Below, in pieces: positions 1 to 64,000 of a stretch of 64,000 bases of DNA; positions within the stretch are counted from its first letter, which is position 1; every line of letters begins with the position of its first letter. Both the position numbers and the translations under genes were made by a program. The notes under the pieces are model-generated. The model saw only the letters and a program-made list of their open reading frames with translations, did no database searches and was not told the origin of the DNA. This DNA comes from Verrucomicrobiia bacterium (GTDB lineage Bacteria > Verrucomicrobiota > Verrucomicrobiia > Verrucomicrobiales > DEV007), in contig JAUICH010000001.1 in assembly GCA_030427505.1 (NCBI GenBank), positions 620,001 through 684,000 on the forward strand, given 5' to 3'.

Positions 1-1066
1 GCTTGTCCGCCGGTGCTGGAGCTGGCTTTTGGTCCGCGGGTTTCGTGGAAGGCTTGTCAGCGGGCATGCTTGCCGGCGCGGGTTGTTTGCCTGCTTCCGG
101 TTCAGCCGGTTTCTCTTTCGGTTTGTCCGCCGGAGCAGGCGTCTTTTTGCTGGCTGGTTTTTCTGCGGGCTTTTTGGCCGGCGCGAGTTGGTCTGCTTTC
201 TTCTCCTCGTTCGGTTTGCCGGGTTTCGGCGCGGGAGGACTGTCTGGAGAAGCCGGGGCGGGCTTGTCCGTGGCGGGCATTGGAGCGGGGGTAACCGGTT
301 CCTTTGGAGGAGCGGGCGTGGTTTCCACGGCTGGAGCGGGCGGAGTGGCTGGTTCCTCCGGCTTGGGCTCCGGAGCGGGAACTGTTTTCAGTTGCCCCAG
401 TTCGGCCAGGACTAGCTTCTCTTCCACGCGATCGAAGAACAAGGTGCCTGGGTGGCTGGGGATGATGACTTCGTAAATCTGGCGGGCTTTTTCCGGGTCT
501 CCCTGTTCCAGGGCGAGGTCGCCTTGCCGGATCTTGATCAACGGCACCAAGTCCGATGCTTTGCCGGCGGCGTTCAGGGCTTGATCGTAAGAGGCGGAAG
601 CCTGGTCGTACTCTCCAGCGCGGTGGTGGATCATTCCGAGAGCGAAGATCCCTTGCGCGTGACGGGGGTGATCTTTGTGGCTGTTGATGAAGGTCTGTAG
701 CGTGGCCTTGGCGTCTTCCGGACTACCCGCCTTCAACTCCGCGTCGGCCTTGCTCAGCAGCGCGTCTCCAGCGGATACCGAACTCGGGAATTCGGAAACC
801 ACGGCCAGGTACCCTTCCGGCGAAGACGCGCTGGTGTAGGCCATGGCGGCGTCAATCCGCTTGGATTCGGCCATTTCGCGACCGATCAAGATGGCGCACA
901 ACACCAGAATCACGGCCAGAACCCCGGCCACGATCTTAGTCTTGTGAGCTTCCAGCTTGGCGATAGCGGCATCAATCTCCTCCCCATGACGGGATTCTTC
1001 CATTTCGCCGGGAGTAAGCGGCTCGGCGGACTCAGGAGAGGCGGGGGACTTTTTCTTTGCGGCCAT
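1..1066 (-). CDS. TPR-containing membrane-anchored protein with Pro/Ala/Lys-rich tail (partial)
   Basis: The frame runs from an ATG at 1066 off the left edge, about 355 residues seen. Residues 1-40 are a charged cytoplasmic-type N-terminus. A single hydrophobic helix follows at about 45-63 (IVAGVLAVILVLCAILIG). Residues about 75-215 read as tetratricopeptide-like helical repeats, with a YfgM/TPR_21-like architecture of one membrane anchor and then TPRs. From about residue 225 the chain becomes low-complexity: Pro, Ala, Lys and Glu with repeated PADKP and KPAEKP blocks. Such tails are usually periplasm- or wall-spanning linkers. The C-terminus is not in the window. It lies downstream of cysK in the same direction, 65 bases apart, and may be co-transcribed. 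A role in envelope protein complexes is inference. Confidence 0.75.
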   Translation of the reverse strand, partial: MAAKKKSPASPESAEPLTPGEMEESRHGEEIDAAIAKLEAHKTKIVAGVLAVILVLCAILIGREMAESKRIDAAMAYTSASSPEGYLAVVSEFPSSVSAGDALLSKADAELKAGSPEDAKATLQTFINSHKDHPRHAQGIFALGMIHHRAGEYDQASASYDQALNAAGKASDLVPLIKIRQGDLALEQGDPEKARQIYEVIIPSHPGTLFFDRVEEKLVLAELGQLKTVPAPEPKPEEPATPPAPAVETTPAPPKEPVTPAPMPATDKPAPASPDSPPAPKPGKPNEEKKADQLAPAKKPAEKPASKKTPAPADKPKEKPAEPEAGKQPAPASMPADKPSTKPADQKPAPAPADK

Positions 1067-1131
1067 AAGAGAGCGAATGGGGAGGGAAGGGGGGGAATTG
1101 GGGCGAGGAACCGGTCCCGTGAAGGGAGCCT

Positions 1132-2100
1132 TCAGGCTCCCACGGCGGCGCGGGCTTCGTCAGCCAGCGGAGTGCTCAGGTAACGTTCGCCCGTGGAACA
1201 GGCGATGGTGACGATAAGCTTACCCTTGTTTTCAGGGCGGCGGGCGACTTCCAGCGCGGCCACGACATTGGCTCCGGTACTGATGCCCACGAGAATGCCT
1301 TCTTCCTTGGCCAGGCGCCGGGCCATGGCAAAAGCGTCGTCATTCGAAACTTTGACGCACTCGTTCACGATGTCGATGTGCAGGTTGTCCGGGACAAATC
1401 CGGCGCCGGTGCCCTGAATCTTGTGAGGTCCAGGGGTCAGATCTTCTCCCGCGAGGGTTTGGGAGATGACCGGGGAATCCGCTGGTTCCACCGTGATGAC
1501 TTGGAAATCCGGCTTGCGGGCCTTGAGCACTTCGCCCACGCCCGTGGCGGTGCCGCCGGTGCCGACCGCGGCTACCAGGATGTCCACCTTACCGCCGGTA
1601 TCTTCCCAGATTTCCTCGGCGGTGGTTTTCTTGTGAATCTCGGGGTTGGCCGGATTTTCAAACTGCTGGGGCATCCAGGCGTTCTCGGTCGTTTCGACGA
1701 TTTCGCGGGCTTTTTCGATGGCGCCCTTCATGCCTTTCGGCCCGGGGGTCAGCACCAGTTCCGCGCCCAGGAGGGCCAGCAGCGTGCGGCGCTCCAGGCT
1801 CATCGTTTCCGGCATGGTCAGAATCAGCTTGTAGCCACGGGCCGCCGCCACGAAGGCCAGAGCAATCCCGGTGTTTCCGCTGGTGGGCTCCACGATAACA
1901 GTGTCCTTTGTCAGGAGACCTTTTTCCTCGGCGTCCGCGATCATGGACATCCCGATACGGTCTTTTACGCTGCCGAGCGGGTTGAAGAATTCACACTTCA
2001 GAGCAACGGTGGCATCCACCCCTTGCGTGACGCGATTGAGTTTTACCAGGGGCGTCTTGCCCACGGTCTCGACAATGTCGTTGTAGATTTTCCCAGCCAT
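1132..2100 (-). CDS. cysK: Cysteine synthase A (O-acetylserine sulfhydrylase)
   Basis: 322 aa, the usual length for CysK. It makes L-cysteine from O-acetylserine and sulfide with pyridoxal phosphate in the cytoplasm. The PLP lysine is K46 in [11 protein letters not shown]. The substrate/PLP loop [12 protein letters not shown] follows. A glycine-rich phosphate-binding loop (GTGGTATG) lies near residue 180. The ATG at 2100 gives the standard N-terminus ([20 protein letters not shown]). It is transcribed away from phhB. No cysE is in the window. Cystathionine beta-synthase-like paralogues share the fold but usually carry extra domains, so CysK is the best call. Confidence 0.95.
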
Positions 2101-2168
2101 TATAAGAGTCGGTCGGAGAGTTTTCGCTAGTCAGCCACCCCAGATTTGGGTAGGGGGCCAAAGCCTAG

Positions 2169-2197
2169 GGTATAAGATACAATAAGAGGGGGCGCAA
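2169..2197 (-). promoter_or_regulatory. Candidate sigma70 promoter for cysK
   Basis: Reading the minus strand, TTGCGC (2197-2192) is followed after exactly 17 bases by TATACC (2174-2169), about 70 bases before the cysK ATG. Both hexamers keep four of six consensus bases. The surrounding intergenic stretch is A+T-richer than the flanking genes. Confidence 0.4.
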
Positions 2198-2309
2198 AGT
2201 GAATTTCCCGGAAATTGGCCTTAGTGAAAAGATGAGACTTGCGCACCCCAAACCCTTCTCTTATCCCGTAGAAAAGATAAAGAAACCCACGAAAGCCATC
2301 TGACCTGCC

Positions 2310-2594
2310 ATGTCTGACTTGATCGCCCCGGACGAGATGAATGCCTATCTCAAAAAGGTTCCCGAATGGGAACTCGAAGGAGATTCAATTACCCGTTCCG
2401 TCGAGTTCGACGAGTACATGGAAGGCATCGACTTTGTGAACGATGTCGCGGAGATCGCGGAAGAAGCTCAACACCACCCCGAAATCGACATTCGCTGGGG
2501 GCGTGTGAATCTCAAGCTGACCACGCACGACCAGGGAGGCCTGACGTCCCTGGACTTCGAACTCGCGCAGCGGATCGATAATCTGATCGACTAA
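2310..2594 (+). CDS. phhB: 4a-hydroxytetrahydrobiopterin dehydratase
   Basis: 94 aa, the full length of pterin-4a-carbinolamine dehydratases. The enzyme recycles 4a-hydroxytetrahydrobiopterin formed by aromatic amino acid hydroxylases; many bacteria keep it for molybdopterin- or folate-related roles. The family signature is clear: EEAQHHPEI with the active-site histidine pair H55-H56, then W-x-R-V, TTHDQGGLT with H73, and the closing LAQRID. No phenylalanine hydroxylase is nearby. It is a single-gene unit diverging from cysK and converging on the E2 gene. Confidence 0.93.
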   Translation: MSDLIAPDEMNAYLKKVPEWELEGDSITRSVEFDEYMEGIDFVNDVAEIAEEAQHHPEIDIRWGRVNLKLTTHDQGGLTSLDFELAQRIDNLID

Positions 2595-2631
2595 AAGCGT
2601 TTCCGGCGTTCTTGCCGCGCTTTCGGTGGCC

Positions 2632-2652
2632 GGGCTCCGCTTTCCGGAGCCT
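2632..2652. terminator. Hairpin between convergent phhB and E2 genes
   Basis: GGCTCCG-CTTTC-CGGAGCC forms a perfect 7-bp stem with a 5-base loop in the 101-base gap between two convergent genes. No U-tract follows on either strand, so intrinsic termination is uncertain. Confidence 0.35.
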
Positions 2653-2695
2653 CGCTGTATCACCGGCGAAGGGGGGGAGCGTTCAGCCGCCGGGT

Positions 2696-3961
2696 CTACA
2701 ACTCTTCCGGCGTCTGTAAGAGGTCGGCGATGCGATGCAGGAGCCGTCCCGCCGCGCCGCCGTCCAGAATACGGTGGTCGAAGCTCAGCGTGAGTTGGGC
2801 TTCCATGACGGGAATGAATTGCTGCACCTCGTCGCTCCAGACGGGCTTTTTCCGCCCCGCGCCCAGACCCAGGACCAAGTTCTGTTCCGGTAGCGGAATC
2901 GGTGTGGCCCAGACGATATTGAAAGTGCCGAAGTTCGTCACCGTGGCGATTCCGGCGCCGCGGGCTTCCGGGGGCAGTTTCCGTTCCCGGGCCTTGGCCA
3001 CCAGTTGATCGTAGGAACTGGTCAGCTCGGAAAGTTTTTTCTGATCCACGTCTTTGAGCACTGGGACCAGCACGCCATCAGCGACTTCCACGGCAAAGCC
3101 GATGTCGATGGCTTTGGGATGGACAATGCGTTCGCCGACGAGGCGGCCCGCCACGGCGGTGTTTTCCGCCAGGGCGACCGCCAGGGCCCGAATGGTGTAA
3201 AGGGCGATGCCGGGCTTCGGGTTGGCTTTCTTACGGTGGGCCAGCGTGGCTTCCAGCCGGACGGGAATGCCAACCGTGGCCAGGGGGCGCGACCAGCTCC
3301 GCCGCATGGAGTCCGCCACCGCGATGCGCATGGGGGAGGCGGCGGTGATTTTGTTCTTCTCGAGTTCGAGGATGAACTTTTCGAAGTCTTCCACCGTGAC
3401 GCGGCCGCCGGCGCCACTTCCGGCGATGCCGGCCATGTCCGCCGCGTTCAGGCCCAGCTCTTCCATGCGGGCCTTCATCCGGGGCGAAAGGTAGGTCGCG
3501 CCCGTGGTGCTGGCGGGAACGGGCAGGCCTTCCAGAGTAGGCTTTACCGACTGGGGGCCGCCATCAATTTCGTCCTGGTTGTTGATCCGGAAATGAGGCG
3601 CGTCCGCTGGGACGGGGCTTTCTTCTTCCGTGGTAGGGGTATCCGGTTCTTCCGCGGGCGTTGATTCCCCGGCGGTGGGAGAGGGCTCACCGGAAAGGCC
3701 GGCTTTGCGTGCTTCTTCCTCGGACACTTCCAGGAAGGCCAGGGTAGCGCCGACCGGGTAGCTCTGGTCCACCTCCACCAAGACTTCCGTCAGGGTGCCC
3801 CGGCAGGGTGGCGTGACGCCCATGACGGCCTTGTTCGTCTCCACCTGAAAGATTTCCTGATCCGGATCCACTTCCTGGCCGGACTGGACGCCAATTTCCA
3901 CCACCACGGCTTCAGCAATCGATTCACCGAGCTGGGGCATGTGTACGGGGACCTTAGGCAT
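2696..3961 (-). CDS. 2-oxoacid dehydrogenase E2 (dihydrolipoamide acyltransferase)
   Basis: 421 aa from the ATG at 3961 (MPKVPVHMPQLGES). A longer GTG frame from 4045 would overlap the E1beta gene by 67 bases and add a non-homologous leader, so it is rejected. Domains in order: one lipoyl domain (residues 1-80; lipoylated K44 in VETNKAVMGV), an acidic Pro/Glu linker, a peripheral-subunit-binding domain (about 150-190; YLSPRMKARMEELGL...GRVTVEDFEKFI), and the acyltransferase catalytic domain ending in HRILDGGAAG with the catalytic His and Asp. It transfers the acyl group from E1 to CoA. It is the last gene of an E1alpha-E1beta-E2 operon, 17 bases after E1beta. No E3 is present. The substrate (pyruvate, acetoin or branched-chain 2-oxoacid) cannot be fixed from sequence alone. 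Confidence 0.9.
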   Translation of the reverse strand: MPKVPVHMPQLGESIAEAVVVEIGVQSGQEVDPDQEIFQVETNKAVMGVTPPCRGTLTEVLVEVDQSYPVGATLAFLEVSEEEARKAGLSGEPSPTAGESTPAEEPDTPTTEEESPVPADAPHFRINNQDEIDGGPQSVKPTLEGLPVPASTTGATYLSPRMKARMEELGLNAADMAGIAGSGAGGRVTVEDFEKFILELEKNKITAASPMRIAVADSMRRSWSRPLATVGIPVRLEATLAHRKKANPKPGIALYTIRALAVALAENTAVAGRLVGERIVHPKAIDIGFAVEVADGVLVPVLKDVDQKKLSELTSSYDQLVAKARERKLPPEARGAGIATVTNFGTFNIVWATPIPLPEQNLVLGLGAGRKKPVWSDEVQQFIPVMEAQLTLSFDHRILDGGAAGRLLHRIADLLQTPEEL

Positions 3962-3978
3962 GATGGGCTGAGTCGGGA

Positions 3979-4944
3979 CTAGAGGGAAAGGAGGTCGCGG
4001 AGGGCAGCGGCGATGGACTGAGAGGTCGGCCGGTGTACCCGCCACAGGTTGGGATGATAAGGAATAGGAGTGTCCTTGGCATTCAAGCGTTTTGGAGGCG
4101 CGTCGAGAAGGTGAAAGCCTTCCGAGACCACGCGGGAGACGACCTCCGCCGTCAGGCCGCCCCAGGGAAAGGCTTCGCCGACGCAGAGCAGGCGGCCGGT
4201 GCGCGCCACGGAGGCCAGCACGGTATCGGTATCGATGGGCTTCGCGGTGCGGAGGTCCACGACCTCGATTTCGTAGCCATCGTTCACGAGTTCCTGGGCG
4301 GCGCGGAGAGACTCGTGGACCATGGCGCTGCAGGTCACGACCGTGGCGTGACGGCCAGCGCGGGCGATGCGGGCTTTTCCCACTGGCAGAATGCTGTCCG
4401 GCAGCCCTTCTGCTTTCAGGTGGTAGTAGAGGAATTTGTGCTCGCAGAAGATGACCGGATCTTCGATGGCGACGGCTTCCAGCAGCATGCCGTAGGCGTC
4501 CTCCACCGTGGCGGGAGTCATGACGATCAGGCCGGGGTAGTGGGAGTAGAGAGACTCCATGCTCTGGCTGTGAAAGGGGCCGCTGCCGTCCGTGCCGCCG
4601 GAGGGAAGCCGGATGATGAGGGGGCAGGACACCCCGGTGCGCCAGTACTGGGTGGCGGCCTGGTTCACGATCTGGTTGAAGGCGATGGAGGAAAAGTCCG
4701 CGAACTGCATTTCCACGATGGGCCGCATGCCTTCGATGGCGGCGCCGATGGCGAGACCCGCGATGGCGTCCTCGCTGATGGGGGCATCGATCACGCGGCC
4801 AGGAAATTCCTTGGAGAGTGTCTTGGTCGCCTTGAAGGCGCCGCCAAAAGCAGCCACATCCTGGCCGTAGATGAACACCCGTTCGTCTTCCGCCAGGGCC
4901 TTTGCCTGAGCCGCGCGGATCGCTTCGAGATACGTGATGCTCAT
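3979..4944 (-). CDS. 2-oxoacid dehydrogenase E1 component, beta subunit
   Basis: 321 aa from the ATG at 4944 (MSITYLEAIRAAQAKALAEDE), which overlaps the E1alpha stop in the ATGA arrangement (4941-4944) typical of translational coupling. The frame can be read further upstream, but that part lies inside E1alpha and is not homologous. It has the transketolase-type pyrimidine-binding domain (YGQDVAAFGGAFKATKTL, then RVIDAPISEDAIAGLAIGAA) and the C-terminal transketolase domain (VVDLRTAKPIDTDTV). It forms the alpha2beta2 thiamine-diphosphate-dependent E1 with the gene upstream. PdhB, AcoB and BkdB share this architecture. Confidence 0.92.
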   Translation of the reverse strand: MSITYLEAIRAAQAKALAEDERVFIYGQDVAAFGGAFKATKTLSKEFPGRVIDAPISEDAIAGLAIGAAIEGMRPIVEMQFADFSSIAFNQIVNQAATQYWRTGVSCPLIIRLPSGGTDGSGPFHSQSMESLYSHYPGLIVMTPATVEDAYGMLLEAVAIEDPVIFCEHKFLYYHLKAEGLPDSILPVGKARIARAGRHATVVTCSAMVHESLRAAQELVNDGYEIEVVDLRTAKPIDTDTVLASVARTGRLLCVGEAFPWGGLTAEVVSRVVSEGFHLLDAPPKRLNAKDTPIPYHPNLWRVHRPTSQSIAAALRDLLSL

Positions 4945-5975
4945 ATCCCGGGTGTGCCTTCGGTCAGGTGCTTGGTGGCCAGGGCGTGCCAGGACTCCTG
5001 GAAGGGGTCGGGCGCGGGTTCCTTCTGGGCGGTGGCCACGGCTTCGTCTACTTGCTCCTGCAGTTCGGCTTTCAGCGCTTCCATTTCGGTTTCGTCCATC
5101 CATTCCTGCCCGAGGATGTGCGCCGTGCTGATCTCCAGGCAGTCGCCGCCGTACTGCTGGTTTTTCAGTTCGGGGGCGATGTAGGAAGCGTCATCGTGTT
5201 CGCCGTGACCGGAAAGGCGCAGCAGGTGGCCCACCACCATTTGGGGGCCATGGCCGGAACGGGCCCGCTGGGCGGCTTTCGCAAAGGTTTCGAGACAGGC
5301 GTTCAGGTCCGTGCCGTCGATGGAGTACCCTTCGATGCCGTAACCAATGGCCCGGTCCACCAAGTCTTTGCAGGCAAACTGCCGGTCGCGAGGGGTGGAG
5401 TAGGCGAACTGATTGTCCGCCACCGCGATGATCAGCGGTAATTTCTCCACGGCGGCCTGATTGACCGCTTCATGGAAAGCGCCGGCGGAAGTGCCGCCGT
5501 CTCCGATGCAGACGCCTCCGATGGATTGAGTCTCGCCCCGGAATCGTTTCGCCACCAGCATGCCGTTTGCCACGGAGATGGCGGTGCCGAGATGACTGAT
5601 CATGGCAATGAGGCCCTGCTTGGGCCGTCCCCGGTGGATATTGCCGTCCCGGCCACGCATGGGGCCTTTGACGGATCCCAGGTAAGTGCGGGTTGCATCC
5701 AGTATGGCTTCGCCGAAGGCGAGACGCCCGGCCTGGTCGCGGATGAGGGGAGCGTACACGTCTCCTTCCTGGCGGTTTAGCTGCATGCCCAAGGCCGCGC
5801 TGAACGCTTCCTGCCCGCGTCCGATGTAGACGCCACCCACAATCATCCCGGCCCGGTAGAGACGGGCCAGCTTTTCTTCTAAAATGCGCGCAAGCAGCAT
5901 CCACCGAAACGCATCCAGATAGCGTTGCCTCGCGGTGAGCTTCGCATCACTGAGCTGGGAAGCTGTTTCGGCCAT
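4941..5975 (-). CDS. 2-oxoacid dehydrogenase E1 component, alpha subunit
   Basis: 344 aa from the ATG at 5975 (MAETASQLSDAKLT); a TTG five codons upstream is a weaker alternative. The thiamine diphosphate/Mg motif is complete: GDGGTSAGAFHEAVNQAA, ending in DNQFAYSTP. The phosphorylation-loop region (TRTYLGSVKGPMRGRDGN) is also seen. With E1beta and E2 it forms the decarboxylating half of a pyruvate-, acetoin- or branched-chain-type complex. It lies 93 bases downstream of smc on the same strand. The two-chain E1 differs from the single-chain AceE of proteobacteria. Confidence 0.92.
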   Translation of the reverse strand: MAETASQLSDAKLTARQRYLDAFRWMLLARILEEKLARLYRAGMIVGGVYIGRGQEAFSAALGMQLNRQEGDVYAPLIRDQAGRLAFGEAILDATRTYLGSVKGPMRGRDGNIHRGRPKQGLIAMISHLGTAISVANGMLVAKRFRGETQSIGGVCIGDGGTSAGAFHEAVNQAAVEKLPLIIAVADNQFAYSTPRDRQFACKDLVDRAIGYGIEGYSIDGTDLNACLETFAKAAQRARSGHGPQMVVGHLLRLSGHGEHDDASYIAPELKNQQYGGDCLEISTAHILGQEWMDETEMEALKAELQEQVDEAVATAQKEPAPDPFQESWHALATKHLTEGTPGI

Positions 5976-6068
5976 CGAAAGGTGTCTCAAAGGTCCACTT
6001 TACTCGCCGGAAATTCCCTCATGCAAAGACTTTCTTAGAGTAATGCTAGCGGACTCGAAGCCCGCGGA

Positions 6069-9000
6069 TTACTGCGACGCTTTCTGCGAAACGGCTTCCG
6101 CCACGGTTTTGGTGCTTTCCGTTCCGTCGCTTTGCGAAAACTTCATTCCCACCGTCTTGGATACGCCGAACTCCTGCATGGAGACGCCATACATGACGTC
6201 GGCGCGGCTCATGGTCCGCTTGCTGTGGGTGACGATGATGAACTGACTGTCCGCGATGAAGCGGTCCAGCACCTTAATGAAGCGGCCAATGTTCGACTCG
6301 TCCAGCGGCGCGTCCAGCTCGTCCAACACGCAGAAGGGAGAGGGCTTCACCATGTAGATGGCGAAGAGCAGGGCCACGGCCGTCATGGAGCGTTCGCCAC
6401 CGGACAGCAGGGAGATGGACTGGAGTTTCTTGCCCGGAGGCTTGGCGATGATGTCGATGCCGCACTCCAGCGGATCGGACTCGTCCACCAGCATGAGGTC
6501 CGCCTTGGCCAAGGGGCCAAAGAGTTCCTGGAACATGTCTTTGAAGTTCCCCCGGACGGTTTCGAAAGTCTCCTGGAACATCCGCTTGGTCTCGCGGTTG
6601 ATCTGGGAGATGACCTTGAGCAGCTTCTCCTTGGACTGGACGAGGTCGTCGTGGTGTTCCTCCTGGAATTTGTAGCGTTCTTCCAGCTCTTCATACTCCT
6701 CGATGGCGTCCAGATTGACCGGACCCATGGAATCCAGGCGGGAGCGGATTTCGGCGACCACTTCTTCCACGAAATCCCAATCCGGTTCCGCTTCGTCCGC
6801 CAAGTTGAAATCTTCCTCCGGAGTCTCCGGGGTGGAGGCGTCAGCCACCACGTCTGGTGAGTCCTGCTCTTCTCCGTCGCCGCCGCCTTCTTCAGCGGCG
6901 TTTTTCGCTTCGATGGTGGCGCGGCGTTTAGCGTTGCGGGAGCGGGCGTTCTTTTGTTCCTGAATGGCCGCCAGCAAAGCATGGCTGTCCGGTTCGAAGC
7001 GATCCAAGTCCGTCTGATAGCGCTCGCGAATGGAGGCCTCCAGATTCTCGATCCGGAGATCGATCTGGGTGCTCTTGATCTCTTCGCGCGTCCGCTGTTC
7101 GCTGAACTCGTTTACCTGGCGCCGCTGGGCGGACAAGACACGTTCCGCTTCATCGATGGCGGTCCGCCGGGCGGCGCGGTCTTCGCGGGCCGCTGAAAGC
7201 TCGCTTTCCAAGCCGGTGACTTCGGCGGTGGTTTCGTCGATTTTTTCCGTCAGGGCCTGGTTCTCTTCTTCTCCCCGGGTGATCTTTTCGCCGAAGGAAG
7301 CGATCTCGCCATTCCGGCGTTCCAGGAGTTCACGCAGTTCCGCCATGCGGCTGTCCATGGGGGCGCGCTGGTCCTGCATGCCGACCAGGGCGCGGCGTTC
7401 CACGGCCAGGGCGGTGCGGATTTCGTTGAGCCGCTCCAGGGCGTTCGCTTCCTTTTCCCGGATCAGTTCCAGGTTGGATTCGGATTCCGTGATGATTCCG
7501 GCCAGTTCCTCCAGCCGGGCGGAAGTGGTTTCCTTTTCCTCCTCGGCCTTCGCGATTTCACCGGCCAGCGCTTCGCGGCGCTTGGTCACTTCCTGTTGCT
7601 CCCAGGTTTGGGATTCCAGCTTGCTCTCGATCTGCTGGATTTCCCGCTTCATCAGGCTGCACTGGCCTTCCAGGGTGGAGAAGCTGACACGCTTTTCCTG
7701 AAGTTTTTCGCGGGCGGCTTCCACGCGGTTCTCCAGGCTGGTGACCCGTTCCTTGATTTCGTCCTTCCGCGCGGCGGCGGCGGTCAACTCTTCCTCAAGA
7801 CCTTGATTGACCAGTTCCAGTTCGCGGATTTCCGCCTGGCGTTTGAGGATGGAGCCCGCTTCATCTCCACCGGAGCCGCCGCGGATGATGCCTTCGGCGG
7901 TGACCAGTTCACCATCCAGGGTCGCCATGGCCACGCCGGGCAGGTCGGGGCGCAGTTTCAGGGCGGTGGAAAGAGTGTCCACCAGCAGCACGTCCCGCAG
8001 GAGCAAGTCCATCAGGGAACAGATGCGGTCCTGGCATTGCACCTTGTCCAGGGCCCAGGCGATGGCGCCTTCCGGAACGGACATGAGCTGCCGTTGGCTC
8101 GTCTTCGCCACGGATTCCTCGGAGACAATGGCGGCCCGGCCATAGTCGCCCGTCTTCAGGGCGTCGATGATGCTTTCCGCCACCATGTCGTCGCTGACGA
8201 CGATGGCCTGGAGGTTGTGGCCCAGGGCGGCCTCCATGGCGCGGATGAATTTCTCTTCCACCTCCATGAAGGAGGCCAGAGCGCCGCGCACCGTGGAGCG
8301 GTAGACATCCGGCTGGTCCAGGCCTTTCAGGACGGCCTGGGTGCCTTTCTCAAAGCCTTCGCCGTCCGCGACGAGCTGTTTCAAGACGTCCAGGCGGGAG
8401 ACTTTTTCCGAGTGGGTCTTGAAGAGTTCGGCCAACTTCCGTTCCACTTCGGCCAAGTCGCGCCGGGCGGTGTCGAAACCTTCTTCAGTCGAGCGCAGTT
8501 CTTCTTCGTGCTTGGCGATGGTTTCGCGCAGTTCGTCGAGCTGTTGTTGGAAGCCCTTCAGCTCGCCGGATTTCTGTTCGATCTCCTGCTGGAGGCGCTG
8601 GATCTCGTCTTCGAGCTGACGGTGGCGTTGCTGGTCGGCCTCCAGCTGGCGGGAAGAACCGGCGATCTTGGTCTCCAGAGAGGAGAGGCGGCCTTCCAAC
8701 TGGTTGCGTTCGCGGACGGCCTGGCCCAGAGCGGTGTCCAGTTCCTGGCGTTCCTGGCGGATGTCGGCGGCGTTTTGCTCGGCGCCGGAAACCTGAGCGG
8801 TTTGTTCTTCGATTTTGGCCTGGATGTCCGCCAGCATGGCTTCCGTCTGCTTCAGGTCGGCTTCCTGCTGGCTGAGCTTTTCCGTGGTGCTGGCAATGTC
8901 GGCTTCATTCTGCGTGATGAGCGCGGACAGTTCCTGGGCGCGTTCCGTGTTGAACTCCATGCGGCTCTGGGCGGAGCGCACTTCGTTCTGCTTCGCGGAG

Positions 9001-9869
9001 ATCGCCTGCTGAATGCCGGACACCTGAGATTCCAGGTTCTGGAACTCGTCACGGGCCGTGGTGATTTCGGCCTGCTTCGCTTCAATCTCTTTTTCCAGAG
9101 TAGCCTGGGATTCCCGCAACTGGTTTACGGAAGTTTCCAGTTCCGAACGTTCGGCCCGGTACTCCCGGAAATTCCGGTGGCTGAGGTGCAGGTCCAGCAC
9201 CTTCAGGTCGGTGTGCAGGGCCTGGTAGCGGCGGGCCTTGGCGGACTGACGTTGCAGGGAGCCCATCTGCCGCTTGAGTTCCGCGATGATGTCCGCGTGG
9301 CGCAGCAGGTTGGCCTCCACGTAGTCCAGCTTGCGGAGGGCTTCTTTCTTCTGCGCCTTGTACTTCGTGATGCCGGCGGCTTCCTCGAAGACCGCGCGGC
9401 GGTCTTCGGGTTTCGAACTGAGCAGCATGTCGATCTTGCCCTGCTCCATGATGGAGTAGGAGGTCCGGCCGATGCCCGTGCCCATGAGCAGGTTCTGGAT
9501 GTCCTTGAGGCGGCAGGCCTTGCGGTTCAGGAGGTATTCCGACTTACCGTCCTTATAGACGCGGCGGCCGATGGAGACCTCGTTGAACTCCACGTCCAGC
9601 ATGCCTTTGCAGTTGGACAGGGTCAGCACCACTTCCGCCATGCCGAGGGCCTGGCGCTTGTCCGTGCCGTTGAAAATGACGTCGGCCATCTCCCCACCCC
9701 GCAGGGCCTTGGCGGAGGTTTCCCCCAGCACCCAGCGGATGGCGTCCACCACGTTGGACTTGCCGCAACCGTTCGGCCCGACGATGCCGGTCACGCCTTC
9801 GTGAAACTCGAACTTGGTCCGATCGGCAAAGGACTTAAAACCGTGAAGTTCTAGGGACTTGAGAAACAT
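6069..9869 (-). CDS. smc: Chromosome segregation protein SMC
   Basis: 1266 aa, slightly longer than most bacterial SMCs. The N-terminal head holds Walker A (GPNGCGKSN) and Q-loop region. Coiled coil covers about 170-500, followed by the hinge (about 505-680, around the ALGHNLQAIVVSDD segment) and a returning coiled coil. The C-terminal head has signature SLLSGGERSM, Walker B VLDELDAPLDESN and the D-loop. An acidic Glu/Asp/Gly-rich insert (about 960-1010, EEGGGDGEEQDSP) interrupts the second coil and is unusual. SMC compacts and segregates chromosomes with ScpA and ScpB; neither is in the window. The ATG at 9869 starts the conserved FLKSLELHGFKSFADRT. Confidence 0.97.
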   Translation of the reverse strand: MFLKSLELHGFKSFADRTKFEFHEGVTGIVGPNGCGKSNVVDAIRWVLGETSAKALRGGEMADVIFNGTDKRQALGMAEVVLTLSNCKGMLDVEFNEVSIGRRVYKDGKSEYLLNRKACRLKDIQNLLMGTGIGRTSYSIMEQGKIDMLLSSKPEDRRAVFEEAAGITKYKAQKKEALRKLDYVEANLLRHADIIAELKRQMGSLQRQSAKARRYQALHTDLKVLDLHLSHRNFREYRAERSELETSVNQLRESQATLEKEIEAKQAEITTARDEFQNLESQVSGIQQAISAKQNEVRSAQSRMEFNTERAQELSALITQNEADIASTTEKLSQQEADLKQTEAMLADIQAKIEEQTAQVSGAEQNAADIRQERQELDTALGQAVRERNQLEGRLSSLETKIAGSSRQLEADQQRHRQLEDEIQRLQQEIEQKSGELKGFQQQLDELRETIAKHEEELRSTEEGFDTARRDLAEVERKLAELFKTHSEKVSRLDVLKQLVADGEGFEKGTQAVLKGLDQPDVYRSTVRGALASFMEVEEKFIRAMEAALGHNLQAIVVSDDMVAESIIDALKTGDYGRAAIVSEESVAKTSQRQLMSVPEGAIAWALDKVQCQDRICSLMDLLLRDVLLVDTLSTALKLRPDLPGVAMATLDGELVTAEGIIRGGSGGDEAGSILKRQAEIRELELVNQGLEEELTAAAARKDEIKERVTSLENRVEAAREKLQEKRVSFSTLEGQCSLMKREIQQIESKLESQTWEQQEVTKRREALAGEIAKAEEEKETTSARLEELAGIITESESNLELIREKEANALERLNEIRTALAVERRALVGMQDQRAPMDSRMAELRELLERRNGEIASFGEKITRGEEENQALTEKIDETTAEVTGLESELSAAREDRAARRTAIDEAERVLSAQRRQVNEFSEQRTREEIKSTQIDLRIENLEASIRERYQTDLDRFEPDSHALLAAIQEQKNARSRNAKRRATIEAKNAAEEGGGDGEEQDSPDVVADASTPETPEEDFNLADEAEPDWDFVEEVVAEIRSRLDSMGPVNLDAIEEYEELEERYKFQEEHHDDLVQSKEKLLKVISQINRETKRMFQETFETVRGNFKDMFQELFGPLAKADLMLVDESDPLECGIDIIAKPPGKKLQSISLLSGGERSMTAVALLFAIYMVKPSPFCVLDELDAPLDESNIGRFIKVLDRFIADSQFIIVTHSKRTMSRADVMYGVSMQEFGVSKTVGMKFSQSDGTESTKTVAEAVSQKASQ

Positions 9870-9915
9870 CGCGAGCGATTGGGTGGGAAATGGTTAGAAG
9901 ACGCAAGAGGTAATC

Positions 9916-9970
9916 AGATCTTAATTCCTAAGATCGATAAAGTTCTCAGCTTTTAGTTTCATCCCTGAAA
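9916..9970 (-). promoter_or_regulatory. Two palindromes upstream of smc
   Basis: GATCTTA-ATTCC-TAAGATC (9916-9934) and GTTTCA-TCCC-TGAAAC (9955-9970) are perfect inverted repeats 47 to 100 bases before the smc start. On the minus strand TTGCGA followed after 17 bases by TAAAAG overlaps the second one, so it may be an operator on the smc promoter. No known regulator is assigned. Confidence 0.3.
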
Positions 9971-10046
9971 CTTCGCAAGCACTATTCGCGGTCTCCACAA
10001 GATGTGGTGGAAATTATTTTTGGCCCTACAAAATATAGGGCCATTC

Positions 10047-10269
10047 GGGCAGAGACAAGGCCTTTCTGAAGGTCTGCCCGGCCCGATAAGGGATTGAAAC
10101 GCAGGATTCAAGCCGGGGCCGGGCAGGGTTGGAAGGGGTAGGTCTCAGCGGACGGGAAATGGGAGGGCGGGCGCTCGCCCGCGGACTTTCAGCCCGCAGA
10201 CCTTTGGGTTCGGGTTTCCCCAGGGATGAATCCCTGGGCTTTGCGCGATAGGGGCTTTCAGCCCTCGGG
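10047..10269. repeat. Cluster of hairpin repeats, smc-lepA intergenic region
   Basis: Several perfect or near-perfect stem-loops lie in series: GGGCAGA...TCTGCCC (about 10047-10080), GCGGACTTTCAGCCCGC (10181-10197), CAGGGATGAATCCCTGGG (10221-10238) and GGGGCTTTCAGCCCTC (10251-10266). The GGNCTTTCAGNCC core occurs twice. This looks like noncoding REP-type material. Open frames crossing it on both strands have no recognisable domain. Confidence 0.55.
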
Positions 10270-10281
10270 AGCAAGCCGGGT

Positions 10282-10560
10282 CTGATGACCCGCAAGATGG
10301 AGGGCTTTGGCTTCCGAGCCCTTTTCTCATTCGAACCTGAAATTCTGATGGCCCGGAGATCAGAAGGCTTTGACGGTCCAAGGACTTCTCGCGTCCGAAC
10401 CCGTAGATCTGGCGACCCGGAAGTGAGAAGGTGTGGAGTCTTTCCAAAGCCTTTTCTCTGCCAAACCAGAAAGTGTGGTGGCTCGGAGGTCAGAGGGCTT
10501 TGACTTTCCGGGGGCCTCTCTTATCCGAACCTGAAGGCCTGGCGGCCCGGAAGGGAGAGG
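10282..10560. repeat. Degenerate ~64-bp tandem repeat (four copies plus partial)
   Basis: Units begin at 10282, 10345, 10409, 10475 and 10539, spaced 63, 64, 66 and 64 bases. Each opens with a variant of CTGATGGCCCGGA, continues with AGAAGGCTTTG, and closes with CCTTTTCTC and CGAACCTGAA. Copies are strongly diverged, but the order of sub-motifs is constant. The stretch from 9870 to 10784 holds no convincing gene. Confidence 0.6.
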
Positions 10561-10784
10561 GCTCCAAGATAGGGAGCCGCGGAAGCGTTGCCCCGGGGGA
10601 TGGGGATACCGTTTGTCCGGGACGGGAGGTCAAGATGCTCGTTTCCAGGGCGAGCGACATAGCATTGGCTTCCGCGGGCGCACGCCGCTACTTTACATTG
10701 CCGGGTTTGCCTCGTAATTTCCCCGGCCCTCGCGATCACCCATGGCGCGAGGGTTTTGTTTATTTTGTTTAGATTGCCACGCGA

Positions 10785-12584
10785 ATGCCAATCGAGAGGA
10801 TACGAAACTTTTCCATCATTGCCCACATCGACCACGGCAAGACCACCTTGTCGGACCGGCTGTTGGAAACCACGGAGACGATCACGCAGCGCCAGAAGCA
10901 GGACCAGTTGCTGGACTCCATGGATCTGGAGCGGGAGCGCGGGATTACCATCAAGTCCCATCCGGTGACGATGCGCTACCACGCCAAGGACGGGCAGTAC
11001 TACAAGCTGAACCTGCTGGACACGCCCGGCCATGTGGACTTTTCCTACGAGGTTTCCCGGAGCTTGGCGGCCTGTGAAGGCGCGCTGCTGCTGGTGGATG
11101 CTGCCCAGGGGGTGGAGGCGCAGACCGTGGCCAATGTGCACCTGGCCATGGCGCAGAACCTCCAGGTCATCCCGGTCATCAACAAGATCGACTTGCCCAG
11201 CGCGGACCTGCCGAAGGTGAAACGGCAGTTGGAAGACATCCTGGCGATCCCAGCGGAAGAAGCCATCGAGGCCAGCGCCAAGATGGGCATCGGCATCATC
11301 GACATCCTGGAGGCGGTCGTGGCGCGCGTTCCCCCGCCGGACGAACCGAAAGACGAATACCTGCGGGCGCTGGTGTTCGACTCCGTCTATGACTCTTTCC
11401 GTGGCGTGGTATCCTACGTGCGCGTGATGTCCGGCGAAATGAGGCGCGGCACGGGCATCCGCATGTTCAGCACGAACAAGAACTACGAGGTCAAGGAAGT
11501 CGGCATTTTCACGCCGAAACAGTTGGCGCAGGACTCCCTGGGACCGGGCGACGTGGGCTACATCATCGCCAACATGAAGTCCAGCACGGAGGTCAAGATC
11601 GGGGACACCATCACCGAGTCCAAGAACCCGGCGCCGTCTCCGCTGGGTGGGTTCAAGGAGATCCAGCCGATGGTATTTGCCGGGATTTACCCGGTGAGTT
11701 CGGACGATTTCGAGCAGTTGAAGCTGGCGATGGGCAAGCTGCAGATCAATGACGCGGCCCTGACCTTCCAGGCGGAAAGTTCCGCCGCCCTTGGCTTTGG
11801 TTTCCGCTGCGGATTCCTCGGTCTGCTGCACATGGAGATCGTCCAGGAGCGCTTGCGCCGGGAGTATGACATGGACGTCATCTCCACCTATCCGGGCGTG
11901 GTGTATGAGGTCACCAAGACGAATGGAGAATTCCTGACGGTGGACAATCCGTCCCACCTGCCCGATCCCCAGGAGATCGAAGAGATTCGGGAGCCCATGG
12001 TCCGGGTGTTCATCATGGTGCCGAATGACTACATGGGCGAGATCATGCAGCTAGTGATGGAGAAGCGGGGCCAGTTGACCAACACCGAGACCCTGGATGA
12101 TACCCGCGTCTTGCTCACTTTCCTGATGCCGCTGAACGAGATCCTGGTGGATTTCAACGACAAGCTGAAGAGCCTGACCCGCGGCTATGGGTCCATGGAC
12201 TACGAGCACGCCGGCTACCAGGCCGCCAAGCTGGTGAAGATGGACATGCTCATCAGCGGCGAGCCGGTGGACGCTTTCTCCTGCATCGTGCATCGCGACA
12301 AGGCGGAGAGCCGGGGGCGCCACCTGGCGTCGAAGTTGAAGGAAGTCATTCCCAAGCAGCTCTTCGTGGTGGCCATCCAGGCGGCCATCGGCGGGAAGAT
12401 CATCGCCCGCGAGACCATCAGCGCCATGCGCAAGAACGTGACGGCCAAGTGTTATGGTGGTGACATCACGCGGAAACGTAAGTTGCTTGAGAAGCAGAAA
12501 GAGGGGAAGAAACGGATGAAGTCCATCGGCAAAGTGAACATTCCCCAGGAGGCGTTCATTGAAGTTCTGAAGACGACCAACTAA
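10785..12584 (+). CDS. lepA: Elongation factor 4 (LepA), ribosome back-translocase GTPase
   Basis: 599 aa, the standard EF4 length. G1 is [13 protein letters not shown]3 is DTPGHVDF, and G4 is NKID. The EF-G-like domains II, III and V follow, then the LepA-specific C-terminal domain with the hallmark [25 protein letters not shown] (residues about 555-580; only key residues matter: the KRKLL and KKRMK basic clusters). EF4 acts on stalled or mistranslocated ribosomes. It is followed 80 bases later by lepB, the classical lepA-lepB pairing. The ATG at 10785 matches the family N-terminus ([18 protein letters not shown]). Confidence 0.97.
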
Positions 12585-12609
12585 GCGGCCCGGTTTTTCT
12601 TGGCCGCTT
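12583..12609 (+). terminator. Hairpin after lepA
   Basis: AAGCGGCC and GGCCGCTT pair across an 11-base loop directly at the lepA stop codon. No U-run follows, so it may only attenuate read-through into lepB or protect the 3' end. Confidence 0.3.
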
Positions 12610-12664
12610 CCCCCTCCCAACTTTCCGCACCGAAGCACCGAAACCTTTTCCCCTGAAGTCTGTT

Positions 12665-13918
12665 GTGAACCGAAGCGCTAAATCGTCCCAGGCCGGCCAT
12701 GACCGGAAGAATTCTGCCGCCGAAGGCGATTCCCAAAACGAAAAGAAGCGTATCCTGTCGGAGAAAGGGTTTTCCCTGTTCGTGCCGCGTTACATCAAGG
12801 AATGCCGCTTGCTCGAAAAAGGCGTGCGGAAGTTCGTCCGCTACCACCGGGACCTTATCGATACCAAGCGTCTCGACACCATCGAAACGCTGCAGAACGA
12901 GTTTCACGAAGCCGCGGAAGATAAAACCTCCACGCTCGATCAACTGGAAGATAAGGCTCAAAAACTGACCAAGTACTGCGAAGAGTCGGTCAAGTCCTAC
13001 CAGCCTTCCGTGATGCGGGAGAACATCGAAGTCATCTTCGTGGCGGTGGTCATCGCCATGGCCATTCGTGCCTACTTCGTTCAGCCTTTCCGGATTCCGA
13101 CGGGTTCCATGGAGCCCACGCTGAATGGCATTCACGCCATCTCCCATCAGGACGTGGACCTGAAATCTGGGGTGGATTACGAGGAACCGGGCTTCTTCAA
13201 GAAGCTATGGGACTCACGTCTGGGCCGGAAATACGTGCACCTGGTGGCGGAGGAAGATGGCCGGATCCTGGGTATCCGGCAGGTAAACAAGTTCAAGTTT
13301 TTTGACTTCACGCTGATCGACGTGGCCAGCGCCACCAACCCTAATGAGGTCCGGACCTACCGGGTTTCCGGAACGTTGGAGAAGGTCCAAGACATTTGGA
13401 ATGGTCTGGGATTGAACCGGCCCGTCAAGAAGGGCGAAGTGCTGGTGCATGGCTACATCGATACCGGCGACCAGATTCTGGTGGACAAGTTTTCCTATCA
13501 CTGGGTCAGCCCGAAACGTGGCGATGTGTTTGTGTTCCGGACCAACGGAATCACCGGGATCGAGACGAGCCGGAACTTCGATCCCGCCTACGGATCGCAG
13601 CATTATATCAAGAGGCTGGCCGGCACTCCCGGGGACCATCTCCGCATTGAAGAGCCAAACCTGTTCGTCAACGGCGAACTCGCCGACGGGGATGGATTTG
13701 CCCGGGTCATGTCTCAAGAAGACGGGTACCGGGGCTACTCCAACGACTACCACTTCCGCGACCGGAAACTGGGAGAGAAGGAGTACTTCGCCCTGGGCGA
13801 CAACAGCAGGAACAGTTCCGACAGCCGTTACTGGGGTGTCGTTCCACAGGACAATATCGTGGGAAAAGCCGTCTTTGTGTATTACCCCTTCAACAAGCAT
13901 TGGGGACTGATCGACTGA
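12665..13918 (+). CDS. lepB: Signal peptidase I, with large insertion
   Basis: 417 aa, starting at a GTG (12665). The membrane-bound serine protease removes signal peptides from exported proteins. Residues 1-115 are a charged, probably coiled, cytoplasmic extension. One membrane helix covers about 121-140. The catalytic Ser148 lies in PTGSMEPT, and the general-base Lys316 in HYIKRLAGTPGD. The C-terminal box GDNSRNSSDSRYWG is present. About 168 residues separate Ser and Lys, roughly 110 more than in E. coli LepB, so an extra domain is inserted (about 155-265). It follows lepA in the same direction. Confidence 0.93.
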   Translation: MNRSAKSSQAGHDRKNSAAEGDSQNEKKRILSEKGFSLFVPRYIKECRLLEKGVRKFVRYHRDLIDTKRLDTIETLQNEFHEAAEDKTSTLDQLEDKAQKLTKYCEESVKSYQPSVMRENIEVIFVAVVIAMAIRAYFVQPFRIPTGSMEPTLNGIHAISHQDVDLKSGVDYEEPGFFKKLWDSRLGRKYVHLVAEEDGRILGIRQVNKFKFFDFTLIDVASATNPNEVRTYRVSGTLEKVQDIWNGLGLNRPVKKGEVLVHGYIDTGDQILVDKFSYHWVSPKRGDVFVFRTNGITGIETSRNFDPAYGSQHYIKRLAGTPGDHLRIEEPNLFVNGELADGDGFARVMSQEDGYRGYSNDYHFRDRKLGEKEYFALGDNSRNSSDSRYWGVVPQDNIVGKAVFVYYPFNKHWGLID

Positions 13919-13960
13919 ACCGATGGCCGGGCGCCGGGCCGTTTATCTCTCCCGACCGCT

Positions 13961-14821
13961 ATGTCTTCCCCCCAGCCAACCCCGCCGGCGGCTGAAATCG
14001 TCAAGGCCAGCGGTTCGAATCTGGCGTTTGCCTTGGCGGTCTTGCCCAAGGAGAAACGGGAGGACATGGAGGTGTTCTACGCCTTCTGCCGCGTGGTGGA
14101 CGACATCGCGGACGATGGAACCCAAGGCGTGGAAGCGCGCCGCGAAGGCTTGAGTCACTGGCGCGACTTGATTCAGGAACGGCGCGCGCCAGAGAGCGAC
14201 GCGGGCCTGGAAGCGGAGTTGATGGACCTGTGCCGCCGCTACACATTGGAACGCGGGCTTCTAGAGGAAATCATCGCCGGCATGGAGATGGATCTGGAAG
14301 AGCGCCGCTACGACACCTTTGAAGATCTGCGCGCCTACTGCTATCGCGCCGCCAGCGCGGTGGGCCTGGTCAGTATCGAGATTTTTGGATACCAGAGCCC
14401 CCAGACGCGAAACTATGCCGAACAACTTGGGTATGCGTTCCAATTGACGAACATCCTCCGGGACGTGGCGCAAGACTGGCAGCTTGAAAAGCGCATCTAT
14501 CTGCCTCGTGAAGACTTGGAGCGCTTTGGCTACAGCGCCGCCGACCTGGCCGGTGGTGTCTACAACGAAGCGTTCAAAACCCTCATGGGTTTCCAGAGCG
14601 AGAGGGCCGAGGCTTGCTATCAAGAGGCCGTCAAACTCTTACCGGAAGAAGATCGTGACGCGATGCGGGCGGCGGAGCTGATGCGGAAGATCTACCACAA
14701 ACTGCTTGGAAAGATGAAGGCGGACGGGTTTCGCGTCTTTGACAAGCGGTACCGGCTCAGCAAGTTGGAGATGGCCGGGTTTCTGGTCGCGGCGGGACTG
14801 TCCAGCCGTTTTCATTCGTAA
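13961..14821 (+). CDS. Squalene/phytoene synthase family protein (HpnD-like)
   Basis: 286 aa. The head-to-head prenyltransferase family joins two prenyl diphosphates. First Asp-rich motif: YAFCRVVDDIADD (about 44-56). Second: LTNILRDVAQDW (about 166-178), followed by KRIYLPREDLERFGY. The N-terminal pattern (LAFALAVLPKEKREDMEVFYAFCR) resembles presqualene-diphosphate synthase HpnD. HpnC and HpnE partners are not in the window, so squalene versus phytoene as product is open. It follows lepB by 42 bases and precedes hspQ by 33, so the three may be one transcript. Confidence 0.85.
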   Translation: MSSPQPTPPAAEIVKASGSNLAFALAVLPKEKREDMEVFYAFCRVVDDIADDGTQGVEARREGLSHWRDLIQERRAPESDAGLEAELMDLCRRYTLERGLLEEIIAGMEMDLEERRYDTFEDLRAYCYRAASAVGLVSIEIFGYQSPQTRNYAEQLGYAFQLTNILRDVAQDWQLEKRIYLPREDLERFGYSAADLAGGVYNEAFKTLMGFQSERAEACYQEAVKLLPEEDRDAMRAAELMRKIYHKLLGKMKADGFRVFDKRYRLSKLEMAGFLVAAGLSSRFHS

Positions 14822-14854
14822 AGAAAAGGAAGTGAAAGAGCGGAAGGAGAGCGA

Positions 14855-15208
14855 ATGATCAGTCTGTCCAATGGGCCGTCAGGAGACGGATCGGACAGTG
14901 AGCCGCTGTTCCGGGTGGGTCAACTGGTCCGGCACGTCCGCTATGGCTACCGGGGTGTGATCGTCGAAGTGAATGAGTCCTTTGGCGGTACGGAGGAGTG
15001 GTACCAGAGCAACCAGACCCAGCCGCCCAAGGACCAGCCCTGGTACCATGTGCTGGTGGACGGCATGATGCACTCCACTTATGCGGCCGAAAGCAGCCTG
15101 GCCGCCGATGACACCGGGCAGCCGGTGAACCATCCGCTGGTGAAACTGTTCTTCAGCAGCTTCAGCCCGGAAGGCTACATCCGGAACGAGATGCCGTGGA
15201 CGTTGTGA
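14855..15208 (+). CDS. hspQ: Heat shock protein HspQ / YccV-like hemimethylated-DNA-binding protein
   Basis: 117 aa. The YccV/HspQ domain spans about 15-105: LFRVGQLVRHVRYGYRGVI, then PWYHVLVDG and TYAAESSL. HspQ is a specificity factor for Lon and binds hemimethylated DNA in E. coli. A good ribosome-binding site (AAGGAG, 5 bases before ATG) precedes it. The last ~34 codons have been copied 396 bases downstream as part of a tandem duplication, but this upstream copy is intact. Confidence 0.88.
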   Translation: MISLSNGPSGDGSDSEPLFRVGQLVRHVRYGYRGVIVEVNESFGGTEEWYQSNQTQPPKDQPWYHVLVDGMMHSTYAAESSLAADDTGQPVNHPLVKLFFSSFSPEGYIRNEMPWTL

Positions 15209-15240
15209 GGTTGTTGGGGAGTGGTGCGCCGGGCTTTTTG

Positions 15241-15402
15241 AACCACAGAGGACACGGAGTGCACAGAGATTTTTTCGCGGCTAACACTGAGGTCCAATTA
15301 GCCTGAAAGCTGACTTTGGCGAGACAATGGCGGGTTCGTTTTGCGAATCTTCCTCAGTCTCCGAGCCTTCTATTCTTTGTGACCTCAGTGCTCTCTGTGG
15401 TT
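15241..15402. repeat. Inverted-repeat element with AACCACAGAG ends, copy 1
   Basis: The left end AACCACAGAGGACACGGAG and the reverse complement of the right end (AACCACAGAGAGCACTGAG) match at about 21 of 28 positions over the full arms. The 162-bp element codes for nothing recognisable. A second copy lies at 15637-15796, and relatives occur at 25.2-26.0 kb. Confidence 0.65.
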
Positions 15403-15431
15403 CACCGGGAAAGAGGCGTTGGCATGGCCTC

Positions 15432-15494
15432 TCAAGTTTCCGGCTTCTGCCGCGCGGCTTCTTTGGCGTCTTTGCGGGCGCCGGCGCCGGAGAC
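15432..15494 (-). pseudogene. Duplicated 3' fragment of the DR2241-like Fe-S gene
   Basis: This is the inner copy of the last ~21 codons of the gene at 15826-16497, left by the 396-bp tandem duplication. It includes the matching stop codon and carries small changes (GTCTTTG for GGCCTTG, plus a CGGCGC insertion). Confidence 0.75.
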
Positions 15495-15504
15495 GATGCG
15501 CCGA

Positions 15505-15604
15505 TGACACCGGGCAGCCGGTGAACCATCCGCTGGTGAAACTATTCTTCAGCAGCTTCAGCCCGGAGGGCTACATCCGGAACGAGATGCCGTGGACGTT
15601 GTGA
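15505..15604 (+). pseudogene. Duplicated 3' fragment of hspQ
   Basis: The inner copy of the hspQ tail (from the DDTGQPVNHP codons to the stop) lies 396 bases downstream of the intact gene. It has no start codon or promoter of its own. It differs by a few synonymous bases. Confidence 0.8.
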
Positions 15605-15636
15605 GGTTGTTGGGGAGTGGTGAGCCGGGCTTTTTG

Positions 15637-15796
15637 AACCACAGAGGACACGGAGTGCACAGAGATTTTCGCGGCGAACACTGAGGTCCAATTTGCCTGA
15701 AAGCTGACTTTGGCGAGACAATGGCGGGTTCGTTTTGCGAATCTTCCTCAGTCTCCGAATTTTCTCCTCTCTGTGACCTCAGTGTTCTCTGTGGTT
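15637..15796. repeat. Inverted-repeat element with AACCACAGAG ends, copy 2
   Basis: Second copy of the 15241-15402 element, 160 bp, carried by the tandem duplication. Its right arm is closer to the left-arm consensus (CTCTGTGACCTCAGTG). Confidence 0.65.
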
Positions 15797-15825
15797 CACT
15801 GGGAAAGAGGCGTTGGCATGGCCTC

Positions 15826-16497
15826 TCAAGTTTCCGGCTTCTGCCGCGCGGCTTCTTTGGCGGCCTTGCGGGCGCCGGAGACGATGAAGGTGCAGGCTTC
15901 GGTGCAGAGGAGGGGCATTTCGCCTTCGGCCACGGCGGAGGGATCGAGGTCTTCGGGAGGAAGAGAGGTGATGGGGAGACCTTCGGAAATCTGCCAGAGA
16001 TTTTTCTTCAGGCAGCGGTGGGCGCTGTTGCAGGTTTCCCGGACGAGCGTTTGGGCCTGCTCGTCCGTGACTTCGCGGGCGTAGCGGTACATACCCGTTT
16101 GCCGGTTCAGCGTGTCGCGCAAATGGGTGACGGGCAGAGAGGCGGGATCTTTCCGGTAGCGGAAATAGGTGGGCACCATGGCGGGGTAGAGGTTTCCCAT
16201 GGCTTCTCGAAGCGCGGCGGCGTCCGCGAGTTCCAGCAGCCAGCCGCGCCGCAGGGTGGGGGCGGTTTTTAAGGGGCGGTAGTCGCCAGCTTCGCCGTAC
16301 TGGGAGACCAGGCGGGCGTCCCGGGGACTGGAAAAGAACTCCAGAGAGTCCGGATGTTCGCGGGCCGTGGCGGCATCGCTGACATGGCAGAGCCGGTACC
16401 CGTCTCCGGAGGGAAGCCGCCAGACCGACACTTCGCCAATCTGGTTCCCGCCATGGTTTACCCAACTTTCCAGGGCTTGATCGATGAGGAGAGACAT
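15826..16497 (-). CDS. DR2241-like Fe-S cluster protein, partner of the CbiX-like chelatase
   Basis: 223 aa. The C-terminal third holds four cysteines in a CX5C...CX3C pattern (C156, C162, C198, C202), as in the 4Fe-4S domain of Deinococcus DR2241. The middle (about 20-120) resembles the DR2241 stabilising domain. In DR2241, as recalled, these domains are fused behind a CbiX domain. Here the CbiX-like domain is the separate gene just upstream on the same strand, 38 bases away. The pair probably acts together in sirohydrochlorin or cobalt/tetrapyrrole chemistry. The exact metal and substrate are unknown. Its 3' end was duplicated (see 15105-15896). Confidence 0.65.
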   Translation of the reverse strand: MSLLIDQALESWVNHGGNQIGEVSVWRLPSGDGYRLCHVSDAATAREHPDSLEFFSSPRDARLVSQYGEAGDYRPLKTAPTLRRGWLLELADAAALREAMGNLYPAMVPTYFRYRKDPASLPVTHLRDTLNRQTGMYRYAREVTDEQAQTLVRETCNSAHRCLKKNLWQISEGLPITSLPPEDLDPSAVAEGEMPLLCTEACTFIVSGARKAAKEAARQKPET

Positions 16498-16535
16498 TAC
16501 AAATCCAATACCGGAATGAACACGTTCGCTCGCCG

Positions 16536-17363
16536 TTAGCGGTCGCGCAGGTACTCCTCGTCGAAGTGGGTCACCTGGTCCAGGATGATGTCCGAAATGG
16601 AAGGATCGGTTCCGATGGCGCGGCTGTAGTAAAGCGTCTTACCGCGCAGGCGGTGGGGGTTTTCCCGGAAAACGTCGCGTTGGCTGGCGGCCTCGGTGGG
16701 TTCGCTTTCAATCCCCAACAGCACCGGAATGTCCTGGTAGCTGTGCAGGCCGTCCGAAATGAAGAAGGGCACCACCACCACGTTCGGCGCCTGGGCCATC
16801 TGGTGCCAGTCCGCGATAAAAGGGGGCTCCTCCATGTAGGCGTCCAGCACCTCCGCGTAGCCGCCGCCTGAGGCGTTCAGGCGGGCCGCTTGGTCTTTGA
16901 TGACCTGGGTGGACTGGGTATTCAGGCTGGTGCCGTGGCCGACGATGATGAGGCTGGTCTCCTCCGGCGGGACGTCTCCCGCGATTTCCCGGGCCCGTTT
17001 CAGGAGCAGTTGCGTCATGGACGCATGAACGCCCACGGGGTCGCAGTAGTAGGCGGTGGTGCCGTTGTGCTGGGTGATCCGGCCGCTCAACTCCAGTTCC
17101 CGGGGAATAACCTGCTGGGTGAAGTAGCCTTCACTGATGAAGTCGGGTACGAAATAGGCCACCGGGCTTTCGATGAGTGGCCAGACCTGGCGGAAGCTGG
17201 GCTCCTCCTTCCAGAAGGCCGTGTGAACTTCCGCGAACAGCCCGCGGGCGCGCAGGTCTTCCGCGTGTTCCTGGGTGGGGGTGCTGGAGTCTGGATTCTC
17301 TGTGGAGCCATGTCCGAGAATTACCAGGGCGCAGTCTTTTCGGGGTGAAGTCATCGAAACCAT
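16536..17363 (-). CDS. cbiX: CbiX/SirB-type sirohydrochlorin chelatase-like protein
   Basis: 275 aa from the ATG at 17363; an ATG at 17354 is equally possible, and a TTG frame from 17420 is not supported. Two CbiX half-domains are visible. Each half starts with a strand followed by a metal-ligand His in LGHGS (H18) or VGHGTS (H143), and the second carries the VVPFFISDGLHSYQDIP segment. CbiX inserts cobalt, SirB iron, into sirohydrochlorin; the sequence does not distinguish them. It is followed by the DR2241-type Fe-S gene. Together they look like a split version of the DR2241 fusion. Confidence 0.8.
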   Translation of the reverse strand: MVSMTSPRKDCALVILGHGSTENPDSSTPTQEHAEDLRARGLFAEVHTAFWKEEPSFRQVWPLIESPVAYFVPDFISEGYFTQQVIPRELELSGRITQHNGTTAYYCDPVGVHASMTQLLLKRAREIAGDVPPEETSLIIVGHGTSLNTQSTQVIKDQAARLNASGGGYAEVLDAYMEEPPFIADWHQMAQAPNVVVVPFFISDGLHSYQDIPVLLGIESEPTEAASQRDVFRENPHRLRGKTLYYSRAIGTDPSISDIILDQVTHFDEEYLRDR

Positions 17364-17434
17364 GCGGGGAGTCACGGAAACATACGGGCGGTTTCGAGCC
17401 GGGGACGACCAGAAATTCAAAAAGTAAGCTTGTG

Positions 17435-17466
17435 TTGCGAAAATGAGAATTTAGGAACAATATAAA
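17435..17466 (+). promoter_or_regulatory. Candidate promoter for the 17.5-kb gene
   Basis: TATAAA at 17461-17466 lies in an A+T-rich stretch, with TTGCGA at 17435-17440 as a possible -35. The 20-base spacer is longer than optimal. Confidence 0.3.
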
Positions 17467-17510
17467 ATCCGTACTTGCTGAATACTCTGAAACCTTTAAT
17501 TTTAATTGCC

Positions 17511-18212
17511 GTGTTCTATCCTGCCCTGAGAAGAAGCTTGCTGGTCCTGGCTATCTTCTGGACCGCAGCCACTCCTGCCTTTGGTAGCGAATCCGCTATC
17601 CAGTCGCTGCGGTCCTTCGGGCACCGTCGTGGTCCCGAACAGCTTTCCCGGGTCGTGGGGGTGGTCGGGTTTTACGGCCAGGAACAGCCTCGCCAATGGC
17701 GTCTCTTGGCGGTGGACGCTCACGTAGCGGGTCTGCTTCGCGAATACATCATGGAGGAAGGCGAAGTTATCGCCGAGCGCCACTTCTACCGGCACCCCGA
17801 TCAGGATCTGCCCACGATTCCAATTCCAATCGAACAATTAAAGATCGACTCCGGGGGCGCTTTCAAAATTGCGAACGACCGGGCACGGATCGCCTCGGTG
17901 GGGTTCGACGCCGTGCACTACCAGTTGCGCTGCCGTGACTTACGGCATGAGCCCATCTGGTCGCTGAATCTCCTGGATCAAAAACGTAAGACCGTGGGGG
18001 TGCTCTACATTTCCGCCCTGACGGGAGAACTGCTGAAGGAAGTCTGGAACCGGCCTGGGACGCCAGCGTATGAAAGGACGGCCAGCGGTGGATTGATCGA
18101 TCAGTGGGGCCGGAACCTGGACAATATTTCGAAAGCGCTGAATTCCGCCCGTCCGCCTAAGCCGGTGGCCGACAATCAAAGGGCGGCCAACGGAACGGTC
18201 AGTGGCCGTTGA
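17511..18212 (+). CDS. Exported protein of unknown function
   Basis: 233 aa from a GTG at 17511, chosen because it gives a compact signal peptide (FYPALRRSLLVLAIFWTAATPAFG, cut near SES). A TTG at 17475 would add 12 residues. The mature part is about 205 residues with no family I can name with confidence. A central segment (about 105-180) alternates strands, and its end (KTVGVLYISALTGELLKEVW) resembles a PepSY-like repeat. The C-terminal 40 residues are polar. It stands alone between cbiX and the type II secretion cluster. Confidence 0.6.
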   Translation: MFYPALRRSLLVLAIFWTAATPAFGSESAIQSLRSFGHRRGPEQLSRVVGVVGFYGQEQPRQWRLLAVDAHVAGLLREYIMEEGEVIAERHFYRHPDQDLPTIPIPIEQLKIDSGGAFKIANDRARIASVGFDAVHYQLRCRDLRHEPIWSLNLLDQKRKTVGVLYISALTGELLKEVWNRPGTPAYERTASGGLIDQWGRNLDNISKALNSARPPKPVADNQRAANGTVSGR

Positions 18213-18244
18213 GGGCTAATCGGGAGCAGGCTCCTGTTTCAGCC

Positions 18245-18961
18245 CTAGCGGGATTCGCCCGCCGGCACGGGCAGGGTAAAGTCTTCCGGTTCTTCCAGGG
18301 GCGACGGTGGGCTCAGAAGAGCGGGCTTTTCCGGATCTTCGGCCGAAGTCTTGAGCGGCTTTTCCGCGGGCAGGTCGAGAACCGCGGGCCGGACCAGTTG
18401 TGGAGTTGGAGAGGGAGGGAGCTGTGTCATGGACGCGTCCGATGGGCTGGAAGGTCCTTTCTGGCGGTCTGTTGAGGAATCGATCCAGGCCCGATGTCCG
18501 TTCTGTTCGACCAGAACGCGAGTCTTTGCCGGATCGGCTTGGCGGTTGACCTCGATCAGGCGGAGACCGTTCCCGTTGGGCCCCGCCTGGGACACTTCCT
18601 GGACGCTCTGGGTGCGGCGGTTCATCAGGATGGCGGAAAGGCGGCCTTCGATTTCGTAGGTCCCGGCCAGCGTCAGATCGCGGGCAAAGCCAGGGTCAGC
18701 GGCTGGGCTGTCGGTTTCTTTGAAGAAAAGGGATTCGGCCCAGAGGTTAGCGTAGCGGTCCGCGGGGTAGGGCACGGCTTCCTCCGGAACGGCGCCAGCC
18801 GGTTCATCGGCGCGGGAAGTGGCGGTCATGAACAGGAACGCAAACAGGGCTACGAGGGCAGAGGCGAAAACAAACAGGGCCGAGCGCCGGAATACGCGCC
18901 GCCGTTTGTGGGCCCGCCAGGTGACGAGAGGAAGATAGCGGGAATGGACTTGAGGAATCAC
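18245..18961 (-). CDS. Single-pass membrane protein, probable GspC-like type II secretion subunit
   Basis: 238 aa. Short basic N-terminus, one membrane helix (about 27-47), then a periplasmic domain (about 65-160). That domain has the pattern of a GspC/PilP homology region: a strand around LTLAGTYEIEGRLSAILMNRRTQSVQEV, then a turn, then TRVLVEQNGHRAWI. The tail is Pro/Glu-rich. It diverges from gspE across a very A+T-rich promoter region. The GspC call is inference from fold pattern plus context; sequence identity is low. Confidence 0.5.
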   Translation of the reverse strand: MIPQVHSRYLPLVTWRAHKRRRVFRRSALFVFASALVALFAFLFMTATSRADEPAGAVPEEAVPYPADRYANLWAESLFFKETDSPAADPGFARDLTLAGTYEIEGRLSAILMNRRTQSVQEVSQAGPNGNGLRLIEVNRQADPAKTRVLVEQNGHRAWIDSSTDRQKGPSSPSDASMTQLPPSPTPQLVRPAVLDLPAEKPLKTSAEDPEKPALLSPPSPLEEPEDFTLPVPAGESR

Positions 18962-19015
18962 TATTTGAATATTTATGTTGGATATAGTAATATCTAATAA
19001 TTATAAATATTGTCA
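18962..19015. promoter_or_regulatory. A+T-rich divergent promoter region (GspC-like / gspE)
   Basis: This 54-base gap is almost entirely A and T, in sharp contrast to its flanks. TTGGAT (18978-18983) and TATAAA (19002-19007), 18 bases apart, could drive gspE. The transcript would then be nearly leaderless. GATATAGTAATATC is a near-palindrome inside it. Confidence 0.4.
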
Positions 19016-20875
19016 ATGATTTCACTCCTCCATGAGATGGCCGCCGAGGCCGGGTTGACTGATCGGGGCGCCGTGGAAGAGGTTTTTTCCCGCGCCCGAG
19101 TGGAGCAGAGATCCTTCTTGTTCGCCTTCCTGGAATCTGGGTTGGTGGATGAGGAGCGCTTTCTGCGTATTCTCGCGTCCCGTCTTGGTTTGCCCTATTG
19201 GGAGCCCGGTCTGGCGGCCGAAGCCGCGGAGTCCCGGGACCTGCGCCAGGCCGTGCCCGCGGACCTGGCCTTGCGGCACCATGTACTGCCTGCTGGTTTT
19301 CTTCCGTCCCCCGGAAACCAGTCCGGTTCCGGTGGAGGTATTCCGCGGCTGGTGACCTTCGATCCGTTTGACCTGGCCCGGCACGCGGCTGTCTCCCGCC
19401 GCCTGGCGCGGCCTCTGCAATGGGAAATCGCTTCCCGCCGGGCCGTGGCGGAGGGCTTGCAGGCGCTCTATGGCGTGGGCGCGGATACTTTTCAGGAGAT
19501 CCTTCAGACGCGCGCCGCTCAGAATTTTCCGGGAGGGGAGGACGACCTTATGATTGGCGAGGAAACCCTGATTCTGGACGATGGGGTGGACCAAGAGGCT
19601 TCCGTGGTGACTTTTGTGAATCAGATCCTTCGCGGCGCTTTGGACCAACGGGCCACGGACATTCACCTGGAACCCGCGAACGACCGGTTCCGCATCCGTT
19701 ACCGCATCGACGGCGTGCTCCAGGAGGTGCCCGCGCCGGAAAACATCAAGGCACTGCAGGCCTCCGTGATTTCACGGTTGAAGATCATGGCGAAACTGGA
19801 CATCGCCGAGAAGCGGTTGCCGCAGGATGGCCGGATAAACCTGACCCTGGATGGAAAAAGCATCGATGTGCGCGTGGCCACCATTCCTTCCGTGGAGGGA
19901 GAGAGCGTCAGCCTCCGTCTTTTGGGGCAAGAGAAGTTTACCCTGGAGCGGCTGGGAATGAGTTCCCGGCCGCGGCGAATTACCGATCGTCTGCTGGCGA
20001 TGCCGAACGGCATTGTGCTGGTGACGGGGCCAACGGGCTCGGGGAAGTCGACCTCTCTCTACTGTTTTCTGTCCGCGATCAACACGGCGGAGCGGCGTAT
20101 CGTGACCATTGAAGACCCGGTGGAAAACAAACTGCCCGGCGTGGTGCAGATCGCGGTGAAGCCAGAGATCGACCTGACCTTTGCCAAGGGACTGCGTAGC
20201 ATTCTGCGGGGAGATCCGAACGTGGTGATGGTGGGAGAGATGCGCGACCTGGAGACCGCGGAGATCGCGATTCGCGCGGCGCTTACCGGACACCTGGTTT
20301 TCAGCACCCTGCATACCAATGACGCCATGGGGGGCATCACCCGGCTGGTGGACATGGGGGTGGAGCCCTTCCTGGTGGCCTCGGCGGTGCGGGCCTTCAT
20401 CGCGCAGCGACTGGTGAGAAAGCTTTGTCCGCAGTGCCGGGAACCGAAGCTGCTGGACCCGGAATACGTGCGGGACCTGGGCTTCGCCGCGGAGGCTCCC
20501 GTGCGGGTGTATGAGGCGCGGGGCTGTGGAGCCTGCCGGGGCACGGGCTTTCGCGGACGGCTGGCGATCTACGAGATTTGCCTGCTTACGGAGGCTTTGC
20601 AGGAGCTGGTCGTGCAGCACGCGACCATGGCGGAAATTCGCGCCCAGGCGAAAAGAGACGGCTTTGAGAACATGCGGGCCGACGGCTGGCGGAAGGTGCT
20701 TTCCGGAGAGACCACCGTGGCGGAAGTGATGAGCGTGACGATGAATGAAGCGGGCGCCTACCAGACGGAGGAGGATGACATGGAAGACGTAGCCCTTTTG
20801 GCGGAGCCGATGGACTGGGACGAACGTGGATTTTCAGGCAGTGGGGGAACCTCGCCGATTCGGAGGAATAACTGA
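19016..20875 (+). CDS. gspE: Type II secretion ATPase GspE
   Basis: 619 aa from the ATG at 19016 (a TTG two codons earlier is unlikely). The N-terminal GspE/PilB N1-type domain (about 15-130) has DRGAVEEVFSRARVEQRS and GLVDEERFLRILASRLGLP. The core ATPase has Walker A GPTGSGKST (about 337), an Asp box, Walker B PNVVMVGEMRD, and the His box STLHTND. A tetracysteine zinc motif is present (CPQC about 471, CGAC about 504). GspE powers pseudopilus assembly at the inner membrane. Next genes are GspL- and GspM-like, which supports a secretion rather than a pilus ATPase; PilB is the main alternative. Confidence 0.88.
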   Translation: MISLLHEMAAEAGLTDRGAVEEVFSRARVEQRSFLFAFLESGLVDEERFLRILASRLGLPYWEPGLAAEAAESRDLRQAVPADLALRHHVLPAGFLPSPGNQSGSGGGIPRLVTFDPFDLARHAAVSRRLARPLQWEIASRRAVAEGLQALYGVGADTFQEILQTRAAQNFPGGEDDLMIGEETLILDDGVDQEASVVTFVNQILRGALDQRATDIHLEPANDRFRIRYRIDGVLQEVPAPENIKALQASVISRLKIMAKLDIAEKRLPQDGRINLTLDGKSIDVRVATIPSVEGESVSLRLLGQEKFTLERLGMSSRPRRITDRLLAMPNGIVLVTGPTGSGKSTSLYCFLSAINTAERRIVTIEDPVENKLPGVVQIAVKPEIDLTFAKGLRSILRGDPNVVMVGEMRDLETAEIAIRAALTGHLVFSTLHTNDAMGGITRLVDMGVEPFLVASAVRAFIAQRLVRKLCPQCREPKLLDPEYVRDLGFAAEAPVRVYEARGCGACRGTGFRGRLAIYEICLLTEALQELVVQHATMAEIRAQAKRDGFENMRADGWRKVLSGETTVAEVMSVTMNEAGAYQTEEDDMEDVALLAEPMDWDERGFSGSGGTSPIRRNN

Positions 20876-20884
20876 AGAACGCAG

Positions 20885-22132
20885 ATGGCAAGCCCTGGCA
20901 CAACCGCGCGAAAGCCCGCTAAGAAAGCGGCGGCTCTGCTCTTTCCCGGAGAGGAAAGCTGGGAGTGCTGGACGGGTGACGCGCCGATGTCCCGCACCGG
21001 CCAGATGGACGCGGCGGGCGCGGCGCTGGCGTACCCACGCGGGGCGCGGCGGCGGTTCTTTGGGTACGCGGCGGAAGACCTGGCGGTGCTGCCCTTGTGG
21101 GCGAACAGCGAGGCTCCCGAAGCGATCGAGGGTGTGGCGAGACTTCAGGCCGAAAGCTGGGGACTGGTCAGCCGGCAAGACACCTCCGCCGTGGCGGCCG
21201 AACCCATCCTGAAACAGGACCACCGGGTGCTGCTGGGGGTGCGCAGCCTGGTAACGGGCCGGGCCTCGAACCGCATTCCGGCAAGTCAACCGCCCACGGA
21301 CCTGCATGCCGCGGCGGAGTTTCTGCCGCTACCCCCGAACCACGCGGTGATCTACCGGGAACTGGGCCGGTTCGTCCTGGCGATCACGCAGAACGGGCGG
21401 CTGATTTTTCTGGAACCGTTCACGGCCACCCGGCTGGATGAGGAAGCGGCGGGGGAGTTCAATCGCCTGCTTCTCCAGCTTCAGTTTCAGGGGCTGGCGG
21501 AAGACCTGGACGGAATGGTGCTGTGGACGAAAGAGGCGGTGGCCCCAGGCTTCGCCCACGCGCTGGGTTTTGTCCCGGCACAGGCTGGGCGGCCAGACCC
21601 GGCGCTTCCGAAAGCGCAGCCGGTGAATCTGGTGCCCGGCGTGGTTCGCGCGGCTCGGGCGGCCAGGGAGAGGGCCAGCCGGTGGAGAAAGCGGATCGGC
21701 TGGGGAGTGCTGCTGAGTATTCTCGCCGCCCTGGGGCTGGCCGGCCTGTCGGCCTACGAACTCTGGTCCAAGCAGGTCCTGACAGAGGAACTGGAATCCC
21801 TGAGTCCACGGGCGCGGGAAATTGAGGCGTGGCGGGAGCAGTGGCTCTCCATCGCGCCAGCCGTGGACCGGGAGACGACGGGATTGGAAGTGCTACGCGC
21901 CCTGCAGTCGCTGCCCGAGGCGGGGCCGGTCGTGTTGGAAAAATTTGAGTGGAATCCTCAGACGGTAACGATCCGGGGAGCCGCGGGCGCGCCGCGCGCC
22001 GCGCTCCAGTTTCTGGATGCGGTGAACGGAAGCGAAGCGCTGGGGCGCTACGCGTGGACCTTTGATTCTCCGGATATCCAGGGAGACGGCAGCGCGCAAT
22101 TTGAGCTGAAAGGAGACCTCGTCCAGCCATGA
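20885..22132 (+). CDS. GspL-like type II secretion assembly platform protein
   Basis: 415 aa. A cytoplasmic half (about 1-265) without strong motifs would match the actin-like domain of GspL/PilM. One membrane helix follows (about 275-297, GWGVLLSILAALGLAGLSAYEL). A periplasmic helix-plus-ferredoxin-like domain follows (about 300-415), as in GspL/PilN. The order gspE-this-GspM-like, the 9-base gap from gspE and the ATGA overlap with the next gene support the assignment. GspL anchors GspE to the membrane. Confidence 0.65.
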   Translation: MASPGTTARKPAKKAAALLFPGEESWECWTGDAPMSRTGQMDAAGAALAYPRGARRRFFGYAAEDLAVLPLWANSEAPEAIEGVARLQAESWGLVSRQDTSAVAAEPILKQDHRVLLGVRSLVTGRASNRIPASQPPTDLHAAAEFLPLPPNHAVIYRELGRFVLAITQNGRLIFLEPFTATRLDEEAAGEFNRLLLQLQFQGLAEDLDGMVLWTKEAVAPGFAHALGFVPAQAGRPDPALPKAQPVNLVPGVVRAARAARERASRWRKRIGWGVLLSILAALGLAGLSAYELWSKQVLTEELESLSPRAREIEAWREQWLSIAPAVDRETTGLEVLRALQSLPEAGPVVLEKFEWNPQTVTIRGAAGAPRAALQFLDAVNGSEALGRYAWTFDSPDIQGDGSAQFELKGDLVQP

Positions 22133-22683
22133 GCCGCCGCGAGAAAACTTTGGCCGCCGTGGTGCTGGCGCTGGCCCTGATCTGGGGCGGCAGCGTGGGC
22201 GCCCGCGCATGGATGGCCTGGTGGAGAACCCAGCACAGTGGCCGGGAGAACGTGGCGGCCAGGATTGAAGCGCTCCAGGAACTGCTGGGCGAGCGGGGAG
22301 CCTGGGAGCAGCGGCACGAGTGGATGGAGCAGACGGCGCCGTCGTATGCGTCACGGCAGGAAGCCTCCGCAAAGCTGCTGGAACTGGTGGAGGCACGGGC
22401 CGCTGCCGGAGGCTTGACCCTGGAGGGGAAGACTTTTGTGCAGGCGGATGCCGGTGCTGGAAAAGCGCTGCCCAGCGGGAACGCCGTGGAAGCAGCAGCG
22501 CCCGTGTTTCAAAGCGTCGCCGTGCGGGTAGGCGCCACCGGTAGCGAGCAGGAAGTCCTGAAGTGGATCCACTCGCTCCAGCAACCGGGAGAATTCGTGG
22601 GGGTGACAGACCTGACGCTCACTCCTGAGCCGGAGGCCTCCGCGCTGAAGAGTGAGGTGGAAGTGACGCTGTACTACCGGTAG
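22129..22683 (+). CDS. GspM-like type II secretion protein
   Basis: 184 aa, starting in the ATGA overlap with the GspL-like gene. Short N-terminus, membrane helix (about 8-26), periplasmic coiled helix (about 35-95), then an alpha/beta domain (about 120-184) that ends in a beta strand (SEVEVTLYYR). This is the layout of GspM/PilO. Sequence identity is too low for certainty; the call rests on topology, size and operon position. Confidence 0.6.
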   Translation: MSRREKTLAAVVLALALIWGGSVGARAWMAWWRTQHSGRENVAARIEALQELLGERGAWEQRHEWMEQTAPSYASRQEASAKLLELVEARAAAGGLTLEGKTFVQADAGAGKALPSGNAVEAAAPVFQSVAVRVGATGSEQEVLKWIHSLQQPGEFVGVTDLTLTPEPEASALKSEVEVTLYYR

Positions 22684-22714
22684 GCCGGTAGGTTTCGGAA
22701 AAGGAGACCCGGAG

Positions 22715-23494
22715 CTACTCCGCCAGGCGGATGAGCATCTCCCCGTTCCGGATCTCGAAGTTCTCGATGCCGTCGGCGAAGCGCCGCAGGAAACCGTCTC
22801 CGTATTCCGCGCCGGCGAAAAAGTCCTGGTTCTTGATGTCGCCCAGCCAGGCATTCGGGATCGGCACGCCGCCGACGGAGATGTCGTCCACTTCCATGCG
22901 GAAGCGGCTGGTGGTGGGATCGATATACGCGCCCAGGGTGACATTCACGCGCAGGGTCTTCCCGCCCACGACGGGGACTTCGGGCTCGATCGGCTGAATG
23001 AGACGGACGACGAAGGCATTCGGCCGGAGGTCGAACTTCAGGCGTTCGCCCAGGTCCGTGTTGTGGTGGAGGTAGCCGTTCAGCTCATGCTCGGTGAGGA
23101 TGATGGTGCGGTTATCCGCCGCGGCAAAGACGCCGGGTGACTTGCTGTCGATAGTGATTGCTGCCGGGCTGCCATCGGGAGAACCTGACTCCCCGGGCGT
23201 CTTTTCGCCGATGACCACGGGTTCGCCGGTGGCGGCGGTGAGCTTTTGTTCCAGGACCTGCTGTTCCGGCGGCGTGAGGGTGACGGGGCGATAGAGCCCA
23301 GCGTGGAAGTTGTACCAGTACCAACCCAGCAGAGACAGGGCGGGGATGAGGATGACGGCAAGAACGACCGACAAAATGATCCAGCCTTTGTGGCTGTGTG
23401 TCCGCACCCCTTCCGTCGCGTGGGCCGGAGGCAGGGGAGTGGAGGTGGGGTCCGCCGGGAGAGCGGGCGGAGTAGGATTCGCTTCGCTAATCAT
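22715..23494 (-). CDS. Membrane-anchored protein of unknown function
   Basis: 259 aa. Pro-rich N-terminus (1-30), one membrane helix (about 38-62), then an extracytoplasmic domain. The domain includes ILTEHELNGYLHHN, LRPNAFVVRLIQPIEPE and RVNVTLGAYIDPTTSRFRMEV, which suggests a beta-rich lipid- or surface-binding fold. No family was recognised. It converges on the gspM-like gene with 31 bases between. Confidence 0.65.
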   Translation of the reverse strand: MISEANPTPPALPADPTSTPLPPAHATEGVRTHSHKGWIILSVVLAVILIPALSLLGWYWYNFHAGLYRPVTLTPPEQQVLEQKLTAATGEPVVIGEKTPGESGSPDGSPAAITIDSKSPGVFAAADNRTIILTEHELNGYLHHNTDLGERLKFDLRPNAFVVRLIQPIEPEVPVVGGKTLRVNVTLGAYIDPTTSRFRMEVDDISVGGVPIPNAWLGDIKNQDFFAGAEYGDGFLRRFADGIENFEIRNGEMLIRLAE

Positions 23495-23589
23495 GATGCT
23501 GCGGGATTAGGACGTTGCCGGGCCGGAATTATTCATCAGGCTGAGCCCCGGTCCCTTTCTATTAAACGTCTCAGCCCAGGTAGAAATAT

Positions 23590-24438
23590 CTAAAAAATCT
23601 CATCTTCACCGCTCGTGGGGCCAATCTTGACCGCGTAGCGGTCCTCCCGGCGGCGGACGGTGATGCGCGCATCGAAGGCGGTGGAAAGCGTCTCGCTGGT
23701 CAGGTTATCCCGGATGGGACCGCTGGCCACGACGTGCCCTTCGCGCAGGACGAGCACATGGGTAAAGGCGGGCATGATTTCCTCCACATGGTGGGTCACG
23801 AGGACAATGCCGGGCACGGTGTCCGTGGCGGCCAACTGCTGGAGAAAGGTCAGGAAATGTTCCCGCGCCACGGGGTCCAGGCCGGCGCAGGGTTCGTCCA
23901 GGATCAGGACTTTCAGATCGTCCGCCATGAGGGACCGGCCGATCAGGATGCGCTGCTTCTCACCCTGGGAAAGATGGGCCCAGGGAGAGGTGGCGAGGTA
24001 GCCGCACTCGATCCGTTCCAGCACGGCGCGGGCCCGCTCCGCGTCATCCGCCGGGGGGCGGCGCATCCAGTAGTTCAACATGGCGTGCCGGCCGCTCATC
24101 ACCACTTCGTGAGCGGTTTCGTCTTCGTCGATGCGGTGGGCCAGGTGATTGCTGACAAAACCGATCTGCCGGCGCTGGTCGTCCCAGGTTTCGAAAGCTT
24201 CGTTATCGTCGCCCACCAGCCAGGAGTCGCCGCTGGTGGTGGGCATGTAGCCGAGCACGGAATTGAGCAGCGTGGTCTTGCCCGAGCCATTCGGCCCCAT
24301 CAGGACCCAGCGTTCCCCGGCGCGCACGGTCCAGTCCACTGCCTCCAGGATGGCCCGTTCCCGGATGACGGACAGGCCCTGAAGACGGATGAGGCAGTCG
24401 TCCTCTATTTCTGGGGTGCTGGACGCGAAAGGCTCCAT
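23590..24438 (-). CDS. ABC transporter ATP-binding protein (ModF/YlmA-like)
   Basis: 282 aa from the ATG at 24438; a TTG frame to 24504 adds an unlikely leader. One nucleotide-binding domain: Walker A GPNGSGKTT, signature LSQGE, Walker B VLILDEPCAGLD, switch His in LVTHHVEEI. The VMSGRHAML and SQGEKQRILIGRSLM stretches resemble ModF- or YlmA-type ATPases rather than importers with a permease partner. No permease gene is adjacent. Substrate unknown. Confidence 0.82.
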   Translation of the reverse strand: MEPFASSTPEIEDDCLIRLQGLSVIRERAILEAVDWTVRAGERWVLMGPNGSGKTTLLNSVLGYMPTTSGDSWLVGDDNEAFETWDDQRRQIGFVSNHLAHRIDEDETAHEVVMSGRHAMLNYWMRRPPADDAERARAVLERIECGYLATSPWAHLSQGEKQRILIGRSLMADDLKVLILDEPCAGLDPVAREHFLTFLQQLAATDTVPGIVLVTHHVEEIMPAFTHVLVLREGHVVASGPIRDNLTSETLSTAFDARITVRRREDRYAVKIGPTSGEDEIF

Positions 24439-24537
24439 TTCTCTGGGAAGCCTATCGGTCACTCTCAGGGGCTTATAAAGTGGAAAATCAGAGCGATTTT
24501 GCAATCGCGGCTGTGTAAGGAGAGACGAAGCTGGCCC

Positions 24538-25017
24538 TCACTCCATCGTCTTCCCCTTTTTTTCCACCAGCTTCGGCCAGTTTTCGTCCGCCTTCTTCAG
24601 GTTCCCGGAGGTATCTTTGGCGAACTTCTCGCGAATGCTTTTCGAATACTGGAGCAACAGCCGCCCGTCCACGATGGCGAAGGCGTCAGGATCGATCTTG
24701 GCGGTGTAACCGTTCGAAACCGCCCAGGCGCAATAGCCGCCGAACTGGGGTTCGTATTTGGCGGGATCCGCTTTGAAGGTGGCTTCGTTCGTGGCGCTCG
24801 CAAAATGGTAGGTGGCTCCACGGTAAGCCGCGGCGTGATCGGCGGAACCTTTCACGGCTTGGTTCTCCGTAAAGTAAGCCACGGGATCGTAACCCTGGAG
24901 GGCGACACCTTTCCGGTCCAGGTTTTGCAAGACTTTCTCCCCGGCGGAAGCGGAGAGGACGGTGAAGGCCAGCAGGGAAACGATGGCCACGGAAGCCGCG
25001 AAGGAGGATGATTTCAT
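24538..25017 (-). CDS. Exported YHS-domain protein
   Basis: 159 aa. Signal peptide 1-25 (ending ASAG). The YHS domain follows, about 35-95: ALQGYDPVAYFTENQAVKGS, TYHFASATNEATFKADP, YEPQFGGYCAWAV. YHS domains are small, sometimes metal-binding modules. The C-terminal Lys-rich stretch (NLKKADENWPKLVEKKGK) is typical of this stand-alone exported group. Function is unknown, and it is monocistronic. Confidence 0.85.
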   Translation of the reverse strand: MKSSSFAASVAIVSLLAFTVLSASAGEKVLQNLDRKGVALQGYDPVAYFTENQAVKGSADHAAAYRGATYHFASATNEATFKADPAKYEPQFGGYCAWAVSNGYTAKIDPDAFAIVDGRLLLQYSKSIREKFAKDTSGNLKKADENWPKLVEKKGKTME

Positions 25018-25166
25018 GGGTGGAATGTTGGGAGGTCGGTTTGTTTGGTTGATCGGAAGCGGAGTGGAAGTTTTCCAACCTTTCTGACTTAGAAGCGGTC
25101 CGCGGAGATAAACTTACAGGAAATTGAGGGAGCGCTTTTGGGGCTGGGGGGGGCGCTGATTTTTTT

Positions 25167-25384
25167 AACCACAGATGACACAGAGAACACAGATGGGAAG
25201 AGAGTGAACGGACGCGGTTCGCGCTATTCGCGACAACCGTGCCTGCCTGGACACTGAAGTGCCACCTGCGCCGCTGTCTTCCCCACCAAGGTTCTTGAAC
25301 CGCTGATGACACAGATGGCATGGAAAGAAGCAGCAAAGCACGCCTACATAAAATTCCTCTGTGTCCTCAGTGCTCTCTGTGGTT
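25167..25384. repeat. Inverted-repeat element with AACCACAGA ends, 218 bp
   Basis: The left arm AACCACAGATGACACAGAG (25167) and the reverse complement of the right arm (AACCACAGAGAGCACTGAG, 25356-25384) form terminal inverted repeats of about 28 bases. The element belongs to the same family as those at 15.2-15.8 kb. Confidence 0.6.
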
Positions 25385-26020
25385 CCCAAGAGAAGCGTTC
25401 TCTCTCAGCTCACGTCACCGCAATTCCGAATCCCCTCCGCGATGGCGGTGTCCGCGAAGAGGTTTTTGACCACAGAGAGCACTGAGGACACAGAGGGAAT
25501 AAAGGAGGGCGTACGCCGCTCGTCCAATCTGTGCCATCTGAGATATCCGTGGTTGGAGAAATGGGTGAAGAAACAAACCGCCAGGACTCGTGGGCGTCAA
25601 CCTGAGTGACGTTCCCTGAACCCAATTTCTCTGTGACCTCCGTGCCCTTTGACTTCGCCTGGCTCCGTCTATCTCCGCTTCGCTTCGATTGTGGTTCCCA
25701 AGAGAAGCCTCCGCTTCTAGTCCAAGTCACCGTTACTAATAGGATCTTCCTAGACGAAGGTGTCCGCGAAGATGTTTTTGACCACAGAGAGCACAGAAGA
25801 CACAGAGGGAATAAAGGAGGGCGTACGCCGCTCATCTAATCTGTGGCATCTGAGATATCCGTGGTCGGAGAAATGGGTGTCGAAGCAAACCGGCCAGGAT
25901 TCGTGGGCGTCAACCTGGGTGACGCTCGCCTGACCCCAGTTTCTCTGTGACCTCCGTGCCCTTTGACTTCGCCTGGCTCCGTCTATCTCCGCTTCGCTTC
26001 GATTGTGGTTCCCAAGAGAA
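25384..26020. repeat. ~312-bp tandem duplication with ACCACAGAG repeats and a copied gene tail
   Basis: The segment from about 25384 to 25695 recurs at about 25696 to 26009, with homologous points 312 to 314 bases apart (for example GACCACAGAG at 25468 and 25780). A third partial copy continues into the 3' end of the flavoprotein gene. Each unit begins CCCAAGAGAAGC, runs through a decayed copy of that gene's tail, then ACCACAGAG and its inverted partners. The whole 25018-26030 gap holds no convincing gene. Confidence 0.85.
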
Positions 26021-26030
26021 GCGTTCGTTT

Positions 26031-27380
26031 TCACTCTGCGTAACCGCAACCAATTCCCTCCGCGAGAGCCGTGCCAGCGAGGTGGCCGGTGGTCCAGGCG
26101 GCCTGGAAATTGAAGCCGCCGGTGATGCCATCTATGTCGAGGACTTCGCCGGCGAAGTAGAGACCGGGCTGGAGCTTGCTCTCGCAGGTCTTCAGGTTCA
26201 CGTCTTTCAGCCGGACGCCGCCGCAGGTGACGAATTCTTCTTTGTTCAGGCTCTTGCCGGAAACGGTGTATGCGCCACGGCACAGCTCGTTCGCCAGTGA
26301 GGAGGCGAGGTTCTTGGGCAGGTTCGACCAGTTGTGGGTATCGGTAATGCCGGACTGTTCCACCAGGCGCACCCAGAGTCTCTTGGGCAGGCTGGTGAAG
26401 GGCGAGCGCGTGGCGACGCTGCGGGCGCCGTGGTCGTGGCGTTCTTTCTGGAAACGGTCGAGGACCGCCTCTGGCGTGGCGTCCGGACCCAGCCAGGAGA
26501 GTTCCAGGGGAAAGTGGTAGTCCCGGTCCGCAAGCTCGCGCGCGCCCCAGGCGGACAGGCGCAGGATGGCGGGCCCGCTGAGGCCCCAGTGCGTGATGAG
26601 CACCGGACCAGTGGCGGACAGCTTGGCGCCGGGAACGCGGACCGCCGCTCCTTCCACGGAGATGCCCTGGAGATCGTGGAGACGCGGATCGTCCGCGATG
26701 TGAAAAGTGAAGAGGGAGGGGACGGGTGGCTCCAGGGCATGCCCGAGGTCCTCAACCAACTTCCGGGCCGCGCCGCTACGGGTGCCGCCGGTGGCGATGA
26801 GAAGGTGGCGGACGAGGTATCTCCGTCCGTCCGTGGTGACGATCTCGAAGCGGGGCTCGCTGCCGGGGGAGGAGGAAGCCGCGGGCGAAAGAGAACGCGC
26901 GGAGGAGAGGCCCGTGCCTGTCTCCCAGGACACCCCCGCCTTCCGGGCGGCGGTGGTAAGGCAGTCGATGATGGTCTGGGAGTCGTCCGTGACGGGAAAC
27001 ATCCGGCCGTCCGCTTCCGTCTTCAGGGCGACGCCGTGGTCTTCAAACCACCGCACGGTATCTTCCGCCTGAAAACGGTGGAAGGGGCCGATGAGGCTGC
27101 GCTCGCCGCGCGGGTAGTGGGTAACGAGGGTCCTGGGATCCGTGCAGGCGTGGGTGACATTGCAGCGACCGCCGCCGGAAATCTTGACCTTACCCAGGAC
27201 GTGGGAACTATTCTCGAAAAGGCGGACGGAGAAATTTTCCGGTTGAACGCCCGAGGCTAGCAGGGCTTCCGCGCAAGTGATGGCGGCGAAAAATCCCGCC
27301 GCGCCGCCTCCCGCGATGGCGAGGTCCAGCGTTTCGGAATTGGAAGGAACAGAAGACGATTCAGGAGAGGCGTCGGCCAT
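26031..27380 (-). CDS. HI0933/BaiN-family NAD(P)/FAD-dependent oxidoreductase
   Basis: 449 aa from the ATG at 27380 (MADASPESS); the frame extends upstream but only as Arg/Pro-rich noise. Rossmann FAD motif LAIAGGGAAGFFAAI. Family signatures: LGKVKISGGGRCNVTHA, LLIATGGTRSG and the closing LYFAGEVLDIDGITGGFN. Members are poorly characterised flavoproteins; BaiN acts on bile-acid derivatives in gut clostridia, but most homologues lack a known substrate. Its 3' end borders, and was partly copied into, the tandem repeat at 25.4-26.0 kb. Confidence 0.88.
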   Translation of the reverse strand: MADASPESSSVPSNSETLDLAIAGGGAAGFFAAITCAEALLASGVQPENFSVRLFENSSHVLGKVKISGGGRCNVTHACTDPRTLVTHYPRGERSLIGPFHRFQAEDTVRWFEDHGVALKTEADGRMFPVTDDSQTIIDCLTTAARKAGVSWETGTGLSSARSLSPAASSSPGSEPRFEIVTTDGRRYLVRHLLIATGGTRSGAARKLVEDLGHALEPPVPSLFTFHIADDPRLHDLQGISVEGAAVRVPGAKLSATGPVLITHWGLSGPAILRLSAWGARELADRDYHFPLELSWLGPDATPEAVLDRFQKERHDHGARSVATRSPFTSLPKRLWVRLVEQSGITDTHNWSNLPKNLASSLANELCRGAYTVSGKSLNKEEFVTCGGVRLKDVNLKTCESKLQPGLYFAGEVLDIDGITGGFNFQAAWTTGHLAGTALAEGIGCGYAE

Positions 27381-27460
27381 GCGGCCTGAGGGTGCCGCTG
27401 AATTCCCTGAAGAGCAAGCGCCCAAAGCGCGGTGGTTGCCGGGCGGAATGCCCGGGAAGA

Positions 27461-28153
27461 CTAAAACCCGTCTTCGGTCACGATGCGGTCTTCGTCCGCG
27501 CCCAGGTTGAGGAGGGATTCCCGCACGTCTTCCACCATTTGCGGCGGGCCGCACACGTAGAACATCTGGCGGAGATCATCGATCTCGTCTTCCAGGAATG
27601 CCTCGTCGATCCGCCGGTTGTCGAAATCCGGGTGATCCTCCCGCGTCAGGGTGACGTGGAGGTCTTCGCCCAGCATTTCCTCCAGTTGGGTGCGCAGAAT
27701 GATGTCCCGCGAGGTCTCGTGAGACACGACTAGGCGGTTTCCCTCCAGCTCTCCGTCTGCGTGGAGTTTCCGGATGATGCCGATGAAGGGCGTGACTCCG
27801 GCGCCGCCCGCGATAAAGGTGCCGCGGCCGAAGTATTCGATGGCGCCGAAGGGTTCGCCCAGGCGGACCTCGTCCCCGGGCTGAAGTTTCAGCATCTGCT
27901 CGGTCACGCCGTCGCGTTCGACATAGGTCTTGATGTAGAATTCCAGTTCGGGCGCGTCCGGCAGGGAGGTAAAGGAAAAGGGACGGGTCTCGCCCTCCAC
28001 CGCGTCCAGAAACAGGCTCCACTCGGTGGCTTGACCGGGGCGGAAGCGATAGTTCTCCGGCCGGGTGAGAGTGAAATGACGGACATCGTGTGTCTCAATC
28101 CCGACCTCCCGGACGGTGCAGGTATGTTCCAGGGTTTCTAAGGTGGTGCTCAT
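27461..28153 (-). CDS. Ferredoxin/flavodoxin reductase-like FAD/NAD(P)-binding protein
   Basis: 230 aa. FAD-binding barrel with RPFSFTS (about 57-63), then the nucleotide-binding domain with GGAGVTPFIGIIRKL (about 115-130) and FYVCGPPQMVED (about 198-209). The C-terminal aromatic-type ending (EDGF) is typical of FNR-like enzymes without an attached ferredoxin domain. It moves electrons between NAD(P)H and a small carrier. The partner is not evident. It ends 80 bases before the HI0933-like gene and could be co-transcribed with it. Confidence 0.85.
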   Translation of the reverse strand: MSTTLETLEHTCTVREVGIETHDVRHFTLTRPENYRFRPGQATEWSLFLDAVEGETRPFSFTSLPDAPELEFYIKTYVERDGVTEQMLKLQPGDEVRLGEPFGAIEYFGRGTFIAGGAGVTPFIGIIRKLHADGELEGNRLVVSHETSRDIILRTQLEEMLGEDLHVTLTREDHPDFDNRRIDEAFLEDEIDDLRQMFYVCGPPQMVEDVRESLLNLGADEDRIVTEDGF

Positions 28154-28214
28154 GATGTAAGGTGGGTGTTTGGTGTAATTGTTAGTCTTTTGAGTCCTCC
28201 GGTGGGTAACAATA

Positions 28215-28238
28215 GTGCGCAGCCCGAAGACTGCGCAC
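28215..28238 (-). terminator. Candidate terminator after the DUF1328 gene
   Basis: GTGCGCAG and CTGCGCAC form a perfect 8-bp stem with an 8-base loop. On the minus strand it is followed by TATTGTT. It lies between the DUF1328 stop and the ferredoxin-reductase-like gene. Confidence 0.45.
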
Positions 28239-28297
28239 CACTGATAGGTTGGAGGGATGAAAGTGAAGCAATGAGCGGCCTATCGGGTGCGAGCCCT

Positions 28298-28459
28298 CTA
28301 GACCTTTCGTCTGCCGGTCACCAGGGAAATGACGAAGAGCACCAGGAAGATCAGGAAGCAGATCTTCGCAATACTAGCGGCGGTGCCTGCCAGTGTGCCA
28401 AAACCGAGAACGGCGGCAATCAAGGCGACGATTAGGAAGGTAATAGTGAGGCTTAACAT
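28298..28459 (-). CDS. DUF1328 (YtjA-like) small membrane protein
   Basis: 53 aa from an ATG at 28459 to a TAG at 28298. Two membrane helices are separated by a GTLAGTAAS loop: [19 protein letters not shown] and [18 protein letters not shown], ending in TGRRKV. This is the canonical DUF1328/YtjA pattern (A-x-x-x-x-LGFGG/T...AGxA...AKxxFxxFLxxFxxSL). It is found in many bacteria, often stress-associated, with unknown function. A hairpin follows its stop. Confidence 0.88.
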
Positions 28460-28498
28460 AGTTGTGTAGTTCCAGGTTTAAGAAGATTCGCAGTCAAT

Positions 28499-28795
28499 TT
28501 AATTAGCTGCGTTCTGATAGTGGTTACGTTGTCCTTCCGCTAATCGGTTTGTCTGATCTGAAGGAAACTCGATATAGGTCCTCGAGGGATAGGGGGATTC
28601 CCCAACGGGTGCTCCGGTGTATCTCTGGGGGGTGCCGGGATGCAATGAGATAGTCAATATTGTCGAGTTTTGTGTTTTTGGGCCGTTTCGGCTCGATCGT
28701 TTCGGAGAGTACATTTGCAAATGGGTATAGCTGATGGACGCGGAACGGTCTTTTTGGCCGGGGCCTTCGTTGCTCTTCAGCGGGTTATGATTCAC
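28499..28795 (-). CDS. Hypothetical protein, doubtful
   Basis: 98 aa from a GTG at 28795. The only support is an AGGAGG sequence 4 bases before the GTG. The protein is polar, with many Ser, Pro and Asn, and has no domain or homologue I recognise. The rest of 28460-28827 shows nothing else. Confidence 0.2.
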   Translation of the reverse strand: MNHNPLKSNEGPGQKDRSASISYTHLQMYSPKRSSRNGPKTQNSTILTISLHPGTPQRYTGAPVGESPYPSRTYIEFPSDQTNRLAEGQRNHYQNAAN

Positions 28796-28827
28796 ATAGC
28801 CTCCTTCCTCGCCAATTACCCCTCACT

Positions 28828-29035
28828 TCAAAATGGAGAACAGACCGGACCGGAAAGGAAGAAAAGAAAAGAGAACTCAGCGCCGCAAAGCGGCGAGTGC
28901 CTGGAGACGCGGCCCATTTTTCGCCTGGCTTTGTTCCCGCTCTCTCTATTGGGGGTAGGCCCAATGCCGCTCACGGCGCCTGGCCAGACAAAAAATGGCC
29001 TCGCGCCGCTCCGCCCCCAATTTGTCCACACTGCC
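28828..29035. mobile_element. MITE-like element, decayed copy
   Basis: About 80 percent identical to the element at 32856-33062 and in the same orientation. The right end is intact (CCAATTTGTCCACACTGCC followed by TA). The outer ~10 bases of the left end no longer match. The interior has the same hairpins (GCGCCGCAAAGCGGCG). Reading frames inside are not genes. Confidence 0.75.
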
Positions 29036-29122
29036 TAATGCAGTTGCCGCCCGTCCCCATGTAATTTGGGAAGGAGCGGCAAGCTGATTGAGGGGTTCTG
29101 GAGGATTCGGGGGGGCTGGAGA

Positions 29123-29623
29123 TTATCGCGGCCAGTTGCCCGTGTTGGGCTGGCCGAAGCGATCGAATCCGCGTTCGTTATAGCCCCAGAGGTTGTAGTT
29201 ATCGCCGTCGCGGTCTCGATGGCCCCAGCGATCGTCATGATCGCGGTCCCGGTCATGGTCCCAGTCCCGATCATTATCCCGGTTCCGGTCCCAATCGTGG
29301 CGGTCGCGGTCATTATGGTCGTCGTGGTCACGGCGGCCCCAGCGCCAACGGTGATCATCGTCATCGCGGCGGTCCCAGCGCCAACGGCGATCATCGTCAT
29401 CTTGGCGGTCCCAGCGGTCCCGGTCGTGATCGTGGCCGCGTTCCTGATTCCAATGGCGGTCCCGGTCATGATCGTGATCCTGATCCCGGTCACGGACTTC
29501 GATGACGGCGGCTCCTGGAGCGTAGGCATGAGGGCCCGGGGGATAGGTGGTGCAACTGGTAAAGCCCGCGACCGTGAAGCCGGCGGCGGCGGTGAAAAGC
29601 AATAGTTTGGAGGTAGTAGTCAT
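29123..29623 (-). CDS. Asp/Arg/His/Trp-rich lipoprotein-like protein
   Basis: 166 aa. The N-terminus (MTTTSKLLLFTAAAGFTVAG) is a lipoprotein signal with a probable lipobox at FTSC (C24). From about residue 45 to 150 the chain is almost only Asp, Arg, His and Trp with runs such as DHDHDRDRHW and DDDDRRWRWDRR. The last 25 residues return to ordinary composition (NLWGYNERGFDRFGQPN). His/Asp-rich tracts can bind divalent metals; that role here is inference. Long opposing frames on the plus strand are by-products of the repeats. Confidence 0.7.
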   Translation of the reverse strand: MTTTSKLLLFTAAAGFTVAGFTSCTTYPPGPHAYAPGAAVIEVRDRDQDHDHDRDRHWNQERGHDHDRDRWDRQDDDDRRWRWDRRDDDDHRWRWGRRDHDDHNDRDRHDWDRNRDNDRDWDHDRDRDHDDRWGHRDRDGDNYNLWGYNERGFDRFGQPNTGNWPR

Positions 29624-30156
29624 GGGTTCGGTGGGGTGAAACCAAGCCGTCGAAGGGACAGCCGGAGGGATGAGGGGCTGCGGCGATGTGTTTCGCGCTT
29701 TGTATAGATTACGCGCTCATTCGTGTAAGTGGATGAATAGGGGCTGTTCTCCCGGGAGTGATCTTTCTTGGCGTGCGTCTCTTTGGAGGGTTTTTGATTT
29801 GACTAAAAGAAATGACTTGACGTAATCTTAATCCCTCACTAGCCTGTGCCGTGAGCTGGGGATGTCTTTACTGGCTCGCCTGAGATTTGCCGGGTGGTTC
29901 TTATTAAAAGTGGGGTGATATCCAGGCTGATATCCGGCTGGGAGTTCAATGCTGTTGTCCGCGCGGCTTTGTATTTGGAGCCGGTTGGCCATCGCGAGCA
30001 AAGAAGATGGTGGACGGCTACCCAGCTCCCCCATGCCGTCCCGTTCATTTATCCATTGTCGGGAAGATTTATTCCTGAACCTAAGACCTGAGCGTTTCTG
30101 AAGTCTGAGCCAGAAGTTAACACTAACCAAAACGAAACAGCGGAACCGTCCAAAAG
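29624..30156. other. Gene-free stretch upstream of the AAA ATPase
   Basis: A+T-richer than its surroundings. It holds the probable promoters of the divergent lipoprotein and ATPase genes; TTGACT- and TTGACG-like hexamers near 29797 and 29817 have no good -10 partner. No repeat, RNA gene or convincing reading frame was seen. Confidence 0.4.
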
Positions 30157-31443
30157 ATGAAACAGCGCGATAACGAACCCCGTAAACCAACTGAAGCAGA
30201 AGCCGGTGCACGGACTCCGGCGCCCCGGACCCCTTCGCCTTCCTCCAAGAAGATTCACCTGGCCGGCCGCTGGGACGAGGCCTGGCTGAAAGAACACGAA
30301 GCCGCCCTCCAGCAGGCCCAGGTCCAGGCCCAGGCCCACCCTGACACGCTCACCAAAAATGCCAGTCCGGGTTCCCTATCCGCCAGTCCGGCTTCGGACC
30401 CGGACGGGCGGGTGGCGGACCCGGCTACGGCCCCGGACTTCCTGCGGCTGCTCACGCCCGGGGAGTGTTGCCAATGGACCGTGCCGGCGGACTACCTCTT
30501 GTGCGGGGACAATCACCTGACGCGCGGCGGCATCACCATCATCGCCGGGGTGCCCGGCTGCGGGAAAAGCCGGGCGCTCGTGTCCCTGGCCATCGCCGGG
30601 GCCACCGGGGCGGACTGGATGGGGCTGCCCACCCGGGCGCGCTTCCGCACCCTCATCATCCAGGCCGAAAACGGGCCTGCCCGGCTGAAGGCCGAGTTCA
30701 GCGACATCGGCCAGCCCGGAGGCGTGGACCTGGACGACTACGTGCGCATTACCCCGCCGCCGCGCTACGGCCTTCCCCTGCACGACGCGCATTTCCGCCG
30801 CGAACTGCGGGCGCATATCGAGGCCTTCCAGCCCGGCGCCGTCGGCTTTGACCCGTGGAACCGCATTGTCCTGGATGATAAGCAGAAGGACGTCCGCGCC
30901 GCCATCGACTGGATCCTCGAGTGCCTGCCCGAAGACCCCGCCGCCCGGCCCGCCGTCGTCATCGTGGCCCACCTGCGCAAGCGCGGCACCGGCGAAGGGC
31001 GCAGGCGCGGGCGCGACCTGCTGCCCGAGATCAGCGGCAGCGGCATGATCGGCAGCGCCGCCCGCAGCGCCTTCATCCTGGAGCCCGCCAGCCCCGACCC
31101 CGAAGACGACCGCGTGGTCTGGACCTGCGCCAAGAACAACGACGGCCAGGAAGGCCCCTCCACCGCCTGGCACCGCAGGAACGGCCTGTTCGCTCCGGTG
31201 GAAGGGTTTGATCTCGTGGGGTTTTTTGAGGGGGGCGGTGGTGAGGGATCACGCGCTCTGATCGAAGCGGAGGATGTGCGGGAGGTGTTAGAGGGTGGGG
31301 TGACCCGGAAAGTGGCCGTGGAACGTTTGTGTGAGGTGGTGGGCTGCGGTTCCACCGTGGCGTATGAGGCCCTGGCAGCCACGGGGAAATTCGCCGAGCA
31401 CATCGAGATCGCCCCCGGGCGCGTGCTGTACTGGAGACCGTGA
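30157..31443 (+). CDS. RepA-like AAA ATPase (AAA_25 family)
   Basis: 428 aa. Pro/Ala-rich N-terminus (1-95), then a RecA/DnaB-like hexameric ATPase core: Walker A GVPGCGKS (131-138), a strand LIIQAENGPARLKAEF typical of RepA-type proteins, Walker B-like AVGFDPWNRI, and VVIVAHLRKRG. The C-terminal 80 residues form a small helical domain. Such proteins occur in plasmid, phage and island replication modules as helicases or helicase loaders. No primase, integrase or origin is beside it. It lies between the lipoprotein and the restriction-modification genes in an accessory region. Confidence 0.75.
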   Translation: MKQRDNEPRKPTEAEAGARTPAPRTPSPSSKKIHLAGRWDEAWLKEHEAALQQAQVQAQAHPDTLTKNASPGSLSASPASDPDGRVADPATAPDFLRLLTPGECCQWTVPADYLLCGDNHLTRGGITIIAGVPGCGKSRALVSLAIAGATGADWMGLPTRARFRTLIIQAENGPARLKAEFSDIGQPGGVDLDDYVRITPPPRYGLPLHDAHFRRELRAHIEAFQPGAVGFDPWNRIVLDDKQKDVRAAIDWILECLPEDPAARPAVVIVAHLRKRGTGEGRRRGRDLLPEISGSGMIGSAARSAFILEPASPDPEDDRVVWTCAKNNDGQEGPSTAWHRRNGLFAPVEGFDLVGFFEGGGGEGSRALIEAEDVREVLEGGVTRKVAVERLCEVVGCGSTVAYEALAATGKFAEHIEIAPGRVLYWRP

Positions 31444-31570
31444 TCGAAAGCGTTTGGCCGATTTTCCGGCTTCCGTTTCCGGGAGATTCCCGCAGCGGAC
31501 CCCGGACGGAAAAAAATTCCGTCCGCCTCTCCCCCTGGAGGTTTTCCGGAAACGGAATCCGGAATCATCC
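31444..31570. repeat. REPIN-like double repeat upstream of the methyltransferase
   Basis: Two inverted REP-like halves meet at the hairpin CGGACGGAA-AAAAA-TTCCGTCCG. The left half carries TTTCCGGCTTCCGTTTCCGG. The right half carries CCCCCTGGAGG followed by CCGGAAACGGAATCCGGAA. A single half recurs at 34171-34246. It is noncoding. Confidence 0.7.
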
Positions 31571-31630
31571 CTGAGTTCCATCTTTTCAATGGAAGAGATC
31601 TTAAATACAACTTAATAGCCTTTTAACGTC

Positions 31631-31658
31631 TTGACGGGTTAACTTGTTCCCCTATTCT
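31631..31658 (+). promoter_or_regulatory. Candidate promoter of the methyltransferase gene
   Basis: TTGACG (31631-31636) and TATTCT (31653-31658) are 16 bases apart, just before the ATG at 31672. The predicted transcript would have a leader of only a few bases. Confidence 0.5.
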
Positions 31659-31671
31659 GGGTGATATTCAA

Positions 31672-32856
31672 ATGAACACCAATGGGGGCAGAAATTCGAA
31701 ACGTCTTCACTCTCTTGAGCTTTTCACGGGAGCGGGTGGTTTAGCCATCGCGACCCACCACGCCGGGTTCCGTCACCGGGGACTTTTCGAGTGGAACCGG
31801 AACGCCTGTCAGACGCTGCGCGAAAACGCCGCCAAGAATGTGCTTCCGGGCATTAAATCCTGGGACATCCATGAGGGGGACGTGCGTCCGGTGGACTTTG
31901 CGTCGTACGGAGAGGTGGATCTCATCGCGGGCGGGCCGCCGTGTCAGCCTTTCAGCATCGGTGGGAAACACCGGGGCATGGAGGATGGCCGGGACATGAT
32001 CCCGCAATTTATCCGCGCGGTGCGGGAGACGCTGCCCAAGGCCTTTATCATGGAGAACGTGAAGGGCCTGACCCGCCAGTCCTTCCTGAACTACTTCAAA
32101 TACACCGAGCTTCAGCTCAAGTATCCAGCGGTTTCCCGGCAGCCGTCCGAGAGCTGGATGGATCACCTGGCGCGGCTGGAGAAAGTATATACCGGCAAAA
32201 AGCAGCCCGAGATTCGCTATAAAGTGTTGTACCGCGTTCTGAACTCCGCGAACTTTGGCGTGGCGCAAACTCGCGAGCGGATTTTCTTGGTGGGTTTTCG
32301 TTCGGACATTTCCGCGAAGTGGAGTTTCCCTGATGCCACCCACACTCTGGACCGGCTGCTCTTCGATCAATGGGTCACTGGCGACTACTGGGAGCGCCAC
32401 GGCCTGCGCCAGCCAGCGGGTCCGCCGAAGCGTTTCGAAAGCCGGGTTCGCCGGCTTCGGGACTGGCTGCCCACGAATGAAAAACCCTGGAGAACGATCC
32501 GGGACGCGATTCGCGATCTTCCCGAGCCCGCGACCGGGCCGTGCCTGGATGATCCCTTTAACCACCGCGTCCAGCCAGGGGCGCGGGCCTACAAGGGCCA
32601 CACCGGCAGCCCCATCGACCTGCCGTCCAAAACGCTGAAGGCGGGCGACCACGGCGTGCCCGGTGGAGAGAACATGATCGCTTTTCCCGACGAGAGCGTT
32701 CGTTACCTGACGGTCAGGGAGGCTGCCCGGGTCCAGTCCTTTCCCGATCAATGGCATTTCGACGGCGCCTGGACGGAGATCATGCGCCAGTTGGGCAACG
32801 CGGTTCCGGTTGACCTTGCGCGAGTGGTGGCTTCGAGTGTAGCGTCGAAGCTTTAG
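31672..32856 (+). CDS. DNA (cytosine-5-)-methyltransferase of a type II system
   Basis: 394 aa. All core C5-methylase motifs are in order: I (LELFTGAGGLA, about 15-25), IV (GGPPCQPFS with nucleophile C91), VI (MENVKG), VIII (QTRERIF), IX (TVREAARVQSFPD) and X (RQLGNAVPV). The target-recognition region lies between VIII and IX. The next gene is an Eco29kI-type nuclease, so recognition of CCGCGG is plausible but inferred. Its stop codon TAG coincides with the left end of the inserted element at 32856. Confidence 0.93.
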   Translation: MNTNGGRNSKRLHSLELFTGAGGLAIATHHAGFRHRGLFEWNRNACQTLRENAAKNVLPGIKSWDIHEGDVRPVDFASYGEVDLIAGGPPCQPFSIGGKHRGMEDGRDMIPQFIRAVRETLPKAFIMENVKGLTRQSFLNYFKYTELQLKYPAVSRQPSESWMDHLARLEKVYTGKKQPEIRYKVLYRVLNSANFGVAQTRERIFLVGFRSDISAKWSFPDATHTLDRLLFDQWVTGDYWERHGLRQPAGPPKRFESRVRRLRDWLPTNEKPWRTIRDAIRDLPEPATGPCLDDPFNHRVQPGARAYKGHTGSPIDLPSKTLKAGDHGVPGGENMIAFPDESVRYLTVREAARVQSFPDQWHFDGAWTEIMRQLGNAVPVDLARVVASSVASKL

Positions 32857-33062
32857 GCAGCGTGGACAAATTGGAGAACGGACCGGAAATGAAGAAAGGG
32901 AACTCAGCGCCGCGAAGCGGCGAGTACCTGGAGACGCGGCCCATTTTTCGCCTGGCTTTGTTCCCGCTCACTCTATTGGGGGTAGGCCCAATGCCGTTCA
33001 CGGCGCCTTGCCAGACAAAAAATGCTCTCGCGCCGGTCCGCCCCCAATTTGTCCACACTGCC
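32856..33062. mobile_element. 207-bp MITE-like element inserted between methyltransferase and restriction genes
   Basis: Terminal inverted repeats of about 30 bases: the left end GGCAGCGTGGACAAATTGG and the reverse complement of the right end, GGCAGTGTGGACAAATTGG, continue with matching CGGACCGG. TA flanks both sides, as expected from a TA-target (Tc1/mariner-IS630 type) insertion. The inside has short hairpins and no gene. Removing it with one TA restores TAGAGCATG, that is, the methylase stop 3 bases before the nuclease ATG. Confidence 0.85.
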
Positions 33063-33068
33063 TAGAGC

Positions 33069-33662
33069 ATGTCCGAGGAGAAACCTTACGATCCTCTTAA
33101 CTACGAGACCATAACGGACAATCTCGTCCGTCGACTACTCGACCGGGCGCCCGTTTCCCTTCCCCCGGGTAAGGTATTCTCGGGTCCTGGGATATATCTG
33201 CTCTACTATAAGGGAGATTTCGCTCCGTATGGCGCCTATCGTTTCACCGAAGAAACACAGACGCCGGTCTATGTGGGAAAGGCCATGCCGGAGGGAGCCC
33301 GCAAAGGAGGAGGAGAGTTCGATCTAACCAAGAAATCCCTGCACAAGCGGCTAAAAGAACACGCCCGTTCGGTTGAAAAGGTGGAGAACCTTGTTTTGGA
33401 AGATTTCCAATGCCGCTATCTCGTCGTCGAGCCAGTCTGGATTCCGCTGGCCGAACGGTTTTTGATTCAGCGTTATCAGCCTATTTGGAACGTCTGTATT
33501 GACGGGTTTGGGATTCATGACCCCGGTGGCGGGCGGCGTAAAGGTGCCGCGTCTTGGTGGGATGTTCTGCACCCGGGCCGGCCCTGGGCTGGCGTTTCCA
33601 AAGAAGGCAAAACTCCGGAAGCCGCCCTTGAAAAGCTCCAAAAGCATACCGCTTCGGAGTAG
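33069..33662 (+). CDS. Eco29kI-family GIY-YIG type II restriction endonuclease
   Basis: 197 aa. GIY-YIG nuclease fold: GIYLLYY and VYVGKA hold the two tyrosines; RLKEH holds the conserved Arg and His; PLAERFLI and PIWN hold the metal-binding Glu and Asn. The closing IDGFGIHDPGGGRR and LHPGRPWA are typical of the Eco29kI group (cuts CCGCGG). It is paired with the C5 methyltransferase upstream, from which it is now separated by the 207-bp element. It converges on vsr, 16 bases apart. Confidence 0.87.
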   Translation: MSEEKPYDPLNYETITDNLVRRLLDRAPVSLPPGKVFSGPGIYLLYYKGDFAPYGAYRFTEETQTPVYVGKAMPEGARKGGGEFDLTKKSLHKRLKEHARSVEKVENLVLEDFQCRYLVVEPVWIPLAERFLIQRYQPIWNVCIDGFGIHDPGGGRRKGAASWWDVLHPGRPWAGVSKEGKTPEAALEKLQKHTASE

Positions 33663-33678
33663 GAAGAGATCACGGTCT

Positions 33679-34104
33679 TCAGTCGAGAAATGCCCGGATA
33701 TTGTCTGCCAACTCTTCGGGCTTCTCTGTCTCACACTCCCAAATCACCAGAAACTCCCAGCCCATGGCTTTCAGCTTTTTCTGGTTCTCCTTATCCCGGC
33801 GGGCATTGCCCAGAAGCTTATCTTTCCAGAAAGCTTTGGTCTCAGGAGATTTAGGTAGACGGCATCTTGGGCACCCTTTGTGCCGGTGCCAATAGCAGCC
33901 ATGAACGAAAATGGCTTTCTTTCGCTTACGGAATACCAGATCGGGTTTACCCGGAAGATCCTTGGCGTGTAGCCGATAGCGGTACCCCATGGAATGCACC
34001 AACCGCCGGACCCTCATCTCCGGCTTGGTATCCTTTCCGCGCACCAAGCCCATGCGGGTGCTCCGTTCCTTTTCGGAGAGGGTGTCTAGACTACTTTTTG
34101 GCAT
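33679..34104 (-). CDS. vsr: Very short patch repair endonuclease Vsr
   Basis: 141 aa. Vsr nicks at T:G mismatches that arise when 5-methylcytosine deaminates, so it belongs with a C5 methylase. Key residues: RMGLVRGKDTKPEMRVR at the N-terminus, catalytic D55 in KPDLVF, H69 in FVHGCYWH, and zinc ligands C70, H73, C78 and C81 (CYWHRHKGCPRC). It is the third gene of the restriction-modification cassette but on the opposite strand. Confidence 0.93.
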   Translation of the reverse strand: MPKSSLDTLSEKERSTRMGLVRGKDTKPEMRVRRLVHSMGYRYRLHAKDLPGKPDLVFRKRKKAIFVHGCYWHRHKGCPRCRLPKSPETKAFWKDKLLGNARRDKENQKKLKAMGWEFLVIWECETEKPEELADNIRAFLD

Positions 34105-34170
34105 TCCGTTTCCTGAATTAGGAAAGGTAACAGCTCTGAAGGCAACAGCGGAAATTCACTGCCTGGCTTG

Positions 34171-34246
34171 GGAGAAAAATTTCCGTCCGGGTTCCCCCCC
34201 TGGACATTCGCCGGAAACGGAAGCCGGAAAAACAGGTAAAGCGCTT
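34171..34246. repeat. REP-like single repeat downstream of vsr
   Basis: It shares TTCCGTCCGG, CCCCCTGGA and CCGGAAACGGAAGCCGGAAA with the double repeat at 31444-31570. It is in direct orientation to that repeat's right half and inverted to its left half. The two copies bracket the methylase-nuclease-vsr cassette. Confidence 0.65.
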
Positions 34247-34321
34247 CGTGTGACCGCAACCAAGCCACCTCCCGGCTCCCCATTCCCGCTTGATCTTCCT
34301 CCGCTGGTAAGGGATAAGTAA

Positions 34322-34341
34322 AACTGTTCCAATGAACAGTT
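34322..34341 (+). promoter_or_regulatory. LexA operator of the imuA-imuB-dnaE2 operon
   Basis: AACTGTTC-CAAT-GAACAGTT is a perfect 8-bp palindrome with a 4-base spacer. Its core TGTTC-N4-GAACA (34325-34338) is the motif I recall as the verrucomicrobial LexA box. It overlaps the imuA ATG (34332), so a bound repressor would block both transcription and the leaderless start region. Confidence 0.8.
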
Positions 34342-35096
34342 ACCCTTCAGAGGCGGCTCGCGCCAAGATTATTGCCCTGCCTGGGCTGCCGGATACGGTG
34401 GGCTGGGGGAGCCAGGGCATCCGCACGGCGTCCGCCGAAATGGAGCGGGCGCGGGCGCTGGAGAAGGACGGCTTTCCCACCGGGGTGCCCTGCCTGGACG
34501 CGGTGGGGCTGCAAAAGGGATCGATCAATGAAGTGGTGGCCGAGGGGCCGGGCGCGGGCGCGGGCCTGCTGCTGGATCAACTGCTGGCGGGCGGACCGGG
34601 TCAAGGGCAGGGAAACGGCTACGTGGCCCTGATCGACGGGAGCGATAGCTTCGATCCGCGCTCGGCGGGCGTGGCGCCGGGGGGATTGCGCCGCCTGCTC
34701 TGGCTGCGCTGTCAGCGGGGCGCGGCGGAGGCCCTGAAGGCGGCGGACTGGCTGCTGCGGGACGGAAATTTATCCCTGGTGGTGCTGGACCTGCACCTGA
34801 ACCCGGGCCGGGAGTTTCGCCGCGTGCCGGGCAGCACCTGGCACCGGCTGCGGCTCCAGGCGGAGACCACGGGGGCCGTGCTGCTGGCCTTGACGCCGGA
34901 AAAGCTGCTCTCCTGCGCCCAGACGCGGCTGCGGCTGAGCGAGCGCTTCAGCCTGGCGGCCTTTGACACGCCGCGCGAGCGCCTGGTCCTGCACCCGGCG
35001 GTGGAGCGGCGCCAGCTCCGCCCCGCCTGGGGACCCACGAAGGCGAACCCGGACCGGGCGGCGGCGGGGGGAGACGCGGTGGAACGAATGGCCTGA
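34332..35096 (+). CDS. imuA: ImuA-like mutasome protein
   Basis: 254 aa. RecA/SulA-like fold without intact nucleotide-binding motifs: TGVPCLDAVGLQKGSINEVVAEGPGAGAGLLLDQLLAG, where the Walker A position is degenerate; then YVALIDGSDSFDPRSAG and RLLWLRC. The C-terminal RLRLSERFSLAAFDTPRERL is typical of ImuA/ImuA2. It acts with ImuB and DnaE2 in SOS translesion synthesis. First gene of the operon; a LexA box overlaps its ATG. Confidence 0.82.
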   Translation: MNSYPSEAARAKIIALPGLPDTVGWGSQGIRTASAEMERARALEKDGFPTGVPCLDAVGLQKGSINEVVAEGPGAGAGLLLDQLLAGGPGQGQGNGYVALIDGSDSFDPRSAGVAPGGLRRLLWLRCQRGAAEALKAADWLLRDGNLSLVVLDLHLNPGREFRRVPGSTWHRLRLQAETTGAVLLALTPEKLLSCAQTRLRLSERFSLAAFDTPRERLVLHPAVERRQLRPAWGPTKANPDRAAAGGDAVERMA

Positions 35097-35321
35097 CCCC
35101 GATGGGTGGGGGGAGTAAGGAAGGCCGGCGGACGCAACGAAGGCGAGAACGAAGCATCAGCAGCATCAGCACAACACCCCCGGCCCAGCCCGGCTAAGCC
35201 AAACCCATCCGCGAACCAAGCAGTCAAGCAATCCACCGACCTACCGACCCACCAATCAATCAATCCGCACCCGCAAAGCGGAAGTAGAAGAAGACTCCCC
35301 CCTCCATCACGACGACTATCT

Positions 35322-36911
35322 ATGTATGCGGCGATCCATCTCGTGGAGTTCGGGCTCCAGGCGCGGCTGCGGCGGCTGCTGGAGGCCGGCCTGGCGGAGA
35401 CGCCCGTGGCCCTGCTGGACACCGCGGACGACGCGGACGACGCGGAGGCTGGCCGGAAGAAGGCGCCCATCGTGGCCCTGACCGCCGCGGCCCGGCGGGC
35501 GGGGGTGGAGCCGGGGATGACGGCGGTAAAGGGGCTGGCCCGGTGCGGCGCGTTGCGGGTGCTTGTCCGCTGCCCGGAGGCGGAGCGGGAGGCCGGTCAA
35601 CTGCTCGCCACGCTGGCGGAGCGTTGCACGCCGGACTTTGAAGAGACCGCGCCCGGCGTGGTGACGCTGGACCTTTTCGGCTCCCGCCAGTGGAGCGGCG
35701 GCGGGCGGGAGGCGGAGCTGGGCCGGCGCGTCGTGGCGGAGCTGGCGGCCCAGCGCCTCCATGCCCGGGTGGGCTTCGCGGAGAATCCGGACCTGGCCCT
35801 GCTGGTGGCGAAGCGCGCCCCGGCGGCGGAGCCCGTGGCCGTGCTGGCCGCCCGCGCGGAGGAGGCGCGGGACTTCCTCGCCCCGCTCCCGGTGGCCGCG
35901 CTGGAGCCGCCGCCCCGCATTACGGAGGTGCTAAGCCTCTGGGGCGTGCGCACCCTGGGGGACTTCACCCGGCTGCGGAAGGACGAGATCGCCGACCGCC
36001 TGGGGCCGGAGGGCGTGGCGCTCTGGGAATGCGCCGCGGGCCGGCGGCAGCGCCTGCTCCGCCTGGTGCGGCCCGTACCGGAGTTCGCGCGGGAGATGGA
36101 GTTCGACTACGAGGTGGAGACCCTGGAGCCGCTCCTCTTTGCCCTGCGGCGGCTTCTGGAAACCCTCTGCGCCCGGCTCGCGGCGGACTGGAAGGCGGCG
36201 GGGGAGATCCGGCTGCGGCTGGACTTTTCGCGGGGCGAGCCCTACGCGCGCGACTTCCGCGTGCCGGACCCGTGTTGCGACGTGGACCTGCTCTTCCGCA
36301 TGCTGCACGCGCACCTGGAGGACTTCACGGCGGACTCGCCCATCGTGGGCCTGCGGTTGGAAGCCCTGCCCGCCCGGGTGGGCAAGCAGCAGGTCCACCT
36401 CTTTGAGTCCGGCCTGAAAGACCCGAACCGCTTTACCGAGACGCTGGCCCGGCTGGAGGCCCTGCTCGGCTCAGGACGGGTGGGCACGCCGGAGCTGCCG
36501 GACACGCATCGCCCGGACGCCTTCGAGCTCCAGCCCTTCCGCGAACGCCAGCCGGGTGAGGAAGAAAGGAAGAAAAAAAAGAAGACCCACCCTGACACTA
36601 CCACCGCCGCCCTCGCCCGGGAGCCGGTGCCGCACACGCCCGTCCGGCTGGGGCTGCCGCTCCACCGCTTCCGCCCCCCTTTGCAGGCGGGGGTCACGCT
36701 TTCCCGCGAGAGCAAGCGCCCCGCCGCCATTCACTCCGGCGGCATACGCGGCACGGTGCGGGACTGCCGGGGACCCTGGCTGACCTCCGGCGACTGGTGG
36801 GACCGCGCCCGCTGGTCGCGCCTGGAGTGGGACATCCAGCTCGCCGACGGCCGCATTTACCTGCTGGTGAAGGAGGAGGAACACTGGAAGCTGGAGGGCG
36901 TCTATGGCTGA
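35322..36911 (+). CDS. imuB: Y-family polymerase-like protein ImuB
   Basis: 529 aa from the ATG at 35322 (MYAAIHLVEFGLQ); the longer frame from 35106 codes a low-complexity leader and is rejected. It has a Y-family palm/finger/little-finger layout. The catalytic acidic residues of active polymerases are missing: LVEFGLQA stands where DMDAFFA occurs in DinB. This matches ImuB, a non-catalytic adaptor that links DnaE2 to the beta clamp. A Lys-rich linker (EEERKKKKKTH) precedes the C-terminal domain (GIRGTVRDCRGPWLTSGDWW). It overlaps dnaE2 by 8 bases. The 225-base gap before it has a CAAT-type simple repeat and no gene. Confidence 0.9.
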   Translation: MYAAIHLVEFGLQARLRRLLEAGLAETPVALLDTADDADDAEAGRKKAPIVALTAAARRAGVEPGMTAVKGLARCGALRVLVRCPEAEREAGQLLATLAERCTPDFEETAPGVVTLDLFGSRQWSGGGREAELGRRVVAELAAQRLHARVGFAENPDLALLVAKRAPAAEPVAVLAARAEEARDFLAPLPVAALEPPPRITEVLSLWGVRTLGDFTRLRKDEIADRLGPEGVALWECAAGRRQRLLRLVRPVPEFAREMEFDYEVETLEPLLFALRRLLETLCARLAADWKAAGEIRLRLDFSRGEPYARDFRVPDPCCDVDLLFRMLHAHLEDFTADSPIVGLRLEALPARVGKQQVHLFESGLKDPNRFTETLARLEALLGSGRVGTPELPDTHRPDAFELQPFRERQPGEEERKKKKKTHPDTTTAALAREPVPHTPVRLGLPLHRFRPPLQAGVTLSRESKRPAAIHSGGIRGTVRDCRGPWLTSGDWWDRARWSRLEWDIQLADGRIYLLVKEEEHWKLEGVYG

Positions 36912-39900
36912 CGGTAAAACTAAGCCAAACGGAACAACGGCAGCCGCGAGGTCGGCAGCGGCGGCGGCGGACTACGTGGAACTCCACGCCCGCAGCGCCT
37001 TCAGCTTTCACCACGGGGCCTCCCACCCGGAGGACATGGTGCGCCGCGCGGCGGAGCTGGGCATGCCCGCTCTGGCCCTGCTGGACCGGGACGGCGTGTA
37101 TGGATCCGCCCGCGCCCACTACGCGGCGGCGGAGCTGCGCCAGGAACAGGGCGTCGAGATCCGTCCCCTGACCGGCGCGGAAGTGACGCTGGAGGGAGAG
37201 ATCGCGCTGCCCCTCCTGGTCCGCACCCGGGAAGGCTACCAGAACCTCTGCCGCCTGATCACCCGGGCTAAGCTGCGCGGCCTGCCGCCTGAAACGGCGC
37301 GGGCCCATCCCTTCCTGAACCCCCGCAAAGACGGCCGGGTGCGCTGGGAGGAACTGGAGGAATTTTCCGAAGGCCTCATCGCCCTGACCGGGGATGAGGA
37401 AGGGCCCCTGCGCCAGGCCCTGGCGGGGGGGAATAAGGCGCTGGCGGAAGAGCGCCTGCGCTTCCTGCTTAGGACCTATGGTAGCGACGGCGTCGCCGTG
37501 GAACTCCAGCGCCACCGCGTGCGCGGGGAAGACTGGGCCAACCGCTGCCTCGTGGACCTGGCGGCGGCGCGCCGCCTGCCCCTCATCGCCACCAACGGCG
37601 CGGGCTTTGCCCGGAAGCAGGGCCGCTTGTTGTTCGATGCCTTTGCCTGCCTGCGCCACCACACCCCGTTGGACGCGGCGGGCACCCTGCTGGCGCCAAA
37701 CGCGGAGCGCTATCTAAAGAGCGCGCGGCAGATGGCGGAACTCTTCGCCGACCACCCGGAGGCCCTTACCAATACCCGCCGCCTCGCGGACCGGGTGGAG
37801 TTTACCCTGGAAAACCTGGGCTACCGCTTCCCCGATTATCCCGTGCCGGACGGCGTCACCGTGCCAGGCTTCCTGCGGGAGGAAGTCTACAAAGGCGCGA
37901 AAGGCCGCTATGGGAAGATAACCAAAAAAGTAAGAAAACAGCTCGATCACGAGCTGACCCTCATCGAAAAGCTTGGCTTCTGCGGGTATTTCCTCATCGT
38001 ATGGGACATCGTCAATTTCGCCCGCGCCCACCACATCCTGGTGCAGGGGCGGGGCTCGGCGGCGAACTCGGCGGTCTGCTACTGCCTGGGCATCACGGCG
38101 GTGGACGCCATCAAGCAGAAGCTCCTCTTCGAACGCTTCCTCTCCGAAGGCCGCAACAGCTGGCCGGACATTGACCTGGACCTGCCCAGCGGCGACCGGC
38201 GGGAGGCCGTCATCCAGGGCGTGTTCGAAAAGTACCAGCCCCTCGGCGCCGCCATGACGGCGAATGTCATCACCTATCGGGGCCGCTCCGCGATGCGGGA
38301 GATGGGGAAAGTGTTAGGCATTCCCGAGGATACCCTGGGCCGCTTTTCCAGCTCCTGGGGCAGCGCCCGCATCCAGAACGCGGAAGAACTGCGCGTCCTC
38401 ATCCGGGAGTCCGGCCTGGCGGAGCAGCACCCGCGCCTGCCCGCCCTGGTGCATCTTTACCAGAGCGTCTATGGCCTGCCCAGGCACCTCGGCCAGCACT
38501 CCGGCGGCATGATCATTTCCGACCGGCCGCTGGACAGCGTGGTGCCCCTGGAAAACGCCACCATGGAAAACCGCCGCGTCGTGCAGTGGGACAAGGACGA
38601 CTGCGAAGACCTCGGCATCATCAAAGTGGACTTGTTAGGGATCGGCATGCTGGCCGCCATGCAGGACACCGCCGAACTCTGCCGGGAACGCGGCCGGCCC
38701 ATCGACCTCGCGGACCTCCCGGCGGACGACCCCGCCACCTTTGAAATGTTGCGGCGGGCGGACACCATCGGCGTCTTCCAGGTGGAGTCCCGCGCCCAGA
38801 TGGCCACGCTGCCCCGGATGAAGCCGGACACCTTCTACGACCTGGTGGTGGAAGTCGCCATCATCCGCCCCGGCCCCATCGTGGGAAACATGGTCCACCC
38901 TTACCTGAACCGCCGGGCGGGGAGAGAAAAGATCGACTACATTGACGACCGCTTCCGGCCCGCGCTGGAGCGCACCCTGGGCATCCCCCTTTTCCAAGAG
39001 CAGGTGCTCCAGATGGCGATGATCGCCGCGGACTTCAACGGCAGCGAGGCCGAGGCCCTGCGGCGGGCCATCAGCTTCCACCGCTCCGAGGAACGCATGT
39101 CCAAGGTCATGATAAAACTCCGCTCCGCGATGGAGCGCAAAGGCGTGCCCCGCGAGACCCAGGAGCGCATCGTGTCCTCCATCCAGAGCTTCGCGTTGTA
39201 TGGCTTCCCCGAGAGTCACGCCATCAGCTTTGCCTTGCTGGCCTATGCCTCCGCGTGGTTGAAGGTGCACCGCGCGGCGGAGTTCTACGTGGGCCTCATG
39301 AACAACCAGCCCATGGGCTTCTACAGCCGCGCCACCCTGGTGAAAGACGCGAAGGATCACGGCCTGCGCGTGCGGACCGTGGACGTGACCCTCAGCGCCG
39401 CGCTCTGCACCGTGGAAGACGACCGCACGGTTCGCCTGGGGCTGATGGAAGTCTCCGGCCTCAGCCCGGCCACCGCCGAGCGTATCGTGACCGAACGCGC
39501 CGCCCGGCCCTTTGCTTCGCTGGAAGATTTCATGATCCGCGCCCGGCCCAAGCGGGACGAGCGCCGGGTGCTGGCGAAAGTCGGCGCCCTGAACCCCCTG
39601 CGCAACGCCACCCACCGCCGCGAAGCCCTGTGGAAAGTCGAGAAACCCTTCGACCCCGAGGACCTCTTCGCCTGGCGGGCCGCCCAGGAGTCAGTCTCCC
39701 CGGAAGAAGGCGAAGAGAACGAAACGGCCACCACCGCGGCAACGGCGGACCCCTCCTCTTCTTCCCCCCTGGCGCCCATGGACCGGCTGGAGCGCCTCCA
39801 GGCGGACTTCGACGGGCTGGCGCTAACCACCGGACCTCATCCCATGGCCTACATCCGCGACCGCCTGCCGCCCGGCATCTCGCGGGCTTGTGACCTCATT

Positions 39901-40197
39901 CACGGAAAGATGAACCAGCCCGTCACCATCGCCGGTCTCGTCATCTGCCGCCAGCGTCCCAGCACGGCGAAAGGCCACGTCTTCGTTTCCCTGGAAGATG
40001 AGACCGGCGTCGCCAATGCCTTCGTCCACGAAACCCTCTTCCAGAAATACCGCCACGTCATTCCCCACGAAGCCTTCCTCATGATCCGCGGCCGCCTCCA
40101 GATCCAGCACGGCGTCACCAGCGTCTACGCCCTCCACGCCGAGGGCCTGCCGTTTGAAACCGTCGCCGTCGGGGAGCAGTCGCATGATTTTCGGTGA
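36904..40197 (+). CDS. dnaE2: Error-prone DNA polymerase III alpha subunit DnaE2
   Basis: 1097 aa, the usual DnaE2 length. Ala-rich leader (1-20), PHP domain (ELHARSAFSFHHGASHPEDMVRRA), C-family catalytic core (RGSAANSAVCYCLGIT, then PDIDLDLPSGDRR with the catalytic Asp residues), tandem helix-hairpin-helix region (SGLSPATAERIV...ASLEDFMIR), and C-terminal OB-fold (VTIAGLVICRQRPSTAKG). It performs damage-induced mutagenic synthesis with ImuA and ImuB. Third and last gene of the LexA-controlled operon. Confidence 0.95.
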   Translation: MADGKTKPNGTTAAARSAAAAADYVELHARSAFSFHHGASHPEDMVRRAAELGMPALALLDRDGVYGSARAHYAAAELRQEQGVEIRPLTGAEVTLEGEIALPLLVRTREGYQNLCRLITRAKLRGLPPETARAHPFLNPRKDGRVRWEELEEFSEGLIALTGDEEGPLRQALAGGNKALAEERLRFLLRTYGSDGVAVELQRHRVRGEDWANRCLVDLAAARRLPLIATNGAGFARKQGRLLFDAFACLRHHTPLDAAGTLLAPNAERYLKSARQMAELFADHPEALTNTRRLADRVEFTLENLGYRFPDYPVPDGVTVPGFLREEVYKGAKGRYGKITKKVRKQLDHELTLIEKLGFCGYFLIVWDIVNFARAHHILVQGRGSAANSAVCYCLGITAVDAIKQKLLFERFLSEGRNSWPDIDLDLPSGDRREAVIQGVFEKYQPLGAAMTANVITYRGRSAMREMGKVLGIPEDTLGRFSSSWGSARIQNAEELRVLIRESGLAEQHPRLPALVHLYQSVYGLPRHLGQHSGGMIISDRPLDSVVPLENATMENRRVVQWDKDDCEDLGIIKVDLLGIGMLAAMQDTAELCRERGRPIDLADLPADDPATFEMLRRADTIGVFQVESRAQMATLPRMKPDTFYDLVVEVAIIRPGPIVGNMVHPYLNRRAGREKIDYIDDRFRPALERTLGIPLFQEQVLQMAMIAADFNGSEAEALRRAISFHRSEERMSKVMIKLRSAMERKGVPRETQERIVSSIQSFALYGFPESHAISFALLAYASAWLKVHRAAEFYVGLMNNQPMGFYSRATLVKDAKDHGLRVRTVDVTLSAALCTVEDDRTVRLGLMEVSGLSPATAERIVTERAARPFASLEDFMIRARPKRDERRVLAKVGALNPLRNATHRREALWKVEKPFDPEDLFAWRAAQESVSPEEGEENETATTAATADPSSSSPLAPMDRLERLQADFDGLALTTGPHPMAYIRDRLPPGISRACDLIHGKMNQPVTIAGLVICRQRPSTAKGHVFVSLEDETGVANAFVHETLFQKYRHVIPHEAFLMIRGRLQIQHGVTSVYALHAEGLPFETVAVGEQSHDFR

Positions 40198-40230
40198 GGC
40201 CGTCCAACAATCCTGAAGCGTGAGGTAGAG

Positions 40231-40402
40231 AAGGTGGTCCTCGACCTCCGGGCGAGGAACTCGCGAACCGGGCAAGCAACTCAATACGGCGGGTACGTTA
40301 CTCAATGCGCGAACAAAACCAGCTTCACCAGAGGGAGAAAGCTACATGTCCAAATACCTAAGAAAAGACTCCTTGCCCTGCTTCCGCGAACGCGCTCCAC
40401 CT
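40231..40402. repeat. Dispersed ~170-bp repeat, copy A
   Basis: It begins AAGGTGGTCCTCGACCTCCG and ends near CGAACGCGCTC. Shared blocks with 44215-44416 include ACTCGCGAAC, TGCGCGAAC and the CCTTGCCCTG region. It lies just after dnaE2. The 40198-40449 gap otherwise holds nothing recognisable. Confidence 0.65.
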
Positions 40403-40449
40403 TGCGCGCCTGTCTTCAATGCAACTCTGCCAGCGCGAGCTTCCCCCCC

Positions 40450-41145
40450 TCACGAAAACGAAATGGCATAGAAATACCACCCCAGCCCGATCGTGAAAAT
40501 GAAGTCGCCCCACAGGCCATGCTCCACCGTGACGGCCAGAGTGGAACCCGTCCGGGAATAGGTGTGAGCGAACAGCAGACCCCCGGCGGTAGACAAAACC
40601 GGCGCGATCCAGTTTCCAAAAAATAGGTGAGCCAGTCCAAAGGCCAGCGCGTTCACCACGATCATCACCGTGGGCGAGGGGAAGAGACAGCCATAGCGAT
40701 GAAAGAAAAACGTGCGAAAGAAGAGTTCCTGCGGGTAGGCTGACAGCAGGGGGTAAAGTACCATTACGACCATCCACATCTCCCTGTTCTCGCGGGGAAA
40801 CCCAAGGAACCGCTCCGGCTTCGCCCACCAGACATAGAGCGACACTGGAATCGCGAGAAGAGCGAAGCGCACCCAGATAATAGGCATTCGCCGCACCGCC
40901 TGCCGCGCGTTCCAAAGCCGCTTCTTTTCAAAAGACCGGTCGAACAACAGCACCACCAGCGCCAAAACCGCCAGGCCAAAGAGAACCGGAAAAAAGAGGC
41001 CGATCAGAGAGGCGCGCTTCCAGTAAACCACCAGGGGAAACAAGACAAACAACCCCAGGCACTCGAGCGCCCGCAGGGCCAAGCCAAACCGGGACACAGG
41101 CCGGGAGCCAATGGCGGGGAGAGAGATATCCTGAAGGTCAGACAT
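40450..41145 (-). CDS. CPBP-family intramembrane metalloprotease
   Basis: 231 aa from the ATG at 41145; an ATG at 41166 and a TTG at 41181 are alternatives. About six membrane helices. Motif 1 is YPQELFFRTFFFHRYG, where the usual EExxxR reads QExxxR; this variant occurs in a known subfamily. Motif 2 is the FGLAHLFF stretch with His, and motif 3 is VEHGLWGDFIF. CPBP proteins are Rce1-like proteases or bacteriocin-immunity-type proteins. The target is unknown. It diverges from the sulfatase gene. Confidence 0.82.
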   Translation of the reverse strand: MSDLQDISLPAIGSRPVSRFGLALRALECLGLFVLFPLVVYWKRASLIGLFFPVLFGLAVLALVVLLFDRSFEKKRLWNARQAVRRMPIIWVRFALLAIPVSLYVWWAKPERFLGFPRENREMWMVVMVLYPLLSAYPQELFFRTFFFHRYGCLFPSPTVMIVVNALAFGLAHLFFGNWIAPVLSTAGGLLFAHTYSRTGSTLAVTVEHGLWGDFIFTIGLGWYFYAISFS

Positions 41146-41246
41146 AGGGAAGGCCGGGAGAACCATCGCCGCATCGGCCAAGCCAAGCGAGAAAAACTGG
41201 CCTTTTCCGTCATCCGGGGCTTTGCTAAACGGATCACCTCTACCCC

Positions 41247-42776
41247 ATGAATACCCCCATGCGACTTTCCATCCCTCTTCTCCTGGCCTTGGTGGCTCTG
41301 GTTTGCGTGTCCTTTCAGAACCCGGCCTCAGCCGCCGAGACGCCGAACATCGTTCTCATCTACGGCGACGACGTCGGCTATGGCGACCTGACTTGCTACG
41401 GAGCCGCCGAAGGTCTTACACCGAACCTGGATCGCATCGCGGCGGAGGGGCTGCGTTTTACCGACGCGCATTGTTCTTCGGCCACGTGCACGCCTTCGCG
41501 CTTTTCGCTGCTCACGGGCATGTATGCCTTCCGGCAGAAAGGCGTGCAGATCCTGAGCGGCGCCGCCGGAGCCGCCATCATGCCCGGCACGCCCACCGTG
41601 GCGGGCATGCTTCAGGGCGCGGGTTACAAGACGGCGGTCGTCGGCAAGTGGCACCTCGGCCTGGGCGACGACAAAGGCGCGGACTGGAACGGCGACGTGA
41701 AGCCGGGCCCCCTGGAGATCGGCTTTGACTACAGCTTCCTCATTCCCGCCACCGGCGACCGCGTGCCCTGCGTTTACCTGGAAGACCACCGCGTGGTGGG
41801 CCTGGACCCGGCGGACCCCATCTTCGTTCACTATGGAAAGGGCGACTTCGACGGCGGCCCGCAGGGGATAGATCACCCGGACGGCCTGAAAATGATGTTC
41901 AGCCACGGGCATAACCAGACCATTGTGAATGGCATCAGCCGCATCGGCCGGATGCGCGGCGGCACGGCCGCCCTGTGGAAAGATGAAGACATGGCCGACA
42001 CCATCACGGAGAAAGCCATCGCATTTATCGAGCGGGAAAAGGACCGTCCCTTCTTCCTCTACTTTTCCTTTCATGACATCCACGTGCCCCGCGTGCCGCA
42101 CGAGCGTTTCGTGGGCAAGTCCGGCATGGGACCGCGCGGCGACGCCATCGCGCAGATGGACTGGTGCGTGGGCCAGGTCCTGGACAAACTGGAAGCCCTG
42201 GGTCTGAAGGACAACACCCTGGTGATCTACTCCAGCGACAACGGCCCCGTCCTGGACGACGGCTACGAAGATGAGGCCGTGGAAAAACTCGGTAAGCACG
42301 AACCCGCCGGACCCTTCCGCGGCGGCAAGTACAGCGCCTTCGAGGCCGGAACCCGCGTGCCCCTCCTCGTCCGCTGGCCCGAACATGTGGAAGCAGGCAC
42401 GGTTTCAGACGCCCTGGTCAGCCAGGTAGACTTCTTCGCCAGCTTCGCCGCTCTGACCGGGCAGGAAGTGAAGGCCGGCGCCGCGCCGGACAGTGAAGAT
42501 CACTTGGCGGTCTTGATCGGAAAATCAAAGGAAGGCCGGACGGAGTTGGTGGAACAGGCCAAGCAACTGTCTTTAAGGATGGGTGCCTGGAAATACATCG
42601 AACCCGCCAAGGGCCCCGCGATCAACGCGAACACCAACACCGAGCTAGGCGTGGCGCCCGAACCTCAGCTTTATGACCTTTCTCAAGATCCTGGGGAGAT
42701 GAAGAATCTGGCGAACAAGATGCCTGATAAGACGGCGGAAATGAAAAAACGGCTGGAGGAGATCCGAAATCCGTAG
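41247..42776 (+). CDS. Secreted arylsulfatase
   Basis: 509 aa. Signal peptide 1-29 (ending ASAA). Alkaline-phosphatase-superfamily sulfatase: metal ligands D41-D42 in IYGDDVGYGD; the formylglycine signature C81-T-P-S-R; GKWHLG with Lys and His; and HDIHVP. A C-terminal strand follows. It hydrolyses sulfate esters, probably on polysaccharides, after formylglycine maturation of C81. Sulfatases are numerous in Verrucomicrobiota and Planctomycetota. It is followed 18 bases later by a cupin gene. Confidence 0.92.
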   Translation: MNTPMRLSIPLLLALVALVCVSFQNPASAAETPNIVLIYGDDVGYGDLTCYGAAEGLTPNLDRIAAEGLRFTDAHCSSATCTPSRFSLLTGMYAFRQKGVQILSGAAGAAIMPGTPTVAGMLQGAGYKTAVVGKWHLGLGDDKGADWNGDVKPGPLEIGFDYSFLIPATGDRVPCVYLEDHRVVGLDPADPIFVHYGKGDFDGGPQGIDHPDGLKMMFSHGHNQTIVNGISRIGRMRGGTAALWKDEDMADTITEKAIAFIEREKDRPFFLYFSFHDIHVPRVPHERFVGKSGMGPRGDAIAQMDWCVGQVLDKLEALGLKDNTLVIYSSDNGPVLDDGYEDEAVEKLGKHEPAGPFRGGKYSAFEAGTRVPLLVRWPEHVEAGTVSDALVSQVDFFASFAALTGQEVKAGAAPDSEDHLAVLIGKSKEGRTELVEQAKQLSLRMGAWKYIEPAKGPAINANTNTELGVAPEPQLYDLSQDPGEMKNLANKMPDKTAEMKKRLEEIRNP

Positions 42777-42794
42777 AAAAAGCGGCGGTGAGGA

Positions 42795-43139
42795 ATGAAG
42801 AGTAGGCCCATGAAAACGGGCAACCTGTATAAAAGCGTTCCTGGAGCGCAACCTCAGGAACTGTTGGAATTGTTAGCCGAGGACCGGAAGGGCCCGGTTC
42901 GGGTCGAACGGATCATTTCGCACGGACACTATTCGCCGGAAGGGTATTGGTACGATCAAGAGCAGCACGAGTGGGTCGTGCTGCTAAAGGGAGCGGCCCG
43001 GCTGAAGTTTGAAGAGGGAGACGAAATCGTGGAACTGAAGCCCGGAGACTACGTGAACCTCCCCGCTGGCTGCCGCCACCGGGTGGAGTGGACCACGGAA
43101 ACCGAACCCACCGTCTGGCTGGCGGTGCACTATGGTTAG
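42795..43139 (+). CDS. Cupin-domain protein
   Basis: 114 aa, one cupin barrel. Motif 1 region: PEGYWYDQEQHEWVVLLKGAARLKFEEGDE. Motif 2 region: LKPGDYVNLPAGCRHRVEWT. Several metal-type His and Glu positions are kept (H in QEQHEW, H in CRHRV). Substrate unknown. It is downstream of the sulfatase and may share its transcript. The ATG at 42810 is an alternative start. Confidence 0.85.
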   Translation: MKSRPMKTGNLYKSVPGAQPQELLELLAEDRKGPVRVERIISHGHYSPEGYWYDQEQHEWVVLLKGAARLKFEEGDEIVELKPGDYVNLPAGCRHRVEWTTETEPTVWLAVHYG

Positions 43140-43178
43140 GGTCCAGGCACCAGAGGACAGCGAGAAGAGAAGGTCGCA

Positions 43179-44135
43179 TTACTCTTTCGGCGGAGCATTC
43201 TTCCCGGCGTCCGCTTTCGCATTGGCGGGCTTTTGGCGAGGCTGAGGCTCCAGCGCCATTGGCTCGAAGGTGGCGAGATCCGGCAGCGTCGTGACAATGC
43301 CGTCCTTGGGAATCTCCTGTCCCGCGCTCCACACAATGCCGTTGAGGATGAACTTTCGCAGTTCCTCCACTTTCCAGTTCTTAAAGAAGTGCGGCATCAC
43401 GATCCCCATGCCGCGCCCGCCGTCCGCGCGCTCGACCGCCCAGGCGACGGTTTCGGGATGCGGGTCTTCCGGCGGGAGTTGAGAGAAAGCCAAGGGGGTG
43501 ACATTCTCTGCTAAGCCTGACCGTCCAAAGTAATTATTGTAGTATGGCTCATCCAGCAGCGTGAACGCCTGCCAGCCCCGCAGCACGGGATGTTCGGATT
43601 CCCCGGGAGTGATGGTGGCGGTAAAAATCTTCGCGATGGATTGGTGGTGTTCGCAGCGGGTGGCGAAGTAGCCGCCCGTCCAGTGGAGGAGGGGATGCTC
43701 CCCATCCGGAGCCACGTCGTCCTTGCCCAGGCCGGTGGCATAGTGAATGCAGACGAGGCCACAGCCGCGCTCCATCTCTGCCGCGAGTTGCGTCATGATG
43801 GCGTCTGAATTCTCAAAGCGTTCCGGCGGAAACTGATCGCCCAGCAGCGCGATGGTATCGGCCTTGTGCAGCACAGCGGCATCCGTGGGCCATTCGTAAA
43901 CGACCTGGGCGTCCAAGCCCGCCTGCTCCAGGCAGTAAGCCAGCAGCCGTGCTCCGGCGGCGGGTTCGTGAGTGCCGGGAGGATGCTTGCTCGGACCGGC
44001 AATGAGAAGCACTTCAGCGGAGCCCTGATCCGGGGCCGCGACACTATCCAGAAGCGTTCCGAAAGAGATGGCTATTGAAAGCAGGAAAGGAAGCAAAGGG
44101 ACCGGCGAAACCGGGAGCGACAGGGGTGTTTTCAT
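43179..44135 (-). CDS. Exported ThuA-domain protein
   Basis: 318 aa. Signal peptide about 1-33. The ThuA (glutamine-amidotransferase-like) domain spans about 40-270: VLLIAGPSKHPPGTHEPAAGA, CGLVCIHYATGLG, DEPYYNNYF and GRGMGIVMPHFFKNW. Family members in this phylum are often linked to sugar metabolism. The C-terminal 45 residues are Pro/Lys/Ala-rich. It converges on the cupin gene. Confidence 0.85.
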   Translation of the reverse strand: MKTPLSLPVSPVPLLPFLLSIAISFGTLLDSVAAPDQGSAEVLLIAGPSKHPPGTHEPAAGARLLAYCLEQAGLDAQVVYEWPTDAAVLHKADTIALLGDQFPPERFENSDAIMTQLAAEMERGCGLVCIHYATGLGKDDVAPDGEHPLLHWTGGYFATRCEHHQSIAKIFTATITPGESEHPVLRGWQAFTLLDEPYYNNYFGRSGLAENVTPLAFSQLPPEDPHPETVAWAVERADGGRGMGIVMPHFFKNWKVEELRKFILNGIVWSAGQEIPKDGIVTTLPDLATFEPMALEPQPRQKPANAKADAGKNAPPKE

Positions 44136-44214
44136 GGCTGAAGCCGATTCTGCGGGAAAGGCCTCTACGCGTCAACGAACGGTCTCAGGTACGTACGGGT
44201 TCGCAACCCGAAGG

Positions 44215-44416
44215 AAGGTGGTCCTCGACCTCCGGGGTCCGAGCCGGAATGGCAGAATACTCGCGAACTGGGCTCGCGATTCATAGCGGGGGTTGCCTTG
44301 CTCTATGCGCGAACCGGACGGACTTCGTTAGAGAGGGAAAGATGGCCGGTCCAAACGCCTGAGAAAAAGCTGCTTTGCCCTGTTCCCTCGAACGCGCTCG
44401 GAGATCGCGTCCCACC
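44215..44416. repeat. Dispersed ~200-bp repeat, copy B
   Basis: Same family and orientation as 40231-40402, about 30 bases longer. It lies upstream of the ThuA gene, so the two copies flank the CPBP-sulfatase-cupin-ThuA block. The 44136-44459 gap shows no gene. Confidence 0.65.
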
Positions 44417-44459
44417 TTTCGCCGAAGACCACGAGGTACGGAAATTCTGAGGCTCAGAC

Positions 44460-45662
44460 TCAGACAGCGGACCGCTTTCGACCCCGCCCAAAGAAGCGCC
44501 TCCACGCCAGGGCCAGCCCGGTCCAGACCAGGAGCACGGCGGCGAAGGAAGCCAGGGCCGCCAGGACCTGGCCCGGGAGACCGGCGGCTTCACCCGTGTG
44601 AACGGGTTTGACCCAGGTGCGCAGCGTGCGTCCGAGATTGTTCTCCGAGTCCCCGGCGGAAGGAGCAGCCATCTCCCCCGTCAGCCGGTTCAGCTTAACA
44701 TCAGTTCTAAGATCGGGACGCCCGCCGTTGCTTCGATCCACGCGGAATTCGATCTCCCTGGCTTCCGGGGCGGGCACTTTGAGAGAGATGGTTCTCCAGT
44801 CAGGATGCGCTTCCGTTACTTTGGCGAAGAAGGCCTCGTAGTCGGTAGTGTCTTCCGCTGCGGCCTGACCGGTCTTCCTGACCTCGCCACCGGGCCGTGC
44901 ACCCCCGGGGCCGCCGGGGCCGCCAGGACCCCGCCGCTCCCGGGGCGGCGGCGGCTCGCTACCCGCCAGTTGAAAGAGCAGACGGTTCGCCCAGGTGTAG
45001 GACATGATCAGGCCGGTAACGGTAATGATCAGAAAGAGCGGCGTCATCCAGAACCCGAAAGCATTGTGCCAGTTCCAGTCCCGGGCCTTGGGGTTCCGGG
45101 TCCAGCGGGGGACCGTGATATTGGCGAGGTTCTTGCGGGTCCATTTTTTGGGCCACCAGAGCACCAGGCCCGTCAGGGAAAGTCCCAGGAAGATCAGGCA
45201 CCCGGCGCCGGTAATAGCTTTCCCCGTGTCGCGCGCCTCATCCTGAAGAAGGAGCCAGCGGTGAAGCTCCAGCACGTCGTGAAAGAACGCGCGGGCCGTC
45301 TCCGCTCCGGAGCCGAGAGACTCTCCCGTGTAGGGGTTGAAGAAAGCCAGGTGCTCTCGCCCATAGCGCACCGCCACGGGCTGCCCGTCTCCCGCGGTCC
45401 ACGTCAGGTTGGATGGCGGCGCGTCCGGATAGGCGGTAGCGGCCTTCACGATCAAACGGGAAATCGGCAGGGGACCTTCGGGCTCAACGCCGGGGTTCGT
45501 CGCGGGCGCCTCCACCCGGAGATCCCGTTCCATCCAGGCGACAATCTGCTTCTCAAAGGCCAGGATCAGGCCCGTTCCAGCAAGCAACAGGATGACGGCG
45601 CCAGCGGCGCAGCCGGCAATCAAGTGAACCCAGAAAATGATCTTTCGCGGTTGGATACTCAT
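44460..45662 (-). CDS. PepSY-associated membrane protein (PiuB-like)
   Basis: 400 aa. Four membrane helices: about 10-37 (WVHLIAGCAAGAVILLLAGTGLIL), 148-168 (ITGAGCLIFLGLSLTGLVLWW), 202-222 and 370-390. PepSY-type periplasmic loops lie between. Conserved Trp and His positions include FWVHL and HRWLL. A Gly/Arg/Pro-rich insert (about 238-265) is unusual. PiuB-type proteins sit with TonB siderophore receptors and probably reduce iron in the periplasm. It diverges from such a receptor across two Fur-like boxes. Confidence 0.85.
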   Translation of the reverse strand: MSIQPRKIIFWVHLIAGCAAGAVILLLAGTGLILAFEKQIVAWMERDLRVEAPATNPGVEPEGPLPISRLIVKAATAYPDAPPSNLTWTAGDGQPVAVRYGREHLAFFNPYTGESLGSGAETARAFFHDVLELHRWLLLQDEARDTGKAITGAGCLIFLGLSLTGLVLWWPKKWTRKNLANITVPRWTRNPKARDWNWHNAFGFWMTPLFLIITVTGLIMSYTWANRLLFQLAGSEPPPPRERRGPGGPGGPGGARPGGEVRKTGQAAAEDTTDYEAFFAKVTEAHPDWRTISLKVPAPEAREIEFRVDRSNGGRPDLRTDVKLNRLTGEMAAPSAGDSENNLGRTLRTWVKPVHTGEAAGLPGQVLAALASFAAVLLVWTGLALAWRRFFGRGRKRSAV

Positions 45663-45753
45663 GCGAGGCGAAGGTTGGTGGGAGAGAGAAAGTAGGGTTA
45701 AAAAGCGCGGACCGGTGGTCGAAAGAAAAAATTGAAACTTGGCGCTTGTTAAT

Positions 45754-45772
45754 GCTAATGAGATTCATTTTC
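45754..45772. promoter_or_regulatory. Fur-like box 1
   Basis: GCTAATGAGATTCATTTTC matches the E. coli Fur consensus at about 15 of 19 positions. It lies 92 bases upstream of the PepSY gene. Confidence 0.65.
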
Positions 45773-45912
45773 AATAAGTAATTGACACTTGGGCTGCATT
45801 CGCTCAAATCAAGGCAGGTCCCGGGATTGTGGGGAGAACTCACCGGGATCAGGCGGGTAAAACCACCGTCAAATAATGACAAGGAAGCGCCAGACTAAGA
45901 GGTTGATTAATT

Positions 45913-45931
45913 GAGAGTGAATCCCATTATC
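45913..45931. promoter_or_regulatory. Fur-like box 2
   Basis: GAGAGTGAATCCCATTATC matches the Fur consensus at about 13 of 19 positions. It lies 128 bases upstream of the TonB receptor gene, on the receptor side of the divergent promoter region. Confidence 0.5.
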
Positions 45932-46058
45932 ACAGACAACATCGCAAACACGGCCTTTTCTCCTTGGTAGTAATTGAGACTAGGTCCCGGTATCAACGAA
46001 AGAAGCCACCCCTTTTTCAGCTGCCAGAATTTCCCATCACACACACTCCACTAACTCC

Positions 46059-48362
46059 ATGAGACCAAAAACAAACGCGAACAAACCTGGGGTCGCTCCC
46101 GAAAGCCTGCGGTTCACCAGCCGGAAGTTCACCCGCGAAGGACTGGCTGTGACCACGGTCCTTTGCGCCGCCGGAAACTTTGCTATTCCCACCGGAGCGG
46201 ACGCCGAAGACGCCCCGGCCGAGGCGGATGACTCCACGGTGCTGCCCGAGTACACCGTGGAAGGCATGGTCGACACCCTCTACAAGCCGGATGTGCTTTC
46301 CACGCCGAAGTACACCCAGCCGTTGGTGGACGTGCCAAAGACCATCACCATCGTCCCGAAGGAAGTGATGGAAGAGCAGAACGCCACCACGCTGCGCGAC
46401 GTGCTGCGCAATGTGTCCGGCATCAGCATCCAGGCCGGAGAGGGCGGCCAGCCCGCCGGGGATAACCTCTCCATCCGCGGCTTCAACGCCCGCACGGACA
46501 TCTTCGTGGACGGCATTCGCGACTTCGGCGCTTACAGCCGGGATTCCTTTAACCTGGAACAGGTGGAAGTGGCCAAGGGCCCCGCGTCTTCCACCTTTGG
46601 CCGTGGCGTCACGGGTGGCGCGGTGAACCTGGTGAGCAAAGAAGCCGGGCTCGATCCCTTCGTCGAAACGGTGCAGTCCGTCGGCACGGACAGCTACTAC
46701 CGGGGCACGCTGGACATCAATGAGCCGATTCCCGGTCTCGACGGCGCCGCCTTCCGCCTGAACACGATGTACACCAGCTACGACGTTCCGGGCCGCGACG
46801 AAGTGTCCAACGAGCGCTGGGGCGTGGCCGGGTCTTTGGCCTTCGGCCTGGGCGAACATGTGGTGGGTGAAGAGGTGGACCCGTCGGGTAAGACGGTGGT
46901 ACCTGTGTTAGGAGAATCCAAGGCCCGTCTTTTCCTGAGTTTCTTCTACCTGGAGGAAGACAATCAACCCGACTACGGCATTCCGTGGGTGCCCTCCTCC
47001 GTGAGCGATCCGCGCCTGACGCCTTACATCGACAAACCGGCGCCGGTGCCGTTCGACAGCTACTACGGCAGCGTGAACCGCGACTATGAAGAGACGGAAA
47101 CGATCATGGGTTCGCTTCGTTTCGAATACGATATCAGCGACTCCGTCATGTTCCGCGATCAGTTCCGCATCGGTCAGACAAAGCGGGACTCTGTCATCTC
47201 GGCGCCGCGTTTCAACGGCATTGGAGCCGGCATCCGCCGCGACGACTGGAAAGACCGGGACGAGGAGAACCTCTTTATCGTCAACCAAGCCGATCTGTTG
47301 CTCTCCTTCGACACCGGTCCGCTCGCGCACGACGCCATTTTCGGGGTGGAAGTCGCCTACGAAGAGTACGAGCGTCACCGCCGGGAGGAGCGGTTTGTAC
47401 CGGACACGGATCTCTTCAATCCCACGCCTTTCGATCCCGTCAGCGGATCCGCTTACCGGACCGGAGCGAAGAGCTACTCCGAGTCTCTAACCACGTCGCT
47501 CTACTTGTTCGACACCGTGGAGATCACCGAATGGCTGGAAGTCACGGGTGGCGTCCGCTATGACAACTTCGACCTGGACTTCACCTCCCGTGATGCGTCC
47601 GGCAGATCCGAAACGCTGAGCCGGGTGGATGAGATGACCAGCGGCCGCGCGGCGGTGGTCCTGAAGCCGACGGAAGACTCCAGCATCTACTTTGGCTGGG
47701 GCACGTCCTTTAACCCTTCAGGGGAACAGCTGACCCTCAGCTCCGGTGGGCGCGGTGGCGCGACCTTCGAAGTGGATCCCGAGAAGAGCGAGACCTTCGA
47801 GTTGGGCACCAAGTGGAACGTCTTCAATGACCGGCTCCAGCTCTCCGCGGCTCTCTTCCAGACCACGAAGACCAATGCCCGGACGACCGATCCCGCCGAC
47901 CCGACAAACACCATTGTCCTGGATGGCGAGCAGCGTGTCCGTGGTTTTGAGTTAGGCGTGGCCGGCTCCATCACCGACTGGTGGCGCATCTTCGGTGGCT
48001 ACACCTACCTGGACGGCGAAGTGACCGAATCCAGAAATCCGGACGAAGTCGGTCAGCGGCTGTCGAACACCCCGGAACATTCCCTGGGCCTGTGGACCGT
48101 GGTGGACCTGCCAGGCGGCTTCTTCATCGGTGGCGGACCTCAGTTCGTGGACAGCCGGTTTAACAATACCTCCAACGTCCGTGAAGCGCCTTCCTACTGG
48201 GTGTGGGACGCCGTGGTGGGCTATGAGGTGAACGAAAACTTCACCGTCCAGGTGAACGTCCACAACATCGCGGATGAGGAATACATCGACCGCGTGGGCG
48301 GCGGCCACTTCATCCCCGGCAATGGCCGCTCCGTGGTGGTGTCCGGCACCCTCCGTTTCTAA
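46059..48362 (+). CDS. TonB-dependent siderophore receptor
   Basis: 767 aa. A long signal-type N-terminus (1-48) precedes a possible TonB box (LPEYTVEG). The plug domain follows (about 75-200): VPKTITIVPKEVMEEQ, LRDVLRNVSGISIQAGEGG, SIRGFNARTDIFVDGIRD, EVAKGPASSTFGRG. The beta-barrel ends in a C-terminal Phe (VVVSGTLRF), the usual outer-membrane signature. It imports Fe-siderophore complexes. Neighbours are the PepSY protein (divergent) and piuC (downstream, 48 bases). It is most like the Fiu/PiuA catecholate group. Confidence 0.93.
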   Translation: MRPKTNANKPGVAPESLRFTSRKFTREGLAVTTVLCAAGNFAIPTGADAEDAPAEADDSTVLPEYTVEGMVDTLYKPDVLSTPKYTQPLVDVPKTITIVPKEVMEEQNATTLRDVLRNVSGISIQAGEGGQPAGDNLSIRGFNARTDIFVDGIRDFGAYSRDSFNLEQVEVAKGPASSTFGRGVTGGAVNLVSKEAGLDPFVETVQSVGTDSYYRGTLDINEPIPGLDGAAFRLNTMYTSYDVPGRDEVSNERWGVAGSLAFGLGEHVVGEEVDPSGKTVVPVLGESKARLFLSFFYLEEDNQPDYGIPWVPSSVSDPRLTPYIDKPAPVPFDSYYGSVNRDYEETETIMGSLRFEYDISDSVMFRDQFRIGQTKRDSVISAPRFNGIGAGIRRDDWKDRDEENLFIVNQADLLLSFDTGPLAHDAIFGVEVAYEEYERHRREERFVPDTDLFNPTPFDPVSGSAYRTGAKSYSESLTTSLYLFDTVEITEWLEVTGGVRYDNFDLDFTSRDASGRSETLSRVDEMTSGRAAVVLKPTEDSSIYFGWGTSFNPSGEQLTLSSGGRGGATFEVDPEKSETFELGTKWNVFNDRLQLSAALFQTTKTNARTTDPADPTNTIVLDGEQRVRGFELGVAGSITDWWRIFGGYTYLDGEVTESRNPDEVGQRLSNTPEHSLGLWTVVDLPGGFFIGGGPQFVDSRFNNTSNVREAPSYWVWDAVVGYEVNENFTVQVNVHNIADEEYIDRVGGGHFIPGNGRSVVVSGTLRF

Positions 48363-48410
48363 GCCGGATGGTTTCGCGTAAGCTTAGTTGATTAAAGTAA
48401 CCATATTGTC

Positions 48411-49103
48411 ATGCTGATTACGGTTCCAGATGTGCTTGCCGGTGAGGAGGTAGCCCAAGCCAGAAAGCTCTTGGATGAGGCGGAATGGACTGATGGCCGG
48501 GTAACGGCCGGCCATCAGTCCGCCAAAACCAAGGACAATTTACAGATTCCCGAGGGCCACCCGGCGGCGAAGGAATTGGGCGGCATGATCGTGCAGGCCC
48601 TGGGCAAGAACCCGCTCTTTCTGGCGGCGGCTTTGCCTCTGAAGGTTTTCCCTCCCTTGTTCAACAAATACACGGGGGGACAGTCCTTCGGCACCCATGT
48701 GGACAATGCCATCCGGCAGGTGCCGGGTTCCGGCGCCCGCATTCGCACGGACCTGTCCGCCACGCTCTTCTTCACCGGTCCGGACGAATACGACGGCGGT
48801 GAACTCTGTGTGGAAGATACCTATGGCGTACATCGCGTGAAGCTGCCGCCCGGACACATGGTGCTCTACCCGTCCACCAGCCTGCACCACGTCACGCCGG
48901 TGACCAGAGGCGCGCGCATCTGCTCCTTCTTCTGGCTGCAAAGCATGATCCGCAACGATGGGCGGCGTTCGCTGATGTTCGACCTCGACCTGGCGATCCA
49001 GCGGCTGGGGCGAGACTTGCCGGACAACGAAGTAGCCGAGAAAACCGCCGTGCAGTTGACCGGCGTGTATCACAATCTCCTGCGCGAGTGGGCTGAGATG
49101 TAA
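48411..49103 (+). CDS. piuC: Fe(II)/2-oxoglutarate dioxygenase PiuC (PKHD-type)
   Basis: 230 aa, the typical PiuC/YbiX length. The 2OG-Fe(II) centre is H96-x-D98 in FGTHVDNA and H159 in TSLHH, with the 2OG-binding Arg in TRGAR. N-terminal [13 protein letters not shown] and C-terminal [21 protein letters not shown] match the family. It is found beside TonB siderophore receptors and is iron-regulated. The substrate is unknown. It shares a convergent terminator with the TPR gene. Confidence 0.92.
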
Positions 49104-49200
49104 ACATAACCGGAATCCTAAGCGGTAACCTCTAAGAACGCTTTCTCCCTGACATAACGACTCTACGTGGGTAATGACCAGACCTGCGTTTAGGTGGCGC

Positions 49201-49246
49201 GGCGGCCTCGGAAGACCCTCGGGTTTTCCGGGGCCGCCAATTTTTT
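49201..49246. terminator. Strong terminator after piuC
   Basis: GGCGGCCTCGGAA and TTCCGGGGCCGCC pair over 13 positions (one G-U) with a 12-base loop, followed by AATTTTTT. It lies between convergent genes and touches the stop codon of the TPR gene. Confidence 0.85.
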
Positions 49247-50787
49247 CAGGCGGGGGAACCGTGCGCTTCCCACAGCGCTTTCAGCGCCGCGTGCGCGGCG
49301 CGAAGATCGTCCAGGATTTCCAGTGACTGGTCGAACTTTCCGTCGCCGAAGTTGGAAAAGCCTTTCTGCTGGCTGGCCACCAGTGCCTGAGTGATCTCCT
49401 CCACCGCGATGTCGTGCATCTCGCGGCTGTCAGCGGGAGCGCCGGGGGAGCGCTCCGGGTCCAGCGCTTCCAAAAGATACTCGGCCAGGAACTGGGGCTG
49501 ACGCAGCCGGTAGGCGCGCGCGCCGAAAAGGAACAGCTCGGAGGCCAGGGGCCGGTAGGCTTTCAGGCCACGCTGCTCCCAGTGCCGCTCCAGTGCCAGG
49601 CCTTCCTCCACGGTATCGGTGGCGGCATCTATCCGGTCGTCAAAACTTTCGCCGGAATTCGCGCCGGCATCGGAACCATTCTCTCCGGCATGATCGAGCA
49701 GCCATCCGGTGGCGCGGCAAAAGCTAATCCTGGCCCTCAGACCCAAGTCGGCGATCATGGGGTCGTTCTCTTCCACGCCGGCGATCAGGGCGAGACATTC
49801 CCGCGCGCTCTGGGCGGCGGCGGCGGCTTGCGGGGGATCGCACGAAAGTTGGGCGGTGCCTTGGTTCATCAGGACGCAGGCCAGGGTGCGGGCATGCTCC
49901 GGATGGTCCGGGGTGTTGGATGCGCGCAGGACGGAGGACGCCTCGTCAAAGCAACGCAAGGCATCTTGAAGCGTGGGGGCATCCATCTCCTGTCCCCGCA
50001 ACGCCACCAGGCCGCGATTCATCCAGGCGACCCCGAGGCGGGAGCGAAAGGAAGGGGACCGGTCGAGCGGAAGCTGCCGCAGATGGCTCACGGCTTCGTC
50101 AAAGCTCCTCAGGCTCTCCTGCTGAAAACTGCGACCCTCCGTTTCCCCATCGCCCAGGCGCGCCAAGGTGTCGGCCCGGTTCATCCAGGCGGCGGAAAGG
50201 CCCCAGCGGTAGTCGATCTTTTCGTCCAGTGGCAGAGCGGAGCGCGCGGCGACGGCTTCGTCGAAACAGCGTAGCGCTTCCCGGAGGTCTTCCGGTTCCT
50301 GGCCGCCAGCCAGCGTGAGGCCCCGGTTGGTCCAGATGTTGCCTTTCTGGTTCAGAATCTCCGGAGAAACGGGGGCGCCCGTCGCCTCCGCGGGCTGAAC
50401 CAGGAACCGGTCCAGCACTTCCAGGGCCCGGTCATAAAAGTTCAGGGCGTCCTGGCGCGGCTTGGGGGCTTCCGCTCCGGCTTCGTTGCCGATCGCTTCC
50501 GCCAGGGCGGACCGCTCCCGCGCCACATGGGCGCGCGTCGTCCAGGCCGAGGCCAGGAGCCGGTAGAGCCCGGCCCTTTCCTTTGGATCCGCGTCGCCGG
50601 AGGGCCCGGTTTCGAGCGCCGACTCCAGTAGCCGGACGGCGGTGTCCGCCTTTTCGGCGGCTTGGTTCAGAGCGTCGCCACCTTTGCCGGATTGAAGCAA
50701 GGTTTCGGCGGCCTTGAGGGCTTCCACCACCTGAGCGGCGGTGGGTGGGGTACCGGGTGAATCTGGCTGGGGAGGAGCGTCTTCCAT
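49246..50787 (-). CDS. TPR-repeat protein of unknown function
   Basis: 513 aa from the ATG at 50787; a GTG at 50811 adds eight residues. It is Pro/Ala-rich at the start, then helical repeats of TPR type across most of its length (for example QKGNIWTNRGLTLAGG, AWMNRADTLARLGDG, AWMNRGLVALRGQ, with recurring ALRCFDEA). No signal peptide or catalytic domain. A scaffold role is inferred from the fold only. Confidence 0.75.
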   Translation of the reverse strand: MEDAPPQPDSPGTPPTAAQVVEALKAAETLLQSGKGGDALNQAAEKADTAVRLLESALETGPSGDADPKERAGLYRLLASAWTTRAHVARERSALAEAIGNEAGAEAPKPRQDALNFYDRALEVLDRFLVQPAEATGAPVSPEILNQKGNIWTNRGLTLAGGQEPEDLREALRCFDEAVAARSALPLDEKIDYRWGLSAAWMNRADTLARLGDGETEGRSFQQESLRSFDEAVSHLRQLPLDRSPSFRSRLGVAWMNRGLVALRGQEMDAPTLQDALRCFDEASSVLRASNTPDHPEHARTLACVLMNQGTAQLSCDPPQAAAAAQSARECLALIAGVEENDPMIADLGLRARISFCRATGWLLDHAGENGSDAGANSGESFDDRIDAATDTVEEGLALERHWEQRGLKAYRPLASELFLFGARAYRLRQPQFLAEYLLEALDPERSPGAPADSREMHDIAVEEITQALVASQQKGFSNFGDGKFDQSLEILDDLRAAHAALKALWEAHGSPA

Positions 50788-50961
50788 GGCTGGGGCGTCC
50801 GCTGCGGGCACGGACCTGGGTCGCCCATTCCCTTCGTGGCCAAACCCTCTTCTGTCAAAGCGGGAGGCGTCGGCACGGCCATGCGCGGTCCCCTCGGAAG
50901 AAGTCGGGAAAATAGATGCCAGCGGATCTCCTCTGAGGGTGGGAGAAGGTAGGGGCAGCCC

Positions 50962-52362
50962 TTACTCCGCCGCGTCCCACACCGGCCGTTCGCGTTCGAT
51001 GCGGGCCTGGAAGTCTCCCAAGCCGTACCAGTAGGTGCGCTCGTTCAGGTCCACCTCTTTGATCACCACCTGCCCCCATTCCCGCGCCTCCGCCAGGCGG
51101 CGGCCTTCGTGATCCCAGATGGCGGACTTCATCCAGTCGTTCTCGTGACCGGTGTAGGTGCTGCTGACGAGATAGACGTGGTTTTCGATCGCACGCGCCT
51201 GGGCCAGCTCCGGATTTCCGCCCGCGATGGGCAGGGCGATGATCTCCGCTCCGTTCATGGTGAGACGCCGGGCCACTTCAGGGAAAAACACGTCGTAGCA
51301 CACCATCATGCCCACTTTGCCAAAAGCGGTGTCAAAGACCGGGTATTCGTGCCCTGGAGAGATGCCGCGTTCGATCTCTTCCCGGGGCAGGGCGACCTTG
51401 CGGTACTTCCCGATCAGCTCGCCATCCGGTCCTAGCAAAACCGCCACATTGTACACCAGAGTGCTGTCCCGTTCCAGAAGGCCGGCCACGATGTGGGTGT
51501 CGTATTTCGCGGCCAGTGAGCCAAGATATTCGGAGCAGGGTCCGGGGACCGGCTCGGCGTGGTCCGTCAGATTTCCCGGCAGGCGCTGGCAGCTGAGATA
51601 CTCCGGCAGCACGATAAGATCCGCGCCCTGGCCCGCCGCGTCGGCGATGAAGGGAGCGTAAGCCTGGCAGTTCTCCAGGGGAGTGGCGTTCCCGCTGGCG
51701 CGGTAGTGGACCGTGGCCAGCTTCACCTTGCGCGGCTTGGGCGCTTCCGCTTTTTCAAAGACAAAGTCTTTCCAGCGCACCGTGCCGCCTGGAGCCCAGC
51801 GCAGTTGCATTTCCACTTGGGCCTGGGTGGCGTCCTCGGGGACCAGGTAGGTATCCTCCACGCGGACCCAGCCAGCGTCATCGGATTCCCAGTCGCGTGG
51901 GAACTCCGGCCGGGCCCGGGTGACGCTGGTGCCGAAGTAGGCGTCGTTCACCTTTTCCTGGGTATCCACCAGGCTGCCCTTTTCATTCAGCCAGACAATG
52001 CGCGCCACCGCGCCGCGCCGGGGGTGTTCCAGATTCTCCGCCAGCCGCCGCGCCGCGAAGCGGTAGTAGGCGCCGCCTTCCACCGGAAAAGTCTTCACCC
52101 ATCCTCCCAGGACGCCAGGGTTCTGACCTGGATCGGTAATCTCAAACGTGCCCGAGCCCTTTTCCGCGGCGGTGTACGAAAAAGCGGGAGCGATCTCTTC
52201 GCGCGGCGCCGTCACGGACCAGCCGTCCGGTGCGCCCTCTGGCGTGGGTAAGAGAACGCGTTCTTCCGGGCCGGCGGCGTTGACCGTGCCTACCAGCATG
52301 CCGGACGAGACAAGGCCGATAAGAGAGATGGAAACAAGGCGGAGTAGGGGGGAGGTTTTCAT
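50962..52362 (-). CDS. Exported carbon-nitrogen hydrolase (nitrilase superfamily)
   Basis: 466 aa. Signal peptide 1-29. Residues about 40-205 form a beta-sandwich, probably carbohydrate-binding-like, domain. The nitrilase domain (about 213-460) has the Glu-Lys-Cys triad: E254 in LPEYLS, K322 in [10 protein letters not shown]355 in VCYDVFFPE. It hydrolyses an amide or nitrile. An N-terminal module plus nitrilase in a secreted protein is a pattern I associate with Planctomycetota and Verrucomicrobiota. Substrate unknown. Confidence 0.88.
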
Positions 52363-52423
52363 GGCGCGATGCTCCAGTAAAAACGAAGTTGGAAATCAAG
52401 GCAATAGCCGGACATGGCGCATT

Positions 52424-53131
52424 TCAGTCCACGGGGGTGAGAGCGCGAGGGTGGGCTTCAAACCAACCCAGCGCTTCATCCAGTTCCTCAATGGGCGCAT
52501 ATTCCAGGTGAATCACCCGCCGCCGGTTTGGCTTCCGGGACCGGCCCGAAGCGTGAAGCAGCAGCGGCGACATGAGCAACACGTCACCCGCCGCGCATTC
52601 GCAAGTGACGGCACTCTGGCGGGTAGACGCTTTCATTTCATTCGGAGCAATCTTCCCATGGCGGTGGCTCTCCGGAATCACCCTCAAGGCGCCGTTGTCC
52701 TCGAAGGTGTCATCCAGGTGAAGGCGCAGAGTCACCATGGACTCCAGGAGCGGAATGGGAGGCTGGACGTGAGTGACGCCGTCTTTGATCGACCAGGAGC
52801 CATAACCCGGAACCTCAACCTTTCGATCCACGGCGATGGTCAGGTCCTGATGCCAGGCAACGGGCCAATTTTCTTCAGGGGTCTTGTCAAACAGGATGCT
52901 TCTCACTGGCAAAAGGCCGGGAGGGAGCAGCCGAGTCAGGCTCGAGTCGTGGGAGAGGCGGTCGATGACTTCGGACCGGCTGCGGAGATGGCGGATGCAG
53001 GCGGCTTGGGACTGGTGAGCTAGATCAGCCACGGTTTCGCGCAGGACAGAGAGGCCCGCCGGATCCAGGATCTGGCGGTGGATTTCGAAGCCGTCCACGG
53101 AGAAAGATGACATCTCTTTCGAAGGTATCAT
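52424..53131 (-). CDS. Phytanoyl-CoA dioxygenase (PhyH) family protein
   Basis: 235 aa from the ATG at 53131; the GTG at 53191 and the ATG at 53113 are alternatives. PhyH fold with the Fe site H-x-D in WHQDLTI, the third His in LLHASGRS and the 2OG-type Arg in RRRVIHLEY. Other features: FSVDGFEIHRQIL at the start, and ALRVIPESHRHGKI. It is a non-heme iron, 2-oxoglutarate-dependent oxygenase with unknown substrate. It ends 62 bases before the nitrilase gene begins. Confidence 0.85.
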   Translation of the reverse strand: MIPSKEMSSFSVDGFEIHRQILDPAGLSVLRETVADLAHQSQAACIRHLRSRSEVIDRLSHDSSLTRLLPPGLLPVRSILFDKTPEENWPVAWHQDLTIAVDRKVEVPGYGSWSIKDGVTHVQPPIPLLESMVTLRLHLDDTFEDNGALRVIPESHRHGKIAPNEMKASTRQSAVTCECAAGDVLLMSPLLLHASGRSRKPNRRRVIHLEYAPIEELDEALGWFEAHPRALTPVD

Positions 53132-53284
53132 GCCCTGGCGGTGAAACCAGCTGAGTTGCTTATCCAGAGTGGCAATTGGGTTTGTCCCCACTGCCTGGTC
53201 TCACCGCGGATTGACTTCCGGGCACCTGCGACGCGATCACGCTTGTCATCCGGAACGGAGGGTGAAAGGTAGGGCCCCTTTCTT

Positions 53285-53911
53285 ATGACCGCAGAAAACG
53301 TAGTCGCCCTCTTCGTGACCATGCTGGTCCTTTCCGCCGTGCCGGGGCCCAGCGACTTTGCCGTGGTGGCGCGCTCGTTGACCGCTGGGTTCAGTCATGG
53401 GCTTTGTATGGTGGGAGGTATTTTGTTAGGCGACTTTGTCTTCATCCTGGTGGCTCTCTACAGCCTGGACGCCGTCGCGGAGACCATGGGACCGCTTTAC
53501 GTGGTGGTGAAGTTTCTGTGTGGCGGCTTTCTGGTCTGGATGGGAATCAGCGCCTGGCGGGCAAAGGCCAGACCCCCTGCGTTGGGGACCGAGCCTGGCG
53601 AGCGAACCCGTCACTCCCGCCTGTCCAGTTTTCTCAGCGGCTGGCTCATCACCATGGGGGACCCGAAAGCCATCCTCTTCTACATGGGCCTGTTCCCGGC
53701 CTACCTGGATCTGTCAGAGATCTCCATGACCGATGCCCTGACGATCATGCTGCTGGCCACGGTGGTCATTTGTGGGGTGAAACTGACCTATGCCTGGCTG
53801 GCGGACCGGGCCCGCCGCTGGTTCGAAAACACCCGGCTCATGACCGGACTGAACCGCGTCGCCGGCACGGTGCTGGTGGGCACGGGGCTGTTTCTCATCA
53901 TACGCGGGTAG
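53285..53911 (+). CDS. LysE/RhtB-family exporter
   Basis: 208 aa, six membrane helices. Family signature near the start (VPGPSDFAVVARSLTAGFSHGL), then FLVWMGISAWRAKA and GWLITMGDPKAILFYMGLFP. These export amino acids or related compounds. It is a single-gene unit diverging from the PhyH gene. Confidence 0.9.
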   Translation: MTAENVVALFVTMLVLSAVPGPSDFAVVARSLTAGFSHGLCMVGGILLGDFVFILVALYSLDAVAETMGPLYVVVKFLCGGFLVWMGISAWRAKARPPALGTEPGERTRHSRLSSFLSGWLITMGDPKAILFYMGLFPAYLDLSEISMTDALTIMLLATVVICGVKLTYAWLADRARRWFENTRLMTGLNRVAGTVLVGTGLFLIIRG

Positions 53912-54097
53912 GGGTTTCACCGCTTGGCGCGGAGCGAGTTCTTTTCGCCAGAAGCCGGGCTTGACGGGAAAGGAAATTCCGATTCAAATCGGGGAAGAAC
54001 CCCCGGCTGTTTTCAACGGTCCCACGAATCTTCCGCTAAGGGAAATGAGGGGCAAACCGTTATAGACGGGAAACCCTCATTAACCCCTCGTTTCGCC

Positions 54098-54592
54098 ATG
54101 TCCGAAAAACCCTTCGCGCACTTTCGTTGCCTTGCGCTTTCTCGCGTCCTGTTGCCATTGATTCTTCTGGGCGCCGTTTGTTCTTCTCCTGTCGAGGCCC
54201 GGCCCCGGATCAAAGAGTCCCGGCTGGATCGCGCCAAGGACGATGTGCGGGAGCCGCTGTTCACGGAGTGGATGGACCCCAACAACGTGGGCGACTTCGT
54301 GGAACGGCAGGAAAAGTTTCCCATCTATCAGGAGATCAACCGGAAGCGGGAGTCCCGCGTCCTCCTGATCGAAAAGCCGGAGCGGCTCGGCTACTACTTC
54401 TACTGCCTGATGCCAGAAGACTACCTGCTGTCCAAACACCAGGAATTGACGGGTAAGGGACTGCAACTCATCACCCTGTCCGAAGACGCCGACGGCCGCT
54501 ATTCCGCCACTTGGGTCAACTCAGAGAGTTTCGACCACTTCAAAGCAAAGCTCGACGAATTGGGCATCAGCCTGGCGACGCTGGAGGAATGA
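54098..54592 (+). CDS. Small exported protein of unknown function
   Basis: 164 aa from the ATG at 54098, chosen because it starts a good signal peptide (cut near VEARP, about residue 37); the frame continues upstream without one. The mature part is about 125 residues, with a central conserved-looking core (VLLIEKPERLGYYFYCLMPEDYLLSKHQEL and TWVNSESFDHFKAKLDEL; key residues YYFY and SFDHF). No family recognised. Confidence 0.6.
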   Translation: MSEKPFAHFRCLALSRVLLPLILLGAVCSSPVEARPRIKESRLDRAKDDVREPLFTEWMDPNNVGDFVERQEKFPIYQEINRKRESRVLLIEKPERLGYYFYCLMPEDYLLSKHQELTGKGLQLITLSEDADGRYSATWVNSESFDHFKAKLDELGISLATLEE

Positions 54593-54767
54593 ACACCGCG
54601 TTTCGGCTCGGCCTCTGCCGGGCGGACTGGCGGATGGGGAATCCAGCCTCGCGGCCGCCCGGCGGGAAAAATTGATTTCCTGTCATTCGCCGAACGAAAC
54701 GCCGCTGGTGTAGTTTTGTGCCAGCCGCTTTCGAGGAACGTTCCGTGACCACCGGTCCGGGGCCTCC

Positions 54768-55124
54768 ATGGATTCTCTCCACCGGCGCGGTCATGTTTTG
54801 GGTTTGGTTCTGGGGTTCCAAAGAAGTGGAAGCCTTTGTTCCGGGATCACCATCACTAAATTGGTTGTGGGTGAAGCTAACTATATACCTGGATCAACGA
54901 ATGCCTTCACTCTCCTTCACGTTTTGGTGAGTCTCTTCGGGCTCGCCGCCGGTCTCGTTATGGTGGGCGGCTGGCTGGCGGTGCAGGATCAGAAAGGCTG
55001 GGCAGTGGTGTTTCTCATTGCCTCCATCGCCACCAATGTCACCGGATACTTCTTTTCCTTCAAAGGGGGGACGTTGTTTGTGATTCTTGGTGTCACTTCA
55101 GTAAGGAAACTGAAGGCGGCATAA
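54768..55124 (+). pseudogene. Truncated small membrane protein
   Basis: 118 aa. Residues about 45-100 (FTLLHVLVSLFGLAAGLVMVGG, then WAVVFLIASIATNVTGYFF) match a common four-helix membrane protein family, usually ~140-150 aa. The normal C-terminal two helices are missing: after SFKGG the frame closes with an unrelated 17-residue tail. The N-terminal 40 residues are also atypical. It is probably a decayed gene. The 54593-54767 gap before it holds a GC-rich hairpin and nothing else. Confidence 0.45.
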
Positions 55125-55170
55125 TAGACGCGGCTCCAGATGATCTATGAGGGCAGCCAGTTTGCTCGAA

Positions 55171-56709
55171 TCACACCCACAGATTCCTGTCCAGCGTTCT
55201 ATACTGCACCGCTTCCAGCACATGCTCGGACCGGATGCTTTCTGAATGATCCAAGTCCGCCAGGGTGCGGGCGACTTTGAGGATGCGGTCGTGGGCGCGG
55301 GCGGAGAAGTTCAGGTTGTCCATGGCCTGTTCCAGGAGGGCGTCGCTTTCCTGGTCCAGTTGGCAGTGTTGGCGGACCAGCTTGGTGGGCATGGCGGAAT
55401 TGGTGGCCGTGTCAGGGTGCTTGGCAAAGCGTCTTTGTTGAACCTCTCTTGCGGCCTCGACCCGGGCGCGGATGTCCGCGGAGGGTTCGCCGCTGGCGGA
55501 TTTCCCGGAGAGTTCCTTGTAGTCCACGGCGGGCACGTCCACGTGCAGGTCGATGCGGTCGAGCAGGGGACCGGAGATGCGCTGGCGATAGCGGGAGATC
55601 TGGATGGGCGTGCAGCGGCATTCGCGCTTGGGGTCTCCCTGGTAGCCACAAGGGCACGGATTCATCGCGGCGATGAGCATGAAACGGCTGGGAAAGGTGA
55701 ACTTGCCCGCCGCGCGGGAAATCGTGACCTTCCCGTCCTCCAGCGGCTGGCGCATCACCTCCAGGGTGGAGCGTTTGAACTCCGGCAACTCGTCGAGAAA
55801 GAGAATGCCGTTGTGCGCCAGGCTGACTTCGCCGGGTATGGGGTTGCTCGTGCCGCCGAGCAGGCCCGCGTCGGAGATCGTGTGGTGCGGCGCCCGAAAG
55901 GGGCGGGTGGCCATGAGGGAGTGCTTGGCATCGATGAGGCCCGCCACGCTGTGGACCTTGGTGGTCTCGATGGCTTCCGTCTCCGACATCATGGGCATGA
56001 TGGTGACGAGCCGTTTGGCCAGCATGGACTTCCCCGTGCCGGGCGGGCCAAGCATGAGCGCATTGTGGCTTCCGGCAATGGCCACTTCCAGGGCACGCTT
56101 CACATGGGCCTGGCCTTTGACGTCGGAAAAATCGATGTCGTAGTTCCGCTTCTCCTGAAAGAGCGCCTCGCGGTCGACGGCTTCGGGTTTGATGTTGCCC
56201 TCGCCTTTCAGGAGATCGACGGCGGCGCGGAGGTTGGGAATGCCATAGACGTAGATGCCGTCCACGATGGCGGCTTCCCGCGCGTTGGCCTCCGGCACCA
56301 GGATGGCTTTCAGCCCGGCCTGCCGCGCCTGGAGCGTCAGCGGCAGCACGCCTTTGATGGGGCGGACCTTTCCGTTCAGAGCCAGTTCGCCGACGATGGC
56401 GCACTTCTCCAAGGCGCCCTCCTGAAGTTCCTCGCGCAGGGCGATCATGCCCACGGCGATGGGCAGGTCAAAGCTGGGGCCTTCCTTGCGGAGATCGGCG
56501 GGAGCGAGGTTGATGGTGGTCTTCCCGCGCGGGCGCTCGTAGCCGCTGTTGGAAAGCGCCGTCCACACCCGCTCCAAAGATTCCCGCACCGCCACGTCCG
56601 GCAGGCCGACGAGGAACATCTTCGTTTCGCCCGGCGCTTCGTTTACCTCCACCTCCACTCCCAGCGCATCCACGCCATGAAGAGCGGCTGAGTTGACCCG
56701 GGTGAGCAT
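55171..56709 (-). CDS. comM: ComM/YifB-family Mg chelatase-like AAA ATPase
   Basis: 512 aa. N-terminal Lon-protease-like domain ([22 protein letters not shown]...). AAA core: Walker [10 protein letters not shown], Walker [11 protein letters not shown], the ChlI-type [18 protein letters not shown] and [14 protein letters not shown] Cys-rich loop, [15 protein letters not shown], is present, and the C-terminal region closes with [11 protein letters not shown]. ComM promotes branch migration during natural transformation; homologues are wide-spread, so transformation is not proven here. Confidence 0.93.
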
Positions 56710-56797
56710 CAGGGGAGGACTGTGCGCCGGGGCGGGGGAGATTGCAAGGTTCCGCTGCCCCGTGAGTGTTGGCCCGGCAAACGGCCAGGCACCCTAT

Positions 56798-56827
56798 AAG
56801 AAAGGCGCGGCTCTATTGGGCCGCGCC
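56798..56827 (-). terminator. Terminator after the PH-domain gene
   Basis: On the minus strand GGCGCGGC and GCCGCGCC form a perfect 8-bp stem with an 8-base loop, followed by TTTCTT. It is 75 bases after the stop at 56902. Confidence 0.6.
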
Positions 56828-56901
56828 AGACTTGCCGTGCCTCTCAAACGAATCGGAAAATGCAGGCGGAATGTGGAGTTCTTGCGAGAGGCGCTAAACT
56901 C

Positions 56902-57444
56902 TCAGAGGCCGCCCTCGAAATCGCCGTCGTCCATTTCGTCCCCTTCGAAGTCCACTTCGCGGACGCGTTTCGAATCGCGGAGTGTTTCCACGAGATTGCG
57001 AATAGTGGTGGAGACTTGCTCGCCTTTGCGAATGGCCTTGAGTTCCACTTCCGGCGTGGTGCGGTCGGAGGTGAGCAGGATGACGTTGCTCAGGCCAAAG
57101 AGGCGCATGATGAAGGGTTGCTTGAGAGACATGTCCTTAATGCGGTACAGCTCCAAAACATCCGTGTGGCGGCTGAAGACGCCGGTGGCGACTTTCAAGC
57201 GCTGAGAGGTGAGCCGGTAGTTGTAAAACTTCGTGCTAATGACCTTCGCGAGCCAAGGGAAGAGGCAGACGATCCAGATGCCCGCGACGATTGCGGGAAA
57301 GAGCGGTCCGGCGACGGGGAGGAGCAGCACGCTGCCCACCGTGGCCGCGGCCGCGATGATGGACCCCAGAATGAACGCGGGAAGGTTCATGATTTGGGAA
57401 GGCGTAGCTTCCCAGACGACGTTTTCTTCTTCTACCAGTGCCAT
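56902..57444 (-). CDS. Bacterial PH-domain membrane protein
   Basis: 180 aa. Two adjacent membrane helices (about 20-65: LPAFILGSIIAAAATVGSVLLLP, LFPAIVAGIWIVCLFPWLA). A bPH_2/YdbT-type domain follows (about 68-155): STKFYNYRLTSQRLKVATGVFSRHTDVLELYRIKDM. The acidic tail ends in Gly/Asp. These small proteins are membrane-associated with unknown role. A terminator follows the gene. Confidence 0.85.
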   Translation of the reverse strand: MALVEEENVVWEATPSQIMNLPAFILGSIIAAAATVGSVLLLPVAGPLFPAIVAGIWIVCLFPWLAKVISTKFYNYRLTSQRLKVATGVFSRHTDVLELYRIKDMSLKQPFIMRLFGLSNVILLTSDRTTPEVELKAIRKGEQVSTTIRNLVETLRDSKRVREVDFEGDEMDDGDFEGGL

Positions 57445-57596
57445 AGGTGCTCTTATCTAAACGTTCCCCGGCCATTTGGCGAGTGCACGTTTTTACCCTT
57501 TTTGTAACGGGCGCGGCTCGGCAAAGCTTCCGGCGGGGAGACGTTCGCGAATGCCGGTTGACAGCGGAGCGGCCCGCGTGAGATTTTGGCCAAAAT

Positions 57597-59561
57597 ATGT
57601 CCCCCCGGTCAATCCCTTGTGGTGTTGGGGCGCGCCGTCTGCTCTCCGGTTGCGCTGGTCTGGTATTCATGGTGGCGGCCTGCATGGTGGCGGGTCCCCC
57701 GCCGGCGGAGGCAGTTGAAGACGCGGCGGCCGGAAGCGTGGACGGAGACGGGAGCGTGAAGGTCCTCGGCGAGCTGAAGCAGTGGCACAAGGTAACGCTG
57801 GACCTGTCCGGTCCTTTTGCCCGGGAAACAGACACCGCTCCGAATCCCTTCACGGACTACCGCATGACCGTGGTCTTCACCCACGAGGGGGGCGGCTTTC
57901 GCTACGCCGTGCCCGGCTACTTCGCGGCGGATGGAAACGCGGGCGAAACCTCAGCGGACAGCGGGCGGATCTGGCGGGTCCACCTGGCGCCGGACGCGCC
58001 GGGCCGCTGGGACTACCGCGTCGAGTTCGTGAAAGGAGATCAGGTGGCCGTGTCAGGAAAACCGGGCACGCCCGTGGCGCCGTTTGACGGTCAGACCGGT
58101 AGTTTTGAAGTGGCTCCCACGGACAAGGCCGGGCGCGATTTTCGCGGCAAGGGACGGCTCCAGTATGTGGGGAAACATTACCTCCAGTTCGCCGGGACGG
58201 GAGAGTATTTCCTGAAGGCGGGCCCCGACGCGCCGGAAACACTGCTGGCCTACGCCAGCTTCGACAACACGGTGGCGAACAAAAAGAATGTCCCCCTGAA
58301 GACCTGGGAGCCCCATGTGAGAGACTGGCGCGAGGGGGATCCAACTTGGAAAGACGGCAAGGGCAAAGGCCTCATCGGGGCGTTGAATTACCTGGCCGCG
58401 AAAGGCGTGAACGCCTTTTCCTTCATACCCTACAACGCGGGAGGCGACGGCGACGACGTCTGGCCCTTCGTCGCCCGGGACGATAAACAGCACTACGACT
58501 GCTCGAAGCTCGACCAGTGGGGCATCGTTTTCGAACACGCCAATGCCTCCGGGATCTATTGTCACTTCAAGCTCCAGGAAACCGAGATGGACGACAACCG
58601 CGCGGGCCACGAGGCGAGGGACGCAAAGATCCCCACCGCCCTGGACGGCGGAAAGCTGGGGCCGGAGCGAAAGCTCTACTGCCGGGAGATCATCGCCCGT
58701 TTTGGACACTTGTTAGCGCTAAACTGGAACCTGGGGGAGGAAAACACCCAGTCCGCCGAAGAGCAGCGCGACATGGCGCGGTACCTCCGGGAGACGGACC
58801 CCTACACGCACCACATTGTCATTCATACTTACCCAAACTGGCAGGACCGGGTTTACCCGGAACTCCTGGGCGATCAGTCAGACCTGACGGGTGCCTCCTT
58901 GCAGAATTCCTGGGACCAGGCTCATGAGCGAACCCTGAAGTGGGTACGGGCCTCCGCCGAAGCCGGCAAGCCGTGGGTCGTCGCCAATGACGAGCAAAAC
59001 CCCGCCTCCATGGGCGTGCCGCCGGACCCTGGCTACCAGGGGCACAATGGGGAAGGTGAGATGCCGAAAGGCAACACGTATACCCTGCATGACGTGCGCA
59101 AGCTCTGCCTTTGGGGCACCCTGATGGCGGGCGGCGGCGGGGTGGAGTACTACTTCGGATACAAGCTGCCGGAGAACGACCTGATATGCGAAGACTACCG
59201 GAGCCGCGACCGGTCTTGGGACTACTGCCGCATCGCGCTGGAGTTCTTCCCCGCCAACGGGATTCCCTTCTGGGACATGACCAACGCGGATGCTCTGGTG
59301 GGTAACGCGAAAAATAAGAACAGCCGCTACTGTCTCGCGAAGCCCGGAGAACTCTACCTCGTCTACTTACCCAGCGGCGGTACTGCGGAACTGGATCTCT
59401 CCGGCGCGGAAGGAGACTTCCAGGTGGCGTGGTTCAATCCCCGCGAGGGCGGCGAACTGGCCTCCGGGTCCGTCGCCAGCGTCCGCGGCGGCGGAAAAGC
59501 CAAGCTGGGTGACCCGCCCGCCGATCCCACGGAGGACTGGCTGGCGGTGGTCCGGAAATAG
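57597..59561 (+). CDS. Exported DUF5060 glycoside-hydrolase-like protein
   Basis: 654 aa. Signal peptide about 1-38. DUF5060 beta-sandwich domain (about 50-165): [41 protein letters not shown]-type core. A TIM-barrel-like region follows (about 180-540) with [30 protein letters not shown] and [13 protein letters not shown] is a candidate catalytic-type carboxylate. A C-terminal putative collagen-binding domain follows ([22 protein letters not shown]). This architecture is common in polysaccharide-degrading Verrucomicrobiota and Planctomycetota. The substrate is not known. Confidence 0.85.
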
Positions 59562-59584
59562 GAGGGAGCGGGGAAGCCGCTGGT

Positions 59585-60028
59585 TCAGGGTTTGCCGCTT
59601 TGGGCCTTCAGCAGATCGCGGATTTCCGTCAGCAGCTTCACGTCTTCGCTGGGGGCGGGCGCTTCCTCCGGGGCGGGATCTTTTTTCTCCTGCTCTTCCA
59701 TCATGGCGCGGGCCTTCATGTAGGCGCGGGTCAGGAGAAACACGCAGAATCCCACGATCATCAGAGAGATCAGGTCGTTGATGAAAGTGCCATAGTTGAC
59801 GGACACTTCCTGCGTGACGGCGTCGGCGCCTTCGCCCTTGGTGGTGGAGCCGATGACCCACTTCAGCTTGCTGAAGTCGATACCGCTGATGAGCAGACCG
59901 ATGGGCGGCATGATGACATTGTCGACCAGGGACTTCACCACGGTGCCAAACGCCGCGCCGATGATGATGCCCACCGCCATGTCGAGCACGTTCCCTTTCA
60001 GGATGAAATCGCGAAAATCTTTGAGCAT
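59585..60028 (-). CDS. mscL: Large-conductance mechanosensitive channel
   Basis: 147 aa from the ATG at 60028 (MLKDFRDFILKGNVLDMAVGIIIG); the frame runs on upstream to 60493 but that part is not homologous. Two membrane helices: the pore helix (about 14-40, VLDMAVGIIIGAAFGTVVKSLV) and the second (about 78-100, GTFINDLISLMIVGFCVFLLT). The cytoplasmic Lys/Glu/Pro tail includes a short helical bundle (VKLLTEIRDLLKAQ). It opens under hypo-osmotic stress. Confidence 0.95.
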   Translation of the reverse strand: MLKDFRDFILKGNVLDMAVGIIIGAAFGTVVKSLVDNVIMPPIGLLISGIDFSKLKWVIGSTTKGEGADAVTQEVSVNYGTFINDLISLMIVGFCVFLLTRAYMKARAMMEEQEKKDPAPEEAPAPSEDVKLLTEIRDLLKAQSGKP

Positions 60029-60214
60029 GGTTGGTGTGAGGTGATGAGTTACCGTCAGATCCGGACTTAGCGTGTTACGCGCGGTACCCCCGATCTTGGC
60101 GATATTTTCTCTGGAACCCGGTTTCCCGGCGAGCACAAATATCCCGGGTACGAAACTTGTGAAGACAGGATTGGGTCTTGAAATCCGGCGGGCAGATCGA
60201 AGATTGGAAGGACC

Positions 60215-60583
60215 ATGTCTCAAAAACTTCCCCCAAACACCGTCAGTCTGCACCCCTACTTCAAAGCTCATCCGGGCGAACTGAATACCTTCAAAGCCTT
60301 GTTGCCGAAATTCGTGGCAAAGACCTCCACGGAGGATCTGTGTCTGTTTTACGGTTTCACGATCAACGGTGACGAGATCTTCTGCCGGGAGGCCTACATC
60401 GGGGCCGAAGGCGTGGCCCTGCATCTCGAAAACGTGGGCGAACTCCTCGGCCAGGCCCTGAAAAACTCGGACCTGACCCGGCTGGAAGTTCACGGCCCCG
60501 CCGAAGAGTTGGACAAACTCCGCGAAGGCATGGAGGAACTGAACCCCGCCTGGTTCGTCTACGAAACCGGGTTGGGGGATTGA
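60215..60583 (+). CDS. ABM-like (monooxygenase-fold) hypothetical protein
   Basis: 122 aa. It resembles putative quinol/antibiotic-biosynthesis monooxygenase-fold proteins: CLFYGFTINGDEIFCREAYIGAEGVALHLENVG and LTRLEVHGPAEELDKLRE (key residues GFT, CREAY, HGPAEE). Such proteins are often of unknown function. It diverges from mscL. Confidence 0.7.
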   Translation: MSQKLPPNTVSLHPYFKAHPGELNTFKALLPKFVAKTSTEDLCLFYGFTINGDEIFCREAYIGAEGVALHLENVGELLGQALKNSDLTRLEVHGPAEELDKLREGMEELNPAWFVYETGLGD

Positions 60584-60620
60584 GAATCTTCCGCGAACTG
60601 GGGACGACGCTCCCTGAAAA

Positions 60621-60800
60621 TCAATGAGCGCCGCCGTCCCGGTCCCGGACCGGCAGGTCCAGCGTGCGGTTGATGCCGATGCGGATGCTGCGCCCGCGAG
60701 CCGGCGCGGCGGCTTTCTGTTCGGGATCGACGATGAGTTTCACGTCCGGAAAGAGGCCGGAGAAGAAACCGAGCGATTGACGGAGTGATGTCTTTTTCAT
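60621..60800 (-). CDS. Small basic protein of unknown function
   Basis: 59 aa from the ATG at 60800. It reads KKTSLRQSLGFFSGLFPDV, KLIVDPEQKAAAPAR, then RSIRIGINRTLDLPVRD and GGAH. No family is recognised. It fits neatly between two convergent or divergent neighbours and ends 37 bases before the stop of the ABM-like gene. A longer frame reading (to 60885) is less likely. Confidence 0.4.
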   Translation of the reverse strand: MKKTSLRQSLGFFSGLFPDVKLIVDPEQKAAAPARGRSIRIGINRTLDLPVRDRDGGAH

Positions 60801-60861
60801 GGCGGGCAAAAGTAGCCCGGCGCCCCGGTTTCAGACAGACACAGACGGCTGAAAAGGTGGG

Positions 60862-60923
60862 TGTAACAGGGTAACGGCTGGGCATCTGTTACAGTTACAT
60901 TTGTCCTTTTCTGTTACTGTTAC
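60862..60923 (+). promoter_or_regulatory. Operator repeats of the MocR-type regulator
   Basis: Two direct repeats, CTGTTACAGTTAC (60886-60898) and CTGTTACTGTTAC (60911-60923), lie 25 bases apart. An inverted copy, GTAACAGGGTAAC (60863-60875), lies upstream. The set is 33 to 94 bases before the regulator ATG. Two direct plus one inverted site is a layout reported for MocR/PdxR-type regulators. Confidence 0.7.
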
Positions 60924-60955
60924 TCTCACTGGTTTGCGCTAAGCTGGTCCGGGTC

Positions 60956-62437
60956 ATGAAACTGGAAACCCTGGAACCGCCCGTCTATGAACGCCTGGCC
61001 CGGCAGGTGGAGGACTCCATCGCTCAGGGCTCCTTCCTGGCTGGCGACCGTCTGCCGTCAGTCCGCCAGATTTGTTCCCGGGAGCGCGTTAGTCCCGGCA
61101 CTGTGTTGCAGGCTTTCGGGCTGCTGGAGTCGAAGGGGCTGGTCGAGGCTCGGCCCCGCAGTGGCTACTTTGTGTCAGCCGCCACGCCAGCGGCCGCGCC
61201 GCTTCCGGAGAACCCCGTGGTGGAAGCCACTCCCACCGAAGTCGGCGTGTCCGACGCGGTGGCCCGGGTGTTCAAGGATGCGTCCCGGCAAGACGTCGTG
61301 CCCTTCGGCGCCGCGCTTCCCGCGGAGGCGCTCTTTCCCACCGAACAGCTTTCCCGCTGCGTGGCCGCCGCCGCCCGGAACGATCCCGGTATGCTGGGAC
61401 GCTACGGCATCGGCGCGGGGGACGCCCACCTGCGGCATCAGATTAGCAAGCGCTTCGCCGACGTGGGCTGCCGCGTGGCGGAGGCAGAAGTTCTGATCAC
61501 CATTGGCGCGATGGAGGCCATCAACCTTGCGGTCCGGGCCGTGGCCCGGCCGGGAGACATCGTGGCCGTGGAGTCGCCCACCTTTTTCGGTCACTTGGAA
61601 ATCCTGGAGAGCCTCGGCATCCGCGCCTTGCCGGTGGGCAGCAGTTGCGAGCACGGGCTGGACCTGGAAGCCCTGGGACAAGCCCTGGAAGACTACCCGG
61701 TGAAAGCGGTGCTCCAGGTGCCGTCCTTCGCGAACCCGAACGGCTCCTGCATGTCACCCCAGCGCCGGGCGAAGTTGGTGTCTCTGTTAGACGACTATGG
61801 TGTGCCCCTGATTGAGGACGACGTGTATGGCGATCTACCCTTCGGCTCCCAGCGGCCCAAACCCGTGCTGGCCTGGGACAAAGGCGGTCAGGTCATTTCC
61901 TGCGGTTCGTTTTCCAAGTCCCTGGGGCCGGGCTTCCGCGTCGGGTGGATCGTGCCGGGACGCTATTCAGAGCGGGTGCGCCGCCTGAAATACGTGAATA
62001 CCGTGGCCACGCCGCATGTGTTACAGGCGGGGCTCGCGGACTTCCTGGAGCGCGGTTACTATGAACGGCACCTGCGCCGGGTCCGGCAGGCCTTCCAAAC
62101 TCAGATGAGCCGCATGGCCGAAGGCATTCGCGCGGCCTTTCCGGAAGGCACCGCCGTGAACCAGCCGGCTGGGGCGTTCTTCCTCTGGGTGCAGTTGCCA
62201 GATGGGGTGGAGGCCTTCGACCTCGGCCACCGCGCCCTGGAGGCGGGCATCAGTATTTGTCCCGGCCCGGTGTTCTGTCCCCAGGGCCGTTTCCGGAACT
62301 ACATCCGGATCAACTGTGGCATGCCCTGGTCCCCAGCGGTGGAGAGGGCGCTGACCATTCTGGGTCATCTGGCGAAGGAGCTCAGCCGCCAGCCGAGAAC
62401 AGGGAAAGGGAAAGGCGGCAGCCGCGCGGTTGGGTGA
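60956..62437 (+). CDS. MocR/GntR-family regulator with aminotransferase domain
   Basis: 493 aa. N-terminal winged-helix GntR domain (about 8-80: YERLARQVEDSIAQGSFLAGDRLPSVRQICSRERVSPGTV). Class I/II aminotransferase domain (about 115-470): NPNGSCMSP, DDVYGDL, and the PLP lysine in GSFSKSLGPGFRVGW. It is probably an autoregulating PLP-responsive regulator (PdxR/MocR type). Its target gene is not obvious, although the repeated TGTTAC operator stands directly before it. Confidence 0.9.
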   Translation: MKLETLEPPVYERLARQVEDSIAQGSFLAGDRLPSVRQICSRERVSPGTVLQAFGLLESKGLVEARPRSGYFVSAATPAAAPLPENPVVEATPTEVGVSDAVARVFKDASRQDVVPFGAALPAEALFPTEQLSRCVAAAARNDPGMLGRYGIGAGDAHLRHQISKRFADVGCRVAEAEVLITIGAMEAINLAVRAVARPGDIVAVESPTFFGHLEILESLGIRALPVGSSCEHGLDLEALGQALEDYPVKAVLQVPSFANPNGSCMSPQRRAKLVSLLDDYGVPLIEDDVYGDLPFGSQRPKPVLAWDKGGQVISCGSFSKSLGPGFRVGWIVPGRYSERVRRLKYVNTVATPHVLQAGLADFLERGYYERHLRRVRQAFQTQMSRMAEGIRAAFPEGTAVNQPAGAFFLWVQLPDGVEAFDLGHRALEAGISICPGPVFCPQGRFRNYIRINCGMPWSPAVERALTILGHLAKELSRQPRTGKGKGGSRAVG

Positions 62438-62565
62438 GCGTCAAACGCGCCGGGTCACGCGATCCCGGTGCCCGGCGGACTTTTCTTTTCCGGGCGGACA
62501 TGAAATAGAAGGGGAAAGAACCGGCGGAGATTTCCCCTTCCTTCATACCGCCAGCCCGAATCCCC

Positions 62566-64000
62566 ATGAAAAGTCCTCAATCCTTTTTCCTCGCCCTGTT
62601 AGGAGCGATGCTTGTCTCGGTAACCGGAGCCGCCTCCGCGGAGGAAGCCGCCGCCCAACCGCTCTTCGACCTGGCGGCCATTCGCGACACCTCGAACCTG
62701 GAAACCACCGTCCTGCGCGACTGGGCGCCCTATCCCGGAGAACCCGGCGTGCGGCAGAAGTTCGTGGAGATCACGGTCTGCGAATGGTGGCCGGGCCAGA
62801 AAGTGCGCCTGCCTGTCACCCTCAGCGCACCCGCCGAAGGCGGCCCCTGCAAGAATGTGCTCGTTGCGAACCAGGGCCTTTCCACCAAGGCGCCGGCGCG
62901 GCTTTCCCCAGCGGAACTGATGCTGGTGAAAGAACACGGCGTGGGCGTGGCCCTGATCGGCATGAGCACTATCGACGCCATGGAACCCGTGGGCCAGCTC
63001 CACAATGGCATGCGCGAGTGGCTGCTGAAGACGAAGGACGTGCGCTACACCCCGGCGTGGATTTGGGGCATGAGCCAGATGCGGGCCCTAACGGCGGCGG
63101 CAGCGGAGCCGGACGCGTTCCAGCCGGAGAAAGTGCTCGCCACCGGTGGCTCGAAGCGTGGCGTGGCCACCGCCGTGGCTGGTATTCAAGATAGCCGCTT
63201 CACCGCCATCATGCCCGTGGTGGCCCCACCGTTGGGAAACCCCGGCGGACCCGTGGTGCGTGGCACGGAACCGGACTGGCAGGTTCAAGCAGACAAACAA
63301 TTCTTCGCCGATCTCGCTGCCGGGAAGCTCGGGCTCGAGCCAGCCAAGACCAAGCAGGCTCTGGAAGAACGCGACGGGCGCCGCGCGAATCAGCGCATCA
63401 CCCTGGAACAGGCGCAAAAGGCCGGCTGGACGGAGCAGGAAATCGCGGACCTCACGCCCCGGTCCTGGGACATGTGCCGGACCACGTCTTATCTCCAAGA
63501 GTTACGCAAACGGGGCCTGGAGATTTTCTACAACGTGGGCACCAACGACAGCGTCTCGCCCGAATTGCTGGAACTCGGAAAACGCTTCCCGGACTTCCCC
63601 ATCTGCATCATCCCTGGCGGACAACACGGCGGCCCGGCCACGGCGGGCTTCACCCGGCGCGTGCCGCTCACGGATGAAGTGAAGAACAATTTCGTCAGCT
63701 TTGCCCTGCATCATTTCTTCGATGCGCGGGACTTCATCGCGGCGCCCAACATCAAAAGCACCTGGAACGCGGACTCCCGTGTCCTGGAGGTGACCGTCAC
63801 TTTCCCAGACGGTACCGAACCGGAGGCCAACGCCCTCTGGTGGAGCCTGGACCGCCACCGGTCCTTCACCCTGCCGTTTGAGTATGACAGTTGGCAGTCC
63901 ACACCCATGAAGAAGACCGGCCCCGCCCAATACCAGGCCCAGGCCACGCTGGATCGCGTGCCGGAGCGGCTGGATTTCCTGACGCTTCACACCCAAACGC
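62566..64000 (+). CDS. PhoPQ-activated pathogenicity-related protein (partial)
   Basis: At least 478 aa from the ATG at 62566 to the right edge, still open. Signal peptide 1-25 (ASAEEAA). It belongs to the alpha/beta-hydrolase-like PhoPQ_related family: CEWWPGQ, GMSTIDAM, then the nucleophile elbow ATGGSKRG with Ser (about residue 205), EIFYNVGTNDSVSPELL and GGQHGGPATAGF with a candidate catalytic His. The C-terminal beta-domain begins near 415. Despite the name, the family is common in Planctomycetota and Verrucomicrobiota. The enzyme activity is not known. Confidence 0.85.
   Translation, partial: MKSPQSFFLALLGAMLVSVTGAASAEEAAAQPLFDLAAIRDTSNLETTVLRDWAPYPGEPGVRQKFVEITVCEWWPGQKVRLPVTLSAPAEGGPCKNVLVANQGLSTKAPARLSPAELMLVKEHGVGVALIGMSTIDAMEPVGQLHNGMREWLLKTKDVRYTPAWIWGMSQMRALTAAAAEPDAFQPEKVLATGGSKRGVATAVAGIQDSRFTAIMPVVAPPLGNPGGPVVRGTEPDWQVQADKQFFADLAAGKLGLEPAKTKQALEERDGRRANQRITLEQAQKAGWTEQEIADLTPRSWDMCRTTSYLQELRKRGLEIFYNVGTNDSVSPELLELGKRFPDFPICIIPGGQHGGPATAGFTRRVPLTDEVKNNFVSFALHHFFDARDFIAAPNIKSTWNADSRVLEVTVTFPDGTEPEANALWWSLDRHRSFTLPFEYDSWQSTPMKKTGPAQYQAQATLDRVPERLDFLTLHTQT

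Follow-up and report, generated by a model that had tools for sequence, protein, structure and literature searches.

A perfect palindrome at the beginning of imuA is very probably a LexA operator. If so, imuA-imuB-dnaE2 would be an SOS-controlled mutagenesis operon, in a bacterium that belongs to the Verrucomicrobiota and probably to the Verrucomicrobiales. The palindrome lies in a window of 64,000 nucleotides, by which is meant the whole stretch of DNA that was analysed, and its coordinates are given with those of the neighbouring features in Table 1. An earlier note on this DNA had reported a palindrome carrying the imuA start codon in its spacer and right arm, with a core agreeing with the Verrucomicrobia LexA motif TGTTC-N4-GAACA, and both descriptions proved exact to the base. 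The A and T of the ATG fall within the spacer and the G within the right arm. In the reading frame of imuA the last in-frame stop is at -17 and the next in-frame start at +73. The window has a single exact copy of the 14-base core, the mean in 100 dinucleotide shuffles being 0.02. A search allowing mismatches gave 244 inverted-repeat pairs of 8 nt or longer within 20 nt in the window, so that a generic hairpin with 8-bp arms is unremarkable.

The reading of this palindrome as a LexA box is upheld by an exact box at the genome's own lexA and by conservation of the imuA box in relatives; binding of LexA and SOS induction at imuA are predictions from these sequences. In the proposed mechanism, a LexA dimer on TGTTC-N4-GAACA would cover both the start codon and the downstream promoter edge and so block transcription, and DNA damage would lead to RecA-stimulated self-cleavage of LexA and release of the operon. 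The transcript would probably begin at the AUG or a few nucleotides from it, as a leaderless or near-leaderless mRNA, which may be why the operator encloses the start codon. The earlier picture, in which the repressor sits on the translation start, is better reworded: LexA would sit on the promoter edge and the probable transcript start, and these would coincide with the start codon.

The predicted SOS regulon is compact, comprising lexA, imuA-imuB-dnaE2, a radical SAM gene of the PA0069 family and probably recA. The operator type is already known in the phylum and its placement over a start codon is a modest twist, one that leads to a direct prediction on transcript starts and would couple repression to leaderless translation.

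Table 1. Features at the head of the imuA-imuB-dnaE2 operon (window coordinates)
Feature	Position	Strand	Remarks
Possible -35, TTGATC	34290..34295	+	By eye, low confidence
Possible -10, ambiguous	34313..34325	+	GATAAG (34313-34318) or AAAACT (34320-34325), by eye
Perfect inverted repeat (extended LexA box)	34322..34341	none	AACTGTTC-CAAT-GAACAGTT; 8-bp arms, 4-nt spacer
Putative LexA operator core, TGTTC-N4-GAACA	34325..34338	none	14 bases, TGTTCCAATGAACA; motif shared with lexA and the radical SAM gene, kept at imuA of relatives
imuA start codon, ATG	34332..34334	+	At +7 counted from box base 1
imuA (divergent, RecA-like)	34332..35096	+	254 aa; heads the imuA-imuB-dnaE2 order
imuB (Y-family)	35106..36911	+	PF00817, PF11799; true start uncertain
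dnaE2, error-prone DNA polymerase	36904..40197	+	NF004225, 1154 bits (cut-off 939)

The imuA product

The protein specified by imuA (P0001), searched alone, matched no Pfam or NCBIfam family at E≤0.001, and at E≤1 it gave weak RecA matches only. It fell short of the cut-off of the ImuA model NF033429, without a match even at E≤1. This model matched 7 of the 10 members of the P0001 alignment at E≤1 (best 4.4e-7), P0001 not being among these. The profile of the ten-member ImuA alignment matched RecA structures (single-copy RecA chains) with E-values of about 1e-7. The name imuA is therefore used on the grounds of gene order and RecA-like homology, for a gene which occupies the ImuA position yet is divergent.

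LexA and its predicted sites in the genome

One gene of the window genome (6,408,720 bases in 56 contigs) specifies a LexA DNA-binding domain (PF01726, 72.9 bits), together with an S24 peptidase domain (PF00717, 86.2 bits), and it passes the TIGR00498 LexA equivalog, scoring 158.9 bits (cut-off 110.95). This lexA lies on a different contig from imuA-imuB-dnaE2. An exact box (C37:35256-35269) ends 8 nt before its ATG, with another TGTTC half-site after it. A second S24-peptidase protein, on contig C47, has a helix-turn-helix that differs from that of LexA and may be a phage-type repressor.

Exact copies of TGTTC-N4-GAACA number eight in the genome, against none for the control, in which the box pattern is read backwards; with up to one mismatch there are 71 sites (control 33), and weaker 16-mer sites with up to two mismatches number 193 (control 92). 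Since about two exact sites per genome would be expected by chance (a rough figure, from 2 matches in 100 shuffles of the window), the evidence lies in the positions and conservation of the sites more than in their count. Three of the eight adjoin lexA, imuA and the PA0069-family radical SAM gene (NF033668), the box at the last of these stopping 8 nt short of the ATG, and the other five have no clear role. Among the latter, one lies between a Fur-family gene and a gene with a cyclic-nucleotide-binding domain, one about 350 nt from an Hsp20 gene, one near a vsr-methylase pair (C37:84092; L005:1501-1514), and two on contig C52 (L006 and L007), where they share a downstream block. About 15 nt beyond each of the C52 boxes (L006:1500-1590, L007:1500-1590) there are some 55 nt of near-identical sequence including a T-rich stretch; the neighbouring ORFs were scanned and had no Pfam match, save an HTH_3 ORF in L007. 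No SOS gene was recognised at seven one-mismatch loci, judged by eye from the ORF beginnings, and at least four of these seven sites sit inside large ORFs. The regulon may hold further members beyond those recognised.

The check that the earlier note had proposed, for the same motif at lexA and recA of this genome, gave an exact box at lexA, whereas recA has no exact box and offers only a two-mismatch form, TGGACAAATGAACA (L012), of the type TGGAC-N4-GAACA. This asymmetric form is the best recA site in 7 of 30 loci examined in relatives, the own genome included (the others being L191, L197, L201, L204, L208 and L216), and is possibly a weaker operator at recA.

Conservation in relatives

The search of relatives covered 57 genomes including the own one, with at most 30 loci per gene, best matches first; the counts for each gene include the own genome, and related genomes are non-independent observations. 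Matches to imuA were found in 29 of the 57 genomes and matches to lexA in 50, from which 30 lexA loci were fetched. For imuA, 28 of 30 loci were usable after L034 (truncated) and L048 (no match) had been left out; the set contains one genome twice (L044 and L049), and L025 and L026 are near-identical. Boxes with no mismatch, up to one and up to two mismatches stand at 15, 21 and 25 of the 28 imuA loci (control 0, 0 and 2) and at 18, 25 and 29 of the 30 lexA loci (control 0, 1 and 3). The corresponding figures are 12, 20 and 24 of 30 for the radical SAM gene (control 0, 0 and 3) and 2, 9 and 23 of 30 for recA (control 0, 0 and 2). The lexA promoters often show a tandem arrangement: at 19 of 30 loci (L130-L159) TGTTC comes no more than 2 nt after a box with up to one mismatch, and 16 of the 19 have an ATG that begins at most 2 nt beyond this half-site. 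In the imuA promoters of L025 and L045, the arms of the palindrome run 11 bp past the 14-bp box, giving unusually long inverted repeats.

Named DnaE2 loci were taken as the best 80 of 463 matches; 16 were dropped because of short upstream sequence, leaving 64 usable. Sorted by the head gene of the operon, boxes with zero, up to one and up to two mismatches were present at 10, 11 and 13 of 27 loci headed by imuA (control 0 at up to one mismatch, 3 at up to two), 13, 13 and 15 of 21 headed by imuB (control 0 and 1), 3, 5 and 7 of 11 headed by dnaE2 (control 0 and 0) and 1, 1 and 1 of 5 headed by lexA (control 0 and 1). Altogether, 30 of the 64 have a box with up to one mismatch at the head gene, and in the stretch searched such a box is missing from 34, including 16 of the 27 headed by imuA. 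The box thus tends to go with whichever gene heads the operon, in many relatives also when the genes stand in another order. No ImuA match at E≤0.01 was obtained in 46 of the 80 loci; some contigs are short there, and elsewhere the operon begins at imuB or dnaE2.

Four of the five lexA-headed cassettes lack a box at up to two mismatches. In three of these four (L068, L071 and L107) a palindrome ACCG-TATAAATATA-CGGT or a near version of it, similar in sequence to ACCGTATAAATATACGGT, was noticed by eye; its end adjoins the lexA ATG. The LexA proteins of L068, L071 and L107 are 46-49% identical to that of the window genome, which suggests that the ACCG-type palindrome is a candidate operator for a divergent LexA, here too situated at a start codon.

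Start codon, promoter and transcript start

The overlap of start codon and box is real and recurrent. Pooling of relatives and named loci gave 29 distinct imuA boxes, and in six of them (L020, the own genome, and L023, L024, L044, L064 and L065) an in-frame ATG or GTG at +7 is the first listed start after the in-frame stop. Three further boxes (L021, L039, L063) offer the +7 start among several candidates, so that nine of the 29 have it if ambiguous cases are counted. Of the other 20 boxes, 19 have their first listed start, from the box onwards, at +15 to +30, and in the remaining one, L119, the head gene is lexA. The +7 register was also seen at the head of a dnaE2 (L057) and at the radical SAM genes of L172, L173 and L184.

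A strict sigma-70 scan found no promoter at imuA of the window genome. The hexamers in Table 1 were picked by eye; GATAAG is 17 nt from TTGATC, and the last T of AAAACT is the first T of the box. Among 28 aligned imuA promoters, CTTG[CAG] stands 32 to 18 nt before the box in 13, and it is found 35 nt before the box here. The 5-mer just before the 28 imuA boxes agrees with TATAA at 2.39 of its 5 positions; 5-mers drawn at random from the preceding 25 nt score 1.34, and none of 2000 such draws came up to the observed value. A -10 hexamer could thus have the first T of the box as its last base. Scores nearly as high (2.18 and 2.11) belong to the neighbouring offsets -7 and -6, so the -10 register is soft and a general A/T-richness is possible. 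The lexA promoters do not have the TATAA register (1.28 vs 1.39), and the AAAAC of the window genome matches TATAA at only two of five positions. The usual discriminator is 6 nt long, and with a -10 hexamer ending on the first T of the box this length would put the start of +7-class transcripts on the start codon itself.

We tentatively propose that in Verrucomicrobiales a single 14-bp palindrome at the mutagenesis operon may serve as LexA operator and as transcript start, while also supplying the last part of the -10 element and the start codon of a leaderless mRNA; the near-equal scores of the neighbouring offsets count against this proposal, and we hold it to be somewhat less likely than not. 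The broader statement, that the imuA transcript starts at or near its AUG, has about an even chance of being correct. If the fused element is real, its right arm (ATGAAC or GTGAAC) would set the beginning of the protein as Met-Asn, and operator affinity and the protein N-terminus would evolve together. A Shine-Dalgarno-like match precedes the first ATG in 3 of 37 non-overlapping window ORFs of at least 200 aa, against 15% of random positions, a rough count in that ORF starts were taken as the first ATG; it suggests that initiation in the window genes is mostly of the non-Shine-Dalgarno kind. The missing Shine-Dalgarno sequence at imuA was accordingly dropped as support for a leaderless transcript, since so few of the large window ORFs have one.

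Alternative explanations

The most serious alternative keeps the LexA operator and gives it an ordinary leadered transcript, with the promoter further upstream, LexA acting as a roadblock or by covering the promoter edge, and the start-codon overlap being incidental. We consider this quite possible, at a little under an even chance. The pair TTGATC (34290) and GATAAG (34313), chosen by eye, would with its 17-nt spacer start transcription about 7 nt before the ATG, and 20 of the 29 distinct imuA boxes have no listed in-frame start at +7; on the other side stand the -10-like signal just before the imuA boxes, soft as it is, and the six boxes of 29 that share a first listed start at +7. An RNA hairpin, in which an 8-bp stem in the mRNA would hide the AUG and act on translation rather than transcription, is very unlikely. 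The isolated 28-nt stretch does fold at -8.5 kcal/mol (z -4.5), and the long arms at L025 and L045 would add 11 further pairs, but embedded in 81 nt of sequence the fold is unexceptional (z -0.79). The arms, moreover, are kept as letters and not as pairs: among 26 best sites with exactly two mismatches, drawn from imuA, lexA, the radical SAM gene and recA, none keeps all five pairs. Identical letters also head lexA and the radical SAM gene, and a leaderless mRNA would exclude the left arm.

That recurrence of identical letters at the lexA and radical SAM starts argues equally against an intrinsic terminator on the minus strand, to which we attach almost no credence. A pattern scan does list a stem with a T-rich tail here (one found, against 0.5 in shuffles), but the tail, TTACTTATCC, is poor, and the preceding minus-strand sequence is the complement of imuA. 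A chance palindrome at the start codon is just as hard to credit: the two or so exact sites expected per genome, from the rough window shuffle rate, and the five of eight exact sites without an evident SOS gene would allow it, yet the imuA box is conserved with up to one mismatch in 21 of 28 loci where the control has none.

Relation to known systems

The motif interpreted here as the LexA operator is reportedly that described for Verrucomicrobia in 2016 by Erill, Campoy, Kilic and Barbe, TGTTC-N4-GAACA, whose targets are said to be lexA, recA and a mutagenesis cassette, with tandem sites at lexA. The 14-bp palindrome here is the same and so are the kinds of target, with recA as a probable one, and the tandem lexA sites have their parallel here; the apparent differences are that the present operator contains the imuA start codon and that the recA site is the asymmetric TGGAC-N4-GAACA. 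In the lexA-imuA-imuB-dnaE2 cassettes of other bacteria, imuA-imuB-dnaE2 are under LexA, whereas the lexA of the window genome is found elsewhere, and lexA heads 5 of the 64 usable named loci.

Two more distant systems offer partial likenesses. The lexA of Mycobacterium tuberculosis is leaderless (PMC2897130), and so resembles imuA as an SOS gene with its start codon at the transcript start, which for imuA is a prediction; the organism belongs to a different phylum, and the passages of that report on the leaderless lexA make no mention of an SOS box enclosing the start codon (PMC2897130). In Deinococcus, the radiation/desiccation response motif is described as a repressor site near or overlapping the transcript starts of DNA-repair genes, a title on leaderless mRNAs in Deinococcus being cited there (PMC8072749); in contrast to the present case, the motif differs and the repressor is not LexA (PMC8072749). 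The literature searched, which gives partial coverage, yielded no report of a LexA box containing a start codon and none of leaderless transcripts in Verrucomicrobia.

Taxonomic range of the motif

The earlier note had taken the motif as support for the taxonomic placement. The placement itself is backed by the DnaE2 labels, 79 of the 80 named loci (best 80 of 463) being labelled Verrucomicrobiota and the remaining one, a MAG, Betaproteobacteria; the motif, on the other hand, is not a marker for the whole phylum. At least one exact site occurs in 233 of 288 genomes of the phylum, and family f4, which belongs to the same order as the window genome, has 6-12 exact sites in its six genomes against 0-1 in the control, but in some other lineages the reversed control matches as often or more often (4 sites vs 15 in G274), and the use of the motif as a phylum-wide marker was rejected on account of such lineages without excess. 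Of the 22 genomes of genus g19 (family f2), 19 have 1-3 sites. In the six g19 genomes searched (G036, G043, G047, G049, G052, G055) no LexA match was found and recA is present; the SOS repressor seems to have been lost or to have diverged strongly in this genus.

Restriction-modification genes upstream of imuA

Directly upstream of imuA lies a restriction-modification block (31672-34104) specifying a cytosine methyltransferase, an Eco29kI-type restriction endonuclease (PF09517) and, on the minus strand, a Vsr mismatch endonuclease. LexA control of vsr and its methylase was considered and rejected: none of 16 other vsr loci, several of which are partial matches, has a box with up to one mismatch before vsr, and in the two that carry a box elsewhere it is downstream of the vsr match (L236) or is the window's own imuA site (L250). 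The start of the methyltransferase gene (31672-32856) is held by TATTCAAATGAACA at 31665-31678, one mismatch from the box and in the +7 register like imuA. This site could be due to chance, the genome having 63 one-mismatch sites and the control 33 at up to one mismatch. A further one-mismatch box in the window, TGTTCCCTCGAACG, is located at 44381-44394.
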